A DNA stretch of 64,000 nucleotides, from assembly GCF_003173595.1 (NCBI RefSeq), contig NZ_QGNZ01000001.1, forward strand, positions 372,001 to 436,000. Direction: 5' to 3'. The notes below the pieces were generated by a model that was given only the letters and a program-made list of their open reading frames with translations, ran no database searches and was not told where the DNA came from. Each line of letters opens with the position of its first letter. The first letter of the stretch is position 1. The stretch comes from Pedobacter yonginensis (GTDB lineage: Bacteria > Bacteroidota > Bacteroidia > Sphingobacteriales > Sphingobacteriaceae). The position numbers were made by a program, and so were the translations under genes. Below are positions 1 to 64,000 of the stretch, piece after piece.

Positions 1-1188
1 GCAAGTTTTTGGAAAGAACCTCAAATGAAAGCTTTGCTAAATGCCGTACCCAACGATAAAATGATTATTTTGGATTTATGGTCGGAAAGGCACCCCTTAT
101 GGAAAAAAACAGATGCATATTATGGAAAACCATGGATTTGGAACATGCTGAGTAATTTTGGTGGCAACATCTCTATGCAGGGTATTATGAAAACCGTGGC
201 AGAAGGACCAGCAAGGGTGCGTTCAGATGCACAATCAGGTAAAATGGTTGGCATTGGACTTACACCCGAAGGTATAGAGCAAAACCCAGTAATGTATGAA
301 CTGATGATGGAAAATGTTTGGGAAGAACAACCCATTCAGCTTGATAGCTGGTTGAAAGGTTATGCCCAACGAAGATATGGAAAGCCAAATCCCCAAGCCG
401 AGCAAGCTTGGGATTACCTCAGGAAATCGGTTTATAGTGATACCCTCACCAATGGTGGGCCCGAATCGATCGTTTGTGCTCGGCCAACCTTTGCACGCTC
501 TACACGTGGCGTAACCACACGGTTCCCTTATGATCATCAGGATTTAGCACAGGCGTGGAAATTACTCATTCAAGCTGCACCAGAACTCGGCACTGCGGAG
601 GGTTTTCAATACGACCTTGTTGATGTAAGCAGGCAGGTATTGGCCAATTATGCCAGTTACTTGCAACAAGAAACAGCAAAAGCCTACCAAGACAACAATC
701 TGATTGCATTTAAAAAGTACAGTGCAGAATTTATCCAACTTATTGATGATATGGATGCCCTCCTAAAAACAAGAAAAGATTTTTTGCTTGGGCAGTGGCT
801 TAATACGGCAAAAGCATGGGGCACAAATCAAGAAGAAAAAAATCTTTACGAGCGCAATGCCCGAAACTTAATTACCCTTTGGGGAGATGAAAACAGTACT
901 TTGCGGGAATATGCTTGTAAGCAATGGTCGGGTTTATTAAGCGGTTTCTATAAACCAAGGTGGGAAAGCTTTTTTAAAACCGTAGAAGATTGCATGACTA
1001 AGAAAGTAAAGTTTGATGAAAAGCTTTTTGATGAAACGATGAAGAAGTGGGAATGGAAATGGGTAAACCAGCATGAAAGCTATTCCGATCGCCCAACTGG
1101 AGATCCAGTATCACAATCACAGCAGGTATATAAAAAGTATTATTCGCAGTTTGAGCGCAACATGCCAAACATTAAATCAGTAAAATAG
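1..1188 (+). CDS. Alpha-N-acetylglucosaminidase (GH89, NAGLU family), 3' part only
   Basis: The reading frame is open from base 1, so the N-terminal half lies outside the window; the first Met, at 25, is internal. The visible part resembles the C-terminal half of NAGLU: a DLWSERHP motif whose Glu probably matches the family's catalytic nucleophile, then IWNMLSNFGGN, a GIGLTPEGIEQNPVMYELMME block and a long helical C-terminal domain with RRYG and SVYSD. The family removes terminal alpha-linked N-acetylglucosamine from glycans. The next gene starts 25 bases downstream on the same strand, so the two are probably co-transcribed as part of a glycan-use locus that extends upstream of the window. 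The family call is confident; the physiological substrate is unknown. Confidence 0.9.
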   Translation, partial: ASFWKEPQMKALLNAVPNDKMIILDLWSERHPLWKKTDAYYGKPWIWNMLSNFGGNISMQGIMKTVAEGPARVRSDAQSGKMVGIGLTPEGIEQNPVMYELMMENVWEEQPIQLDSWLKGYAQRRYGKPNPQAEQAWDYLRKSVYSDTLTNGGPESIVCARPTFARSTRGVTTRFPYDHQDLAQAWKLLIQAAPELGTAEGFQYDLVDVSRQVLANYASYLQQETAKAYQDNNLIAFKKYSAEFIQLIDDMDALLKTRKDFLLGQWLNTAKAWGTNQEEKNLYERNARNLITLWGDENSTLREYACKQWSGLLSGFYKPRWESFFKTVEDCMTKKVKFDEKLFDETMKKWEWKWVNQHESYSDRPTGDPVSQSQQVYKKYYSQFERNMPNIKSVK

Positions 1189-1213
1189 GTACAATCAACT
1201 AACCAACTCAACC

Positions 1214-2602
1214 ATGAACCGCAGAAACCTTTTAAAAACCATTAGCCTAACCATTGGCGCAGGGGTAATTAACACCGACATATTTGCCAAAATTGGTGAT
1301 GATGCCTATGTGTTCGATATCCCTGCAAACCCTAAGCACACGCCAATTCATAAACCCATTACCGCCATTACGCTCGGTGCAGGAAACCGCGGCACGGTAT
1401 ATGGAAACTTCGCAGCAACCTTCCCAGAATTGATGAAGATTGTAGGGGTAGCGGAACCCATTCCATTTAGAAATGATAAATACGCCAAAAAACACAAAAT
1501 TATTGACGCAAATCGTTTCAATACCTGGGAAGACGTACTCAGCAAACCCAAGATGGCCGACGCCATTATCATTTCCATGCCCGATAACTTGCATTATGCT
1601 CCATGTATGGCTGCTTTGGCTAAAGGCTACGATATACTTTTAGAGAAACCCATTGCCCCAACAGAAAAGGAATGCAGAGATATTTTAGCGCTGGCAAAAA
1701 AAACAGGCAGAATTGTAGCGGTGTGCCATGTATTGCGCTATGCGCCATATTTTGTTAAAATGAAAGAGCTCATCGAGAAAGGAGCCATTGGAGAGGTAAT
1801 CAGCATCCAACACTTTGAACCTATCGAGCATACGCACATGGCACATTCCTATGTTCGCGGAAACTGGCACAACTCTAAGCAAACCACGCCAATAATATTA
1901 GCCAAATCCTGCCATGATTTGGATATTATGAAATGGGTAATCAACAAAAAGGCCGAAAAAATTGTTGCCATGGGCGATTTAAAGTGGTTTAAATCTGCAA
2001 ATGCACCTGAAGGAAGTACCGATAGATGCACATCTGGATGTAAAGTTGAACGGAGCTGCCCGTATTCGGCGATAAAAGAATATGCAGAACGGGGCAGCCG
2101 CATTGCTGTACTGGATATTCCAGATGATGTTGCAAATAAAAAAGAAGCCATTATAGAAAAACTCAAAACCAGCAATTATGGAAGGTGTGTGTATCGCATG
2201 GATAACGATCAACCAGATCATTACATCACCAGCATACAGTTTAGCGATCAGGTAACTGCCAATTTTTCTATGGAAGCTTTCACCTCATACCATGACCGCA
2301 GAACCAGAATTATGGGGTCCATGGGCGATATGGTGGGAGATATGACCGAACTTGTGCTACACGACTTCAAATCTAGAAAGGAAACCAAGTTCATCCCCAA
2401 AGCTGAAGACGTTGAAGGCTATAAAAACAGTGGCCACGGCGGGGGAGATTGGATGCTTGTGCGCGATTTTGTTCAAGCAGTAGCAAAACAAGATGCCACC
2501 TTACTCACCTCCACAATTGATGAATCTATAGAAAGCCACCTGATGGGTTTTATGGCCGAAAAAAGTCGCAAAACTGGCAAGGTTATGAATGTAAAGGTAT
2601 AA
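1214..2602 (+). CDS. Gfo/Idh/MocA family oxidoreductase with export signal
   Basis: This is a 462-residue NAD(P)-dependent oxidoreductase-like protein. It begins MNRRNLLK followed by a hydrophobic stretch, which resembles the twin-arginine signals common on this family in Bacteroidota. The Rossmann motif is LGAGNRG (about residues 54-60) and the family's EKP motif is in LLEKPIAP (about residue 142). A Cys-rich insertion (CTSGC, RSCPYS, near residue 275) and a GHGGGD motif near the C-terminus are typical of one exported subgroup. It directly follows the GH89 gene, so a role in modifying sugars released from an amino-sugar glycan is plausible. GH109 N-acetylgalactosaminidases share this fold, so a glycosidase role cannot be excluded. 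Confidence 0.88.
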   Translation: MNRRNLLKTISLTIGAGVINTDIFAKIGDDAYVFDIPANPKHTPIHKPITAITLGAGNRGTVYGNFAATFPELMKIVGVAEPIPFRNDKYAKKHKIIDANRFNTWEDVLSKPKMADAIIISMPDNLHYAPCMAALAKGYDILLEKPIAPTEKECRDILALAKKTGRIVAVCHVLRYAPYFVKMKELIEKGAIGEVISIQHFEPIEHTHMAHSYVRGNWHNSKQTTPIILAKSCHDLDIMKWVINKKAEKIVAMGDLKWFKSANAPEGSTDRCTSGCKVERSCPYSAIKEYAERGSRIAVLDIPDDVANKKEAIIEKLKTSNYGRCVYRMDNDQPDHYITSIQFSDQVTANFSMEAFTSYHDRRTRIMGSMGDMVGDMTELVLHDFKSRKETKFIPKAEDVEGYKNSGHGGGDWMLVRDFVQAVAKQDATLLTSTIDESIESHLMGFMAEKSRKTGKVMNVKV

Positions 2603-2616
2603 TTCTTTAGATGTTA

Positions 2617-2686
2617 GTTGGGATTCTTCACCCACAATGATGCATTTGTCGTTTCATTTGCAAACTTGATGAATAAGAATCCCAAC
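2617..2686. repeat. Long-loop inverted repeat in the 2603-2932 gene-free stretch
   Basis: GTTGGGATTCTT at 2617-2628 is exactly complementary to AAGAATCCCAAC at 2675-2686, with a 46-base loop. It begins 14 bases after the stop of the oxidoreductase gene, so it may be a 3'-end stability or termination structure, but no clear T tract follows. The rest of this 330-base gap is AT-rich and holds no reading frame I can support. Confidence 0.45.
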
Positions 2687-2888
2687 ATAAAACTGAAAGC
2701 AATCTGCATGACCGATTTATTTAAATTCTGAATTTTTGGCGATGCTTTTATCACTTATAGAGGCTTAAGTGATTGTTTACTTTACTGCAACAGCTCTTAT
2801 CTTTAAGTTAGTTTTCAGATAATATATTTTTCTTTTTTCAGGCTAAGCAAAAAACCAGTATCATTAATCCACCCTTCAAATTTCTTAG

Positions 2889-2920
2889 TGTGTAATGGAT
2901 TTGACAGTTCTCATTACACA
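2889..2920 (-). terminator. Probable terminator hairpin of the LuxR-type gene
   Basis: TGTGTAATG (2889-2897) pairs perfectly with CATTACACA (2912-2920) across a 14-base loop. It lies just beyond the stop of the minus-strand regulator. The tract that follows on that strand is AT-rich but not a pure T run, so the assignment is moderate. Confidence 0.5.
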
Positions 2921-2932
2921 ATATCTTTTTAA

Positions 2933-3694
2933 CTAAATCAGTCCAGCTACTTCTGCGATTCGGCAAGCTTCTATGGCATTATTAACTTCTAGCTTTTTGA
3001 AGATGTTCTGACGGTGCCTGTTTATGGTGTGGATACTCAGTAACAACTTGTTGGCAATCTCCTTGGTTCTCTTTCCCTGCTTGATCAACAAAATAATTTC
3101 CTTTTCGCGTGAGGACAGCTTTCTTTGTGTTTGATCATCACCATCCTCAACGATATCTCCTGTTCGTGTATTGATGATTATGCCCTCTGGCGCATCAAAG
3201 CCCAGATGTTCGTACACAATGTTGTACAAGCACAATGCTAATCGTATGTTGCCATCTGCTGAGCTACTAAGGTATAACAAGCGGTGTTTCAACAGCATGT
3301 CTTTTCCTTCGATTGTACGGATCCTAAGCTTGCTGATCATTTGGTAGTCAGTCCGTTGGGTTAAACCGATTGATTTAAGATGTTTAAAAAAGCGAAGTTC
3401 TAGATTATACTTTTTTAGGCGATCTTCACGATGGATAAGGTTAAGTAATTCGTCTTCCCAAATGGAGTTTATCTCTTGCTGTTTGCACTCCAAGCCTAAT
3501 CTTTCCGCCATGGAACCATAATAAAGATAACTTTTTTTTGTTTTCAAATCGCTTAAAACACTTATCCCGTTCTCCAGATTTGCATACAACTGGGCAATCT
3601 TCTGAGCATTGGCTAGTGGATAAACCGCTGTTGAGGCGATGTCAAATGATTGGGCTAGAAGTTTTATGTCGAGTATTTTGCGGATGTTATCCAT
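2933..3694 (-). CDS. LuxR-type HTH transcriptional regulator
   Basis: The protein has 253 residues. The last 60 or so form a GerE/LuxR helix-turn-helix (LSSREKEIILLIKQGKRTKEIA, then IHTINRHRQNIFKKL). The N-terminal 180 residues have no receiver-domain signature; they look like the PAS-like sensor part found in many Bacteroidota regulators of this size, but I cannot name a ligand. It is transcribed divergently from the DUF1349 gene, and the shared upstream region has a palindrome next to its start codon that may be an operator. The target genes are unknown. Confidence 0.85.
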   Translation of the reverse strand: MDNIRKILDIKLLAQSFDIASTAVYPLANAQKIAQLYANLENGISVLSDLKTKKSYLYYGSMAERLGLECKQQEINSIWEDELLNLIHREDRLKKYNLELRFFKHLKSIGLTQRTDYQMISKLRIRTIEGKDMLLKHRLLYLSSSADGNIRLALCLYNIVYEHLGFDAPEGIIINTRTGDIVEDGDDQTQRKLSSREKEIILLIKQGKRTKEIANKLLLSIHTINRHRQNIFKKLEVNNAIEACRIAEVAGLI

Positions 3695-3701
3695 AGAAAG
3701 G

Positions 3702-3775
3702 AATGGCTATTTTTAGCCATTGAACATGCTATAAATGATCACTAGCTTTACAAATATACAAACGATGGATGGCTA
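3702..3775. promoter_or_regulatory. ATGGCTA palindrome and extra half-site in a divergent promoter region
   Basis: AATGGCTA (3702-3709) and TAGCCATT (3714-3721) form an 8-bp inverted repeat with a TTTT centre. It starts 8 bases upstream of the LuxR-type start codon. A third copy of ATGGCTA lies at 3769-3775. A box reading TATATTTG on the minus strand (3751-3758) resembles the Bacteroidota -7 element, but no matching -33 TTG is seen 19 bases upstream. Operator function is inferred. Confidence 0.35.
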
Positions 3776-3803
3776 ATTATCCATTTAGCTTAATTTTATA
3801 ACA

Positions 3804-4451
3804 ATGAGAAAAATACTTTATACGTTAGTTTTTATTTTCAGTATCAATCAGCTGAAAGCGCAGAGCCTTGAGAAAATGACATGGTTTAATGAACCGGAAC
3901 AATGGGCCATTAAAAATAACAGTTTAGTTATGCAGGTAACACCAAAGAGTGACTACTGGAGAATTTCACACTACGGTTTCACCGTTGATGACGCACCATT
4001 TTACTACAGTAATTATGGTGGAGAGTTTGAGGCAAAGGTTAAGCTTACTGGGGCATACAAAGCCCGTTTTGATCAAATGGGCCTCATGATACGCACTGAC
4101 CACGAAAACTACATTAAAACGGGAGTAGAGTTTGTAGATGGTAAATTTAATGTAAGTACTGTGGTTACACATACCAAAAGCGATTGGAGCGTGACAACAC
4201 TAAAAGAAGTTCCTGCTTTTATCTGGATCAAAGTTGTTAGAAGGCTAGATGCTTTAGAAATTTTTTATTCGCTGGATGATAAAACTTATTTGATGGTACG
4301 GAACGCACCATTAAAGGATAATGCTCCTGTACAGGTAGGACTTATGGCCGCATGCCCAGATGGTGATGGCTTCGAAGCAAAGTTCGAACACTTTTCTGTG
4401 AAGCACCTTCCCGATCAACGAAGATTGGAATGGCTAAAAGAGCATCAATAG
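3804..4451 (+). CDS. Secreted DUF1349 (concanavalin-like) protein
   Basis: The protein has 215 residues, with a signal peptide ending near residue 20 (INQLKAQS). The remainder matches the DUF1349 pattern: a W-rich start (MTWFNEPEQW), FDQMGLMIRTD and YIKTGVEF blocks, and a WIKVVRR strand, consistent with a lectin-like beta-sandwich. Family members are often called 'regulation of enolase protein 1-like', but no biochemical function is established for the bacterial ones. It is divergent from the LuxR-type regulator, which may control it. The ATG is preceded by an AT-rich leader. Confidence 0.8.
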   Translation: MRKILYTLVFIFSINQLKAQSLEKMTWFNEPEQWAIKNNSLVMQVTPKSDYWRISHYGFTVDDAPFYYSNYGGEFEAKVKLTGAYKARFDQMGLMIRTDHENYIKTGVEFVDGKFNVSTVVTHTKSDWSVTTLKEVPAFIWIKVVRRLDALEIFYSLDDKTYLMVRNAPLKDNAPVQVGLMAACPDGDGFEAKFEHFSVKHLPDQRRLEWLKEHQ

Positions 4452-4853
4452 CTTAATCAATTGATATAATACAAATTACACCAGATTATTCAATTTTTTT
4501 TGTTAGGCAAAAAAACTCGTGCATAATAATGAGCAGAAAGACACACGTTTGCAAAACAGATTTGTTCTACATTGCCCTTAGAACTCTTGGTAGGTACCAA
4601 TTTCGGTTAATTCTAAGCCCTTAGCAACTAATTTAAGATAGTTTTATCAAACGTCTGGTGCGTAATGTTGGCGAATCGCTTTGTTCAAAATCGGCTTTAA
4701 CGTTCTCATTAGCGGATGAACTCATTTAGAATTTGATACCGAAGATTTTAACATAGGTTAAGATTGATTTAATTTGATCATATTATATTTGATACAGAGT
4801 ATTTCAGAATACGCCTAAAAACTAAATCATCACAAACACAAAAACTAAAAACC
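4452..4853. other. 402-base gene-free stretch with a possible -7 promoter box
   Basis: I see no convincing gene. TATATTTG at 4784-4791 fits the Bacteroidota -7 element and lies about 60 bases upstream of the hydrolase start at 4854. A TTG at 4764-4766 precedes it, but with a 17-base instead of 19-base spacer, so it is only a candidate promoter. The middle part can be read on the minus strand as two short frames broken by a stop (around 4570-4725). This may be a decayed gene, but it matches no family I recognise. Confidence 0.35.
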
Positions 4854-5675
4854 ATGAGTACGCTAAAACTAAAAGACGGAACCGAGATTTTTTACAAAGA
4901 TCAGGGCGAGGGACCAACCTTAATGTTTCACCACGGCTGGCCTTTATCATCAGACGATTGGGATGCGCAAGTTATCTTCTTCTTACAAAAAGGTTATCGT
5001 GTCGTTACGCACGATAGAAGAGGTCACGGACGCTCAAGTCAAAACATTTACGGGCACAACATTGAAACCTATGCAGCCGATGCCGCTGAATTGGTCGAAT
5101 TTTTAGATTTGAAAGATGTTGTTCACATTGGGCATTCTACAGGCGGGGGTGAAGTGATTCGCTACGTGAACAAATATGCCAAGGGCAGAGCAAAAAAAGC
5201 GGTTTTAATAAGTGCCGTTCCACCAATAATGGTTCAAAGCGACCAAAATCCAGATGGTGTACCCATGTCGGTATTTGATGGAATCAGAGAACAAACACTA
5301 AACAATAGGCAGCAGTTCTATATTGATTTGACAATCCCATTTTATGGATACAATAGGGAAGGGGCAGACGTTAAGGAAGGCGTACAAAGAAATTGGTGGA
5401 GACAAGGTATGATGGGTGGAATTGTAGCACACTATGACGGTATAAAAGCTTTTTCTGAAACTGATTTCAACGAAGATTTGAAAGCTGTTGAAATACCTGT
5501 CTTGGTTCTTCACGGCGAAGACGACCAAATCGTTCCATATCAAAATGCAGGGGTAAAATCGGCCAAATTATTGAAGAATGGAAAACTAATTACTTATCCA
5601 GGTTTCCCTCATGGCATGCCAACTACCGAAGCTGCAACGATTAATAAAGACATTTTAGAATTTATTGAGTCATAA
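4854..5675 (+). CDS. Alpha/beta hydrolase, non-haem chloroperoxidase/arylesterase type
   Basis: At 273 residues this has the full-length architecture of the cofactor-free haloperoxidase/esterase subfamily. The oxyanion region is HHGWPLSSDDWD, followed by HDRRGHGRS. The nucleophile is Ser95 in GHSTGGGE, the acid lies in HGEDDQIVP, and the catalytic His is in GFPHGMPT. No signal peptide is seen, so it is cytoplasmic. The family hydrolyses esters and can show perhydrolase activity; the natural substrate is not predictable. It is followed by a strong intrinsic terminator and appears to be a single-gene unit. Confidence 0.92.
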   Translation: MSTLKLKDGTEIFYKDQGEGPTLMFHHGWPLSSDDWDAQVIFFLQKGYRVVTHDRRGHGRSSQNIYGHNIETYAADAAELVEFLDLKDVVHIGHSTGGGEVIRYVNKYAKGRAKKAVLISAVPPIMVQSDQNPDGVPMSVFDGIREQTLNNRQQFYIDLTIPFYGYNREGADVKEGVQRNWWRQGMMGGIVAHYDGIKAFSETDFNEDLKAVEIPVLVLHGEDDQIVPYQNAGVKSAKLLKNGKLITYPGFPHGMPTTEAATINKDILEFIES

Positions 5676-5757
5676 AGCCTAATCCTAAATCGTTGAGGTT
5701 TTACAGGTTCAATCCTCAATGAAATTGCGATTGCTTTTTTAATCGAGTTGATTATAG

Positions 5758-5794
5758 AAAACCGCTTTTGGGTAATTCCCAGGCGGTTTTTTTC
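5758..5794 (+). terminator. Intrinsic terminator after the chloroperoxidase-type gene
   Basis: AAAACCGC (5758-5765) pairs with GCGGTTTT (5783-5790), with an inner GGG/CCC pairing, and the stem runs into a seven-base T tract. Confidence 0.85.
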
Positions 5795-5919
5795 GATTGT
5801 CTTTTTTCAGAACCAAATCCTGTCTAAACAATTTAATCGTAACGTTTCCATTTTAACTAAAAGGTTTTACTATAATTGTTTTTCTAAACTTTTTACTATC
5901 ATCCTTTTAAAATAGAGAA

Positions 5920-7521
5920 ATGATTAACGTGTGTAAACTTCTGATTGTTAATCTGGTAGGTACTTTGTGTTTCTGGGTTTTGCTTTCATATCCATCTGCG
6001 GCTCAGGTTAAATGGCCGAAAGCGCAGTTGTTGCCATCCTTTCCAAGTCCAGCACAGGTACAAGATTTGATTATACTTCGCCAAAATTCGCCTTACACCG
6101 CTGCAGAGATGTATTTGTTTGCCTCATTAAAGGGAATCGTAAATCGAACGAAACCAAGAATTTTCTCTTATGAGGGTGATGCATTTGCTGAAGGACCCTA
6201 TACCTGGTTGCAATCTTTAGGATTGAATTGGACCGAGCCTAAGGATAAATGGGCGTTAATTCTGAAATATCGAAAGGAGATTTCGGGTTTAATTGTTTAT
6301 GATCCCGCTCAAGTGCATACCATTAATTTAGCCACCATGCTAGCAAAAACTAAAGGTGCTTTGATTGTTTCTCCTTTACTATTATCCAAGCTTACATCCG
6401 CACCTTATAATCTTCCAGTTTTACTTGATTTGCAGGGCAAATACAGAAGCAAGCTTGATGTGTATCAATCCCTTTATGATGACTATTGGCCAAATCTAGA
6501 TCATCGCTTAATCATCGGCTTGAACCCAAATGCACATAAAGCCGCTTTAAGAGAATATGCTTCGGCACTTGGTGTCGCCGTAATTTGGCTGGATCCGAAA
6601 GTGGAAGGCGAAAGTGAGCTGCTAAACAAATTTTTATCTTCTATGTCGCCTGGTTCAAGTTTTATGGGCTGGTGGCCACAAGAAGCGCCTGGCGTAGAGC
6701 GTGCCTCAAAATATGGTATCGCTACCATTGCAAGTGATTGGTGTTCGAACCTAACGGTACATAGTGGAACACCAAGAAAGGTTGATGTAAAACCAATACC
6801 TCCGAAGCCCGAGCTTACCAACAAAATTTATGTTGCTTTTATATTGAGCGATGGAGACAATCTGCAATTTACAGAACATTTGATGCGGAAACTTTGGAAC
6901 AATCCAGACCGAGGTGATGTGCCGATTGGCTGGACCATTTCTCCTGCAATGCTCGATGCTATGCCCGGCGCACTAAATTATTATTGGAAAACATCAACCA
7001 TAAATGATAATTTAATTTCTGGCCCATCGGGTTATGGTTATACCTACCCCAACACTTGGGTAGATGAAAAATTACTTAAAAATTTTGTTTCGAAAACGGA
7101 AGATTATAACAAAAGAGCTGGTTTAAGGGTAATTACAGTTTGGAATACCATTGTTGGGGGCATTAATGCAAACGTCGGTAAGATTTACGCGAGTGAGGCA
7201 ACATCTTTACTTGGACTAACCGCGCAAAATACTGGTGGTGGCCTAACTGTTTATAACAATAGCCTGCCTGGGATGGCACTAAGCTGCAATTACTGTACAA
7301 ATGTTACTGCCATGAAAAATCATATCGCTTCCGCTTCTGCTGGATGGGATAAAACATCTCCTCGATTTATAATTATACAGGCCCAACCGTGGACGAACGT
7401 TTCGCCCACAAGCTTTAAAAATGTAGCCGATTCCCTCAATGGCGATTACATTGTGGTTCGGCCAGATCATCTTTTTCAGCTCATTCGTGAGGCAAAGGGA
7501 TTAAAAATCGATCCTAGATAG
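5920..7521 (+). CDS. Secreted GxGYxYP-domain protein (putative glycoside hydrolase)
   Basis: The protein has 533 residues, with an N-terminal hydrophobic signal ending near PSAAQVKW. The diagnostic motif GPSGYGYTYP is present at about residues 367-376, preceded by FILSDGDNLQF, a short Asp-rich segment conserved in the family. The GxGYxYP family has an N-terminal domain (about 30-280) and a C-terminal TIM-barrel-like domain and is listed as putative glycoside hydrolase, without an agreed substrate. There are no same-strand neighbours close by; the next gene is convergent. Confidence 0.85.
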   Translation: MINVCKLLIVNLVGTLCFWVLLSYPSAAQVKWPKAQLLPSFPSPAQVQDLIILRQNSPYTAAEMYLFASLKGIVNRTKPRIFSYEGDAFAEGPYTWLQSLGLNWTEPKDKWALILKYRKEISGLIVYDPAQVHTINLATMLAKTKGALIVSPLLLSKLTSAPYNLPVLLDLQGKYRSKLDVYQSLYDDYWPNLDHRLIIGLNPNAHKAALREYASALGVAVIWLDPKVEGESELLNKFLSSMSPGSSFMGWWPQEAPGVERASKYGIATIASDWCSNLTVHSGTPRKVDVKPIPPKPELTNKIYVAFILSDGDNLQFTEHLMRKLWNNPDRGDVPIGWTISPAMLDAMPGALNYYWKTSTINDNLISGPSGYGYTYPNTWVDEKLLKNFVSKTEDYNKRAGLRVITVWNTIVGGINANVGKIYASEATSLLGLTAQNTGGGLTVYNNSLPGMALSCNYCTNVTAMKNHIASASAGWDKTSPRFIIIQAQPWTNVSPTSFKNVADSLNGDYIVVRPDHLFQLIREAKGLKIDPR

Positions 7522-7615
7522 TTATTTTGAGCACCTAGATTGCCTATTTGCTCGACCGTGAAGCTTCAACCATTCTCTCCCTATGTCGTGTCAAACCATT
7601 AAGGCGATGCTGCAA

Positions 7616-10054
7616 TTAATCATCATCATCTTTCTTTTTCTTTTCCAATATTACAAATGCGCTTCTTTTTGGAGCAGGCATAATTGCATTTTCTCCTTTA
7701 ACAGATTTCCAGATCACTTCGTTCAGGTCTAAATCTGGTGCCGAATCTTCTTTAGCAAAGTTGAAAAGCTCTGATCTCTTACTGCTTTCATTTACAGCTA
7801 CATTTCTATTATCTAAATTGATTAGAGGTTTTACGGCAACGTATGGGGTGAAATCTGGTTTGCTTGTAAAACACTCAAATAGGGGTATAGCTGCCGCATC
7901 GTATTGACTCATAGGTGGTAAGCCTAAAATGAGTTCCATCGTTCTTAGGAAGCCTGATGTGGAATACATGGTGTGTACTGCTGTGTTTCGTTTTACGTAA
8001 GGCCCGATTACAAAAGCAGGGGAGCGGTGTGCATCAACATGATCGGGACCGTTTTGCGCATCATCTTCCAAAATAAACACAACAGATTCTTTCCAAACTG
8101 GACTGTGAGAAAGGTGTTCTAATATTCTGCCAACGGCTAAATCATTGTCGGCCACCGCAGATTGAGGAGAAACTTTGCCTTTTTTCTGTCCGCTGGTATG
8201 ATCATTGGAGATTCTTAATGTATTAAATTGTGGAACAGCATTGGCTACCAAAAGCGAATCAAAATCATGAATCCATGCATCGGCACGTACCTGATCGGTA
8301 ATGTCCATATCAAAACCGGGTGAGTTTGGACACATGTGTCCTTCAAGCGATTTTATATTGGCTTTACCATAATCGCCAAACTCGCCGTAACTGCGATAGC
8401 TAACACCCGTACGTTTACAATAATCCCAAATAAAACCATCTTTAGGATAGGTTAAAGGTCGGCCACCTTCAAATGTAGTAGATCCTCCACGTGCTCCATA
8501 ACTGGTTGGCCAAGTTTTTTCTACCACATCAGTTGCATAGGCTGCCATACTCCAATTATGCCCATCGGCACTCACTTCTGCATCAACATAAAAATTATCT
8601 AAAAGCACATAGTTTTCTGCGAAAGCGTGTTGATTGGGTGTAATTCTTTTTCCAAAAAGCGTGAGTGAGGAATCCCCATTGCCTTTCGGCATATCGCCTA
8701 AAACCTGATCGTATGTACGGTTCTCCTTTATGATGTAGAAAACATGTTTAATGGGCGATTTTTCGCCCTGCTTACGTGGAATTGGATTGCCAGTTTCCCC
8801 TTCAGCGGTAATTGTTTTGGCATCTGTAAATGGAGTGTTGGCATATACCTGTTTGGTATAGCTTTTCAATTCTTCGGGCTTGGGGGCATCAATAAAAGAC
8901 AATGAACCTTTAAATAAACCAGCAATATATTGAAGTTTATTATTGGCCGTACTGCCCATTTGATAGCCACTGTTATCTGATTTAGAAATGGGCTGTGGTC
9001 CTTCTGGGTTTGCCATAGAGGTATTTCCCTTGCCATTCGTAACCAAAATTTTGGAACCAATTACCTTCACACTTGTTGGGTACCAGCCAACGGGAATAAA
9101 ACCCTGACTCTGGCTTGTTCCTGGCTTGCTAACATCAAAAACGGCTAAGCAATTATTATCTGCATTAGCGATGTACAACGTTTTTTCATTGCTGCTTAAT
9201 GCCAAACCATTTGTTGTTGAACCTGTAAGTTGGGTTGCGTATAAGGTTGTGGCTATCGTTTCGATAACCTTATTGCTTGCCGTGTTTATCACCGAAACTG
9301 AGTTGTCATTGGCATTGGCTACAAAAAGATAACTTCCTTTTTTATTCAGCAACAGCTCATTAGGATGATCGCCAACTGGAATGGAATTGGTCATTTTTTC
9401 TTCCTGCGTATCAACCACTACTACTGCACGGCCTCCCCACAAGGAAACATACAACTTACTTTCATCAGGAGACAACACGCAGCTGTAGGCCACTGCTGGC
9501 AATTGAATTTTTTTCTTGATTTTTTTTAGGGATGGATCTATAATGTATAGCGAACTGTCTTCTTTGGTTACGGTAAACAGAAGGGTATTGGCCTTATTTA
9601 CGGAAATACCTGCTGGGCTGATTTTGTTTTTTGGCCAAGCATCGCCCAATTTTATGGTGTCGCTTTCTGCAAGTTTATGGTCGCGGATGCTGAAATTTAA
9701 GATGGTATTGTCATTACCGCCCGATACATAAATGTGTTTTTCATCTTTGCTGAAGGCGAGGCCGTACCACGATTTGCTTAATTTCTTTTCATCTAGAATT
9801 TTTTCTGTTTTTGCATCTACCAATTGGAGCGATTGTGTACTTTGACCGTTATTGGTTACGGCGATGAACTTTCCTGAGGAGCTGGCCTGCATGTTTAAGG
9901 GTAAATCGCCCAAAGCAATTGAACGACCTGATGGGCTTAACTTCCAGCCATTTGGCAACAAGATTTGTTTGGTGCTTTCAATTTTTCCTGGCCACTGTGC
10001 GTAAACGATGTTACAAGCAAGGAGAAAGATAGTTAAGGCTGTATATTTTTTCAT
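7616..10054 (-). CDS. YncE-like beta-propeller fused to phosphoesterase domain
   Basis: The protein has 812 residues and a signal peptide (ends near VYAQWP). Residues about 30-380 contain YVTN-type repeats such as IYVSGGND, LYVSLWGGRAVVVVD, LFVANANDNSVSVI and LYIANADNNCLAVFD, which form a seven-bladed propeller. Residues about 430-760 form a phosphoesterase domain of the PF04185/alkaline-phosphatase superfamily (IKENRTYDQVLGDM, SADGHNWS, EDDAQNGPDHVDAHRSP). The C-terminus is an acidic Asp tract. The protein is predicted to be periplasmic or surface exposed. It lies 15 bases downstream of the outer-membrane-like gene at 10070-10909 and is probably co-transcribed with it. Confidence 0.88.
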   Translation of the reverse strand: MKKYTALTIFLLACNIVYAQWPGKIESTKQILLPNGWKLSPSGRSIALGDLPLNMQASSSGKFIAVTNNGQSTQSLQLVDAKTEKILDEKKLSKSWYGLAFSKDEKHIYVSGGNDNTILNFSIRDHKLAESDTIKLGDAWPKNKISPAGISVNKANTLLFTVTKEDSSLYIIDPSLKKIKKKIQLPAVAYSCVLSPDESKLYVSLWGGRAVVVVDTQEEKMTNSIPVGDHPNELLLNKKGSYLFVANANDNSVSVINTASNKVIETIATTLYATQLTGSTTNGLALSSNEKTLYIANADNNCLAVFDVSKPGTSQSQGFIPVGWYPTSVKVIGSKILVTNGKGNTSMANPEGPQPISKSDNSGYQMGSTANNKLQYIAGLFKGSLSFIDAPKPEELKSYTKQVYANTPFTDAKTITAEGETGNPIPRKQGEKSPIKHVFYIIKENRTYDQVLGDMPKGNGDSSLTLFGKRITPNQHAFAENYVLLDNFYVDAEVSADGHNWSMAAYATDVVEKTWPTSYGARGGSTTFEGGRPLTYPKDGFIWDYCKRTGVSYRSYGEFGDYGKANIKSLEGHMCPNSPGFDMDITDQVRADAWIHDFDSLLVANAVPQFNTLRISNDHTSGQKKGKVSPQSAVADNDLAVGRILEHLSHSPVWKESVVFILEDDAQNGPDHVDAHRSPAFVIGPYVKRNTAVHTMYSTSGFLRTMELILGLPPMSQYDAAAIPLFECFTSKPDFTPYVAVKPLINLDNRNVAVNESSKRSELFNFAKEDSAPDLDLNEVIWKSVKGENAIMPAPKRSAFVILEKKKKDDDD

Positions 10055-10069
10055 TTTAAATGATGCGGT

Positions 10070-10909
10070 TTATTTGTGGAGATTAAAGTTTACCAAAGCT
10101 CTTATGGTATAGCCATTGCCAGATGCAACATTTCCGATTTCGCGAATGGCTTCTGATGGAATTACTGAGCTTCTTGTAGCATAAAATACAGGCCCCCCTG
10201 CTAAGGTAAAGGATAGTTTGGACTGATTTGGCGACAAATTGATGGATGGGCCAATCATAACTTTCGCGCCACCCTCGGCTTCATCTTCTTCCCAAAAGCC
10301 TTCCAAATCTTGTCCAAGTGCTTCAAATCCTAAAAACAAACCATCTGCAATGCGGTGCTGAAAACCTATTGCGGAAATAAAATCTAGTTTGTCGCGTGTC
10401 TTATCGAAAGCCTTTTCGAAACGCAGATTACCCAGCAAGCGCCACTTTTGCTGATCGTAAGAAGCTGTTATCCTACTGATTGCTGATGCAGTGCTCGACC
10501 AATCTCGGCTAAGCCCGAGGCCTGCGCCTAACCTAAATCCAAAAGCTTGTTTTCCTCCAATTAAATCTCTAATTACCTCGGCCTGTTGGGCAGAATTTAC
10601 ACCGCCACCATTTGCAAAACCCAGTGCTGCTGTGGCATAAAGAGTAAACCTACTTCCTAAATACCCTTTCACACCAAGCTGTTGGCCAAGGCCATTGTAA
10701 CCGAATTGACCAGAGGCCCTTTCTGCATAGCTTCCAGAGTAATGGATATTCCATCGCTGGTTGGCGGATGTAAGCGTGTTAACAGAAAATAAAAAAGGCT
10801 GTTCGGTTATGGCTGTAGAAAAACTTGATGATGCGAATGCCGTCTTGTCTTGGGCCTTTAAGGTTAAGGCCCCCGAAATAAGGCTTACAAAAAGTACTAT
10901 TTTTTTCAT
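10070..10909 (-). CDS. Putative outer-membrane beta-barrel protein of unknown function
   Basis: The protein has 279 residues. The signal peptide is MKKIVLFVSLISGALTLKAQ. The rest is made of short amphipathic strands with alternating residues (RFTLYATAALGFANGG, GYTIRALVNFNLHK) and ends in a hydrophobic strand, which is characteristic of a small outer-membrane barrel. I do not recognise a named family. It precedes the YncE/phosphoesterase gene by 15 bases on the same strand, which suggests that the two products act together in the envelope. Confidence 0.65.
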   Translation of the reverse strand: MKKIVLFVSLISGALTLKAQDKTAFASSSFSTAITEQPFLFSVNTLTSANQRWNIHYSGSYAERASGQFGYNGLGQQLGVKGYLGSRFTLYATAALGFANGGGVNSAQQAEVIRDLIGGKQAFGFRLGAGLGLSRDWSSTASAISRITASYDQQKWRLLGNLRFEKAFDKTRDKLDFISAIGFQHRIADGLFLGFEALGQDLEGFWEEDEAEGGAKVMIGPSINLSPNQSKLSFTLAGGPVFYATRSSVIPSEAIREIGNVASGNGYTIRALVNFNLHK

Positions 10910-11232
10910 GTTGGTTTAAATTTACGCTTATCCAAAAATAGCTTTGGCGCATTAATTTAATATTAACAAAGTGTTTCGCACACAAATATTACAGAAAGAG
11001 GCCGTATCATAAACCACAATAATGATAGCAAACAAAATTTTATTTGAACCACAAAAGAAACAAAAGGGCATAAAAGTAGCGATGCAATATTTTGCAAGCA
11101 TAATTTGACTTTTGAAAATCATTGTTGATTTCTGTTGCAGAATATTATTTGGCTACCTTAAACAAAAATTGAATATGATACAGGCTGGAAGGTTAAAAAT
11201 CAATATTTATAAGGCAAATCTAAATCACCACG
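10910..11232. other. 323-base intergenic stretch without recognisable features
   Basis: This AT-rich stretch lies between the start of the barrel gene and the end of map. It should carry the promoter of the former and the terminator of the latter. I see no convincing hairpin, promoter pair or small gene in it. Confidence 0.5.
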
Positions 11233-12030
11233 CTAAGCGCTAAACTTTAGATTTGGGTTGTTTTTTTCTGCCAGTTCTATTGGTGTGTAGTCAGATAAGA
11301 TAAGTGCTTCACCCTTTTTAATGCATACATCATGTTCAAAATGTACCGAAGGCTTGCCATCTTTCGTTCTTACAGTCCAACCGTCTTTCTCGATAAACAC
11401 ATCCTTTTTACCAAGATTAATCATCGGTTCTATTGCCACTACCAAATTTTCCTTAAGCAGTAAACCACTTCCTCTTTTACCATAATTGGGTACTTGTGGA
11501 TCTTCGTGCATGCTCTTACCCAATCCATGTCCAACAAAATCTCTAACCACGCCGTAACCTTTCTTTTCGTTATGATTTTGAATGGCGAAGCCGATGTCTC
11601 CTAAGCGTTTGCCAACAATGGCTTCTTTAATTCCGACAAAAAGCGATTCCTTTGTGGTGCGAACTAAGTCTAAAATTTCTTCGCTGGCATCACCTATAAC
11701 GAACGTATAAGCATGGTCGCCGTGATATTCATTTTTAATTACCCCCACATCAACGGAGATAATATCACCATCTTTTAAAGTTTCTTTACTTGGAAAACCA
11801 TGTACCACCACATCGTTAACTGAAGTAATGATGTGATGCGGGAAACCATGATAGTTGTAGAAAGATGGCACCGCACCATGATCCAATATAAATTGATTGG
11901 CAAGTTTATCTATTTCTATAGTTTGTAAGCCTGGGCGTAAAATTTTAGCGATTTCTGAAAGGGTTTCGCTTACTAAAAGTGCGCTGATTCGCATCAGTTC
12001 TACTTGTTCATCAGTTTTGTACAAAATCAT
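11233..12030 (-). CDS. map: Type I methionine aminopeptidase
   Basis: The protein has 265 residues. It removes the initiator Met from nascent proteins in the cytoplasm and uses two divalent metal ions. All five metal ligands are visible in their standard order: Asp94 (SVDVGV), Asp105 (HGDHAYTF), His168 (FVGHGLGK), Glu201 (AIEPM) and Glu232 (HFEHDV). The substrate His is in YNYHGFPHH. The length fits the short type I form without an SH3-like extension. It stands alone here, away from the ribosomal-protein operon where map is often found, so it may be a second copy. Confidence 0.95.
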   Translation of the reverse strand: MILYKTDEQVELMRISALLVSETLSEIAKILRPGLQTIEIDKLANQFILDHGAVPSFYNYHGFPHHIITSVNDVVVHGFPSKETLKDGDIISVDVGVIKNEYHGDHAYTFVIGDASEEILDLVRTTKESLFVGIKEAIVGKRLGDIGFAIQNHNEKKGYGVVRDFVGHGLGKSMHEDPQVPNYGKRGSGLLLKENLVVAIEPMINLGKKDVFIEKDGWTVRTKDGKPSVHFEHDVCIKKGEALILSDYTPIELAEKNNPNLKFSA

Positions 12031-12206
12031 GGCCGCAAAATTACTAATAAGTTTTTAAATGGCTTTTTTTATTGATGATTCCCATGCCTTTAATGTTTAA
12101 ATATTTCTCCAGATAGGGGGGTGACTTAAATTTTCATCTGGAAATAGCTTCTACAGATTCTCTCCAGAATTGAACTTTATCATTGTATCGGATTAAATCA
12201 ATCTAA

Positions 12207-12812
12207 ATGGATCAATCAGTTGGGGCTTTATTAAATCAGGTAGAACATTTTGTTGCAGATGTATTTAAGAATAGACTTTCTGAGAATATGTTTTTTCACA
12301 ATCTGGAACACACTTTACTCGTTGTAGAGGGCGTACAGATTATTGCTGAAGCCGTGGGGCTTTCAAATCAGGAAAAAGTATTGGTTATTCTAGCTGCATT
12401 TTTACATGATGTTGGGTATACCGAAAAATATTTGGGCCATGAGGAAATGAGCGCAAACATGGCGACAGCGTTTTTGATTAAACAAGGATTAGCTCCTGAA
12501 GCTACCAAGGTGGTTAAAAGCTGCATTTTGGCTACCAGTTATCCCCAGTATCCAAATACCTTACTCGAAAGGGTAATTTGCGATGCAGATTTCTATCACT
12601 TTTCCCTACAAAATTATCAAGAATATGCTCACCGCTTGAAGAAAGAATGGAAATTGAATCTGGGTTTGGATTACAGCCAAGCCGCATGGGATCAGCTCAA
12701 CTTAAATATGCTTCAGCAACATGAATATTTTACCAATTATGGTAAAACGATTCTTCAAGAAAAAAAAGCCGACAACATTGCTATATTGCTAAAAAGAACC
12801 CGCAAGGTTTAG
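12207..12812 (+). CDS. HD-domain phosphohydrolase-like protein
   Basis: The protein has 201 residues. It contains the HD superfamily metal motifs: His in HNLEHT (about residues 32-37), the HD pair in AAFLHDVGYTE (about 68-78), a following GHEEMSA, and an Asp in CDADFYHFS. Proteins of this type hydrolyse phosphate monoesters or cyclic nucleotides, but the substrate cannot be read from sequence. There is no signal peptide. The PAP2 gene follows 13 bases downstream on the same strand. Confidence 0.82.
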   Translation: MDQSVGALLNQVEHFVADVFKNRLSENMFFHNLEHTLLVVEGVQIIAEAVGLSNQEKVLVILAAFLHDVGYTEKYLGHEEMSANMATAFLIKQGLAPEATKVVKSCILATSYPQYPNTLLERVICDADFYHFSLQNYQEYAHRLKKEWKLNLGLDYSQAAWDQLNLNMLQQHEYFTNYGKTILQEKKADNIAILLKRTRKV

Positions 12813-12825
12813 TGCCCTCTATTTA

Positions 12826-13626
12826 ATGAAATCTATGTACAAATATATTTTAGCACTGTTACTGTTTTGTGGGCATATTTCGATTAGCTCCGCTCAGGTT
12901 ATGGACTCAACTCAATCCATTTCTGCCGATTCAACCAGTAGATGGTATTCTGGTGTTTCGATTCCGAAAAGTAAATTTAGACCAGCAGTTTTTATTGCTC
13001 CCGCCGTTTTAATAGGTTATGGTTTTGCCGCCGTTTATGATCATGGTGCCCTGCGAGAGCTAGATTTAAGCACCAAAGATGAACTTCAAGAAGATCATCC
13101 ATTATTTGCAGCACATGTAGATGATTATCTGCAATTTGCCCCTGCGGCAGCTGTTTATGCACTTAATCTCTCTGGTATAAAAGGTCAGCACAATTTGTTT
13201 GATGCATCTATGTTGTATCTAACATCAGCAACAATTATGGGGGTATCTACCCATTTTGTAAAGCAAGGTGTTGGTAGAGAACGCCCGAATCATAGTGGCT
13301 ATAATTCATTTCCTTCAGGTCATACCGCTTCTGCATTTATGGCTGCAGAATTTCTGCATCAAGAATATAAAGATAAAAATCCCTGGATTGGTTATGCTGG
13401 GTATTTTGTCGCTACCGCTACCGGAACATTGAGAATGTACAATAACAAGCATTGGTTTAGCGACGTAGTTGCTGGTGCTGGTTTTGGTATTGCCTCCACA
13501 AAAATCGCTTACTTGGTTTATCCATACATCAAAAGCCTTTTTAGTACAAAGCAAAGCGAAAACTTTACTTTAATGCCCTTTCATCAACCTGGTGCAAATG
13601 GTTTAATGCTTTCTGGCCGGTTTTAA
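12826..13626 (+). CDS. PAP2-family membrane phosphatase
   Basis: The protein has 266 residues with an N-terminal signal peptide or anchor (ends near ISSAQV). The three PAP2 catalytic motifs are present: KQGVGRERPN, the SFPSGHTASAF motif with its catalytic His, and RMYNNKHWFSDVVAG with the second His and Asp. Enzymes of this family dephosphorylate lipid phosphates such as undecaprenyl pyrophosphate, phosphatidic acid or lipid A precursors at the periplasmic face. ATG at 12826 is used here; a second in-frame ATG is at 12835. Confidence 0.88.
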   Translation: MKSMYKYILALLLFCGHISISSAQVMDSTQSISADSTSRWYSGVSIPKSKFRPAVFIAPAVLIGYGFAAVYDHGALRELDLSTKDELQEDHPLFAAHVDDYLQFAPAAAVYALNLSGIKGQHNLFDASMLYLTSATIMGVSTHFVKQGVGRERPNHSGYNSFPSGHTASAFMAAEFLHQEYKDKNPWIGYAGYFVATATGTLRMYNNKHWFSDVVAGAGFGIASTKIAYLVYPYIKSLFSTKQSENFTLMPFHQPGANGLMLSGRF

Positions 13627-13757
13627 TTTATTTATGGATTATTTGCCTAACTAGGAGCGGAAACTAGCGAACCAAAAACTTTAGGATTTATAAATTCTAA
13701 ACCTTTTCTCTAGCTACCTGTTGTATAAGGTATCAATTCTAATAAAAAAATACCTTT

Positions 13758-13967
13758 ATGAAAAAGTACTTCTTCGTAGCGCTTACGCTTACAGCAACTC
13801 TAATGGCATCATGTTCTGGCAATCGTGCAGACGGAAAAGATGGTCAAAAAGATACTTCATACCAATACACAGATACCGCTAAGCACATGCCTCAAGATAC
13901 CGTTGGGAAAGACAAATATCAAGACAGTATTTCTAATACGCCAAGATTACCTGAAACAAAAAAGTAG
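13758..13967 (+). CDS. Small lipoprotein of unknown function
   Basis: The protein has 69 residues. MKKYFFVALTLTATLMASC is a classical lipoprotein signal with lipobox MASC, so the mature protein starts at Cys19. The remaining 50 residues are hydrophilic, rich in Asp, Lys, Thr and Gln, and probably disordered. Similar small lipoproteins are frequent in this group without assigned function. ATG lies after an AT-rich leader. Confidence 0.65.
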   Translation: MKKYFFVALTLTATLMASCSGNRADGKDGQKDTSYQYTDTAKHMPQDTVGKDKYQDSISNTPRLPETKK

Positions 13968-14029
13968 TTGTATTTTATTGATTGTTAGGTTGTAATATCT
14001 GTTGATGTTTGCTGTTATTCAACTGTTTT

Positions 14030-14530
14030 ATGCAAGATAAAAAGAAGCTAAATTCTGCGCCCTCTTACCTCAACTTTGATGAAGCTAAATATGTTTGGAA
14101 GGCAGATATCAATTATCAAACCCATCCGCATGAGTATCGGGTTGGCAAAGGTGAACAAGGCGTACTGATTTGTGAGCCTTATAAATCTGTTATTGGCCCT
14201 CATTGGCGATTCAAAACAGTAGAGATTGCAGAAAAAAGCGCCAAGGAGATTTTTAAACTTTTTAATAATTTTTTGAAGTCAGGCGATTTTGTCGGTGCCG
14301 ACCTAGCCAGAAAATATCTTCAAATGGGTTACACGCGTGCCCGGAGGTATGCCAATTATAAGGGTGGCAAGAAGTATGATAAAGAAAATGACTATCAACC
14401 TTTGGAACGTGGAACAGGCGATTCTGAGAAAGCACCCGCCGCATCCGTATTTTATACCTATTGGAAAAAAGCAGAACAAAATCCTGATTATCATTCTAGA
14501 AAAACAGAGTGGAAAGCAAAATACGGATAA
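14030..14530 (+). CDS. DUF4385-family protein
   Basis: From the ATG at 14030 the product has 166 residues; a TTG seven codons upstream (14009) is less likely. The sequence carries the DUF4385 features: YLNFDEAKYVWKADINYQ, YRVGKGEQGVLICEPYK, HWRFKT, and a C-terminal GADLARKYLQMGYTRARRYAN helix. It is cytoplasmic and of unknown function. The basic, aromatic-rich C-terminal half might bind nucleic acid, but this is only a guess. Confidence 0.78.
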   Translation: MQDKKKLNSAPSYLNFDEAKYVWKADINYQTHPHEYRVGKGEQGVLICEPYKSVIGPHWRFKTVEIAEKSAKEIFKLFNNFLKSGDFVGADLARKYLQMGYTRARRYANYKGGKKYDKENDYQPLERGTGDSEKAPAASVFYTYWKKAEQNPDYHSRKTEWKAKYG

Positions 14531-14732
14531 GTTTGAAATGGCCGCTTAGATTTAACCCTCAATTGGCGGGCCACAAAACCTTTATAGGATAAGTGAGTTG
14601 AATGGTTTGTCGGTATGTTACCGTTCAAAGAGGTGAAAAAGAAATTGTTATCGATATTAAAACTATTTTCTCAAATGTTGGTTTAATGAAATTGATTAAC
14701 AATTAGTTTTATCCTCGTAATCTAATCAAAAC

Positions 14733-16058
14733 TTGACAGCAACAGAAAATATTGGAAAGAAACAACAGTCCTTTCTTCCTAAAATCTTTTTAATATTAGG
14801 TTTAACGCTGTTATTGGGCGTTGAAGGATATTTCGGTTATAAACTACACAACCTTTCTAAACAGCAAGAAATGCTGAAATCAGACTATTCAGAAATGAAT
14901 AACATTTTATTCGGACTATTTTCTGTAGATCAATGGCGAGATGAAGTTGCGGGTATTGTGAAACATCAGGTTCGCGATTTCAAAATGACGCCCAAGCAAA
15001 AAAAAGAACTTCAAATTGAAGTAGAGCAGATTGTACTTGCACTAATTAACAAAGCTGAAGCCATTGTTAACAAACCTCAAAAGTCGTTTGGTGGCAAAAT
15101 AACAAAATTTGCAGTTAGAAACTTTGTTGATACAGACGACATTAAGGCTCAAGTGCCTGGATTTGCAAAAACGATCATTGCCCAGGTAGATAATCCTAAA
15201 AATAAAAAGCAGTTGAGCACGATGGCCTTAGGGGAATTTAGGGCCTTACAGCAAACCAAGGATATTGATAGCACATTAACCGTTAAAAATACAATGGTTA
15301 AGGGCATGTATAAGAAATATCAGGTGCGTTCTTCAGAGGAATTTAATCAAAAACTCACCACCTCATTAGCTCAAATTAGAACGGCAACATACTATTATTC
15401 TTTTGTTATGATGCTTTGTGTATTGGTGGTACTAACCCTTTGGTGGATTTTAAGAAAAAGGGTTGACTTACATGCCACATTGTTTATTATGTCGTTAATG
15501 TTTGCGTTTATTCTTCTTGCAATCGGGTTAACCGCATCGATGATTGAAGTAGATGCCCGAATCAAATCACTCGACTTTGTGCTGCTTGGCGAACACGTTG
15601 TATTTAAAAATCAGGTGTTGTTTTTTCAAAGCAAAAGCATTTTGGATGTTGTAGAAGTATTGGTAAAGCAACCAGCAATTGATTCGATTGCCGTTGGTAT
15701 TTTGATCTTGGTTTTCAGTATTCTTTTTCCAATTATGAAGTTGAGTTCAACCGGCATCCATCTTTTGAGTAAAAAGAAAATTGCAGAAAATAAGGTGATT
15801 AAATATTTCGCTTTTCAGTCTGGAAAGTGGAGTATGGCAGACGTTATTGTAATTGCTATACTTATGGTTTACATTGGTTTAAACGGCTTGTTAGAAGGAC
15901 AATTGGCCAACTTAAATATCAAAAGCGATTTCCTAACCATTATCACCACAAATAACACGGCGCTTCAACCAGGCTACATTATTTTTATAAGTTTTGTGCT
16001 TTATGGTCTTATCCTTTCAACCATTTTAAAGTTTATCACACCACACGATTCTCATTAA
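14733..16058 (+). CDS. PqiA-like membrane protein, copy 1 (TTG start)
   Basis: The protein has 441 residues. One membrane segment lies near residues 17-35, followed by a soluble region of about 170 residues, then four membrane segments (about 220-240, 248-268, 318-338, 365-440). The C-terminal part has PqiA hallmarks: FFQSKSILDVVEVL and SGKWSMADVIVIAILM. PqiA proteins are inner-membrane partners of MCE proteins in lipid transport, but no MCE gene is in view. An in-frame stop 15 bases upstream and the absence of an early ATG force the TTG start at 14733. The next gene is a close paralogue, 46 bases downstream. Confidence 0.78.
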   Translation: MTATENIGKKQQSFLPKIFLILGLTLLLGVEGYFGYKLHNLSKQQEMLKSDYSEMNNILFGLFSVDQWRDEVAGIVKHQVRDFKMTPKQKKELQIEVEQIVLALINKAEAIVNKPQKSFGGKITKFAVRNFVDTDDIKAQVPGFAKTIIAQVDNPKNKKQLSTMALGEFRALQQTKDIDSTLTVKNTMVKGMYKKYQVRSSEEFNQKLTTSLAQIRTATYYYSFVMMLCVLVVLTLWWILRKRVDLHATLFIMSLMFAFILLAIGLTASMIEVDARIKSLDFVLLGEHVVFKNQVLFFQSKSILDVVEVLVKQPAIDSIAVGILILVFSILFPIMKLSSTGIHLLSKKKIAENKVIKYFAFQSGKWSMADVIVIAILMVYIGLNGLLEGQLANLNIKSDFLTIITTNNTALQPGYIIFISFVLYGLILSTILKFITPHDSH

Positions 16059-16104
16059 AAATTCTCTACAAATCATCCAAATAATCATTTAATCTGCTAT
16101 AACA

Positions 16105-17430
16105 TTGACAACTCAGCAACCAGATACGCAAGCAAAAAAAAGCGGTTTATCTAACATCATCCTTATTATTGGATTAAGTATCCTGCTTTGCGGTGAGGCT
16201 TATTATGGTTATCGCCTGCGCCAAAATTCCATTGAAAAAGAACAGATTAAAGAAGATTATAGCATGGTGAACAACATCACTTTTGGGCTCTTCTCTGTAA
16301 ACCAATGGCGAGATAAAATATCTGAAGTGGTTAATCGGCAAGTAACCGATTTTAAAATGACCGCCAAGCAAAAAAAGGAATTGCAGAAAGAAGTGGAAAA
16401 TCAGCTTCACGGCTTGGTTTCTAAAACTTTCGCTCAAATTAATAAACCACAAAAATCACTAAAAGGAAAGCTGACTAAATTTGCCGTTAAGCAGTTTGTT
16501 GATCCAAAGAAAATTCAGGCACAAGTACCTTCTTTTGCTAAAACCATTATTACCAAGATCAACAGTCCGGCAAGTACGAAGCGACTCAAAAGTATTGCCA
16601 CCAGCAAATTGAATCAATTGGAACAGGAAACTTATGACAGTACAGAAGTTGCGAATGATGCGGTAATCAAATACATTTCAAAGAAGTACCATGTTGCAGA
16701 TCCGGTGGAGTTTAACGATCGAATCAATACGCGATTGGCTTTCATAAATAAAGCCACTTACAACTCATCCCTTGCCATGCTGGCTTGTGTGGTTGTGGCA
16801 CTTGGGCTGTGGCTCATTATGCGCAAGCACGTTCGGTTGCACACCACCTTGTTTGTGATGTCGTTATTGTTTGCATTTGTTCTTTTGGTGGTGGGTACAA
16901 CGGCACCCATCATTGAGGTAGATGCACGTATCCATGCCTTAAATTTTAGCATCCTTGGAGAAAAAATAGCCTTTGAAAATCAAGTATTGTTTTACCAAAG
17001 CAAAAGTATCATCGGTATTATTGAAGTTTTGATTAAGCAACCAAAACCAGATTCAGTTGTAATTGGTGCGCTTTTACTGCTGTTTGTAATTATTTTGCCC
17101 ATTTTAAGGTTAACGGCAAAAGGTATTCATATTTTGGCTAACGATAGAATCCGTAAAAATGGAGTTTTGAGGTATTTAGCTTTCGAATCGGGTAAATGGG
17201 ATATGGCCGATGTAATGGTTGTTGGAATTTTAATGACCTACATTGGTTTGAATGGAATTTTGAAAAGCCAGCTTTCTAACTTAGAAATTCATAATGATGT
17301 ATTAAATACGATGACAGAAAATAACACTGCTTTGCAACCAGGATACTTTGTTTTTGTTGGATATGTTGTTTATGCCATAATTTTATCTGTTATTTTGAAA
17401 CGTATTACGCCAAACGATACAATAATTTAG
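16105..17430 (+). CDS. PqiA-like membrane protein, copy 2 (TTG start)
   Basis: This is a 441-residue tandem paralogue of the preceding protein, with the same length and segment order. Shared blocks include NNI.FGLFSV.QWRD, DFKMT.KQKKELQ.EVE, FYQSKSI and ESGKWDMADVMVVGILM. The coding start is again TTG (16105); the frame is closed by a stop 15 bases upstream and has no ATG before the first membrane segment. The two copies differ most in the soluble middle region, which suggests partial specialisation after duplication. They probably act in the inner membrane as a pair. Confidence 0.78.
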   Translation: MTTQQPDTQAKKSGLSNIILIIGLSILLCGEAYYGYRLRQNSIEKEQIKEDYSMVNNITFGLFSVNQWRDKISEVVNRQVTDFKMTAKQKKELQKEVENQLHGLVSKTFAQINKPQKSLKGKLTKFAVKQFVDPKKIQAQVPSFAKTIITKINSPASTKRLKSIATSKLNQLEQETYDSTEVANDAVIKYISKKYHVADPVEFNDRINTRLAFINKATYNSSLAMLACVVVALGLWLIMRKHVRLHTTLFVMSLLFAFVLLVVGTTAPIIEVDARIHALNFSILGEKIAFENQVLFYQSKSIIGIIEVLIKQPKPDSVVIGALLLLFVIILPILRLTAKGIHILANDRIRKNGVLRYLAFESGKWDMADVMVVGILMTYIGLNGILKSQLSNLEIHNDVLNTMTENNTALQPGYFVFVGYVVYAIILSVILKRITPNDTII

Positions 17431-17609
17431 ATTTTATTATTTATTTCTATTCATAACCCTGTGCAACATCAAGTATTTGATGAAATAAAAGCATAAAAAC
17501 GATCAAATATTCGTGTTTTTTTAATTCCTCGACTAAAATAAAAAGGTTTTATATCTTCCTGTTCGAATTTGCAATATATTTTGCGAACTTGCAGGCGCTG
17601 AGGATATAA

Positions 17610-18179
17610 ATGAATTACCCTAAACTTAAAGATGAAGAACTAACAGCCTTACTTAAACAAGGTGATGCCTATTCTTACACTGAGATTTTTGAGCGGTATA
17701 ATCGACTATTACTTCGTCACGCATATCGATTGCTATCTAACGACGATAAGGCGCATGATGTTATTCAGGATGTATTTCTACAATTATGGCAAAAGCGGAA
17801 CGAAATTGAGTTTAATTCTTCATTATCGGGCTACCTGTTTACAGCTGTCAAAAATAGGATTTTCAAATTGTTTGCCCATCAGAAAGTGGTGCTTAGGTAT
17901 GCTGCTTCAATAAGCGCTTTTATGATTGAGGGCTACAACATTGTGGAGGATAGCCTGATGGAAAAAGAGCTTTCTGCCTTAATCTCTAAAGAAATAGACG
18001 CACTACCTTCAAAAATGCGTGAGGTTTTTATACTCAACAAAAAAGAGCATCTTACCTACAAGGAAATTGCTGAAAGACTGAATATTACCGATCAAACAGC
18101 CAAGCAGCAAGTTTATAAAGCCATGAAAATTTTAAAGCCAAAAATTGACGGCTTTTTAGCCTTTTTTCCTTTTTTATAA
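17610..18179 (+). CDS. ECF sigma factor (FecI-like)
   Basis: The protein has 189 residues. The sigma-70 region 2 is recognisable in YTEIFERYNRLLLRHAYRLL and DVIQDVFLQLWQKR, and region 4 in LPSKMREVFILNKKEHLTYKEIAERL. This is the length and layout of RNA polymerase ECF sigma factors of the Bacteroidota group. It is followed by a FecR-type anti-sigma factor and a SusC/SusD pair, so it most likely directs transcription of that transporter when its ligand is bound. Transmembrane control through the STN domain of SusC is known for the family and inferred here. Confidence 0.93.
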   Translation: MNYPKLKDEELTALLKQGDAYSYTEIFERYNRLLLRHAYRLLSNDDKAHDVIQDVFLQLWQKRNEIEFNSSLSGYLFTAVKNRIFKLFAHQKVVLRYAASISAFMIEGYNIVEDSLMEKELSALISKEIDALPSKMREVFILNKKEHLTYKEIAERLNITDQTAKQQVYKAMKILKPKIDGFLAFFPFL

Positions 18180-18316
18180 TTTTTTTTCAATTCGTGTATG
18201 ACGGTAGGCCTAGATAGGGGTCTTACCGATATATTTGGATGATTTGCAGATACAGGGAAACGGCCTCTGTGTATTGCTACAATTGTTCCTATCGCTTAAC
18301 CTTATTCAAACTACCC

Positions 18317-19435
18317 ATGAACCAACAGCAAGTTGCTGAATTGATCAGAAAATATAATGATGGGACTTTAACGCCTGATGAAAGACTCGCGTTGGATATT
18401 TGGTACTTAAAGTTTGCATCTGAAAGCACAGCCCATCTATCTGCCGAACAAGAAGCGATTGCGGTAGATAAGCTAAAATCAACCCTGCCACTTGCATATA
18501 AAAGCACAACAAAAAAAATATGGCCACGTATTTTTGCCGTTGCTGCCCTCTTGGCGATTGTTTTTTCTGCAATATTGTGGATTTATCAGGATAAGCCTTC
18601 AAGCGTTCAATACACCAAAGATATTAAGCCGGGTAAGACTGGAGCCACACTGACGTTAGCAAACGGAAGAATAATCAAACTTGCCGACATTAAAGTAGGG
18701 CAGGTTGCGATAGAGTCGGGCGTAGAAATATCTAAAACTGCGGATGGTATGATTACCTACCATATTTTAGCGAATCAGGATGGCAGATCTGGCCAAATGA
18801 ATACCTTAGAAACCTCTATCGGTGAACAAGCTCAGGTTAAATTACCAGATGGAAGTTTGGTTTACCTAAATGCGGCCTCTTACTTAAAATATCCATCCTC
18901 ATTTGCCAAGTTTGATAAACGACGAGTGGAATTTTCGGGTGAAGGTTTTTTTGTCGTAGCCAAAGATAAGGCCCATCCATTTCTCGTTAAAACAGCTTTA
19001 CAGGATGTAGAAGTTTTGGGCACACAATTCAACATCAATAGTTATGCCTACCACCCTGAAATTAAAACGACGTTACTTGAGGGTATTGTTAAAATTTCTA
19101 ATGCTGCGGGCATTTCAAAAACATTGCAACCTGGTGAGCAAGCCAGTTTAACCAACAAAAGCGTATCAGTTTCAGCGGTAGAAACAGAATATGTAATCGC
19201 CTGGCGTAAGGGTTATTTTATGTTTAATAATGAGAGCTTGGAAGATATCATGTCTAAGCTAGCTACTTGGTACAACATTAAACCTGTGTACCTCGATCCA
19301 GAACTTAAGAAAACGTCTTTCTTTGGTTCGATGAGTAAGTTTGAGAACATTTCAAAGGTGCTTAAAGTAATGGAGCGAACAGGAAAAGCCCATTTTGAGA
19401 TTAGGGACAACCAAATCATTATTAGTAAGAATTAA
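18317..19435 (+). CDS. FecR-family anti-sigma factor
   Basis: From the ATG at 18317 the product has 372 residues; an upstream in-frame ATG at 18239 would add 26 residues that do not fit the family. Order of parts: cytoplasmic anti-sigma region (QQQVAELIRKYNDGTLTPDE), one membrane helix at about residues 68-87, FecR domain (TLETSIGEQAQVKLPDGS, VEFSGEGFFVVAKD, VEVLGTQFNI), and a C-terminal DUF4974 domain (FMFNNESLEDIMSKLATWY). It should hold the adjacent sigma factor inactive and receive the signal from SusC in the periplasm. Confidence 0.92.
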   Translation: MNQQQVAELIRKYNDGTLTPDERLALDIWYLKFASESTAHLSAEQEAIAVDKLKSTLPLAYKSTTKKIWPRIFAVAALLAIVFSAILWIYQDKPSSVQYTKDIKPGKTGATLTLANGRIIKLADIKVGQVAIESGVEISKTADGMITYHILANQDGRSGQMNTLETSIGEQAQVKLPDGSLVYLNAASYLKYPSSFAKFDKRRVEFSGEGFFVVAKDKAHPFLVKTALQDVEVLGTQFNINSYAYHPEIKTTLLEGIVKISNAAGISKTLQPGEQASLTNKSVSVSAVETEYVIAWRKGYFMFNNESLEDIMSKLATWYNIKPVYLDPELKKTSFFGSMSKFENISKVLKVMERTGKAHFEIRDNQIIISKN

Positions 19436-19513
19436 CTAAATCAACCATAAACTTAAACCAAACCAAACCAAAAATGAACATCTCCGAAAAAATTCCCTAG
19501 CTATTTTTAAAAA

Positions 19514-19569
19514 AAAGGACTTTAATCGCAAGCAAGAGTAGGATCTCGCTTAAGCAATCAAAGCCCTTT
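19514..19569. repeat. Long RNA hairpin between fecR and susC
   Basis: Bases 19514-19533 and 19548-19569 form an imperfect stem of about 17 paired bases around a 14-base loop. The stem is preceded on the + strand by an A-rich run, so read from the minus strand it looks like an intrinsic terminator with a T tract. On the + strand it sits about 80 bases after the fecR stop in the 303-base leader of susC. It could separate expression of the regulators from that of the transporter, or end an antisense transcript. Confidence 0.5.
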
Positions 19570-19616
19570 AAATCTGCATTGCAGAAACATTGATCAAACA
19601 AATTATTTCTTAACCC

Positions 19617-19654
19617 TGGTGTTGTGTTTGCCGACTAAAACAGTCACAACACCA
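19617..19654. repeat. 10-bp perfect inverted repeat in the susC leader
   Basis: TGGTGTTGTG (19617-19626) is complementary to CACAACACCA (19645-19654) with an 18-base loop. A smaller ATATTGT/ACAATAT repeat follows at 19677-19698. Both lie upstream of the susC start at 19739, a position suited to mRNA-level control. There is no T tract. Confidence 0.45.
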
Positions 19655-19738
19655 TACAGATAATCAAAACTAAGCAATATTGTGTGTTAATACAATATCG
19701 ACCTTTTATTCATCGGTTGCTTAGCTGGTTGTCATAAA

Positions 19739-22700
19739 ATGATGAATATGTATAGAAATTTTACTCGAATTATGAAGCTCACTACATTCATTCTGATTGT
19801 CTCCATGATGCAAGTAAGTGCTGCGGGATTTGCGCAGCGACTGAACCTAAAAAAGAATAGTATCTCTTTAGAAAAAGTGTTTTTAGAGATTCGAAAACAA
19901 ACAGGCTATGATGTGTTTTTTGAGAATACTAAACTCAAAACATCAACGCTCATTAATGCCGATTTTGACAATGCTACACTAGAAACAGTGATGAATAAAA
20001 TCATTGGCACCAATCCTTTGGCATATACCATAAGCGATAAAACCATCGTATTGCGTGATAAAGAAACGGGATTTTTAGAAAAAATTACCAATTATTTTAA
20101 TAGGGCCGATGTACGTGGTAGGGTGGTCGATTCTACGGGAATGCCTCTTCCAGGCGCCAATATTCGCCTTAAAAATGGAAAGGCCAGTGTATATTCCAAC
20201 AGCAATGGAGAATTTACAATGACTGGGGTAGATCCTGGTTCGATTATCGTAATAACATATATCGGCTATTTAACAAGAGAAGTAACGGTTACGGCAGAAA
20301 ATGCAAACAACTTGCGCGTGGTTATGGCTTTTGATACCAATAAACTTGCCGAGGTGGCCATTGTTTCCAACGGCTATCAAACCATAAGTAAAGAACGTTC
20401 TGCAGGTTCATTCACATCTGTAGATATGAATGTAGTTTCCAACCGCAGTACATCAATGAACGTTTTGCAAAGTTTAGATGGTTTAGTACCAGGCTTGGTT
20501 GTAAATAACGCACCGAATCGAAGTCAATTGCTTATTCGTGGAATTTCTACTACGGGCGGTACAACAGGTACAGGAACCACTGCGCAGCCACTTTATGTTG
20601 TAGATGGCTTAGCTGTGCCCATTATCACCGCTAATGATAATATCCCTGATATTGTGCTAAGTATCAATCCACAAGATGTTGAAAGCATAACTGTGTTAAA
20701 GGATGCAACAGCGGCGTCCATTTGGGGTGCTAGAGCGGCAAATGGTGTAATTGTCATCACCACCAAAAAAGGAAAGTTTGGAAGCAAGTTGAGGATTAAC
20801 TATAATGGCTTCGTTAACTTTCAAGGGAAACCAGATTTAGACTACGCAAATTTATTAAACTCACGTCAGTTTGTAGAAACAGCAAAAGAAATTTTTACCC
20901 CAGCTTATTTTGCTCAATATCCATATGCAACTGTAAATACAGTGATAGGAGGTGGCATCTATCCTCTAGAGTATCTGTACTACAACAATGGCTTTGCGCC
21001 AAGTCAAACGCAACTAGATGCTTTAGCCAATACCGATAACCGTCAGCAAATTAAAGACTTACTATATCGCGATGCGATGTTAAGCAACCATTCTATCTCG
21101 CTCACAGGTGGAAGTGACAAATATGCATTTTATGGCTCTGCAACCTATACCAATACGGTGAGCAGTGTTCCAGGAGAGAAAAATAATACCTATAAAATTA
21201 ATGTAAATCAAGACTTTAAGATAAACAAAGCTTTAAGTCTGCATTTATTAACAGACTTTACGAACTTAAGAAGTTCATCTAAAAGAAATCCTCAATCGGG
21301 AAGTTCAGATATAGATTATTTTTTTACCCCATATCAACTCTTTCAAGATGCGAGTGGAAACAATCTATCCATCCCTTTTATGACGGGTTATTCAAACGAT
21401 GTTTTAACAAATGCACAAGCCAGGAGCAGAATTAACCTCGATTATAACCCTTTAAATGAGTTCGAATATGGCAATACCCTTAGAGATGGTTTACTGGCTC
21501 GAATTAACGGTGGCTTTAAACTAAATATTATCAAAGGCTTGCGTGCAGAAGGAACCTATGGGTACATTAAAGGAAAAAATAAAGTAAGAGATTATGAAAG
21601 TCCGCAAAGCTATACGGTACGTAAAGAAGTTGCCACTTTCACGGTAGCAGCCGATCCGACTGTTGTACCTAAATATTACTTACCCAATACTACATCTCCG
21701 CTCTCAGGCGGAAGATTAACCAATTTGAATGGCGAGCAAACCAAATGGGACATTAGGCATCAATTAATTTACGATTTAAACATGGGAAAACATGCCCTCA
21801 CCGTGTTGGCGGGGCAAGAAGCACAAGAACAATTTTCGAGCAGTACAACAACAAGGGTAAGAGGCTTTGACGATATACTACTAACATCACAAACCGTTGA
21901 TTTTGTAACCATTGGCGCGTTACTACCCAACACAGTTTTACCAAATTTTAGTAGCGTTGGCAGTACAATGGCAAACGATTCTTTCTCCACCAATGAAACA
22001 ACTTCTCGTTATACGTCTTACTATGCAAACTTAGGCTATACCTATAACAGCAAATATACTTTTAATGCCAGCTGGAGGAATGATCAAAGTAATTTATTTG
22101 GCAAAGATAAAGCTGCGCAAAATAAACCCATTTATGCCTTCGGTGGAAAATGGACCATCAGTAATGAAGAATTTATGAAACCTGTAGCCTGGATTCAATC
22201 CTTGGCCCTACGTGCTACCTATGGCATAACAGGTAACTCCCCAGAAGTCGGGATTGCTGCTTCACAGGATATTATTAGAGGATCAAGCAGCCCATTTTTT
22301 CAGGGCAATACGGGTACCTCAATCGTAACGCCTGGCAATCCTGATTTATCTTGGGAGCGTACAGCAACCACCAATTTAGGTCTTGATTTTTCAATTTTAA
22401 GAAATCGATTATCAGCAAGTATAGATGTGTACGATAAAAAATCAACAAACTTGTTGGGAATCATTTTCCCAAATAGTTTTACAGGCTTCCCATTAGGAAT
22501 TACAGGTAATCAAGGTACCATTACCAATAAAGGCATCGAAGTAAACCTAAGTTCTGAAAACATCAGAAGTCAAAACTTCAACTGGCAAACCAGATGGACA
22601 TTTGCCTACAACAAAAGTACAATGGTCGAAATTTCTAATTTCACGCAAGCCACAACAGGTGCCGCACAAGTAAATGCCTCTATCAAGCTGGGCTATCCGG

Positions 22701-23323
22701 CATATGCGTTGTTTGCCTACCAATATGGTGGGCTCGATAATACTGGTGCCCCACAAGTAATTTTAGCAGATGGTAGCGTCAGTAAAAATCCAACCATAAC
22801 CAAAGCCGATGATTTATTGTACATGGGTACACAACAACCAGTTTATAATGGTGGCTTAACCAATAATTTCCAGTACAAAAACTTCACCTTATCTGCAAAT
22901 ATGGTCTATAACTTGGGCCATGTAATGAGAAGGCCACGCAATCTTTCTTATGGAGGTCAATTTAGAAGAAACGTTTCCGTTGATTTCCTTAGCAGATGGA
23001 AGGTGCCTGGTGATGAAGCATTTACAGATATACCAGCCTTCAGAACAACCAGCACACCAGCAGTAGAAACCAACTATTTTACTTTGGGCGATGTAAACGT
23101 AATAAGTGCCTCTTTCGTCAAGCTTCGCGACATTACTTTATTTTATGATTTGCCTAAATTCTTGGCAAGTAAAATTAAAGCACAAGGCGTAACCTTTAGA
23201 GCGCAGGTTTCCAACGTTATGTTGTGGACAAAAAACAAATACGGTGTAGATCCTGAATTTTTAGGGGCAGTTGCACCATACAACCAAAATACATTCACTA
23301 TTGGCGCCAATATTTCACTTTAA
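19739..23323 (+). CDS. SusC/RagA-family TonB-dependent transporter with STN domain
   Basis: The protein has 1194 residues. Signal peptide to about residue 33; STN (secretin/TonB N-terminal) domain at about 42-110, which in this family signals to FecR; a carboxypeptidase-like CNA-B domain (RGRVVDSTGMPLPGANI) at about 125-205; the plug domain (QSLDGLVPGLVVNN, PLYVVDGLAVPI, VLKDATAASIWGARAANGVIVITTKKG); then an outer-membrane barrel of about 800 residues. It takes up an unknown large substrate with the SusD protein encoded next. ATG at 19739 is followed by others (19742, 19748), so the exact start is uncertain by a few codons. Confidence 0.95.
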   Translation: MMNMYRNFTRIMKLTTFILIVSMMQVSAAGFAQRLNLKKNSISLEKVFLEIRKQTGYDVFFENTKLKTSTLINADFDNATLETVMNKIIGTNPLAYTISDKTIVLRDKETGFLEKITNYFNRADVRGRVVDSTGMPLPGANIRLKNGKASVYSNSNGEFTMTGVDPGSIIVITYIGYLTREVTVTAENANNLRVVMAFDTNKLAEVAIVSNGYQTISKERSAGSFTSVDMNVVSNRSTSMNVLQSLDGLVPGLVVNNAPNRSQLLIRGISTTGGTTGTGTTAQPLYVVDGLAVPIITANDNIPDIVLSINPQDVESITVLKDATAASIWGARAANGVIVITTKKGKFGSKLRINYNGFVNFQGKPDLDYANLLNSRQFVETAKEIFTPAYFAQYPYATVNTVIGGGIYPLEYLYYNNGFAPSQTQLDALANTDNRQQIKDLLYRDAMLSNHSISLTGGSDKYAFYGSATYTNTVSSVPGEKNNTYKINVNQDFKINKALSLHLLTDFTNLRSSSKRNPQSGSSDIDYFFTPYQLFQDASGNNLSIPFMTGYSNDVLTNAQARSRINLDYNPLNEFEYGNTLRDGLLARINGGFKLNIIKGLRAEGTYGYIKGKNKVRDYESPQSYTVRKEVATFTVAADPTVVPKYYLPNTTSPLSGGRLTNLNGEQTKWDIRHQLIYDLNMGKHALTVLAGQEAQEQFSSSTTTRVRGFDDILLTSQTVDFVTIGALLPNTVLPNFSSVGSTMANDSFSTNETTSRYTSYYANLGYTYNSKYTFNASWRNDQSNLFGKDKAAQNKPIYAFGGKWTISNEEFMKPVAWIQSLALRATYGITGNSPEVGIAASQDIIRGSSSPFFQGNTGTSIVTPGNPDLSWERTATTNLGLDFSILRNRLSASIDVYDKKSTNLLGIIFPNSFTGFPLGITGNQGTITNKGIEVNLSSENIRSQNFNWQTRWTFAYNKSTMVEISNFTQATTGAAQVNASIKLGYPAYALFAYQYGGLDNTGAPQVILADGSVSKNPTITKADDLLYMGTQQPVYNGGLTNNFQYKNFTLSANMVYNLGHVMRRPRNLSYGGQFRRNVSVDFLSRWKVPGDEAFTDIPAFRTTSTPAVETNYFTLGDVNVISASFVKLRDITLFYDLPKFLASKIKAQGVTFRAQVSNVMLWTKNKYGVDPEFLGAVAPYNQNTFTIGANISL

Positions 23324-23339
23324 ACATCAAAAGAAAAGA

Positions 23340-24755
23340 ATGAAAAATTTATATCAATACACTATAAAATTCATGCTGGTTGCACTTTTGGTAACCGTAT
23401 TGGGATCATGCAAGAAATCTTTTTTAGAAATTTTGCCAAAAGGAAGGATCATAGCATCCAAAACAACCGACTACGACTTGATGCTTAATAATCTAGACCT
23501 AATCAACTCCAGCCATGATGGGCAGTTGTATTTGGGTGATGAGGTGGCGGCGCTTGAACCGAATTGGACAGGAGCTAGTTTTAGAGAAAAACAATTGTTT
23601 AAATATGAAGGCGATCTTTATACAGCTGATGAAGATGCAAAAGAAACCCTCGTACCACTAAAGGCCCTGTACATTTATAACAAAATCATTAATGAAGTTC
23701 CAGAATCAACCGGGGGCACGGACATAAGCAAAAAAAATGTCGAAGCAGAAGCGCGAGTGGGAAGAGCCTGGACTTATTTTCTGTTGATTAATTATTTTGG
23801 CAAACCATACAATGCAGCCACTGCAGCTACTGACCCGGGTTTTCCGTTAATTACAGAGGCTGATGTTACCAGGAAAGATTTCGAGCGTGTAAGCGTTCAA
23901 GAAATTTACAACTTAATTTTAAATGATTTAAATACAGCCATTCCAAATTTGATTAACACAGGTGTGGTTTGGCGTGGTCGGGTATGTAAAGCCACCGCAA
24001 AAGGCCTGTTAGCAAAGGTTTATATGACCATGGGAAGATATACGGAAGCGTTGCCATTACTGGATGAGTCCATAAGTGGTGTTACTGGGCCGGGTGCTGC
24101 GGTTACGGTAAGTCTTTATAATTACAACACAGCTTTCCCAGGCTTTCCTACAGCCGTTAACGATTTTGAAAGCCTGTACACTAAAAACACAACAAACCTT
24201 TTAGTGGTTACATCAAACAGAACATTTTGGCTCACAGCAGAGGCCTCAGCGCTTTTTGATCCGGCCGATTTACGTTTGGTAGCTTCAAATTACACCTCAA
24301 CCACTTTACCAAATGGCGTAAAGCTGCTTAAAAGAATAGGTACAAGTGTGAGCAACTTGGGTGTTCGATTATCTGATTTGTATTTAATGCGAGCAGAAGT
24401 GAAAGCCCGCCTAAATGATTTAACAGGGGCGGTGAATGATGTAGTGTTTTTACGTCAAAATCGTTTGCCAGCTGGTAAACAAGCAGTGCCTGCAGGTATT
24501 GCTGGGGCGAAGATGCCCCTTATTCAATTCATTCTCGAAGAACGCATCCGCGAATTTGCCCTGCAAGGCCACCGATGGTATGATATGCGGAGACTTTCAG
24601 TTGATCCTTTATTTACCACTCCAACCTATCAGCATAAAGTTTACAATACAACAGGTGTGGTATCAGAAACTTTTACTTTAAAGCCTGAGCGTTTTGTGTT
24701 TCGCTTCTCGCCGAAAGTTTTAGGCGAAAACCCAGGTCTGGTTAATAATCCATAA
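23340..24755 (+). CDS. SusD/RagB-family outer-membrane lipoprotein
   Basis: From the ATG at 23340 the product has 471 residues; an earlier in-frame ATG lies inside susC. The signal peptide ends with the lipobox VLGSC, so Cys24 is lipidated. Typical SusD features are KSFLEILPKGR after the Cys, a helical repeat core (VEAEARVGRAWTYFLLINYFG) and a C-terminal ERIREFALQGHRWYDMRR. It forms the lid of the SusC transporter. The gene starts 16 bases after the susC stop. Confidence 0.93.
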   Translation: MKNLYQYTIKFMLVALLVTVLGSCKKSFLEILPKGRIIASKTTDYDLMLNNLDLINSSHDGQLYLGDEVAALEPNWTGASFREKQLFKYEGDLYTADEDAKETLVPLKALYIYNKIINEVPESTGGTDISKKNVEAEARVGRAWTYFLLINYFGKPYNAATAATDPGFPLITEADVTRKDFERVSVQEIYNLILNDLNTAIPNLINTGVVWRGRVCKATAKGLLAKVYMTMGRYTEALPLLDESISGVTGPGAAVTVSLYNYNTAFPGFPTAVNDFESLYTKNTTNLLVVTSNRTFWLTAEASALFDPADLRLVASNYTSTTLPNGVKLLKRIGTSVSNLGVRLSDLYLMRAEVKARLNDLTGAVNDVVFLRQNRLPAGKQAVPAGIAGAKMPLIQFILEERIREFALQGHRWYDMRRLSVDPLFTTPTYQHKVYNTTGVVSETFTLKPERFVFRFSPKVLGENPGLVNNP

Positions 24756-24765
24756 ATAAAAATAT

Positions 24766-24815
24766 AGAAGATTGCAGGTTTGGCAAAATGAGTTTAGCTG
24801 AGCCTGCAATCTTCT
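24766..24815. repeat. 13-bp perfect hairpin between susD and the first tlpA-like gene
   Basis: AGAAGATTGCAGG (24766-24778) pairs perfectly with CCTGCAATCTTCT (24803-24815). No T tract follows, so it is more likely an mRNA processing or stabilising element, or a weak terminator, that sets lower expression of the downstream genes. Confidence 0.6.
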
Positions 24816-24836
24816 GATCACTCAAAATAAATATCC

Positions 24837-25964
24837 ATGAAAAGAATACTCTTTCTGCTTGCGCTTTTGCCAGGGTTGGTTAAAGCACAAAATGCATATA
24901 CCATTTCAGGCAGCGTTCTGGAAATTAAAGAACCTGCCAAGGCCTATCTAGCCATGTACACAGCCGCCGGATTTAAGGATGTTGATTCAACAGAAATTAA
25001 GAATGGCAATTTTCTATTTAGAGGCACTGTAGCAGAACCACAATCTGCAATTATTGCCATCAGGAGAAATGGAGCAAAATATTCTGGCTCGCAAAATGAT
25101 TATCAATCGTTTTTTATTGAAAACTCAAATATTACCATTGTTGGAAAAGATTCTATTAAAGACGCCATTATAAAGGGCTCAGTTTCTAATCAAGAAAATC
25201 GTGAACAAGAGGAAATGGTTAGGCCACTTATCAATAACATTATCAGTCTTCAAAACCGCTACGGAAAAAAAACAATTGAAGGCGTTTATCTGAAATCGGC
25301 AGAAGAGCGCAAAAAAGCTGGAGACAGTATCCAAAACTTTGTATCGGCCATTAAAGCCATCCATGTAAAGTTCGCAGAAACACATCTGAATTCATTCATG
25401 GGGCTTTACACCTATAATTTATATGTGCTGGATAGTAAATTTGATCCTGCACAGGTAGAACCCTTGTTTAAGAAGTTTTCAGCCTCCCTACAATCATCGC
25501 CATTAGGTACAAGAACAGCAGAGAAAATAGAGATTGGCAAACGCAAGCAGGCAGGTGTGAAAGCTACGGATTTTACTCAGATGGATATGAACGGAAAACC
25601 CTTTACCCTGTCTTCTTTAAGAGGAAAATATGTGCTTGTTGATTTCTGGGCGAGCTGGTGTGTGCCATGTCGTGCAGAAAACCCTTATGTAGTGAAAGCT
25701 TACAATGCATTAAAAGATAAAAACTTCGAAATTGTTAGCGTTTCTTTAGATCAAGGCAAAGCCGCTTGGCTAGCAGCTATAAAAGCAGATGGTATGCCGT
25801 GGATCCATGTAAGCGATCTCAAATACTGGAAAAATGCAGTCGCAGAAATGTATGGCATTTCCTCCGTTCCACAAAATATTTTAATTAATCCTGAAGGTGT
25901 AATCATTGCCAAAAATTTAAGAGGGGATGATTTGCTCAACAAAATACAAGCCTACATAAAATAA
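24837..25964 (+). CDS. TlpA-like thioredoxin with DUF4369, copy 1
   Basis: The protein has 375 residues with a signal peptide ending at VKAQ. The N-terminal half (about 20-130) is a DUF4369 domain (YTISGSVLEI), the middle is helical, and residues about 235-375 are an AhpC/TSA-thioredoxin fold with the redox motif WCVPC in DFWASWCVPCRAENP. The cis-Pro region SSVPQN is present. It is expected to reduce or isomerise disulphides in the periplasm. It follows susD and overlaps functionally with its paralogue 4 bases downstream, so both likely belong to the SusCD transcription unit. Confidence 0.9.
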   Translation: MKRILFLLALLPGLVKAQNAYTISGSVLEIKEPAKAYLAMYTAAGFKDVDSTEIKNGNFLFRGTVAEPQSAIIAIRRNGAKYSGSQNDYQSFFIENSNITIVGKDSIKDAIIKGSVSNQENREQEEMVRPLINNIISLQNRYGKKTIEGVYLKSAEERKKAGDSIQNFVSAIKAIHVKFAETHLNSFMGLYTYNLYVLDSKFDPAQVEPLFKKFSASLQSSPLGTRTAEKIEIGKRKQAGVKATDFTQMDMNGKPFTLSSLRGKYVLVDFWASWCVPCRAENPYVVKAYNALKDKNFEIVSVSLDQGKAAWLAAIKADGMPWIHVSDLKYWKNAVAEMYGISSVPQNILINPEGVIIAKNLRGDDLLNKIQAYIK

Positions 25965-25968
25965 CACG

Positions 25969-27093
25969 ATGAAAAACAAAATCATTCTCTATTCAATATT
26001 GGCATTAACCACTACCGCGGTTAGCGCTCAAGATCAATTTAAAATTATTGGCAAAATACCTCAAGTCGGAAACGAGAAGATGATTTTACTAAACTACATC
26101 AACAGCGAAGGAAAAAATGCCAAAGACAGTGTAATTGTTAAAAATGGTGAGTTTACCATAAGTGGAACTACCGCCTATGGTAATAAAGCTTATTTAACCT
26201 TGTTTCCAGTAAAAAGAGAACCTAAAAGCAGAAGTTTTGATTACATAGATTTCTATTTAGAAAAGGGTACCTACAATATAACCACTAATGATAGCCTTGT
26301 GCGAGCAAAAATTGTAGGCACAAAGGTGCAACAAGATTACATGGACTACAATGCCCAAACGGCCGATCTTTTAAATCAGTTTAAAGAGATCAGCGCACGA
26401 TTTGCAAAAGTATATTACGCAAAAGTTAAAGATACAATAGCCATCAAGACCATTCAGGCAGAAGCCAGACCAGTACATGCCAAAATAGAGGCGGCTTTAG
26501 ATGCTTTTATTTTCAGTCATCCCGATTCATACGTTACTGCCGATTTAATTTTAGCTAACAAAATGATGGTGATTGACGTCGTAAAATTTGAACCTTACTA
26601 CAAAGCCATGAGCAAAAGAGTGCTCTCAGGCTTCAGTGGTAGAAAGATTACAGATAAATACAATAAGGCAAGGCAATTTGCCGTAGGTAAAGTAATTGAT
26701 TTTACGCTTCCTGATGCAAAAGGGAATGAATTTCGACTCTCGTCGCTAAAAGGAAAATATGTGTTGGTAGATTTTTGGGCCAGCTGGTGTGTGCCTTGTC
26801 GCGCAGAAAATCCTTTTTTACTTAAAGCTTACGCTGAGCTTAAAGATAAGAACTTTGAAATAGTAGGCGTTTCCTTAGATGATAAGCGAGCCAATTGGAT
26901 GAAAGCCGTAGAAACAGATAAATTACCGTGGACACAAGTTAGTGATGTAAAAGGCTTCCAAACTGAAGTTGCTGTCCGTTTTGGCATTACTGCAATTCCG
27001 CAAAATGTGCTTTTAGATCCTCAAGGTAAGGTAATTGCCAAAGATTTGAGGGGAGAAAATGTTAATAAACTAATTGCTTCCTACATCAAATAA
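25969..27093 (+). CDS. TlpA-like thioredoxin with DUF4369, copy 2
   Basis: This is a 374-residue paralogue of the preceding gene with the same parts: signal peptide ending at VSAQ, DUF4369, helical linker, and C-terminal thioredoxin fold with the identical DFWASWCVPCRAENP block and AIPQN cis-Pro loop. Only four bases separate the two genes. Retention of both active sites argues that each is functional. A bidirectional terminator hairpin lies 7 bases after the stop, marking the end of the cluster that starts with the sigma factor. Confidence 0.9.
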   Translation: MKNKIILYSILALTTTAVSAQDQFKIIGKIPQVGNEKMILLNYINSEGKNAKDSVIVKNGEFTISGTTAYGNKAYLTLFPVKREPKSRSFDYIDFYLEKGTYNITTNDSLVRAKIVGTKVQQDYMDYNAQTADLLNQFKEISARFAKVYYAKVKDTIAIKTIQAEARPVHAKIEAALDAFIFSHPDSYVTADLILANKMMVIDVVKFEPYYKAMSKRVLSGFSGRKITDKYNKARQFAVGKVIDFTLPDAKGNEFRLSSLKGKYVLVDFWASWCVPCRAENPFLLKAYAELKDKNFEIVGVSLDDKRANWMKAVETDKLPWTQVSDVKGFQTEVAVRFGITAIPQNVLLDPQGKVIAKDLRGENVNKLIASYIK

Positions 27094-27100
27094 CAATACC

Positions 27101-27141
27101 ATTTGCGAATGCTCAATCATCAGTATTGACCATTCGCAAAT
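27101..27141. terminator. Terminator hairpin after the tlpA-like pair
   Basis: ATTTGCGAATG (27101-27111) pairs with CATTCGCAAAT (27131-27141). Inside it TCAAT pairs with ATTGA, separated from the outer stem by one C/C mismatch. TTTCTATTTT follows on the + strand. Confidence 0.75.
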
Positions 27142-27310
27142 TTCTATTTTCCGATTGTTCTGAACTTCTTGATTTAAGTTTATAGCCGCTAATGAAGGAG
27201 TTGATCAAATTGGAAAACAACTTTTTCTTATCCATCGCTAGGCTTGTTTGTGTTTTATACTTTTGAATTTCCGTTTTCAAATTTGCCCAAATTCGTTTTT
27301 CCTCATTCAT
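27113..27310 (-). CDS. Possible small protein of 65 residues
   Basis: An ATG at 27310 is preceded on the minus strand by a GGGAGGAA sequence, unusual in this AT-rich DNA. The product would be a basic, helical 65-residue protein (EEKRIWANLKTEIQKYK, KKLFSNLINSF) without a recognised family. Its end runs into the terminator hairpin, which is common for convergent genes but could also mean that the frame is accidental. Confidence 0.4.
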   Translation of the reverse strand: MNEEKRIWANLKTEIQKYKTQTSLAMDKKKLFSNLINSFISGYKLKSRSSEQSENRNLRMVNTDD

Positions 27311-30876
<3,566 letters not shown>

Positions 30877-31303
30877 CAAAAACCACAATCGTTCTAACGC
30901 TCCATACTGTAAATCAAAAACCTCTGATTATTTTAGATTCAAGGGTTAAAATTGTTTGATAATTACTAAAAATTACTACTTGTTAAATAACCAAGTGCAG
31001 GAAGGAATTTCTCACTAATCAGATGTATTTGAAACGGATGCGAAAAGTGTAAAAATTTAAAGGAGCCACAACATCCATTGAGGCTCCTTATAGTTATATT
31101 ATTAACTAAACTAAACTTTATATAAGACTGTAGAAACCCCAAAAAGTTGCATAAAATCGAAATTAAATTCTCGGGCGCCGTTTTTATAGTTGCCGAAGCA
31201 GGAGAATGTGAAGTATAGCTGAAGAAATATTAAGATGATTAGCAGAAAAAACCGTCATTTTAAATCGTCTTTAAACATTTTTAAAATTTATGTGTTATGC
31301 TAA
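30877..31303. other. 427-base intergenic stretch after the GH2 gene
   Basis: AT-rich non-coding DNA. The one clear structure is the hairpin at 31060-31089. I see no small gene or convincing promoter pair for the response regulator that follows. Confidence 0.4.
31060..31089. terminator. Hairpin downstream of the GH2 gene
   Basis: AAGGAGCC (31060-31067) pairs with GGCTCCTT (31082-31089). The stem lies about 180 bases after the GH2 stop and is followed by ATAGTTATATT rather than a T run, so termination is likely but not certain. Confidence 0.5.
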
Positions 31304-31669
31304 ATGATGATAAAAAAAATTCTCATTATTGATGATGACTCGGATCTTCAGGAAGTTTTTCCGTTGATGTTTGAAGGACAGAATTATCAAATAAAGGCGG
31401 CACTCCATATCGAAAACATTGAAGAAATCATCGCTGATTTTAAACCCGACATCATTCTTTTGGATATTTGGATTGATAGGGTGGATGGGCGTGTTGTTTG
31501 CAATTATTTGAAAAGTCATCAGTCCACCGCTCACATTCCAATTATTCTCATATCTGGTGTGCTCATAGATATTGATGACGTTAACTGCAGGCCAGAAGCC
31601 ATTATTCAAAAACCTTTCGAAATAGCAGAAATTATTGGCCTTATAGATGAATTAACCCAATCTACTTGA
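31304..31669 (+). CDS. Stand-alone response-regulator receiver protein
   Basis: The protein has 121 residues and consists of a receiver domain only: KKILIIDDDSDLQEV with the acidic pair, phospho-acceptor Asp in DIILLDIWI, the switch Ser in ILISG and the Lys in IIQKPF. It has no output domain, so it must act through protein contacts, for example in a phosphorelay. No histidine kinase gene is adjacent. Confidence 0.88.
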   Translation: MMIKKILIIDDDSDLQEVFPLMFEGQNYQIKAALHIENIEEIIADFKPDIILLDIWIDRVDGRVVCNYLKSHQSTAHIPIILISGVLIDIDDVNCRPEAIIQKPFEIAEIIGLIDELTQST

Positions 31670-31729
31670 TGCATTGGTGTTCATCTCACTAAAGTTAAAT
31701 ACACAAATGCCAATACATAAATCAAGGCA

Positions 31730-32281
31730 TTATTTCTTTAGCCACATTGGTTTCAGTTTTTCAATTTTTTTATTGATTAAGCAGGTTGGCGAATGTGCCC
31801 CGCCTAAGTAACCAATACTCATCAAAAATTCATTAACAATCTCTCCACCAGTAAATTTGAAGGTTTTTTTGAACAGCTTAACCCATTCTTCCTTGGTTTT
31901 AGGATGATGATGTTCGAGCCACTTCTCAAACGATCCAAATTCTTTCTGCAACGTAATAATAGATTTTGCATTCTCAATCGCAGCATTTACTTTTAAACGA
32001 TTGCGGATAATTCCAGCATCATTTAGCAATCTAACTCGATCTTCTTCAGTATAATGGGCAACTTTTTGGATATCAAAGTGATCATAGGCCTGTCTGAATG
32101 CTGCTTCCTTTTTCAAAATCGTTTCCCAACTTAATCCGGCCTGATTAATTTCGAGAATCAAGCGCCCAAACAACTCATTATCATCATGTATCGGAAAACC
32201 ATAATGATGATCGTGGTAATTTTTATGTAATGCCTTCCGCTCCTCAGGTTGCATGGTTTCGATATACTCGCAATAAGCCAT
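31730..32281 (-). CDS. tag: DNA-3-methyladenine glycosylase I
   Basis: The protein has 183 residues. It excises 3-methyladenine from DNA. Family motifs are present: Cys4 near the N-terminus and His and Cys in GGAHSPTC near the C-terminus, which with an N-terminal His form the zinc 'snap', plus YHDHHYGFP, LILEINQAGLSWETIL and NAGIIRNR-like DAGIIRNRLKV. The gene is a single transcription unit, and start ATG at 32281 fits the family N-terminus. Confidence 0.93.
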   Translation of the reverse strand: MAYCEYIETMQPEERKALHKNYHDHHYGFPIHDDNELFGRLILEINQAGLSWETILKKEAAFRQAYDHFDIQKVAHYTEEDRVRLLNDAGIIRNRLKVNAAIENAKSIITLQKEFGSFEKWLEHHHPKTKEEWVKLFKKTFKFTGGEIVNEFLMSIGYLGGAHSPTCLINKKIEKLKPMWLKK

Positions 32282-32587
32282 AGTTAAAATTTGTTGATAG
32301 ATTGTTTGGTGAATAAAGGCTAAGTTCTAAATTTTATTCAAATTCTAATGCCATCATTATTAAAATGATTTTGCAAGTAGCCATGGAACAAAGAAACAAA
32401 AATGGGGACAAAAATGCCATATTTAGGCGAGGACCTATTTTAGGCCTTTTAATACAAGTAGCACATGTACACTACATTCAGATTTACGAAAATACCCGAA
32501 TTGGAAAGAATAAATTTCAACTGTGTTTAAAACCTCAGTTAAACGTATTATTTAGGAGAATGATGGTTTTAAAGAGAGCGCCATCAT

Positions 32588-32698
32588 TTAAAATTCATCG
32601 TAATATCTTGGAATTTGTTCAGCAGTGTAATAGCAATACGAAATTAAAAAAAATGAGAATGCGTAAAATACTAGAACGGCTAATAGTAATGTGCTCAT
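32588..32698 (-). CDS. Possible 36-residue membrane mini-protein
   Basis: On the minus strand an ATG at 32698 opens a 37-codon frame: MSTLLLAVLVFYAFSFFLI, a single predicted membrane helix, then a polar tail (YYTAEQIPRYYDEF). The composition is what is expected of a real small membrane protein. It is the only supportable item in the 665-base gap between tag and the GlxA-type regulator. It matches no named family known to me. A longer frame on the opposite strand (32365-32700) looks non-coding. Confidence 0.4.
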   Translation of the reverse strand: MSTLLLAVLVFYAFSFFLISYCYYTAEQIPRYYDEF

Positions 32699-32946
32699 AA
32701 GAAATATAATTTGGTTAGGGATTATTTAAATGTTAAGTTATTATAAATTTTAACCAATAACGCATTTATTTTCAAAATGTTACTAACATTATTTTAAAAC
32801 TTTTTCAAGGATATGCATCCGCGTTTAAGTAAGACTGCACATGTTGAAAATAGATGTAAGGCTATGCATACAAGGCCGAAGTTCATTTATATCCCTAATA
32901 TTAGTAAAACGTTTACCTTGATAAAAGTGCTTTGATTACAATGGCG

Positions 32947-33909
32947 CTATTTTGCCTGAAACTTATCCCGATATTCAGATGGTGTCATGCCAACAGCTTT
33001 GCGAAAAACCTTCCTAAATGCCTTTGGGTCATTATATCCAGAGTTATAGATTACTTCCGTCATTTGCTGCGCCGTTTGTTCTAAAAGTTTTTTAGCGGCC
33101 TCAATTCTGGTTTGCTGTAAATATTCAATAGGTGTAATGCCAATTACTTGCTTAAATCGCCTCACAATATTTCTCCTGCTGGATGGAATGTCTTTAATCA
33201 TTTCTTCAATTGTGGAAACATCCTGATAATTAAGCTCGATTTGTTCTTGTGCAGACGCCACGATTTCATCATTATGGTGCCTGAAAGGTTGAAAAGAGCT
33301 AAAATACGATTGGTTTTGCCTGTCCATATCGATGGCAAAAATTTTAGCCGCCTTTATGGCAATTTCTTTTCCGCATTGATTTTGGAGTATGTGCAAAAGC
33401 AAGTGGAATGATGATGTTGCACCACCGCTGGTAAAAAGCCGCCCATCTTGTGTTACCGTTTTATCAGGTTTTAATTTTACTGCCGGAAAAGCTTTAGCAA
33501 AAGCAGCGCATGCATCAACATGCGTTGTAGCTACTTTACCATCCAACAAACCCGTAGCGCCTAATAAAAACACACCCGTACAAACCGTAGCTATTTCTGC
33601 TTCTTTATGATATTGTTGAATTAACCAAGGGATAAATGAGCTGTTTAATGCAATAGATGCCTGCATGTTTTCAGTTGTAAAAGCAGGAATAACGATTAAG
33701 TTGTATACCTCGTTTTGGCCAATCCACTTTGATTTGTAGGTATTTAAAAACATTTCGGGTTGTACGTCCCCGTTTAAAAGAAAAATTTCATAGGGGAGTT
33801 CCAAGCCCTTTTCTTGGTGCAGTTTATTTGCCGTTTCAAAAACATCTAAAATGGCTGCAACGCTTAACAACTTATAATGCTGAGTGAGTAAAACACCTAC
33901 TTTAATCAT
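32947..33909 (-). CDS. GlxA-type transcriptional regulator (DJ-1/PfpI + AraC HTH)
   Basis: The protein has 320 residues. Residues about 1-190 form a DJ-1/PfpI-like domain (VYNLIVIPAF, ATVCTGVFLLGATGLLDGKVATTH) with the conserved Cys in the nucleophile elbow. Residues about 215-320 are a double AraC HTH (EEMIKDIPSSRRNIVRRFKQ, YNSGYNDPKAFRKVFRKAVGMTPSEYR). It is divergent from a DinB/DUF1801 gene pair, which it may regulate. The inducer is unknown. Confidence 0.92.
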   Translation of the reverse strand: MIKVGVLLTQHYKLLSVAAILDVFETANKLHQEKGLELPYEIFLLNGDVQPEMFLNTYKSKWIGQNEVYNLIVIPAFTTENMQASIALNSSFIPWLIQQYHKEAEIATVCTGVFLLGATGLLDGKVATTHVDACAAFAKAFPAVKLKPDKTVTQDGRLFTSGGATSSFHLLLHILQNQCGKEIAIKAAKIFAIDMDRQNQSYFSSFQPFRHHNDEIVASAQEQIELNYQDVSTIEEMIKDIPSSRRNIVRRFKQVIGITPIEYLQQTRIEAAKKLLEQTAQQMTEVIYNSGYNDPKAFRKVFRKAVGMTPSEYRDKFQAK

Positions 33910-34037
33910 CTGGCTAGTAATTAGATGGTGTTAAATATATAAAAATTTGTCTTAAATACCCCCTAATATTGACTTTTACGGCAAGGGCATGTACCATATT
34001 TATCTGCTAATTTTACTAAACCCAACGAAACACGAGT

Positions 34038-34532
34038 ATGGAAACCAAACCAAAAAGTAGTCGCCTGTACGGTATATTAGTTTTATTCGACATGCACTCA
34101 GATTTTTTAATACGAGCATTAGATGGAATACAAGAAGAAGATGCACAAAAAAGATTAGATACCAAAGCCAATCACATCGCTTGGATTACTGGAAGTGTGG
34201 TGCAAGGACGATATTTTTTGGCGCAATCATTTGGAATAGCGCTGAGTTCTGTTACCGATCAACTTTTCTCAAATAACAAAGGAATTGTTGATGATGCTCG
34301 TTATCCAAGTTTAAGCCAACTTAAGGAAGATTGGCAGAAAATTACTCCACTTCTCAAAGAGGCTCTAATACAAGCTACTGACGAAAAATTAGACGAAGCT
34401 TTTGAGATGCCCGGAATGGACATTACCCTATTCGATATGATTTCTTTTAGCACCTATCGTGAAGCAAACTGCATTGGTCAAATTGCCCTATGGCGCAGAT
34501 TATTGGGTTATGCAGGTATGAATTACATGTAA
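34038..34532 (+). CDS. DinB-like protein
   Basis: The protein has 164 residues in a four-helix pattern of the DinB/YfiT-like fold: LVLFDMHSDFLIRALDGI, KANHIAWITGSVVQGRYFLA with a metal-type His, and a C-terminal REANCIGQIALWRRLLGY. The spacing of the putative metal ligands is not fully canonical (a second His is not obvious), so enzymatic activity as a thiol transferase is uncertain. Seven to ten bases separate it from the next gene, so they are co-transcribed. Confidence 0.7.
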   Translation: METKPKSSRLYGILVLFDMHSDFLIRALDGIQEEDAQKRLDTKANHIAWITGSVVQGRYFLAQSFGIALSSVTDQLFSNNKGIVDDARYPSLSQLKEDWQKITPLLKEALIQATDEKLDEAFEMPGMDITLFDMISFSTYREANCIGQIALWRRLLGYAGMNYM

Positions 34533-34542
34533 TCATAAATTG

Positions 34543-34923
34543 ATGAAATCGAACAGAACCACCCTTTCAGGTCAGGAAGAAGTAAACCTGTACCTTTCTA
34601 ATTTACAGCATCCATTTAAGGCTGAGGTGGAGTTATTGCGATCGATAATATTGAGTGCCGATGATAGACTAAAGCAAAGAATAAAGTGGAATGCGCCTAG
34701 TTTCTATTTTAATAAAGATTTAGGGGCATTCAATCTACGGGCAAAAGGCTATGTGCAAATCATTTTTGTTTTCTATGATGGAAACATGATCGAGAGTGAA
34801 GGACTGTTGCTAGGCAATTGGAGGGATAGGCGGGAGGCTAGATTTTACAGTTTAGAGGATATTCAAAATAAAACCATGCAACTTACGGCTTTCGTACAAG
34901 AGTGGATGAAAACAATAGATTAA
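34543..34923 (+). CDS. DUF1801 (YdhG-like) protein
   Basis: From the ATG at 34543 the product has 126 residues. The DUF1801 pattern is visible: VNLYLSNLQHPFKAEVELLRSII, then IKWNAPSFYFNKDLGAFNLRAKGYVQIIF and a C-terminal aromatic helix. The fold is that of frataxin-related YdhG proteins, with no established biochemical role. It is the second gene of the DinB-like unit. Confidence 0.8.
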   Translation: MKSNRTTLSGQEEVNLYLSNLQHPFKAEVELLRSIILSADDRLKQRIKWNAPSFYFNKDLGAFNLRAKGYVQIIFVFYDGNMIESEGLLLGNWRDRREARFYSLEDIQNKTMQLTAFVQEWMKTID

Positions 34924-35113
34924 ATAAAAAAGTAATTGCTTTTTGAACAAAAAAACAAAGAAGAAGGCAGCAGAAATGCCAATTAATTAATCGGAATCCA
35001 AAGGATGGTTATTATGATTATAAAACAATCTAATTTAAAACGAGATCTATTTTCACTTCATTTTTTGTAAATTTAATTCAACCAAAACAAATATTTAACC
35101 AAAACTAAATTTT

Positions 35114-35494
35114 ATGAAAATTGCAGTTATTATTGTGAGAGTACTTTTGGGCGCGCTCTTCGTGTTCGGAGCCGTTGCTTTCTTTTTCCACCTTCCAATG
35201 AAACAACCCGAATTATCTGCCGATCAGAAAACCTTTATGGCGGGTGCTATGGCATCAGTCTATTTATTCCCATTGATAAAAATTACCGAATTAATCTGTG
35301 GTTTAGCACTGCTCATTGGTCGTTTCGTTCCGCTGGCAGTGGTGGTTATTTTTCCAGTGAGTTTGAACATTTTACTTTATCACGTCTATTTAGGTCCGGC
35401 AGAATTACCAATGGCCATCGTTATTTTAATTGCCAATTTATTTTTGGCTTATGCTTATCGTAAAAATTACACGGCTCTACTTGCGGCAAAGTAA
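35114..35494 (+). CDS. DoxX-like membrane protein
   Basis: The protein has 126 residues and four predicted membrane helices: residues about 5-25, 45-67, 72-92 and 97-115. The N-terminus (VIIVRVLLGALFVFGAV) and the ITELICGLALLIGRFVPLA block are typical of the DoxX superfamily. Its function is unknown; some relatives take part in thiol stress responses. Confidence 0.75.
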   Translation: MKIAVIIVRVLLGALFVFGAVAFFFHLPMKQPELSADQKTFMAGAMASVYLFPLIKITELICGLALLIGRFVPLAVVVIFPVSLNILLYHVYLGPAELPMAIVILIANLFLAYAYRKNYTALLAAK

Positions 35495-35589
35495 TTTGGA
35501 AATTTTTTTGCTTTCTCATAATTTTTAAGGTTTTTTATTGTTATAAAGGTCAAATTACTATCTTTAAAAACACTAACTAAAAATTAATT

Positions 35590-36021
35590 ATGAGAAAGCT
35601 TCCTTTTTTAATGCTGCTATTTGTTGCGATATCTTACAACGCAATTGCCCAAAGTAAAGACGCCATTGTAGGCAGATGGTTAAATCCTTCGGGAGAAGGG
35701 CAAATCGAAATTTATAAAAAAGGGGATAAATACTTTGGCAAATTGGCTTGGATGAAAGAACCGAATCTAAACGGTAAACCAAAAATGGACGCTAAAAACC
35801 CGGCTGAAAATCTTCAAAAAAGACCATTGCTTAATTTAGAAATATTGAAAGATTTTGTTTTTGAAGACGGAAAATGGACTGACGGAACAATTTATGATCC
35901 AAAAAGCGGAAAAACCTACAGTTGTAACATGACTTTAAAAGGTAACGATCTTCTAAATGTGCGTGGGTATGTTGGCATATCGCTTCTAGGGCGATCGGAA
36001 ACCTTCAAAAGAGTCAAATAA
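35590..36021 (+). CDS. Secreted DUF2147 protein
   Basis: The protein has 143 residues, with a signal peptide ending at AIAQSK. The DUF2147 signature is clear: IVGRWLNPSGEGQIEIYKKG, YFGKLAWM, WTDGTIYDPKSGKTYSC and LNVRGYVG.SLLGRSETFKR. It is a small periplasmic lipocalin-like beta-barrel of unknown function. The next gene begins 8 bases downstream. Confidence 0.9.
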   Translation: MRKLPFLMLLFVAISYNAIAQSKDAIVGRWLNPSGEGQIEIYKKGDKYFGKLAWMKEPNLNGKPKMDAKNPAENLQKRPLLNLEILKDFVFEDGKWTDGTIYDPKSGKTYSCNMTLKGNDLLNVRGYVGISLLGRSETFKRVK

Positions 36022-36029
36022 ACATACAA

Positions 36030-37049
36030 ATGATAAAAAAAATAATCTGGTGCTTTTTAATAGCACCTTTTTTTTGCGCTGCGCAGAACTATTCTTTAAA
36101 ACCGCTCAACCAAAATACCAAAACCAGTTTGCGTGGGCTAAATGTGGTGTCAAACGAAGTGGTTTGGGTGAGTGGCAGCAACGGCTCGGTTGGTAAAACT
36201 ACCGATGGAGGTTTAAACTGGCAGTGGATAAAACCCAAAGGCTACGAAAAATTGGATTTTAGAGATATACAAGCTTTTGACAATCAGCAAGCTATAATTG
36301 TAAACGCAGGCTCTCCGGCATATATCCTTAAAACGGTAGATGGTGGTGAAACATGGACAGAAAGTTATAAAAATTTAGATTCCGCTATTTTTTTAGATGG
36401 AATGAGTTTCTGGGATAAGAATAAAGGAATCATTTTTGGCGATCCGATTCAGAACAAAATGCAGCTTTTAAAAACCACAGATGCCGGGAAAACCTGGACA
36501 GATATTTCAAGTAAATTAAAAATCTCACTCGCAAATGGGGAGGCTGGCTTTGCGGCCAGTGGAACAACAATTAAAACCTCAGCAGGGGGTAAGGTTTGGA
36601 TTGCTACTGGCGGTATGGTATCAAATATCTATTATTCAGCTGATTATGGTGAAAGTTGGCAGGCATTCAAATGTCCGATTTTACAAGGCGAGAACAGTAC
36701 AGGGCCATTTTCAATGGATTTTTATACGGATAAAATTGGTGTTGTAGTGGGCGGAAATTATGTAAAAGACAAAGAGAATAGTAATAACATACTACTCACC
36801 AATGATGGCGGTAAAACCTGGCGCAAACCGCAAAGCCCTGTGTATGGCTATCGGTCTGGGGTAACTTACATCAATAGTAAAACATTAATTGCAACAGGCA
36901 CTTCTGGAACGGATGTTTCTACAGATGGAGGGAACACTTGGAAGCACATATCTGACCAAAGTTTCAACGCCGTGCAAAAGGCATCAAAAGGTAATTTGGT
37001 TATTCTTGCAGGAGAGAAGGGCGCTATTTATCAGCTGAAAATAAAATAA
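36030..37049 (+). CDS. Secreted BNR/YCF48-like beta-propeller protein
   Basis: The protein has 339 residues with a signal peptide ending at FFCAAQ. It contains repeated Asp-box/BNR-type motifs (KTTDGGLNWQWI, KTVDGGETWTES, KTTDAGKTWTD, LTNDGGKTWRKP, STDGGNTWKHI), about seven blades. The YCF48-like family includes photosystem assembly factors, but in this group such proteins are uncharacterised exported propellers. It is probably co-transcribed with the DUF2147 gene. Confidence 0.87.
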   Translation: MIKKIIWCFLIAPFFCAAQNYSLKPLNQNTKTSLRGLNVVSNEVVWVSGSNGSVGKTTDGGLNWQWIKPKGYEKLDFRDIQAFDNQQAIIVNAGSPAYILKTVDGGETWTESYKNLDSAIFLDGMSFWDKNKGIIFGDPIQNKMQLLKTTDAGKTWTDISSKLKISLANGEAGFAASGTTIKTSAGGKVWIATGGMVSNIYYSADYGESWQAFKCPILQGENSTGPFSMDFYTDKIGVVVGGNYVKDKENSNNILLTNDGGKTWRKPQSPVYGYRSGVTYINSKTLIATGTSGTDVSTDGGNTWKHISDQSFNAVQKASKGNLVILAGEKGAIYQLKIK

Positions 37050-37185
37050 GCATAACCGTAAAAACAAATATTTACTAATTAGTAAAATCCCGAATTCAAC
37101 GGCCATGTTGCAGGCTCCTTTAGCAGAATTGAAAAGTTAAATATTCGTGTAAAAGCACGGATAAAAGGCAAGCGATGAAGTTTTG

Positions 37186-38787
37186 TTAGCGCTTCTCAAC
37201 AAAAATAGGGGTTTCAGAAACTTGCACTTTTAATTTGCCTTTAATGGTGTTTACTGTTCTACTCATCATTACATCTTTACCAGGCTGCAGGGTATGAATG
37301 ATTGCCTGCTTAGAAGAGCCTAGATCGAGATTATACGTTGCAGTCCTACCTTTTTGATCTGGAATGGTCAACACATAGATTTCGTGCTGTTTAAGTTTGT
37401 ACAAATCCACAATCGGATCGGCACTCAAAGTAGCTTGATAGAAGTAATTGCCTAACAGGTTTTTGGTCTGAAGCATATAATCTGCTGATGGTCTTCTGCT
37501 TAGGTTTCCATTTACAAATCCTGAAGAAGAATATTGAATGTGGCTTGTTGAATCCACATCATCCAACATATAAAACATGCACTTTTGCAAACTCTTTCTT
37601 GCATACAGGAGCGCTGTTCTTAAATTCCAATCGGCTTGGGTGATGGATGCTGTTTTCTTGCCAATGGCAATGGCACGTTGAGGGGTGTGTTCGCCAATAT
37701 CATATCCTGTTTCTGTAATCCAAACAGGCACATTAGGCGTATTTTTCTCGGCCATCTGCATAAATTGATCGGCCACGTCACCAATATTTGATAATTCCGG
37801 CGCAACGCCCACAGTAGCCCGACCGTTATTTAAAAAGCCATTATTAGCATATAAGTGGTAGTTAATTACATCGAAGCATAAATCTACAGTGCCATCTTTC
37901 TTAAGTCCTCTATTTTTCTTACACCAGTTAATCATTTTGATTACGAAATCAGGATCAGCCGTGGCTAAACCACCCATTACCACAACGATATTGGGGTCAG
38001 CTGTTTTAACGCCTACATTTTTGCCCATTTTGCCTTTATTCCCATCGTAAAAGGCCGACATGTTAGCCGCGTACTCTTCCGGACTGAGCTGCGCCTGTTT
38101 ACCTTTCCACCATTTATCCCGCTCGTTATCACATTCCATGTATTTAATAAATCCCAATCCAATTTTGATCACGTTGGCTTTGTCGCCATTCCAGCGCAAA
38201 GATTGATCGACGGTAACCAAACTGGAGTCGATGTTTTTATTAGAACCGTATCTAGCTGCAAACTGAAAACCCGCTTTGGCCTGAATTGCATATGATTCGG
38301 GTTTATTTCGATCTAAGCCATAAGGCGCCGGGACATTGTCATTCGCTCGCTGCTTTTCAGGATAGGTATTCATTAGCCAATCTGGGCAGTCTTTTAAATC
38401 AACCAAAACATCAATATTGGCCTCCTTTAACTTTTGATAGATTAAATCGTAATTCCATCCGCCATTTCTGTTGGGATTAAAGGTGTATTGGCCCTGCTTA
38501 TGTTCAATTCTCATCCAATCGAGATAATGCCTGATACCAGAAAATGATTTCAATAGATTAAGCTTTTTTTCATCAATTAGATCTGGCCGATCTTGTTGTG
38601 TAACATCCCATTCAAAAGCATTAACGTGCAAGTAATTTTTAAAGGGAGAAGTAGATGCAGGCGAATTTTTTAAATCAGTGCTCACAACTGTAGAATTAAC
38701 AAAATCATCAGCATTTTCTCCTCTGGTTTTCATTTTACATGCAAGGAGTACGAAAAAGAGGATTATGGCAAGGGTGAGATATTTCAT
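37186..38787 (-). CDS. TIM-barrel glycoside-hydrolase-like lipoprotein
   Basis: From ATG 38787 the product has 533 residues, with a lipoprotein signal whose lipobox is VLLAC. An upstream ATG (38829) would add a non-signal extension. The body has features of clan GH-A hydrolases: IDVLVDLKDCPDWLM, a strand-4 motif YMECDNERDKWW with a probable acid/base Glu, FDVINYHLYANNG, and VPVWITETGYD with a probable nucleophile Glu; a C-terminal beta-sandwich follows. GH39 and related families are the nearest resemblance I can suggest. The substrate is unknown. Confidence 0.65.
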   Translation of the reverse strand: MKYLTLAIILFFVLLACKMKTRGENADDFVNSTVVSTDLKNSPASTSPFKNYLHVNAFEWDVTQQDRPDLIDEKKLNLLKSFSGIRHYLDWMRIEHKQGQYTFNPNRNGGWNYDLIYQKLKEANIDVLVDLKDCPDWLMNTYPEKQRANDNVPAPYGLDRNKPESYAIQAKAGFQFAARYGSNKNIDSSLVTVDQSLRWNGDKANVIKIGLGFIKYMECDNERDKWWKGKQAQLSPEEYAANMSAFYDGNKGKMGKNVGVKTADPNIVVVMGGLATADPDFVIKMINWCKKNRGLKKDGTVDLCFDVINYHLYANNGFLNNGRATVGVAPELSNIGDVADQFMQMAEKNTPNVPVWITETGYDIGEHTPQRAIAIGKKTASITQADWNLRTALLYARKSLQKCMFYMLDDVDSTSHIQYSSSGFVNGNLSRRPSADYMLQTKNLLGNYFYQATLSADPIVDLYKLKQHEIYVLTIPDQKGRTATYNLDLGSSKQAIIHTLQPGKDVMMSRTVNTIKGKLKVQVSETPIFVEKR

Positions 38788-38985
38788 GTGTAGGTGGAAT
38801 GATTGGGCGTTTATTGTAAATCGTAACAATAATCGAATATAGGATAATTAACTGAATGGCAAGCTTTTGATTTGTTGAATTGGCCAGCAAATGGTTAAAT
38901 GTACCAAAACCAAAACTTTCAGCAATGGGAATAATTTGTTTCTTTGCTTTACAAAGTTTAATTTGACGACTTTACGATTTAATCA

Positions 38986-39801
38986 ATGGATTTCTTACAC
39001 ACGATTTTAGGCGACGACATTCAAGCCGGATTACTGATAGTTTTAAACTTAATTGTTATCGAAAGTTTGCTTTCAGTTGATAATGCAGCAGTTTTAGCCA
39101 CTATGGTAATGGATTTACCAAAAGATCAACGAGATAAAGCGCTAAAATACGGAATAATTGGAGCTTATGTTTTTAGAGGTATTTGTTTATTTTTAGCCGC
39201 TTGGTTGGTTAAAATATGGTGGCTAAAACCTTTGGGTGGTTTGTATTTGCTGTACCTAGCTTTTGATTATTTTAGAAAGAAGAGTGCAAAAAATGATGAT
39301 GCCGATGAAGAAGTTGATAAAAGTAAAAGCTGGATCTATAAATCTACAGTAGGTTTGATTGGAACTTTTTGGGCTACCGTTGCATTGGTAGAAGTAATGG
39401 ATTTGGCTTTCTCCATTGATAATGTTTTTGCTGCGGTAGCTTTTACGGATCACATTTGGCTCATTTACATCGGGGTGTTTATCGGTATTTTAGCTATGCG
39501 CTTCGTGGCACAGGCATTTGTGAAGTTAATGGAGAAGTTTACGTTTCTAGAAACCGTAGCTTTTATTGTAATTGGTGTTTTAGGCATAAAGCTAACATCC
39601 TCGCTATACACCCATTTTCAACCTAGCTCGCCAATCTCTCATGCAATAGAGGGCGAAAAAACAGATCTCTTTGTATCTATCTTTACAGTTGCTATATTTG
39701 TAATCCCAGTATTAACTTCCCTATTCTTTAACTATCCCAAAAAAAATAAAAGCGATATCCAAATAGCCGATAAGGCTGAAGGGGTTTTAGAGCAATCTTG
39801 A
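38986..39801 (+). CDS. TerC/Alx-family membrane protein
   Basis: The protein has 271 residues and about seven membrane helices. Characteristic TerC motifs are LIVIESLLSVDNAAVLATM near the N-terminus and VALVEVMDLAFSIDNVFAAVAF in the middle, both with conserved acidic residues inside the membrane. Family members move or sense metal ions such as manganese, and were first linked with tellurite resistance. No other ter gene is nearby. Confidence 0.92.
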   Translation: MDFLHTILGDDIQAGLLIVLNLIVIESLLSVDNAAVLATMVMDLPKDQRDKALKYGIIGAYVFRGICLFLAAWLVKIWWLKPLGGLYLLYLAFDYFRKKSAKNDDADEEVDKSKSWIYKSTVGLIGTFWATVALVEVMDLAFSIDNVFAAVAFTDHIWLIYIGVFIGILAMRFVAQAFVKLMEKFTFLETVAFIVIGVLGIKLTSSLYTHFQPSSPISHAIEGEKTDLFVSIFTVAIFVIPVLTSLFFNYPKKNKSDIQIADKAEGVLEQS

Positions 39802-39855
39802 TGAAGCATCAAGCATTGCCCATTTTAACTCTTCAGTCAACCGAAAATTCAATGC

Positions 39856-40719
39856 CTATCTTGATAAGGTTGCCAACTTATTTTTAAAAAGATCCATTGT
39901 TCTTTGCCAAGCCAATTTCGCTGCGGCTTCATTATATCTGGTAGGTGAGGTGTTGTTGTTAAAAGCATGATTTACACCTTCGTAGATATAGAGTTTATAA
40001 TCTATTTTATTGTCCTTCAAGGCTTGCTCATAGGCAGGAATGCCCGCATTAATACGTTCATCTAAACCCCCATAGTGAAGCATGATGCTTGATTTAATTT
40101 TGCCAACTTCCGCTGTAGCAGGTTGGGCACCATAATAGGCAACTGCTGCATTCAATTTCGGATCGTTTACCGCCAGTTTATTTGCCATTCCACCACCCCA
40201 ACAAAAACCAATGCAGCCCACTTTTCCATTTCCATCTTTTCTGTTGCGTAAATAATCGAGTCCCTTCAAATAATTTTGTAAGTTTTTGTTTGGATCCAGC
40301 TTGCCAATCAATTCTCTGCCTTTATCCTCGTCAGTTGGTGTGCCGCCAAGTGGCGATAAAGCATCAATCCCGAGCGCAATAAAGCCTTCTGAAGCTACTC
40401 TTTTAGTTACATCGATGATATGAGGGTTCAAACCTCTGTTTTCGTGAATAACCACTACCGAACCCAAATTCTTTTTTCCCTTTGGTTTAGCTAGTACGGC
40501 TTTAATTTCTCCATCTACACCCGCATAGGTGATATTTTCAACGTCGATATCATCACTATTAAATTCTGCTGCTGCGGCATAATTATTTTCGAGCATGGGC
40601 AAAATGGTCATCGCTAAAGCCGTGCTGCCTGCAAGTATGGCAAGCTTTTTCATGAAATCTTTGCGATTGAGTTGGCTATGCGTGTATTGATCGTAAAGCG
40701 TAATAATTTTCTGGTCCAT
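39856..40719 (-). CDS. Exported dienelactone hydrolase-family protein
   Basis: The protein has 287 residues. After an N-terminal extension with NRKDFMKKLAILAG, a Tat-like export segment, residues about 60-285 form an alpha/beta hydrolase of the dienelactone hydrolase family. The nucleophile is Cys173 in GCIGFCWGGG, the acid Asp is in GGLDERI and the catalytic His is in GVNHAF; the Glu93 in IHENRG matches the family's Cys-activating residue. The substrate is unknown. A TatA gene lies 4 kb downstream. Confidence 0.9.
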   Translation of the reverse strand: MDQKIITLYDQYTHSQLNRKDFMKKLAILAGSTALAMTILPMLENNYAAAAEFNSDDIDVENITYAGVDGEIKAVLAKPKGKKNLGSVVVIHENRGLNPHIIDVTKRVASEGFIALGIDALSPLGGTPTDEDKGRELIGKLDPNKNLQNYLKGLDYLRNRKDGNGKVGCIGFCWGGGMANKLAVNDPKLNAAVAYYGAQPATAEVGKIKSSIMLHYGGLDERINAGIPAYEQALKDNKIDYKLYIYEGVNHAFNNNTSPTRYNEAAAKLAWQRTMDLFKNKLATLSR

Positions 40720-40922
40720 GGGGTTGATTTTGAATTATTTACCCAATATAAACATGCTTTGGGATATTTTATAATCGTATTCTAAAATTTACAAACGATT
40801 TCAATCCCTTTAACAAGTTTTCCTCAGTCGATTTAACAGATAGTTTAATGTATTAACAACATAATTAATCTACCTTACCAAGGTTATCGGCATTTGCTTT
40901 AAAAAGGTAATCGACATCTCAT

Positions 40923-41516
40923 TTGGAGAAAATATTTGATGTGCTCATCGACAGTTTTGTTGAGCATGAGGTTGGTATCGCCAATCACTTTCTAAGTGTC
41001 TCTTTGGCGGCCCACCTAAAAGAAAATCTAGTTCACTTAATTCGGCAGGAAGAACTTCTTCCTGCAAAAATCGGGAACAATGAAACGAGCCATGAAGATA
41101 ATCAGATTAGAAGTGATGTGATTTATTGGTTGGATAGAAAGCATGAGAATCAATATGAAAATGAATTCTTGGATGTGATGGATAGATTCGTAGTGTATTT
41201 AAACAGTACCTGCTACACTGGCATCACAGGTTATGAGTTTCATTACACACTTTATGAAAAGGGTGCCTACTACAAAAAGCACATCGATCAGTTTCAAAGC
41301 AACGGGAGCAGGAAATTTTCTATGGTTATGTATTTAAACGAAAATTGGATGGCTACAGATGGGGGAGAACTCTGCATACACCACGAAAATACACAACAGC
41401 ATATTTCACCGGAAAACCGCAAGGGTGTATTTTTTAAAAGCGATGAACTGGAACACGAAGTTTTAATGACAAGTGTTCCCAGAATGAGCATAACTGGCTG
41501 GTTAAAAATTAATTAA
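40923..41516 (+). CDS. 2-oxoglutarate/Fe(II) oxygenase (TTG start)
   Basis: The protein has 197 residues. The facial triad of the prolyl-4-hydroxylase-like family is visible: HID in YYKKHIDQF and the distal His in LEHEVLM, with the 2-oxoglutarate-binding Arg in RMSITGWL. A stop 15 bases upstream and no ATG before residue 87 make TTG at 40923 the likely start. It is cytoplasmic and presumably hydroxylates a protein or small molecule that cannot be inferred. Confidence 0.83.
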   Translation: MEKIFDVLIDSFVEHEVGIANHFLSVSLAAHLKENLVHLIRQEELLPAKIGNNETSHEDNQIRSDVIYWLDRKHENQYENEFLDVMDRFVVYLNSTCYTGITGYEFHYTLYEKGAYYKKHIDQFQSNGSRKFSMVMYLNENWMATDGGELCIHHENTQQHISPENRKGVFFKSDELEHEVLMTSVPRMSITGWLKIN

Positions 41517-41574
41517 GCTAAGTTCGGTTGAAGGTATAAGCGTGAAAGATCAAAGGCGATTGATACCCATTAAG

Positions 41575-41595
41575 ATGCTGAAATAAATTCAGCAT
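41575..41595. repeat. Short intergenic palindrome, ATGCTGAA-N5-TTCAGCAT
   Basis: An 8-bp perfect inverted repeat is followed by GACGG. Hairpins of the form CTGAA-loop-TTCAG-ATGACG are recurrent intergenic elements in many Bacteroidota genomes (from memory). It lies between convergent genes and may act in mRNA 3'-end formation. Confidence 0.5.
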
Positions 41596-41771
41596 GACGG
41601 ATTGTTTTTTCAGCAGGACGGATGGGTTCAAGGTATCGTCACACCGAACTTATTTCATTGTCTTTGTTTTTGAAAGATATTTGTTTATCCAAATTCAAAT
41701 TAATTTATTTAATATATTGAATTCCAGATTGTTTTTTTTGAAGACCTCCGTCTGCACACCAAAACTTTAGA

Positions 41772-42191
41772 TTAATTTTCTTCCGTATATTTCTTGAAAT
41801 CATCTAAAATAGCTTGCCACCCGTCTTGTTGCATCTCCCTAGGATTCATTTGTTCAGGATCAAAAGTTTCTATAACATTTGTTTGATCTCCATTTCCTTC
41901 AAACACAATTTTTACTTTTCTACCATCTTCTATGGTATATTCAATGACTTTATTTTCTATTACGTTGGTATATGTCCCGCCAAAATCAAAACTCATACTG
42001 CCATCTCTTGCAGCCATTGTGGTTGAAAATTTGCCGCCACTACGCAAATCGTTTTCAGCCTTTGGTGCATGCCAATCTGGCGATGCAAAAGCCCATTGCG
42101 TAATGTGTTCTGGATTGGTCCAAAATTCCCAGACTTTTTCTATCGGAGCATTGACAATGACTTTAACTGTGATTGATGCGCTGTTTTCCAT
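41772..42191 (-). CDS. SRPBCC/AHSA1-family protein
   Basis: From ATG 42191 the product has 139 residues; an upstream in-frame ATG (42230) adds 13 residues not typical of the family. The pattern is that of activator of Hsp90 ATPase-like START proteins: ITVKVIVNAPIEKVWEFWTNPEHITQWAFASPDW, DLRSGGKFST, and QDGWQAILDDFKKYTE at the end. It is a small hydrophobic-ligand-binding fold without known ligand here. Confidence 0.88.
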   Translation of the reverse strand: MENSASITVKVIVNAPIEKVWEFWTNPEHITQWAFASPDWHAPKAENDLRSGGKFSTTMAARDGSMSFDFGGTYTNVIENKVIEYTIEDGRKVKIVFEGNGDQTNVIETFDPEQMNPREMQQDGWQAILDDFKKYTEEN

Positions 42192-42297
42192 GTTTCTACT
42201 ATTTAATTTATGAATGTAAAAATAACACAACTTTAGCCAGCTGAAAAGGGCATATGCGACAATTTAAGGGTGTAAATTTACAATTTAGATAAAAAAA

Positions 42298-42324
42298 AGC
42301 CATTCATATATGCTATGAATGGCT
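42298..42324 (-). terminator. Terminator of the 53-residue gene
   Basis: AGCCATTCATA (42298-42308) pairs perfectly with TATGAATGGCT (42314-42324). Eight A residues precede it on the + strand, giving a T tract on the minus strand. Confidence 0.85.
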
Positions 42325-42344
42325 GTGGATTATTTTTTGATGTA

Positions 42345-42506
42345 TTATTTCTTGATGATGGATATGCTTCTCCCATTCACTAAAACCACGTAGTATTTAT
42401 CGTTATCTACCAATTTTTGTACGGTGATGGAATTTTCATCAGAATCTTTTTGATCTTGACCAAATTTTATGAGCGCTGGTTGCGATTTATAATAGGTTAC
42501 GTCCAT
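42345..42506 (-). CDS. Small protein of 53 residues, unknown function
   Basis: A 54-codon minus-strand frame runs from ATG at 42506 to a TAA at 42345-42347. It is followed 21 bases later by an intrinsic terminator on the same strand, strong contextual support for a real gene. The product is soluble and beta-rich in appearance: MDVTYYKSQPALIKFGQ, an acidic segment, then ITVQKLVDNDKYYVVLVN and GRSISIIKK. No signal peptide or named family is recognised. Confidence 0.65.
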   Translation of the reverse strand: MDVTYYKSQPALIKFGQDQKDSDENSITVQKLVDNDKYYVVLVNGRSISIIKK

Positions 42507-42764
42507 GATGAAATATATTTGATTATAATTATTAAACGAATTAATAGCGTAAATGTTTTAAACACAGCGAATTAATTCAACATCGTATTGCGCTTGGCTA
42601 GAAAAACTTATTTATATAACGTAAGTCATACACGATATAGTACAAGTTAGGAGATAAATCGGTTTCCAATTGGTGTAATGAAAACATATTATAAATGTTC
42701 ATTCAATACTATACCCAGCAAAGCTCCCCAATCAAAATATATTGATATAAATGGTGTGTAAAGG

Positions 42765-43283
42765 TTAATGAATGTCTTCGTAAACAAAAGTGACCGTATC
42801 TTTCGAAACTAATCCACTCATGTTACTACCGTTGTAAGTCAGTTTATAACTCGACCCAGTTTTTAAATCATAACCTTTCAGTAAATCTGCATTGGCAACC
42901 AAACTGTCACCAGGTTTAACGTTGGTATAGCTGTCGGCGGGTGGCGGCATCATTCGTTTAGCCATGGCACCTTTGTAAGCTACTTCTTCACCTTTCTCAT
43001 TGGTAATATCTAAATATTTACTCATCAGGGGTTCAAATGGCGTATGCCAAATGCAAAAGCTTTTAGTAGAGTCTGTGTTGTTGTAAACGACAAACCTCAT
43101 AACTAAGGGTTCTCCCTGGATAACTTTGCCGTTAACGGAGATTTTGGTTTCTAGAGAATCAGCAACGTTTAGAGCGTCTTTTTGAACGCCTTCACTCAGG
43201 TCGTTGCCTGAGGTTCTGGTTGCTTGACTGCATGCCGAAAATAATAAAAGTAGGGCGGGTACAATTAATTTAAGATTTTTCAT
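42765..43283 (-). CDS. Lipoprotein resembling the N-terminal domain of M35-type peptidases
   Basis: From ATG 43283 the product has 172 residues, with lipoprotein signal LLLFSAC. The mature part is an Ig-like beta-sandwich: EPLVMRFVVYNNTDSTKSFCIWHTPFEP, EVAYKGAMAKRMMPPPADSY, PGDSLVANADLLKGYDL and a final SYKLTYNG strand. This succession resembles the non-catalytic N-terminal domain of lysine-specific/deuterolysin-like metallopeptidases. There is no HEXXH motif, so it is not a peptidase. A role as inhibitor or binding protein is a guess. Confidence 0.7.
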   Translation of the reverse strand: MKNLKLIVPALLLLFSACSQATRTSGNDLSEGVQKDALNVADSLETKISVNGKVIQGEPLVMRFVVYNNTDSTKSFCIWHTPFEPLMSKYLDITNEKGEEVAYKGAMAKRMMPPPADSYTNVKPGDSLVANADLLKGYDLKTGSSYKLTYNGSNMSGLVSKDTVTFVYEDIH

Positions 43284-43523
43284 TTTGAGCTGTTTTTTAA
43301 CTGGAGTGCTTGATAGATTATCTTTTATATAAGCAAAGAACAAGTCGTATTGTTTGATAAAATGGCATTCTGTCAAAATAACTCGATTTTGTATCAAAAA
43401 TATAACCTTGTTTTTCAAAATTCGTATCGAATGTTTAGTTAGGGTCATAACTATCCCGAAATGAATAGATTGACAGAATAAGCAATATTTTTGTACTTCT
43501 TATTTGTAATTCCCTATAATAAC

Positions 43524-44534
43524 ATGGACGAAAATCTTTTAAAAAATATACCATATTCCATTCTTGATCTTGCCACAGTATTGGATGGAGAAACCCCGGC
43601 CGACACCTTTCCAAAGAGTTTAGAACTCGCTCGTCAATCTGAAAAACTAGGTTATACCCGATATTGGTTTGCTGAGCATCATAATATGGCAGGTGTTGCC
43701 AGTTCTGCACCCTCAGTTTTAATTGGATATATTGCCAACGGCACCAAAACCATTCGAGTTGGGTCGGGTGGGATCATGTTGCCAAATCATGCTCCACTTA
43801 TTGTTGCAGAGCAGTTCGGTACGCTAGCATCACTTTATCCAAATCGAATAGACTTAGGCTTAGGCAGAGCGCCCGGAACCGATCAAGTAACCGCATTAGC
43901 CATAAGAGGAGAGAATTTTAATGCAGCGCACAATTTCCCAAGAGATGTGGAACAATTGCAAAGATTGTTCTCTAAAGAGAATAACAGCAGTAACGTAAGG
44001 GCTATTCCAGGGGAGGGGCTAAACATTCCAATTTGGATTTTAGGTTCCAGTACAGATAGCGCGAGGTTAGCCGCGGAAAAGGGATTGCCGTACGCATTTG
44101 CCAGTCATTTTGCACCAACCTATTTCGAACAGGCCATTCAAATCTATAAAACCAATTTCAAACCTTCAGCATATTTACAAAAACCCTATGTAATTGCATG
44201 CGTGAATGTTGTGATGGCAGATACGGATGCGGAAGCAGAACGCTTATCCAATTCGGTTAAGCAAATGTTTCTAGGTGTGATTACTGGGAAGAGAAATTTG
44301 CTTAAAGCACCAGTAGAAAATATGGATTTGGTTTGGAGCGTGTACGAGAAAGAAGCAGTTGAACAAATGCTAACCTATTCTTTTATTGGAGATAGCGGCA
44401 CGGTGAAAGAAAAATTGAGTGCTTTTGTTGCGTATTATGGGGTAGATGAGGTTATGGCAACTTCTCATATTTTTGATTTCGAGGCAAAACTTCATTCAAA
44501 TAAGTTATTTGCAAGTGTATTTACTGAGGCCTAA
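43524..44534 (+). CDS. LLM-class flavin-dependent oxidoreductase
   Basis: From ATG 43524 the product has 336 residues; an upstream ATG at 43491 is less likely. It belongs to the bacterial-luciferase-like monooxygenases: SILDLATVLDGETPADTF, RYWFAEHHNMAGVASSAP, IRVGSGGIMLPNHAPL.VAEQFGTLASLYP, RIDLGLGRAPGTD and PIWILGSSTDSARLAAEKG. This is the LuxA-like 'CE1758' subfamily. It uses reduced FMN on an unknown substrate. TATTTTTG at 43486-43493 could be a -7 box. Confidence 0.92.
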   Translation: MDENLLKNIPYSILDLATVLDGETPADTFPKSLELARQSEKLGYTRYWFAEHHNMAGVASSAPSVLIGYIANGTKTIRVGSGGIMLPNHAPLIVAEQFGTLASLYPNRIDLGLGRAPGTDQVTALAIRGENFNAAHNFPRDVEQLQRLFSKENNSSNVRAIPGEGLNIPIWILGSSTDSARLAAEKGLPYAFASHFAPTYFEQAIQIYKTNFKPSAYLQKPYVIACVNVVMADTDAEAERLSNSVKQMFLGVITGKRNLLKAPVENMDLVWSVYEKEAVEQMLTYSFIGDSGTVKEKLSAFVAYYGVDEVMATSHIFDFEAKLHSNKLFASVFTEA

Positions 44535-44632
44535 ACTTTATTTTTAAAAATAAGAACCGAAGGGCGCTATTCCACGTATCTTTAATAAACAATATAGAAA
44601 CCTAATTTTCAAAACCTTCTAAACTAAAAAAC

Positions 44633-44824
44633 ATGTTAAATACAACAGCAGCCATTCTTGGCGGACCAGAATTAATTATCATAGGCGTAGGGATTCTTTT
44701 ATTATTTGGTGGAAAGAAAATTCCTGAACTGATGAAAGGACTTGGTAAAGGCATTAAGGAATTTAAGAATGGCCAAGAGGGTACTGATGAACCGGTAGTA
44801 GTACAAAAAGAAGCCAAAGTATAG
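44633..44824 (+). CDS. tatA: TatA/E-type twin-arginine translocase subunit
   Basis: The protein has 63 residues: an N-terminal membrane helix (ELIIIGVGILLLFGG), the conserved FGGKKIPEL hinge and amphipathic helix (MKGLGKGIKEFKNG), then a short acidic-basic tail. It forms the pore of the Tat pathway for folded proteins. TatC is not in the window. Exported proteins with Tat-like signals are nearby (1214-2602, 39856-40719). A terminator follows the gene. Confidence 0.93.
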   Translation: MLNTTAAILGGPELIIIGVGILLLFGGKKIPELMKGLGKGIKEFKNGQEGTDEPVVVQKEAKV

Positions 44825-44839
44825 CACAAATATTTAAGC

Positions 44840-44869
44840 AAAAGCCTCCAATTTTAATTGGGGGCTTTT
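44840..44869. terminator. Bidirectional terminator between tatA and the cytochrome gene
   Basis: AAAAGCCTCCAATT (44840-44853) pairs with AATTGGGGGCTTTT (44856-44869) with one G-U pair. There are T runs on both strands, and the stop codon of the minus-strand cytochrome gene lies in the loop. Confidence 0.85.
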
Positions 44870-45255
44870 CGTTGCGGTTCTGATTTTCCATTGTGACAGG
44901 TGATGCAAGCGACTGCCATAAAGGGCTTTCCATCCTTCATTTCGTTATGAAAGTATTTCTTGTTGATTTTTGCAGTCATTCTCATCATTTCTCTTGCCCT
45001 TTCCTTTTCAGGTTTTTCATCACTCGCAAAATCCATTTTTCTCGGATTGTCTTTCATAGGCGCATGGCAAAATCCGCATTTTACACCCAGCGCCATTTTG
45101 AAGTTGTCCATCACTTTGTCTAATTCTTCGTGACTGATGTTTTTGGGAAGAACTTTTAAGTTTTTTGCTTTTTGATCTGGCGGAGGCATAAAAGCGCTCA
45201 GCGAGAATGCCAATCCAGAAATTAGCGCCATTGCAATCGTTTTTTTATAGTACAT
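44854..45255 (-). CDS. Small c-type cytochrome with two CxxCH motifs
   Basis: From ATG 45255 the product has 133 residues with a signal peptide (ends near AFSLSAF). Two haem-binding motifs, CGFCH and CITCH, are separated by about 50 residues. The layout resembles the 'photosynthetic reaction centre cytochrome c-like' domain found in many non-photosynthetic Bacteroidota: LKVLPKNISHEELDKVMDNFKMALGVKCGFCHAP. It is probably a periplasmic electron carrier. An upstream ATG at 45294 is not favoured. Confidence 0.85.
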   Translation of the reverse strand: MYYKKTIAMALISGLAFSLSAFMPPPDQKAKNLKVLPKNISHEELDKVMDNFKMALGVKCGFCHAPMKDNPRKMDFASDEKPEKERAREMMRMTAKINKKYFHNEMKDGKPFMAVACITCHNGKSEPQRKAPN

Positions 45256-45490
45256 CGGATGTGAGTTGTTGTGAACGAATATAAGCAATTGCATTATTTT
45301 ATTTTCGTAAGTATCATTGTATCAATAATTTTAGACTGATAAATCCACCTTCGGAATTCTTGTGCTGATAGGTTGAGGAAGCTCAGAAAAGGAAATCTCC
45401 ACTTCAATCCATATTGACTCTTCAAAAAAAGCAATCGGGGAAATAAAACGTACGAGAGAAATTACATCGCTGTTATTTCGGCAAAACAGG

Positions 45491-45516
45491 AAAACCTTCC
45501 ATTTCTGAAAGGTTTT
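45491..45516 (-). terminator. Terminator after tRNA pair 1
   Basis: AAAACCTTCCA and TGAAAGGTTTT form an 11-position stem with one mismatch and a 4-base loop, 8 bases beyond the 3' end of tRNA-Leu on the minus strand. It nearly matches the hairpin at 45830-45855. Confidence 0.75.
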
Positions 45517-45524
45517 TAGTCTAG

Positions 45525-45609
45525 TACTCAGAGCGGGAATCGAACCCGCACGCCTGTTAAGGGCACAGGATTTTAAGTCCTGCGTGTCTACCAGTTCCAC
45601 CATCTGAGC
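45525..45609 (-). tRNA. tRNA-Leu (anticodon TAA), copy 1
   Basis: This 85-base tRNA has a long variable arm as expected for Leu. Acceptor stem GCTCAGA/TCTGAGT, discriminator A at 45525, D-arm GTGGAACTGGTAGACAC, anticodon stem CAGGA/TCCTG around the TAA anticodon, and T-arm GGTTCGATTCC. The CCA end is not encoded. Confidence 0.96.
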
Positions 45610-45663
45610 ATCGAGCAATAAGGCTCTTAAAATAAATGCCTCCTGGTAGGAAGGCATTTATGG

Positions 45664-45736
<73 letters not shown>

Positions 45737-45772
45737 AGAAAAGAAGACATTCGATGTATTCCTTTGGGGTTG

Positions 45773-45802
45773 CAAATATAGAAATATTACTTTCTAAATC
45801 AA
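45773..45802 (-). promoter_or_regulatory. Promoter of tRNA pair 1
   Basis: On the minus strand a TTG (45802-45800) is followed, after exactly 19 bases, by TATATTTG (45780-45773). This is the Bacteroidota primary sigma-factor consensus TTG-N19-TAnnTTTG. The tRNA-Gly gene begins about 36 bases further on. Confidence 0.85.
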
Positions 45803-45829
45803 AAATAATTAAATAAAATTTTAAAACAA

Positions 45830-45855
45830 AAAACCTTTCATTTCTGAAAGGTTTT
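45830..45855. terminator. Perfect terminator hairpin upstream of tRNA pair 1
   Basis: AAAACCTTTCA and TGAAAGGTTTT form an 11-bp perfect stem with a TTTC loop. It is almost the same as the hairpin that ends tRNA pair 1, yet it lies on the promoter side of the pair, with no close gene that it would obviously terminate. Confidence 0.75.
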
Positions 45856-46255
45856 ATTCGATTTTTTTAAGTTTTTGGAATGAGAGATTTATTGAACATG
45901 TTCATTTTTCTTAAGGGTTGAAGGAAGGTTTTACATAGAAAGACAATTTGATTGTCCTTATACCCCAGAATAAAAATTGAAAATTCCCCCTTTGAATTGT
46001 TTAGTTTTAGGTGAATGGGAGATTTTTATAACACTTCAATATTACAGGTGTTAATTACATTTTTTAGTGTTAGAAAGAACACCATGCCTGAACGGTTAAA
46101 ACATAATAACAGGTTGTGGTTTCGTATTGCAGAACTAGATGTAATTTTGGGCGCATTGGCGATATTTAGCCTAACTATTATTATATATAAAAATTTGTGC
46201 CTTTTTTTATCTTTAGGTTTATTTACAATTCTACGAAACATTAACAACGCTCTAA
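45856..46255. other. 400-base stretch before the propeller gene
   Basis: Very AT-rich. A hydrophobic frame beginning MPERLKHNNRLW (46084) runs into the next gene in another frame and is probably chance. I see no convincing promoter. Confidence 0.35.
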
Positions 46256-47698
46256 ATGAAAAAAATATTTTTTCCCTTAATATTAAATCTCTTGTCGATA
46301 GCGCTACACGCCCAAAATCTATATCCAGAAAAATTCCAGGACTGCAAGGCGTCAATTTTTTGCTTAGATTGTGGTGACACGCAAGCACAGCCTCCCCGCT
46401 CCATCCTACAGGAAATCATGTCAAATCTTGACAAGAACAGTGCAACAACTTTACGAGGAATTATAGAGATTCAACTATTGATTGACGAAAATGGAAAGCC
46501 CTGTCTACTTAGTGCAGAAAATAAAACAAATATCTCCTCTACAGCGTTGAAGCTTCAATCCGCAATAAATAATACATCAAACTGGACCCCAGCGATTTCA
46601 GGAGCCAAAAAAGAGATCAGCTCGGTGGCTATTATTCTTCAATTTGAAAATGGGAGACTAAATGCAAAGAGAAGAGTATTTAATTTTACTAATCAATCAA
46701 ATATGAAGGTGGTTGGCACGCCAGAACTTAAAGGTAGTGACAAAAGCAAATTGAGTGAAACTTGGACCGTTTATACCCAGCAAAATTCAGAGCTTCCATG
46801 GGATATGACTAGATCGGTTTCAGTAGATGTTGATAATAATGTTTGGATAGGTACTGATAACGGCATCGTAAAAATTAAGGATGGTAGATGGGAACATTTC
46901 AATAGTACGAATACGATGATTAGGCCTAAAGAATATAATAAAAATGAATTAGAGTCTGTTAGGGACTTGGAAATTGACAAGAAGAACAATAAGTGGTTTG
47001 TAATTGGTTATGATGTTTATAAGTACAATGATAAAAACTGGACAAAATACGACTCCTTAAATTCACCTATAAATTGGGCAAGAAAGATTTTTATAGATCA
47101 ATCAAATAATGCGTGGTTTACTTCCTGGGAAGGGGTGGCAAAATTTGATGGAAACAAGTGGATTACGCTAACTAAAGAAAATTCAAAATTGCCGACAAAT
47201 AAAACCTTAGGCGTTTATGTAGATCGTAAAAGTAGAGTTTGGATAGGCACATTTGAAGGAAACGTAAGAATTGAAAATGGGAAAACAATCCAATTAAACG
47301 ACAAAAATTCACCTCTTTCTAAAGCTTATATTTCTATGGCATATGAGGATAAAGCGGGAAATTTGTGGCTTAGCTTATACAACGGGAAGGGAACGGGGGC
47401 AGGAATGTATATTCTAAAAACTAACGGAGCGTGGGAAAGAATTTTGGGGGATAATCCGAAGATGTTTGCAGAAAATAGTATTAACTATTTCTTGTTAGAT
47501 GAAGAAAAAAAGACACTTTGGATTTCCCAAAATAATGTAGGAATACTAAAATATAACTTATCAAACAAAAATCTAGAGATTTATACTACAGAAAATTCAA
47601 ATGTTCCAAGTGTTAACATTGAAAAAATAACAAAAGATAAAAATGGCGCAATTTGGGCAGCTACCTATGCAGGAGTAATAAAGACAAACATTAAATAA
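46256..47698 (+). CDS. Secreted two-component-type propeller protein without kinase
   Basis: The protein has 480 residues, with a signal peptide ending at ALHAQN. Residues about 60-140 resemble a TonB C-terminal-like domain (RGIIEIQLLIDENGKPCLL). From about 165 onward there are Reg_prop-type blades of the kind found in the sensors of hybrid two-component systems: NNVWIGTDNGIVKIKDGRWEHF, NNAWFTSWEGVAKFDGNKW, SRVWIGTFEGNVRI, NLWLSLYNG and AIWAATYAGVIK. No membrane anchor, kinase or regulator follows, so it is a free periplasmic or secreted propeller. It lies in the AT-rich segment between the duplicated tRNA pairs. Confidence 0.8.
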   Translation: MKKIFFPLILNLLSIALHAQNLYPEKFQDCKASIFCLDCGDTQAQPPRSILQEIMSNLDKNSATTLRGIIEIQLLIDENGKPCLLSAENKTNISSTALKLQSAINNTSNWTPAISGAKKEISSVAIILQFENGRLNAKRRVFNFTNQSNMKVVGTPELKGSDKSKLSETWTVYTQQNSELPWDMTRSVSVDVDNNVWIGTDNGIVKIKDGRWEHFNSTNTMIRPKEYNKNELESVRDLEIDKKNNKWFVIGYDVYKYNDKNWTKYDSLNSPINWARKIFIDQSNNAWFTSWEGVAKFDGNKWITLTKENSKLPTNKTLGVYVDRKSRVWIGTFEGNVRIENGKTIQLNDKNSPLSKAYISMAYEDKAGNLWLSLYNGKGTGAGMYILKTNGAWERILGDNPKMFAENSINYFLLDEEKKTLWISQNNVGILKYNLSNKNLEIYTTENSNVPSVNIEKITKDKNGAIWAATYAGVIKTNIK

Positions 47699-47977
47699 CA
47701 TTATCCAAAGATCTCTCGCCTTTACGATGTAAAAGAAAATACTGCTAAAGGGGTGCTTGGCAAAAATTGGTGGCAATTCATCTTAACCATCTGTTTTTCT
47801 AAGAACATTAAATCTTAGGGAAACCCCAGAACGCTATATGCAATTCTGAGTGCAACCTTTCATAGCATACCTGCAAATTCAAATAGAAGACATGGCTATG
47901 AATTTATTATGGAATAATCACGTTATCAACATCATCCCCATAACAAAAAAGCGAATTAACTACGATACTGCGAGCGC

Positions 47978-49189
47978 ATGAAGAAACTGCAAATAATCTT
48001 AGTCCTATTCTTATTATCACTTGAAATTGCTTTTTCTCAAACAAAAAAATTAGAAGGCGACACTACTTATTTTGTTACGAGTAGCAAGGAATTTCAAAAA
48101 ACTTTAAATTTAAGGGACTTTGAAAAATCTACTAATGAATTTAATTTCAGATTTCGGAATCTTGGACAAGTAGTAGAACTTACACAAGATAGTTGTGGGG
48201 TTAATGGTACTATAACGAATTACATATATCACACTAGAAAAGCAAATAGGGATAATACGGAAGTGTTATTTGATAAAATAATTTTATCACCGGAACAGGC
48301 CAAAAACATCTACAACATTATTCAAAACTCCAGCATCTTAACGCTACAATCAGACGATAAAATAAAAAATTGGAACAAGGGTTTAGACGGAATAACTTAC
48401 ATCATCGAACATACGGATAAAAAAACCTATTGGCTAAAAAAGTATTGGACACCATCCTCGCAAGATTCTATCCCTGAAGCACTAATCGTACGTAACTTTG
48501 TGGAAAAACTAACAAATTCATTAAACCTACAAAAAACATATACAACTTTTAATAATGATTTACCAAAAATCGGCTGCTATAATTCAGGAGGATTGAATAC
48601 TCTTTGTTATATTTCAAATTCTTTAGAAATAGGTTATAGTGGGTCAACCAGACTTCCATTAGGGTTTTTCACGTCTTATAGCGCTTCATTCATAGGAAAA
48701 ACGCAAGTAAATTCGGGCATCGGTTTACAATACAACTTTGACAACAACGGTTTTCAACATTTGAATTTCCAAGCCTCGAAATGGAAAATATTCTATAGAA
48801 AAAATAATTTTTCTGACTTTATTGCTTATAACTATCAAAACAGAAAACTTGCCAATGTTAACGGTGGGAATAGACTTGAAAATCATCAAATTAAATACGG
48901 TTTAAATCTGAAAAGCAATTTTGGAATCGGAGCTGGAATTGATGTTTTATTTATTGATAATGAGAAAATTGGGTCGTATTTATATGCTTTTAAATGGTTT
49001 CCCAAACTGAACATTAGCACTACATTAACCTCGTCAATATTTTATAATCAACTAAATTATAAAGGAGAAATACTCAAATCGATTAACCTAAATTCTAAAT
49101 CTTTCTTACATCGAATTACTTTAGGATTGGCCTATGAAGACTTTATGGATTATAAAGATCTGTACGTTAGGGTACAAGTATCTTTCTAA
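47978..49189 (+). CDS. Putative outer-membrane barrel protein of unknown function
   Basis: The protein has 403 residues, with a signal peptide ending at IAFSQT. The first 170 residues are soluble (ILSPEQAKNIYNIIQN, GLDGITYIIEHTDKKTYWLKKYW). From about residue 200 alternating strands rich in Asn, Tyr and Phe appear, ending in a terminal aromatic strand (LYVRVQVSF), as in outer-membrane barrels. No family is recognised. Codon use is strikingly AT-rich like the preceding gene, which suggests a shared, possibly acquired origin. Confidence 0.65.
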   Translation: MKKLQIILVLFLLSLEIAFSQTKKLEGDTTYFVTSSKEFQKTLNLRDFEKSTNEFNFRFRNLGQVVELTQDSCGVNGTITNYIYHTRKANRDNTEVLFDKIILSPEQAKNIYNIIQNSSILTLQSDDKIKNWNKGLDGITYIIEHTDKKTYWLKKYWTPSSQDSIPEALIVRNFVEKLTNSLNLQKTYTTFNNDLPKIGCYNSGGLNTLCYISNSLEIGYSGSTRLPLGFFTSYSASFIGKTQVNSGIGLQYNFDNNGFQHLNFQASKWKIFYRKNNFSDFIAYNYQNRKLANVNGGNRLENHQIKYGLNLKSNFGIGAGIDVLFIDNEKIGSYLYAFKWFPKLNISTTLTSSIFYNQLNYKGEILKSINLNSKSFLHRITLGLAYEDFMDYKDLYVRVQVSF

Positions 49190-49258
49190 AAGTTCTCAGT
49201 TTTGTAATTTTGATTGGCAACCTTTATGTTTTCATTTACACCTAGTTCAAATCTCAAT

Positions 49259-49318
49259 ATGAAACTCTCATTATTAATAGTTCTGTCAATCTCCTCTTGG
49301 ATCGTAATGACAGTATAG
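49259..49318 (+). pseudogene. Possible remnant: signal-peptide-like 19-codon frame
   Basis: MKLSLLIVLSISSWIVMTV followed by a stop reads like the signal peptide of an exported protein whose body is missing. It lies at the end of the inter-tRNA segment, next to a 13-base direct repeat (TTCTCAGAAATAA at 49323 and 49357). This could be a deletion scar or a chance frame. Confidence 0.25.
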
Positions 49319-49368
49319 ATCTTTCTCAGAAATAAGGCCGAATCAGATATGTAAAATTCTCAGAAATA

Positions 49369-49417
49369 AAAAAATGCAAGCTGTTGATAGTGAAACTATT
49401 ACATGCTTGCATTTTTT
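49369..49417 (-). terminator. Terminator after tRNA pair 2
   Basis: AAAAAATGCAAGC (49369-49381) pairs perfectly with GCTTGCATTTTTT (49405-49417), with an inner ATAGT/ACTAT pairing. It starts 6 bases beyond tRNA-Leu copy 2 and has a different sequence from the terminator of pair 1. Confidence 0.85.
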
Positions 49418-49423
49418 GTTTAG

Positions 49424-49508
49424 TACTCAGAGCGGGAATCGAACCCGCACGCCTGTTAAGGGCACAGGATTTTAAGTCCTGCGTGTCTACCAGTTCCACC
49501 ATCTGAGC
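49424..49508 (-). tRNA. tRNA-Leu (anticodon TAA), copy 2
   Basis: Identical in sequence to the copy at 45525-45609, including the discriminator A and the lack of an encoded CCA. Confidence 0.96.
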
Positions 49509-49561
49509 ATCGAGCAATAAGGTCTTAAAATAAATGCCTCCTGGTAGGAAGGCATTTATGG

Positions 49562-49634
<73 letters not shown>

Positions 49635-49672
49635 ATAAAACTTAACTGATATTCTGTTTCGTTTTGGTGATG

Positions 49673-49702
49673 CAAATATAGACAGATTTATATTTCTGTC
49701 AA
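49673..49702 (-). promoter_or_regulatory. Promoter of tRNA pair 2
   Basis: A TTG (49702-49700) and TATATTTG (49680-49673) on the minus strand are separated by exactly 19 bases, the same arrangement as at pair 1 although the spacer sequence differs. Confidence 0.85.
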
Positions 49703-49728
49703 GATTTTTTTTATTAAAAATTTAATAT

Positions 49729-50217
49729 TTAGTTTAAATTGCTGGCTTTCAGTGCAAGTAAAATTAAATCCGTTTCAAAACCTCTTCCTTGAAGGTAGTT
49801 CATCAGCTTCATTTTTCTTTTGATCGGGTTAGATTCGGCAATAAATTCCGACTTCTTAATGGCAAGTGCAGTTAACGTTTTTAAATAATCATCATCATCC
49901 AAGCTGTATAAAGCTTTTTGTAATATCCTATCGGGCACACCTTTCAGCTTTAAACCCTGTTTTATTTTTACTCTTCCCCACTTTTTAATGTTAAATTTCC
50001 CCGAAGCGTAGCTTTTTGCAAAGCGTTCTTCATTCAAAAAATTATTCATAATCAGGTCAGATAGAATTTCTTCAAGCTCATCGCCTCGAATTCCCCATTC
50101 AACCAGTTTATATCGAACTTCTTTTTGAGAACGCTCTTGGTAAACACAAAAACTTTCTGCCTTAGCTAAGGCTTGTTTTTTATCTAAATATACTGGCTCT
50201 TCTTTACCGCTTTTCAT
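49729..50217 (-). CDS. recX: RecX-family regulatory protein
   Basis: The protein has 162 residues and three-helix RecX repeats: ALAKAESFCVYQERSQKEVRYKL, GDELEEILSDLIMNNFLNEERFAKSYASGKFNIKKWGRVKIKQ, LKGVPDRILQKAL, and a C-terminal MNYLQGRGFETDLI. RecX modulates RecA filaments. recA is not adjacent. The gene is divergent from murF-alr with about 60 bases between them. Confidence 0.92.
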   Translation of the reverse strand: MKSGKEEPVYLDKKQALAKAESFCVYQERSQKEVRYKLVEWGIRGDELEEILSDLIMNNFLNEERFAKSYASGKFNIKKWGRVKIKQGLKLKGVPDRILQKALYSLDDDDYLKTLTALAIKKSEFIAESNPIKRKMKLMNYLQGRGFETDLILLALKASNLN

Positions 50218-50278
50218 AATTAATTACTGAAATTCGTAAAAATAAAAACCAATACCACATTTTTCTGAAACTAAAAGC

Positions 50279-52735
50279 ATGCAGCATCAAAATTATACCG
50301 TTACCGAGCTTGCCCAGATATTAAATTCCCAAACAAAACTAATTGATGGACAAGTAGTTATAAAATATTTGGCAATTGATAGCCGTTCGGTTTTAGTGCC
50401 AGAGCATTCATTGTTTTTTGCTTTGTCATCCCATCGGGATGGGCATGATTTTATAACAGATGCCTATGCTAAACAAATCAGGAATTTTGTAATTACTAAA
50501 CCGGACTATGTTGAACAATATCCTGATTGCAATTTTATTCTGGTTGAAAACGCCTTAACTGCATTACAAACACTTGCCGCACATCACAGAAAACAGTTTA
50601 CCTTAAAAACCATCGGCATAACAGGTAGTAATGGTAAAACCATTGTTAAAGAATGGCTATATCAGCTGTTGGCCACAGATTTTAACATTGTTAGAAGCCC
50701 GAAAAGCTATAATTCGCAAGTTGGAGTACCCCTTTCTGTTTGGCAAATTGATGCAGAAAACAACTTGGGTATTTTCGAGGCCGGAATTTCTTCGGTAAAT
50801 GAAATGCAAACTTTGGCCGAAATTATTGAGCCAGAAATAGGCATTTTAACCAACATTAACGAGGCCCATGCCGAAGGCTTTCCATCCAAGAAAGAAAAAC
50901 TAATAGAAAAGCTGAAACTATTTAAAAATGCAGATTTACTCATCTATTCACCAGAATATACGAATGAGCTTGTTGTGAATGAGTTACCGGGTAAAAGGAA
51001 ATTTAGCTGGAGCAGTAAACAGGGAGCCGATTTGAGGATTATTGCTGTGGAACCCCTTGAAGACAAATGCAGTTTGAGGGCGATTTATCAAGATGTTGAA
51101 ATAGAATGTACGCTTCCTTTTAAAGATAAAGCATCAATAGAAAATGGCATCATTTGCTGGGCTACGCTTTTAGCAATAGGATATACGCCAGCGCAGTCTA
51201 ACCTACGACTGGAAAAACTAAGTCACGTAAGCATGCGTTTGGAACTCAAAAACGGGATAAATCAATGTTCCATAATTGATGATTCTTATAGTGCAGATAT
51301 TTCCTCATTAGCCATTGCACTCGATTTTCTAAATCAACAGAACCAACACCCAAAAAAGACGGTCATTTTATCCGAACTGTTTGAAACTGGGCGTTCAGAT
51401 CAAGATTTATATACTGAAATAGCAGATTTATTAAAACAAAAAAAGGTAAATCGATTGATTGGAATTGGAGCTCACCTGTCAAAATATGCTAGTTTATTTA
51501 ATTTGGAGACCCAGTTTTTTGATGATACAAATGCTTTCGTTACCGCTTTTCCCAGCATACAATTTAGCCACGAAACTATTCTGGTAAAAGGAGCAAGGCG
51601 ATTTGAGTTCGCGAGGATTAGTAAGTTGCTTACCCAAAAAATTCACGATACCGTTTTAGAGATTGATTTGAATGCGATGGTGAATAATCTTCAGTTTTAT
51701 CGCTCTAAAATTAAATCTGGCGTAAAAATTATGGCCATGGTTAAAGCATTCTCTTATGGGAGCGGAAGTTTTGAAATCGCCAATTTATTACAATTTCATA
51801 AGGTTGATTATTTGGCCGTAGCCTATGCCGATGAAGGCATTGCTTTGCGTAAAGCTGGGATTACGCTGCCGATTATGGTAATGAGCCCAGAAGAATCTGC
51901 TTTTGAAGCCATCATTAAACATCATTTAGAACCCGAAATTTACAGCATCGAAATATTAAATGCTTTCGTAAATGCCTTGTCCAATCAAACCAACTACCCA
52001 ATACACATTAAAATTGATAGCGGAATGCATCGTTTAGGTTTTGATGAGGCAGAGTTGGATCAGTTGATCGATTTGCTAAAAGGAAACGATAATATAAAAG
52101 TTGAAAGTATTTTTTCGCATTTGGTGGCGAGTGGAGAATCTCAGCACGATGAGTATAGTCAGCAGCAAATTAGTACTTTCAAAATCATCGCCAATCGATT
52201 AATCGAAATTTTAGGCTATAAGCCTTTACTCCACATCTCCAATACATCTGGCATAAGCCGTTGGCCCGATGCTCAAATGGATATGGTTAGATTAGGAATT
52301 GGCTTATATGGCTTCGATGCAGCAATATCGAACAATCCTAGTTTACAAACTACAATGGTACTCAAAACTACCGTTACACAAGTTAAAACCCTAAATGCTG
52401 GCGAAACTGTAGGGTATAGCCGAAAAGGGGTGATGCCAAATGGCGGAAAAATAGCTACAGTAAAAATCGGCTATGCAGATGGCTACAATCGTGCTTTTGG
52501 AAACGGCGTAGGGAAAATGCTCATTAATGGTCAATTGGTGCCCACAATTGGATCTATCTGTATGGATATGACGATGTTAGACGTTTCAAATTTGGATGTA
52601 CAGCCAGGCGATGAAGCCATCGTTTTCAACCAAGAACACAGTATAGTCGACTTAGCTGCAGAAATTAATACCATTCCGTACGAAATTCTAACAAACATCT
52701 CTCAAAGGGTAAAGCGAGTATATTTCTACGAATAA
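50279..52735 (+). CDS. Bifunctional MurF ligase / alanine racemase
   Basis: The protein has 818 residues. Residues about 1-450 are a MurF-type ligase with the ATP motif GITGSNGKTIVKEW and the central FEAGISSVNEM; residues about 455-818 are a PLP-dependent alanine racemase with the Schiff-base Lys in IMAMVKAFSYGSGS, HIKIDSGMHRLGF, FSHLVASGE and IGYADGYNRAFGNG. The fusion couples production of D-alanine with its incorporation (as D-Ala-D-Ala) into the peptidoglycan precursor. This fusion is typical of Bacteroidota. The linker shows no frameshift. Confidence 0.95.
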   Translation: MQHQNYTVTELAQILNSQTKLIDGQVVIKYLAIDSRSVLVPEHSLFFALSSHRDGHDFITDAYAKQIRNFVITKPDYVEQYPDCNFILVENALTALQTLAAHHRKQFTLKTIGITGSNGKTIVKEWLYQLLATDFNIVRSPKSYNSQVGVPLSVWQIDAENNLGIFEAGISSVNEMQTLAEIIEPEIGILTNINEAHAEGFPSKKEKLIEKLKLFKNADLLIYSPEYTNELVVNELPGKRKFSWSSKQGADLRIIAVEPLEDKCSLRAIYQDVEIECTLPFKDKASIENGIICWATLLAIGYTPAQSNLRLEKLSHVSMRLELKNGINQCSIIDDSYSADISSLAIALDFLNQQNQHPKKTVILSELFETGRSDQDLYTEIADLLKQKKVNRLIGIGAHLSKYASLFNLETQFFDDTNAFVTAFPSIQFSHETILVKGARRFEFARISKLLTQKIHDTVLEIDLNAMVNNLQFYRSKIKSGVKIMAMVKAFSYGSGSFEIANLLQFHKVDYLAVAYADEGIALRKAGITLPIMVMSPEESAFEAIIKHHLEPEIYSIEILNAFVNALSNQTNYPIHIKIDSGMHRLGFDEAELDQLIDLLKGNDNIKVESIFSHLVASGESQHDEYSQQQISTFKIIANRLIEILGYKPLLHISNTSGISRWPDAQMDMVRLGIGLYGFDAAISNNPSLQTTMVLKTTVTQVKTLNAGETVGYSRKGVMPNGGKIATVKIGYADGYNRAFGNGVGKMLINGQLVPTIGSICMDMTMLDVSNLDVQPGDEAIVFNQEHSIVDLAAEINTIPYEILTNISQRVKRVYFYE

Positions 52736-52783
52736 AAATTCAATTAAAAGGAAGATTTAATCTTACATCAGCTATTTCTCTAA

Positions 52784-54341
52784 AAAATTAGGAGCGCAGT
52801 TGCAGTGCAGGTCGGTTTCGGCAGTCCCGCTTTACTTTCGCCATGAAAAATGGCTTCAATTCAATCGGGGCTATTTTAGTTGGGCTTGGGGCAGATGGGT
52901 AAACACAGATGTTGAGTAATTGATGTATTTATACCAACCATTGTTCCTAAACCGTATTGAAGCGGTATCCCCCGATTTTTTCAATCGGGGATTTAGCGGA
53001 AAGACGGACCACTGCCCGCCAAGAATTCCCTCCGTTCCTTTCCAAATGTTAAAATTTAAATGAACGTCTTTATCTACCGTTTAGCCATCCAACTAAAAAT
53101 TTGAAGCGCAGTTGCAGTGCTGGTCGGTTTTGGCAGTCCCGCTTTACTTTCGCCATGAAAAATGGCTTCAATACAATCGGGGCTATTTTAGTTGGGCTTG
53201 GGTCGCATGGGTAAACACAGAAGTTGAGTAATTGCTGTATGTACCAACCATTGTTCCTAAACCGTATTGAAGCGGTATCCCCCGATTTTTTCAATCGGGG
53301 ATTTAGCGGAAAGACGGACGATCGCCCGCCAAGAATTCCCTCCGTTCCTTTCCAAATGTTAAAGTTAAATGAACGTCTTTATCTACCGTTTAGCCATCCA
53401 ATTAAAAATTAGGAGCGCAGTTGCAGTGCTGGTCGGTTTTGGCAGTCCCGCTTTACTTTCGCCATGAAAAATGGTTTCAATACAATCGGGGCTATTTGAG
53501 TTGGGCTTGGGTCGCATGGGTAAACACAGAAGTTGAGTAATTGCTGTATTTATACCAACCATTGTTCCTAAACCGTATTGAAGCGGTATCCCCCGATTTT
53601 TTCAATCGGGGATTTAGCGGAAAGACGGACCACTGCCCGCCAAGAATTCCTTCCGTTCCTTTCCAAATGTTAAAATTTAAATGAACGTCTTTATCTTCCG
53701 TTTGATCATCCAATTAAAAATTTGAAGCGCAGTTGCAGTGCAGGTCGGTTTCGGCAGTCCCGCTTTACTTTCGCCATGAAAAATGGCTTCAATTCAATCG
53801 GGGCTATTTTAGTTGGGCTTGGGGCAGATGGGTAAACACAGATGTTGAGTAATTGATGTATTTATACCAACCATTGTTCCTAAACCGTATTGAAGCGGTA
53901 TCCCCGATTTTTTCAATCGGGGATTTAGCGGAAAGACGGACCACTGCCCGCCAAGAATTCCCTCCGTTCCTTTCCAAATGTTAAAATTTAAATGAACGTC
54001 TTTATCTACCGTTTAGTCATCCAATTAAAAATTTGAAGCGTAGTTGCAGTGCTGGTCGGTTTCGGCAGTCCCGCTTTACTTTCGCCATGAAAAATGGCTT
54101 CAATACAATCGGGGTTATTTTAGTTGGGCTTGGGACGCATGGGTAAGGGCAAAAATGATTAAAATGGTGCACCAACCCTTGTTCCTAAACCGTATTGAAG
54201 CGGTATCCCCCGATTTTTTCAATCGGGGATTTAGCGGAAAGACGGACCACTGCCCGCCAAGAACTCCTTCCGTTCCTTTCCAAATGTTAAAATTTAAATG
54301 AACGTCTTTATCTACCGTTTAGTCATCCAATTAAAAATTGA
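52784..54341. repeat. Array of five tandem ~310-bp non-coding repeats
   Basis: The unit GCGCAGTTGCAGTGC... starts at 52794, 53106, 53415, 53727 and 54038 (last one GCGTAG), so the unit lengths are 312, 309, 312, 311 and about 304 bases. Units are near-identical; 1 resembles 4 and 2 resembles 3 at several variable positions, and unit 5 is diverged in its centre. Each unit contains a GCCAT/ATGGC hairpin, a TCCCCGATT/AATCGGGGA hairpin and a GCTTCAATAC/GTATTGAAGC inverted pair. Short open frames inside differ between copies and are not conserved as proteins. It fills the gap between murF-alr and the DUF502 gene. Confidence 0.93.
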
Positions 54342-54465
54342 AAGAAAATTTCGGTTCCAGATTATGTGCAAGCCTTCGGTTTAAACCCCATACTCAAAAC
54401 TCTGATGCTAAAGGAAAACAGTTTAAAAACAAGAACTATTGAACATTTTTGAATAAGTTTGCACC

Positions 54466-55056
54466 ATGAACAAGATCGGGAAAGCCATTTTAAACTATTT
54501 AATTAAAGGTTTATTAATTGTTGTGCCCATTGCTGTGAGTATTTTTATTGTAGTATGGGCGGTTACCACAGTAGATAGCTGGCTAAATGTAAATAATATT
54601 TTAGGCGTAAATCCCCGAACCGGCGAAAGTAGAAACATTCCTGGCTTGGGCTTGCTCACCGTTTTAACCATCATTTTATTGGCAGGAATTTTTGTAACCA
54701 ATTTGGTTACAGAACCGATGTACAATTGGTTTCAGCGCATTATGCACCGCTTGCCCTTGTTCAATTTCATATATTCTTCAATTAAAGATTTAACTGAAGC
54801 CTTTGTGGGCGATGAAAAGAAATTTAATCACCCTGTATTGGTAGAGGTAGAAGGGGGCTTAAAAAAGATTGGTTTCTTAACTCAAAACGACTTAAAGAAA
54901 TTAGAGCTACCTGATGATGTAGCCGTTTATTTTCCTTTGTCTTATTCTTTTGCTGGACAGCTTTGTATTGTAAAAAGAGATCAGGTTAAGGATTTGAATA
55001 TGAGCGCTGCTGAAGCCATGAAATTGGTGGTAAGTGGCGGTGTTAGCGGTCTTTAA
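54466..55056 (+). CDS. DUF502 membrane protein
   Basis: The protein has 196 residues. Two membrane helices (about 10-32 and 62-84) are followed by a cytoplasmic or periplasmic domain. DUF502 hallmarks are NYLIKGLLIVVPIAVSIFIVVWAV, NIPGLGLLTVLTIILLAGIFV, YSSIKDLTEAF and a C-terminal AAEAMKLVVSGGVSGL. Its function is unknown. It lies after the repeat array with its own short leader. Confidence 0.9.
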   Translation: MNKIGKAILNYLIKGLLIVVPIAVSIFIVVWAVTTVDSWLNVNNILGVNPRTGESRNIPGLGLLTVLTIILLAGIFVTNLVTEPMYNWFQRIMHRLPLFNFIYSSIKDLTEAFVGDEKKFNHPVLVEVEGGLKKIGFLTQNDLKKLELPDDVAVYFPLSYSFAGQLCIVKRDQVKDLNMSAAEAMKLVVSGGVSGL

Positions 55057-55070
55057 AAACAGCAATCATC

Positions 55071-55571
55071 CTAAAAAACACTTCTAAAGAAAGATAGGAA
55101 AAACACCATTAGGATGAAGAGGAATAAGATTCTAGCGTAATATTCTCTGATAAATAAACCGCAGAACACCAACAAATCATCATCTACATTGGAGTGGACG
55201 ATTCCGCTGCCGCTAGAGGCATTAAAAAGGATTTGTTTGTCGTTCTTGTTGTTTAACGACCATCTACTTAGCCAGCTGTTTTGGAAACTCCAATCGAACT
55301 GCTCGCCAGATGGGAAGATGATTTTCGCTTTAAAACTTAATAAATCGTAGCTGATTTTAGCCAAAACCTCATTCTTGTTATTGAAAAGCGTTGTTTCTGG
55401 ATTTGAAAAGCCTGTACTTTTTAGCAGATAAATTCCATTTTGAGTAGTGGCGATAGCAGAATTTTTCCATGAGCTAAAGTTTAGAGAAAATCTGAGCAAG
55501 CCATCCTTAAATACGTGATAATTGCTATCAAATGTTCCTTTTCTCCAATTTAAAGTCTGCTCCATGATCAT
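55071..55571 (-). CDS. Unknown protein with C-terminal membrane segment, paralogue 2
   Basis: The protein has 166 residues (ATG at 55571, or 55565 two codons later). A soluble beta-rich part (LNWRKGTFDSNYHVFKDG, SLNFSSWKNSAIATTQ, LAKISYDLLSFKAKIIFPSGEQFDW) is followed by DDDLLVFCGLFIREYYARI and a hydrophobic end that may cross the membrane. It is clearly related to the gene at 55578-56084, 6 bases upstream. The strand pattern recalls tubby/LURP-one-like folds; this is inference only. Confidence 0.7.
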   Translation of the reverse strand: MIMEQTLNWRKGTFDSNYHVFKDGLLRFSLNFSSWKNSAIATTQNGIYLLKSTGFSNPETTLFNNKNEVLAKISYDLLSFKAKIIFPSGEQFDWSFQNSWLSRWSLNNKNDKQILFNASSGSGIVHSNVDDDLLVFCGLFIREYYARILFLFILMVFFLSFFRSVF

Positions 55572-55577
55572 TTATTT

Positions 55578-56084
55578 TTAATGATTATGCCTTGAGGTTG
55601 CGGCAATCATAATGGGTACGAAACAAGCAACAAGCGTCATGCCCCTTTTGTTGTAAACCTGTTTAATAAATAATCCAGCAATAATGATAAGGCTGTTATC
55701 GGTATCACTTGATATGGAGCCTGTGTTTGATAAAGGACTATAAACAATGTTGGTGTCGATATGGTTAGATACACTAAATTGTGATTTCCAGAAGTTTGTT
55801 GGTTTCCATTCAAACTGCTCGCCAGAATTTAGGTGAATTACAGCTCGTGTTTTCCAGTTGTCATAGCTAATTACCGCAACAAGCTCATTGGTTTTTTTAT
55901 CAAAAACATTTGTTTTAGGGCGCCAAAAACCAACACATTTAAAGGTATAATCTTGATGCTCAAAGTTAGATTCAGCCTCATTTTTCCAGCTATTGAAGAT
56001 AATTGCACCTTTCTGCATGCCATCAACAAAAAGTTCGAATTTTGAGTTTAACCAATTTCGCTTCCAATTAATTAATTTTGCCAT
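55578..56084 (-). CDS. Unknown protein with C-terminal hydrophobic segment, paralogue 1
   Basis: The protein has 168 residues. It shares with the following gene the blocks WKRNWLNSKFELFVDG, IIFNSWKNEAESNFE, LVAVISYDNWKTRAVIHLNSGEQFEWK and DNSLIIIAGLFIKQVYNKRG. The last 30 residues are hydrophobic (MTLVACFVPIMIAA). It is the first gene of a two-gene unit. No named family is recognised. Tandem duplication followed by divergence to roughly 30 per cent identity is my estimate from the shared blocks. Confidence 0.7.
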   Translation of the reverse strand: MAKLINWKRNWLNSKFELFVDGMQKGAIIFNSWKNEAESNFEHQDYTFKCVGFWRPKTNVFDKKTNELVAVISYDNWKTRAVIHLNSGEQFEWKPTNFWKSQFSVSNHIDTNIVYSPLSNTGSISSDTDNSLIIIAGLFIKQVYNKRGMTLVACFVPIMIAATSRHNH

Positions 56085-56150
56085 CTTAAATACTTTGCTT
56101 TTAGAGCATAGTTGTATCGAGTTGTTACAGACTAAATTTTAGGTATAAAA

Positions 56151-56180
56151 AAAAGGCATTCGTGTAATCAAATGCCTTTT
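56151..56180. terminator. Hairpin between the LOG gene and the paralogous pair
   Basis: AAAAGGCATT (56151-56160) pairs with AATGCCTTTT (56171-56180) over a 10-base loop. There is an A run on the left, so it is best read as the terminator of the minus-strand LOG gene. Confidence 0.8.
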
Positions 56181-56235
56181 GTAACTAACTTACTATTAGT
56201 TTATTATCTTAAAATCGAATTAAAATCCATACAAT

Positions 56236-56943
56236 TTAGAAATTCGGTTTCAATACGTATTTGTCGTAGAAACGGAAAATATGTTCGGCAGCTTCTTCTG
56301 CGGTATCCACAAGTCGGAACAGGTTTAAATCTTCCTCATGGATATTATGCTCTTTTTGCAACATCGTGCCTTTAATCCAATCAATCAATCCGCCCCAATA
56401 ATCGATACCCACCAATACGATAGGGAAGCGGGCGATTTTACCCGTTTGAATTAGGGTTAGGGCTTCAAAAAGTTCATCCATTGTACCAAAGCCACCGGGA
56501 AGTACAACAAAACCTTGACTGTATTTCATAAACATAACCTTGCGCACGAAGAAATAATCAAACTGCAATAATTTGTTATGATCGATGTATTTATTGTGAA
56601 ACTGCTCGAAGGGTAATTCTATATTTAAACCAACTGATTTACCGCCATTGGTATGCGCACCTTTATTACCAGCCTCCATAATACCAGGTCCACCACCTGT
56701 AATAACGCCATAACCACGATCGGTTAACAGCTTGCCACATTGCTCGGCCAATTGGTAATATCTATTTGTTTGCGCGGTACGAGCCGAGCCGTAAATGGTA
56801 ACACAAGGGCCAATTTTAGCTAGTTTCTCAAAACCATCTACAAATTCGGCCATAATTTTAAAAATTTGCCAAGAGTCTGTAACCTTTATTTCTTGCCAAT
56901 CTTTGTTTTCAAAGGCACTTCTAATTTTTTCTTCACTCGTCAT
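56236..56943 (-). CDS. LOG-family protein (Rossmann-fold nucleotide hydrolase)
   Basis: The protein has 235 residues. The TIGR00730/LOG motifs are present: CVTIYGSARTAQTNRYYQLA, VITGGGPGIMEAGNKGA with the substrate loop, and the PGGFGTMDELFEALTLIQTGK signature. Such proteins release the base from nucleoside monophosphates (cytokinin-activating in plants), while their bacterial role is less clear. It is separated by 17 bases from the symporter gene upstream on the same strand. Confidence 0.92.
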   Translation of the reverse strand: MTSEEKIRSAFENKDWQEIKVTDSWQIFKIMAEFVDGFEKLAKIGPCVTIYGSARTAQTNRYYQLAEQCGKLLTDRGYGVITGGGPGIMEAGNKGAHTNGGKSVGLNIELPFEQFHNKYIDHNKLLQFDYFFVRKVMFMKYSQGFVVLPGGFGTMDELFEALTLIQTGKIARFPIVLVGIDYWGGLIDWIKGTMLQKEHNIHEEDLNLFRLVDTAEEAAEHIFRFYDKYVLKPNF

Positions 56944-56960
56944 ATATTGTTATTCTAATA

Positions 56961-58469
56961 TTAAAATCTGGTTTGTTGATCTGTTTTTTTACTAATCATC
57001 AATAAACCTAAAAATGTAATTAAACCGTTAATTAAAATCAGTTCAACACTAAAAACATATCCGCCTAATAATGTGGTCGAAAACGTTGCAAGCAAGTAAC
57101 ATAAAAAAGGCGATAAAATGCAAACTATTGGTACTAATTTATCATGTAAACCTCGTTTTTTTACAAATAAACCAAAACTATACAAACCCAAAAGCGGACC
57201 ATAAGTATAGGAGGCAATGGTAAAAATTAAACTAACCACCGAAGAACTGTTTAGTGCATTAATCACAATAATCACCAAAAACATCAAGAGGGAAAAGGCA
57301 ACATGCACCGTATGGCGTTTTCTAACCGCAGTGGCTTCATTTAATTTCTCTGCTTTATCCATACCCAGAAAATCGACACAGAATGAGGTTGTAAGGGCGG
57401 TTAATGCAGAATCTGTCGTGGCAAAGGTTGCAGCCGTTAAACCCAACATAAAGATAATGGCCGGCAAAGCACCTAAATTGTTAAGTGCAATTTCTGGGAA
57501 CAATAAATCGGTTCTAGGTTTTGAGGTAATGTGATCCAATGGAATATCGATGCCGTTTTTTGCAGCGAAAATGTATAAAAGTGCACCCACGCTCAAGAAA
57601 AAAACATTTAAAATCACAAATACGCCTGTAAACGTAAACATGTTTTTTTGCGCTTCTTTGATGGTTTTCATGCTTAGGTTTTTCTGCATTAAATCTTGAT
57701 CCAGACCCGTCATGGCAATGGTTACGAAAATACCGCCGATGAATTGTTTACTGAAGTAGAACTTGTTTGTAAGGAAATCATTCAAGAAAAATATTTTAGA
57801 ATAACTGCTGTTTTTAACCGTTTCAAAGGCTTCTGGAATGTTGAAGTTTAACGAGTTGCAAATGAAATAAATGGTTAGAAAAACCGATAAAACCAGAAAG
57901 AAAGTTTGTAAAGTATCGGTTATGATAATGGTTTTTAAGCCACCTTTAAACGTGTACGACCAAATTAGTGCTAAAGAAATCAGTACGGTTAACCAAAACG
58001 GAACACCATAATTATCAAATATAAAACGTTGTAAAACAATAACAACCAAGTATAAACGGGTGGCAGAGCCTAAAGTTCTGCTCAATAGAAAGATAGATGC
58101 GGCTGTTTTGTAGCTGTAATGCCCAAGTCGCTTTTCAATATAACTGTAAATGGAAGTCAAATTCATTCTATAGTAAAGCGGCAATAAAACGGTGGCAATA
58201 ATGATGAAGCCAACTGCATTGCCCAATACGAACTGAAAATATTGAAATTGATTTCCCGCCGGAGCACCCACTTCGCCAGGAACAGAAATAAAGGTAACCC
58301 CAGATAGTGCGGTACCAATCATACCAAAGGCCACCAAATACCATTTAGAGTTCTTATTGGCGGTAAAAAAAGTAGCATTATCGGAAGAGTTTTTTGAAGT
58401 TGCAAAGGAGATGATAATCAGTAGTAGAAAATAACCGATTAAGAAACATAATAGGATGGTTGGCGACAT
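56961..58469 (-). CDS. Sodium:solute symporter (SSS family)
   Basis: The protein has 502 residues and about 13 membrane helices. SSS features are FATSKNSSDNATFFTANKNSKWYLVAFGMIGTALSGVTF near the N-terminus, GLDQDLMQKNLSMKTIKEAQKNM in the middle and AATFATTDSALTALTTSFCVDFL with the sodium-site Ser/Thr. It co-transports a small solute with sodium; the solute is not predictable. It lies upstream of the LOG gene on the same strand. Confidence 0.92.
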   Translation of the reverse strand: MSPTILLCFLIGYFLLLIIISFATSKNSSDNATFFTANKNSKWYLVAFGMIGTALSGVTFISVPGEVGAPAGNQFQYFQFVLGNAVGFIIIATVLLPLYYRMNLTSIYSYIEKRLGHYSYKTAASIFLLSRTLGSATRLYLVVIVLQRFIFDNYGVPFWLTVLISLALIWSYTFKGGLKTIIITDTLQTFFLVLSVFLTIYFICNSLNFNIPEAFETVKNSSYSKIFFLNDFLTNKFYFSKQFIGGIFVTIAMTGLDQDLMQKNLSMKTIKEAQKNMFTFTGVFVILNVFFLSVGALLYIFAAKNGIDIPLDHITSKPRTDLLFPEIALNNLGALPAIIFMLGLTAATFATTDSALTALTTSFCVDFLGMDKAEKLNEATAVRKRHTVHVAFSLLMFLVIIVINALNSSSVVSLIFTIASYTYGPLLGLYSFGLFVKKRGLHDKLVPIVCILSPFLCYLLATFSTTLLGGYVFSVELILINGLITFLGLLMISKKTDQQTRF

Positions 58470-58625
58470 AGTTTTGTTTTAAGCTGCTAAATGTAAGAAT
58501 TTGCAATTTAAATAAATAGTTCATTTCTTCAATAATCAAATGTTAACAGATGCATTAAACCAAATTACAAGGGATACCAATCAACTTTCTAACCGATTAA
58601 TAAACATTTTATATATTTTTGTAAC

Positions 58626-59243
58626 ATGAATTTTTCATCCAAACTGCTCGAAGATGCGGTAAACGAATTCTCTAAATTACCAGGGGTTGGGCAGAAGACA
58701 GCGTTGCGATTGGTTTTGCATCTTTTAAATAAAGAACAAGAGGAAGTTAACCAGTTTGGAAATACCTTGATTAAACTTAAACAGCAGATAAAAAATTGCA
58801 GCATCTGCAATAATATTTCCGATTATACCGTTTGCGAAATCTGTACATCACATAAGAGAGATAAAGAAACCATCTGCGTAGTTGAAGACACCCGAGATGT
58901 AATGGCCATTGAAAACACCTCCCAATATTTTGGTGTGTATCACGTTTTGGGTGGATTAATTTCCCCAATGGATGGAATTGGTCCGGCAGATTTATTTATA
59001 GACGGCCTAGTTTCGAGAGTTGGAACAGGCGATATTAAGGAAGTAATTTTAGCCCTTAGTCCGAATATGGAAGGCGATACCACACTTTTTTACCTCTATA
59101 AAAAGTTGAAGGAATTTAACGTGCCAATTACCACCATTGCCAGAGGAATTGCCTTTGGTGGCGAATTGGAATATACAGATGAAATTACATTGGGCCGTTC
59201 GATCATTACTCGGGTGCCTTATGAAAACGCCATGATGAAATAA
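58626..59243 (+). CDS. recR: Recombination protein RecR
   Basis: The protein has 205 residues. HhH region ELSKLPGVGQKTALRL-like (FSKLPGVGQKTALRLVLHLL), a C4 zinc finger (CSICNNISDYTVCEIC), a Toprim domain (CVVEDTRDVMAIENTSQYFGVYHVLGGLISPMDGIGP) and the C-terminal Walker-like RGIAFGGELEYTDEITLGRSI are all present. It acts with RecO in RecA loading at gaps. The next gene begins 3 bases after the stop, so the two are probably co-transcribed. Confidence 0.96.
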   Translation: MNFSSKLLEDAVNEFSKLPGVGQKTALRLVLHLLNKEQEEVNQFGNTLIKLKQQIKNCSICNNISDYTVCEICTSHKRDKETICVVEDTRDVMAIENTSQYFGVYHVLGGLISPMDGIGPADLFIDGLVSRVGTGDIKEVILALSPNMEGDTTLFYLYKKLKEFNVPITTIARGIAFGGELEYTDEITLGRSIITRVPYENAMMK

Positions 59244-59246
59244 GTG

Positions 59247-59981
59247 ATGAAGCATTTGCTCGTTTTATTGGCTTGTATGAGTTTAACTTTTGCGCTCCAC
59301 GCACAGGTTAAAATTCACTCGCACAACGATTACACCCATCAAAATCCATTTTTCGAAGCTGTTGAAAATAAAGCTTTCTCAATTGAGGCTGATATTTTTT
59401 TAGTTGGGAATTCCCTAGTGGTATCGCATAGCAGAAAAGAAATAAATGCAGCGCACACCTTGGATAAAATGTACCTGGAACCCATTAAACAATTCGCTAA
59501 AACCAATCAGTTCTATGCCTTTCAATTGATGATTGATGTTAAAGATAGTTTCAATTTAACCTACCCAGTATTACTCAAGACTTTAAAAAAATATCAGAGC
59601 AGCTTTGCAAGAAATGGGCTAAAGGTTTCGGTTGTAATTAGTGGAAACCGCCCCAAAGATGCTGATTTTCATAATTACACAGCCATAATGTTTGATGGCT
59701 TGCCCAACCACAATTATGCACCAGAAGATTTGGAGAAGGTGGTAATGATTAGCGATAACTTTGCAACCTATTCTCGGTGGAAAGGCATCGGTGAAATTTC
59801 TGAAACCGATCGAGCCAAACTAAAAGAATTGATTGATAACGCACATAAAATTGGCAAGCCTTTTCGGTTTTGGAACGCACCAGATCACGCGGCTGGTTGG
59901 AAGTTACTAAATAGTTTAGGCGCCGATATTATCAACACCGATCAGGTTAGCCAAGCAACAAATTATTTCAAAATAAAATAG
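59247..59981 (+). CDS. Secreted PI-PLC/GDPD-superfamily protein (AIM6-like)
   Basis: From ATG 59247 the product has 244 residues; a GTG at 59244 is less likely. The signal peptide ends at ALHAQV. The core has HSHNDYTHQNPFFEAVENKAFSIEADIF with the His-Asn-Asp and Glu-x-Asp residues, VSHSRKE with a second His, and FRFWNAPDHAAGWKLLNSLGADIINTD, a GDPD-like C-terminal strand. The pattern is that of AIM6-like members of the phosphodiesterase TIM barrels. The substrate is unknown. Confidence 0.82.
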   Translation: MKHLLVLLACMSLTFALHAQVKIHSHNDYTHQNPFFEAVENKAFSIEADIFLVGNSLVVSHSRKEINAAHTLDKMYLEPIKQFAKTNQFYAFQLMIDVKDSFNLTYPVLLKTLKKYQSSFARNGLKVSVVISGNRPKDADFHNYTAIMFDGLPNHNYAPEDLEKVVMISDNFATYSRWKGIGEISETDRAKLKELIDNAHKIGKPFRFWNAPDHAAGWKLLNSLGADIINTDQVSQATNYFKIK

Positions 59982-60004
59982 GAACCCTCAAATCCTAATA
60001 TTTG

Positions 60005-60847
60005 ATGGATAAATACGATACAACAAAAATGAATTTGAAAGATAAAGTAATCATCATCACGGGCGCGTCAAGCGGGATCGGGAAATCTTGTGCAGAAGAA
60101 TTTGCCAAACGCGGTGCAAATCTGGTTTTGGCGGCAAGACAATACGTAACCCTATGCGAAATCACGGCTGATTTGGAAAAGCGATATGGAATTAGAGCCG
60201 TTGCTGTTCAGGCCGATGTAAGTAAAGAAGCCGATTGCGAATTAATTGTTAAGCAAACGTTGGTGTCTTTTAATAAAATTGATATTCTAGTTAACAATGC
60301 AGGTTTATCTATGCGGGCCTTATTTAACGATTTAGATCTATCTGTACTTAAAAATTTAATGGATGTAAACTTTTGGGGCACAGTTTATTGCACCAAATAT
60401 GCCTTACCAGAGATTTTAAAAACCAAAGGTACGGTAGTAGGCATCTCATCCATAGCAGGTTATCGCGGGTTGCCAGGTAGAACAGGTTATTCTGCATCTA
60501 AATTCGCAATGAATGGCTTTATGGAATCATTACGCACAGAGCTTTTAAAAACAGGCGTAAATGTTTTGGTGGCTTGCCCAGGTTTTACCACATCAAATAT
60601 CCGCGTAGCAGCGCTTGCTAAAGATGGTGTTGCCCATGGCGAAACGAGCATGGAAGAAGGTAAAATGATGACATCCGAAGAAGTAGCTTCCATTATTGCC
60701 GATGGTGTAGAGAAACGGAAACGTACCTTGGTGATGACGGGGCAAGGTAAATTAGCCGTTTGGATGAACAAACTTTTCCCCGCCTTTGTAGATAAAAAGG
60801 TATTTGATTTATTTGCAAAAGAAAAGAACCCTTTGATAAAATCATAA
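60005..60847 (+). CDS. Short-chain dehydrogenase/reductase
   Basis: From ATG 60005 the product has 280 residues. The cofactor motif is TGASSGIG (about residues 18-25), NNAG is at about residue 97, and the catalytic Ser and YSASK (Tyr, Lys) are at about 150-170. A C-terminal extension is typical of the DHRS7-like SDR group. The ATG at 60029 (MNLKDKVIIITG) is an alternative start. The substrate is unknown. It follows the AIM6-like gene by 23 bases. Confidence 0.93.
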   Translation: MDKYDTTKMNLKDKVIIITGASSGIGKSCAEEFAKRGANLVLAARQYVTLCEITADLEKRYGIRAVAVQADVSKEADCELIVKQTLVSFNKIDILVNNAGLSMRALFNDLDLSVLKNLMDVNFWGTVYCTKYALPEILKTKGTVVGISSIAGYRGLPGRTGYSASKFAMNGFMESLRTELLKTGVNVLVACPGFTTSNIRVAALAKDGVAHGETSMEEGKMMTSEEVASIIADGVEKRKRTLVMTGQGKLAVWMNKLFPAFVDKKVFDLFAKEKNPLIKS

Positions 60848-60956
60848 ATTAGTCTGTAGGTGAGTGGATGATGATCTATCAACAATAAAATCATAAAAGA
60901 ATCTATTAAACCAACAATTACGTTAATCTACTGTTGAAAGAGAAAACCCTTTTTGT

Positions 60957-61799
60957 ATGCTTAAAAAATTAGTTCTCATCATGCTTTTGTTTCAAACAAT
61001 CCTAAGTTCTGCACAGGTAAAAACAGCAAAAAATATCAATTATGCATCAAATACAAATGAAGCAAATACGCTGAATGTTTTTTATAAAAATGATGATGTA
61101 AAAGATAAGCCTGTTTTAATTTTTATTCATGGTGGTTCTTGGAGTAGCGGCAAAAAGGAGACCTACTGGTGGCTAGGGAGAAACTTCGCTAGAAAAGGTA
61201 TCGTAACCGTAATTATCAATTACCCATTGGCTCCAAACGTTCAGTATGAAAAAATGGGCGATGATTGTGCTGCAGCCGTGAAATGGGTTCAGGCCAACAT
61301 TTCAAACTACTCGGCAAGTCCAGAAAAGATCTTTGTAATGGGGCATTCAGCCGGTGCTCATCTTGGTGAGTTAATCAACGCTGATCCAAAATATTTTAAA
61401 CACGTTGGCATAAAAAATCCGATAAAGGGAATGATTCTCAACGATCCCTTTGGGCTGGACATGAAAGAATATCTAACAACTGCAGAAAAAGACGATTTTT
61501 ATTTCGATTTCATCAGAACATTTACCGATCAACCTTCGGTTTGGCAAGTAGCTTCTCCTTTAAATTACGTAGGCAACATCAAAAATCCTCATCTACTTTT
61601 TTATGGAAGTAAAACTTACGGCGCCATCAAATTGCAAACTCCACGACTGTACGAAAAGCTTAAGGCCAATCAAGTACCTGTGGAAATCAAAGAAATTAAA
61701 GGCAAAAGCCATGTACCGATGATTAGCCAGATGATATTTGGCGGTAACGACTTGTATAAAGATATGGTTGCTTTTATGCTTCGGGTTTCGGCTAAGTAG
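60957..61799 (+). CDS. Secreted alpha/beta hydrolase (esterase/lipase-like)
   Basis: The protein has 280 residues, with a signal peptide ending at LSSAQV. The oxyanion motif HGGSW, the nucleophile Ser in MGHSAGAH, and the His in GKSHVPMI are visible; the acidic residue is less clear. It resembles the BD-FAE/hormone-sensitive-lipase-like carboxylesterases and kynurenine formamidase-like enzymes. It is periplasmic and of unknown substrate. Confidence 0.87.
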   Translation: MLKKLVLIMLLFQTILSSAQVKTAKNINYASNTNEANTLNVFYKNDDVKDKPVLIFIHGGSWSSGKKETYWWLGRNFARKGIVTVIINYPLAPNVQYEKMGDDCAAAVKWVQANISNYSASPEKIFVMGHSAGAHLGELINADPKYFKHVGIKNPIKGMILNDPFGLDMKEYLTTAEKDDFYFDFIRTFTDQPSVWQVASPLNYVGNIKNPHLLFYGSKTYGAIKLQTPRLYEKLKANQVPVEIKEIKGKSHVPMISQMIFGGNDLYKDMVAFMLRVSAK

Positions 61800-61806
61800 C
61801 TGATTT

Positions 61807-62778
61807 CTAAGAAACTGAATTTGGGTTTTTAGCGTTTTCTAGGGTGCTTATGGTATGGTTTAATTTGCTGTAATCCAAAACAGTTTTGCCATCTTCGTTG
61901 TGGTGATGCATAATTTCAAATTTTGCGTTCATCTCAATATCTTCATCTTGATAGCTTGTTCTGGTGTGGATGGTTTCGGCGAAAGTATCATCAAAAGCCT
62001 TTAAAATGACGAAGATTTCAACCTCCGCAACCTTTAACTCCGCTAAAGTTTTTTCAAACAGCGGGCTATCTTCTGTAATGGGATGAACTACGGTCCAGTT
62101 TAATGAAAGCACGCTAATTTTATTGCGTTCTAAATCGAGAGGATAGAAACTTCTTTTCAACTGCCCGTCAATGGTTTCATTAAAAGTCATAAACATTTGC
62201 ACTTCAACATCAATCAAAGAGTTACGGCGAAGATTCACCAACCTAAACATTAAACCCGTTCTGTTTTGATAGGGGGCAATTACCATCTTCTTACTGAAAG
62301 TGACTTTAGAGGTTGGCCTACTAAAGCGACCATAGAGTAAACCAGTGGCCAACGCAAAAGCCAGTAACCCAAGCATACTTTCAAAGGCGGCCAAAATACT
62401 GGTGATGAAACCTTGAGGGGAGATGTGTCCGTAGCCCACTGTAGAAATGGTTTGGGCAGAAAAGAAAAAAGCATCGAAAAACTGGTCTCTTAATGTTAAT
62501 CCTTTAGCACCATCTAAATTTTCTATTCCAACAATGTTGTATGCAATTGCGAAGAGCGTGTTTACAATGAGGTAAACCGTTAAAATTACCACGAAGAAAC
62601 GTGGCCAGCTCATGGTAACCAATCGGGTGTAGGTATCGTCAAACTTAAACCAAGGTAAGCCTGTTCTTTCTATATTTGGAGTACCATCGGTATTCAATAC
62701 CCGTTGATTTTTGATTACTGGGGCAGAGCCGAAACCCAGATCATCATTAAATTGTACTTTTCTTTTAAAGAAAGCCAT
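61807..62778 (-). CDS. Inward-rectifier potassium channel (KirBac-like)
   Basis: The protein has 323 residues. Two membrane helices (about 55-80 and 125-150) flank the pore loop with the potassium selectivity filter TVGYG (ISTVGYGHISP). The long C-terminal cytoplasmic immunoglobulin-like domain (VTFSKKMVIAPYQNRTGLMFRLVN, NLRRNSLIDVEVQMFM) is characteristic of Kir channels. The gene is divergent from trpD; the promoters must share the 62779-62836 region. Confidence 0.92.
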   Translation of the reverse strand: MAFFKRKVQFNDDLGFGSAPVIKNQRVLNTDGTPNIERTGLPWFKFDDTYTRLVTMSWPRFFVVILTVYLIVNTLFAIAYNIVGIENLDGAKGLTLRDQFFDAFFFSAQTISTVGYGHISPQGFITSILAAFESMLGLLAFALATGLLYGRFSRPTSKVTFSKKMVIAPYQNRTGLMFRLVNLRRNSLIDVEVQMFMTFNETIDGQLKRSFYPLDLERNKISVLSLNWTVVHPITEDSPLFEKTLAELKVAEVEIFVILKAFDDTFAETIHTRTSYQDEDIEMNAKFEIMHHHNEDGKTVLDYSKLNHTISTLENAKNPNSVS

Positions 62779-62793
62779 ATATTTTAGAAAGAT

Positions 62794-62824
62794 TTTGGAA
62801 TATTAAAAATAATGTCAATATTTG
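62794..62824 (+). promoter_or_regulatory. Promoter of the trp leader
   Basis: TTTG ending at 62797 is followed after exactly 19 bases by AATATTTG (62817-62824), matching TTG-N19-TAnnTTTG with one mismatch in the -7 box. The start point would fall around 62830, only a few bases before the leader ATG at 62837. Confidence 0.65.
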
Positions 62825-62836
62825 TTCAATACAAAC

Positions 62837-62890
62837 ATGATAATTAAAAACTTAAATAACAATTGGTGGTGGCATAACGAAATTCGTTAG
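62837..62890 (+). CDS. trpL: trp operon leader peptide with three consecutive Trp codons
   Basis: The 17-residue frame reads MIIKNLNNNWWWHNEIR and ends with TAG at 62888-62890. Three TGG codons in a row (62864-62872) just upstream of a terminator and 170 bases upstream of trpD are the signature of ribosome-mediated attenuation: a ribosome that stalls for lack of charged tRNA-Trp leaves the following RNA free to form the antiterminator. The peptide itself is probably discarded. Confidence 0.88.
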   Translation: MIIKNLNNNWWWHNEIR

Positions 62891-62966
62891 GCAAATTTTA
62901 TTGTTATATATTTTAAAATATTTAAACACAATTAAAAGGATTGCCCAAAAAGCAATCCTTTTTTTA
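62890..62966 (+). promoter_or_regulatory. trp attenuator: antiterminator and intrinsic terminator
   Basis: Terminator: AAAGGATTGC (62935-62944) pairs perfectly with GCAATCCTTT (62952-62961) and is followed by a T run. Antiterminator: GGCAAATTTTATTGT (62890-62904), starting inside the leader stop codon, pairs with ACAATTAAAAGGATTGCC (62928-62945) in three blocks of 5, 4 and 5 bp. It encloses the self-complementary ATATTTTAAAATAT (62908-62921) and sequesters the 5' arm of the terminator. A ribosome at the leader stop codon would cover 62890-62904 and allow termination; a ribosome stalled on the Trp codons would not. Confidence 0.85.
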
Positions 62967-62980
62967 TTAAAAATCGCTTC

Positions 62981-63042
62981 GGTTCGTATCCTCACGAAAC
63001 GAATTGGATTAAAATTATTATTGGTTCGTGGGCACACGAAAC
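62981..63042 (+). promoter_or_regulatory. Two GGTTCGT-N6-ACGAAAC palindromes upstream of trpD
   Basis: The first lies at 62981-63000 and the second at 63023-63042. They have the same arms and different centres, 42 bases apart (about four helical turns). They lie in the leader between the attenuator and the trpD start. They could be protein-binding sites on the DNA or tandem hairpins in the RNA. Confidence 0.5.
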
Positions 63043-63063
63043 AAAGATTGAGCGCATACAAAC

Positions 63064-64000
63064 ATGAAAAAGATATTAAACCATTTATTTGAGAATAAGA
63101 GCTTTAGCAGAGAAGAGGCCAAGAATATCCTAATTTCCATCACACAGGGCGAATTTAACGCATCGCAAATTGCAGCCTTTATTACCGCCTATGCCATGCG
63201 TAATATAACGGTTGATGAATTGCAGGGTTTTCGTGATGCCATGCTCGATTTGGCTTTAAAAACAGATTTCTCCAATTACGAACTTATCGATCTTTGTGGT
63301 ACAGGTGGAGATGGAAAAGACACCTTCAACATTTCTACACTATCCTCTTTTGTAGTGGCAGGAGCAGGCTATCAAGTGGCAAAACATGGTAATTATGGCG
63401 TTTCTTCAGGATGTGGTTCATCCAATGTAATGGAATATTTGGGCTACAATTTTACCAACGATCAGGATGTGCTGAAAAGGAATTTAGATACCGCCGGAAT
63501 ATGCTTTTTACACGCGCCATTGTTTAACCCCGCAATGAAAATTGTAGCGCCAATTCGTAAAGATTTGGGCATTAAAACATTCTTTAACATGCTGGGCCCG
63601 ATGGTTAATCCATCTCAGCCTAAATATCAAATGGTGGGTGTTTTTAGTTTAGAATTGGCTAGGCTTTACAATTACCTATACCAAGATACCACCAAAAGCT
63701 ACACCATTGTGCATGCGCTAGAAGGTTACGACGAGATTTCATTAACATGCGATGTGAAGACCTTTAACAATAAAGGCGAAAGCATTTTAACTTTAAGCGA
63801 TATGGGCTTTGAAAAGGTTTCTACCACAGATATTAAAGGCGGTGATACGGTAGAATCTTCTGCCAAAATATTTATGGATGTTTTGAATGGTGAAGCCACA
63901 GATGTTCAAACCAATGTGGTGCTTTGTAATTCTGCCCTAGCCATAAAAACCATAAAACCGACAGCAACCTTCGCCGATTGCTTCTATGAAGCAGAAGAAT
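63064..64000 (+). CDS. trpD: Anthranilate phosphoribosyltransferase, 5' part (cut by window end)
   Basis: An ATG at 63064 opens a frame that stays open to the end of the window, giving 312 of the usual 330 or so codons. It transfers phosphoribose from PRPP to anthranilate in tryptophan synthesis. Family motifs: LCGTGGDGKDTFNIST (PRPP and anthranilate site), KHGNYGVSSGCGSSN, HAPLFNPAMK, and RKDLGIKTFFNMLGPMVNPS. It is the first structural gene after the trp leader and attenuator, so trpE and trpG must lie elsewhere or further downstream. Confidence 0.96.
   Translation, partial: MKKILNHLFENKSFSREEAKNILISITQGEFNASQIAAFITAYAMRNITVDELQGFRDAMLDLALKTDFSNYELIDLCGTGGDGKDTFNISTLSSFVVAGAGYQVAKHGNYGVSSGCGSSNVMEYLGYNFTNDQDVLKRNLDTAGICFLHAPLFNPAMKIVAPIRKDLGIKTFFNMLGPMVNPSQPKYQMVGVFSLELARLYNYLYQDTTKSYTIVHALEGYDEISLTCDVKTFNNKGESILTLSDMGFEKVSTTDIKGGDTVESSAKIFMDVLNGEATDVQTNVVLCNSALAIKTIKPTATFADCFYEAEE

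Follow-up and report, generated by a model that had tools for sequence, protein, structure and literature searches.

The analysed window, a stretch of 64,000 nucleotides from Pedobacter yonginensis, ends inside trpD (start at 63064), which is followed by trpF, trpB and trpA (L002). Upstream of trpD, the sequence holds a leader peptide, a terminator and an alternative pairing, all within positions 62837-62967 (Table 1). A sequence-only reading of this DNA had described a complete attenuator here, and every part of it was recovered in place; as it had stated, the terminator and the antiterminator share an arm, since UUGCC (62941-62945) lies in both. The outer 1:2 stem and the inner hairpin are elements that this reading had missed. 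The inner hairpin follows the Trp codons, precedes the antiterminator arm and is a probable pause hairpin. The terminator stem-loop occupies 62934-62962 and is followed by T residues up to 62965; two terminator-like sites, one per strand, were found in the stretch examined against 0.1 expected in shuffles. When the window was taken alone, the antiterminator duplex had an ordinary energy (-7.2 kcal/mol, equalled by 34 of 200 shuffles), so that the support for this pairing comes from relatives. The Bacteroidetes promoter consensus is TAnnTTTG. The AATATTTG block upstream of the leader is one base away from it, and an (A)ATATTTG block is retained among Pedobacter relatives, from which we infer a candidate promoter.

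Table 1. Features of the trpD leader region in window coordinates.
Feature	Position	Strand	Evidence
Promoter-like site: TTG (62795-62797), N19, AATATTTG (62817-62824)	62795..62824	+	sequence
Leader peptide ORF MIIKNLNNNWWWHNEIR*, 17 codons + TAG; ATG 62837-62839, stop 62888-62890	62837..62890	+	sequence
Segment 1 (AUAACAAU), partner 62900-62907, outer 1:2 stem	62856..62863	+	folding, mismatched-partner test, two-sided changes
Three tandem Trp codons, UGG UGG UGG, sensor	62864..62872	+	sequence, family conservation
Inner hairpin UAACGA AAU UCGUUA, perfect, within the 1:2 structure	62875..62889	+	folding, covariation
Antiterminator 5' arm GGCAA, segment 2, complementary to UUGCC 62941-62945	62890..62894	+	sequence, folding, family pairing
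Segment 2, 3' side (AUUGUUAU), partner segment 1	62900..62907	+	folding, mismatched-partner test, two-sided changes
Segment 3: 62934-62944 as terminator 5' arm, 62941-62945 as antiterminator 3' arm	62934..62945	+	folding
Segment 4: terminator 3' arm (62952-62962), into T tract to 62965	62952..62965	+	terminator search, 3:4 covariation
trpD, first gene of trpD-F-B-A, running past the window end (L002)	63064..64000	+	gene order

Several further features of the window were recorded. The surroundings of the leader peptide start (62829-62843) and the trpD start (63056-63070) are identical in 14 of 15 bases (ATACAAACATGAtAA and ATACAAACATGAaAA), possibly reflecting a common translation start context. 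An imperfect palindrome, TTCGT-N5-CACGAAAC, is present in two copies between the attenuator and trpD (62983-63000 and 63025-63042); the genome contains 37 copies, which are often clustered at regular intervals, compared to one for the reversed control pattern. Three Flavo-1 RNAs (RF01705; 53566-53635, 53878-53946 and 54183-54252, plus strand) follow one another at intervals of approximately 300 nt; the scores of the first and third are identical. A pair of tRNA genes occurs twice on the minus strand (45525-45736 and 49424-49634), approximately 3.9 kb apart; the scores of the two copies are identical, which suggests that this stretch was duplicated.

The conservation of the arrangement was evaluated with a fixed rule, demanding near-tandem Trp codons in a leader of 7-40 codons, and a terminator no more than 150 nt away. 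Such a leader with its terminator preceded trpD at 45 of 50 sampled Sphingobacteriaceae loci and trpE at 40 of 50, compared to 2 of 2000 dinucleotide shuffles and none of 100 reverse complements. Tandem or near-tandem Trp codons were present in 46 of the 50 trpD leaders. Among 80 named close trpD loci, all Pedobacter except two records, 79 carried a WWW leader, the remaining one having only 204 nt of upstream sequence, and the peptide MIIKNLNNNWWWHNEIR was identical in 36. The conserved leader that the sequence-only reading had proposed to look for in related Sphingobacteriaceae is therefore present at most loci of the family sample. In one record titled Flavobacteriaceae bacterium PS02338 (L260, JASCOD010000004.1), trpD resembles that of Pedobacter and is preceded by a WWW leader; the title of this record may be wrong. 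In 41 of 45 trpD leaders, the antiterminator arm began 13-18 nt after the last Trp codon, and relative to the leader end its start ranged from 24 nt upstream to 6 nt downstream in Sphingobacteriaceae trpD leaders. Because the spacing from the Trp codons is constant while the leader end moves over 30 nt, the start of the arm within the leader stop codon, correctly noted earlier for the window, is incidental.

The individual helices were analysed on an alignment of 35 trpD leaders (A1), which includes the window's own sequence. In the 1:2 stem, 8 of 11 pairs showed changes on both sides, the terminator was 92% paired (e.g., GC 22, CG 11 and AU 2 for column 123-143), and the inner hairpin contained 34 two-sided cells, compared to 20 in shuffles. 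Per-sequence shuffles of the 1:2 stem reached the 0.05 level at only 9 of 45 trpD loci, the test being weak in A+T-rich sequences, and were thus replaced by a mismatched-partner permutation, in which each arm was matched to the partner arm from a different genome (5000 permutations). The true partners were clearly favoured for the 1:2 stem (z = -7.6, 0/5000), the 3:4 stem (z = -11.8, 0/5000) and the inner hairpin (z = -10.9, 0/5000), and the non-partner controls showed no effect (1:3, z = -1.0; 1:4, z = +1.4). Covarying stems, also predicted earlier, were thus identified for three helices. The antiterminator of the trpD leaders gave z = -1.2 in the same test; it was paired in 88.6% of cells across the 35 family sequences, mostly invariant and with few two-sided changes, so its support is conserved complementarity rather than covariation. 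The antiterminator of the trpE leaders does covary (81.5% paired; CG 9, UA 9 and AU 2 for column 71-161).

These data also bear on the idea that the leader and terminator mainly yield a short stable RNA or peptide acting in trans, with cis-attenuation of trpD being secondary. Tryptophan plenty would indeed give a terminated RNA of approximately 130 nt, the peptide is well conserved inside Pedobacter, and there is a precedent in the trans role of the trp leader peptide peTrpL of Sinorhizobium meliloti, as described in PMC7298713. Outside Pedobacter, however, divergence of the peptide spares only the Trp run, whereas the stems covary and the Trp-to-antiterminator spacing is kept. This is the signature of a cis switch, and we consider a mainly trans-acting leader very improbable.

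The predicted switch was then examined in nascent RNA, with the window transcript cut off just past segment 3 and the ribosome simulated by masking. The antiterminator formed with a probability of 0.999 when the ribosome was stalled at the first, second or third Trp codon, 0.017 without a ribosome and 0.00 with the ribosome on the stop codon, in line with the switching logic given in the earlier reading. Its further claim, that the logic follows from the base pairs alone, did not hold: in the full-length RNA at equilibrium, the terminator won in every state (P34 = 1.0). Equilibrium folding of the full leader was consequently dropped as evidence of a switch, which must be set during transcription. 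In this reading, the antiterminator would have to form before the 3' arm of the terminator is transcribed, which depends on the order of folding and on polymerase pausing. The antiterminator was favoured by the stalled over the stop state in 44 of 45 trpD leaders and 43 of 43 trpE leaders, a contrast partly built into the masking, for which reason the control with a shuffled segment 2 matters. In the stalled state, this shuffling reduced antiterminator formation from 0.79 to 0.48 (trpD) and from 0.75 to 0.40 (trpE).

Taken as a whole, the trpD leader is predicted, with high confidence, to be a classical ribosome-mediated transcription attenuator that makes expression of trpD-F-B-A dependent on how much charged tRNA-Trp is available. 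This is a strong prediction, for which the anatomy, conservation, covariation, folding logic and gene arrangement were demonstrated computationally. The locus combines a short tandem-Trp leader ORF before a trp gene, an intrinsic terminator between this leader and trpD, a protector 1:2 pairing for the state in which the ribosome is absent and, as computed, an antiterminator that takes the 5' arm of the terminator and is free with the ribosome at the Trp codons and covered with the ribosome at the stop codon. When tryptophan is scarce, the leading ribosome would stall on the UGG codons and cover segment 1 together with the 5' arm of the inner hairpin. Segment 2 would then be free to pair with segment 3 as the latter leaves the polymerase, and the resulting antiterminator would block the terminator, allowing transcription of trpD. 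With ample tryptophan, the ribosome would reach the stop codon and cover segment 2, segments 3 and 4 would make the terminator, and transcription would stop near 62965. Without translation, segment 1 would pair with segment 2 and the terminator would form again. Both actual termination and the response to tryptophan are predicted here from the computed features.

The element resembles Bacteroid-trp RNA (Rfam RF01692), described by Weinberg et al. 2010 (PMC2864571), which has already been interpreted as a Trp attenuator in a paper on Flavobacterium psychrophilum (PMC6414381). Both are Trp-rich leaders ahead of trp genes in Bacteroidota, and the Trp-codon leader and 1:2 structure of Bacteroid-trp were found here. 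RF01692 aligned end to end with 62817-62945, including the 1:2 structure and with a few non-standard pairs marked, at 39.3 bits. This is below the gathering score of 49, so standard annotation misses the trpD leader, which by Rfam's own criterion is not a member of Bacteroid-trp. The cut-off was reached in none of 101 Pedobacter genomes, 65 of which had a weaker match. Where RF01692 matched, Sphingobacteriaceae trpD leaders scored 31-48 bits and trpE leaders at most 32. In contrast to the Pedobacter element, the Rfam-positive loci of other families are located before trpE. A model built on trpD leaders (R1) recovered above-cut-off Bacteroid-trp loci, e.g., L136 (RF01692, 88.5 bits; R1, 63.5 bits, E = 7e-12); the 93-bit R1 score of the window is not independent evidence, as its sequence is a row of A1. 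The trpD leader is thus very probably a divergent homologue of Bacteroid-trp. The remaining R1 matches in the genome (up to 37 bits, E ~1e-3; five of L277-L283 inspected) were ordinary terminators with no Trp leader before a biosynthetic gene and were attributed to chance, as was an RF01692 match of 24.3 bits at G000:C10:478270. Matches to L10_leader, STnc370, rli52 and similar Rfam families were below their cut-offs, fell on generic terminator hairpins and were rejected.

The enterobacterial trp attenuator (trpL; Rfam Trp_leader, RF00513) has the same working, with tandem Trp codons, 1:2, 2:3 and 3:4 pairings and an intrinsic terminator. No sequence match to RF00513 was found in the window, and the Pedobacter element differs in standing before trpD instead of trpE and in the covarying inner hairpin that separates its Trp codons from the antiterminator arm. 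Separate trp operons with a predicted Trp attenuator on each have been reported for Corynebacterium diphtheriae (trpB1EDGC and trpB2A; PMC1262725). That case concerns another phylum and another cut, with trpB duplicated, whereas the Pedobacter trpEGC/trpDFBA split is conserved in the family. Trp attenuation in Pedobacter was the subject of no paper in the literature searched.

In the genome studied, trpE-G-C is located on a separate contig (L003) from trpD-F-B-A, and a Trp leader of its own adjoins trpE upstream (MISNIHTWLWQSNSKTDCAGCV*; ORF L003:5354-5422, element L003:5354-5492). This ORF is followed by GCCCTGCG...CGCAGGGC TTTTT, with the terminator GCCCUGCG, and CGCAGG inside the leader is complementary to the 5' arm of its terminator. 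The two leaders of this genome share the layout of a Trp-rich leader, an antiterminator and a terminator. They differ in terminator class, AACCCGACG-like for trpE and AAGGGTTGCC-like for trpD across the family, and RF01692 finds no match to the trpE leader in this genome. Among 61 sampled Sphingobacteriaceae genomes, trpE and trpD were apart in every genome with both genes, either on different contigs or more than 1 Mb apart on one contig (e.g., G113, G125, G135, G145 and G157), and both halves of the pathway carry Trp leaders in this family. In contrast, 23 genomes outside the family in the class-wide sample had trpE and trpD on one contig within approximately 4 kb, in one operon (G361 and G355 were left unjudged because of contig ends); the order in other Bacteroidia with both genes is trpE-G-D. 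The split is thus specific to Sphingobacteriaceae within the sample. The attenuator stands before trpD because the pathway is divided into the distant loci trpEGC and trpDFBA, so the trpD-first position, rightly observed but considered unusual in the earlier reading, is no oddity.

In other families, such a leader preceded trpE at 20 of 23 loci, nearly always with a terminator, while none of 17 trpD-upstream stretches had a Trp leader with a terminator (14 of these trpD genes were verified inside an operon with trpE). R1 found nothing at E <= 1 before trpD of other families and nearly all of their trpE leaders. These comparisons speak against the view that the Trp codons are incidental and that the hairpin at 62934-62962 separates trpD from the divergent gene at 61807-62778, as a terminator or insulator that acts constitutively and possibly in both directions. 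It is true that the hairpin resembles a terminator on either strand and that the neighbouring gene is divergent, but the gene upstream of trpD varies among relatives, and tandem Trp codons recur before trpD and trpE in most genomes of the family and before trpE in other families, which makes a constitutive element highly unlikely.

In genus g3 of Sphingobacteriaceae (G102, G123 and G139), the tandem-Trp leader is missing from both operons. The trpE leaders of this genus (L065, L125 and L127) have single, separated Trp codons and a terminator, e.g., MMNQNHNNNWQSLPKRKAGWCF, and its trpD upstream regions (L079, L084 and L094) lack a Trp leader and have a terminator at most; judging from these sequences, both switches seem to have decayed together. 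Such degenerate leaders could suggest that another tryptophan sensor (T-box, TRAP-like protein or TrpR repressor) controls trpD and that the leader is a relic, which is scarcely credible for this Pedobacter, as the leader in the window is intact and conserved, no T-box or other Rfam regulator reached threshold in the window, and a search of the genome for TrpR/trpR gave no match.

For the attenuator reading, the origin of the second leader is a matter of inference. Models R1 and R2 were compared on other families as a guide to which Sphingobacteriaceae leader is orthologous to the ancestral one: most trpE leaders there score higher with R1 and several with R2, and the two models differ in pair number. 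We tentatively suggest, as a combined scenario that is possible but rather doubtful, that the leader was copied when the operon of an ancestral Sphingobacteriaceae broke up, that the trpD copy stayed nearer to a Bacteroid-trp-like ancestor while the one before trpE diverged towards a new class of terminator, and that the two switches may have different tryptophan thresholds. If this were true, the halves of one pathway would not be induced together.

What is new here is a family-wide relative of Bacteroid-trp below the Rfam threshold, together with a switch of its own on both halves of a split trp pathway; the kind of regulation was already known. The results fill a gap in annotation: nearly all sampled trp-bearing Bacteroidia have trp attenuation, which the Rfam cut-off misses throughout Pedobacter. 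The two-attenuator arrangement spans most trp-bearing genera of Sphingobacteriaceae and would provide a natural case of regulation surviving an operon split, in which one ancestral attenuator in front of trpE would have given rise to two, one for each half.
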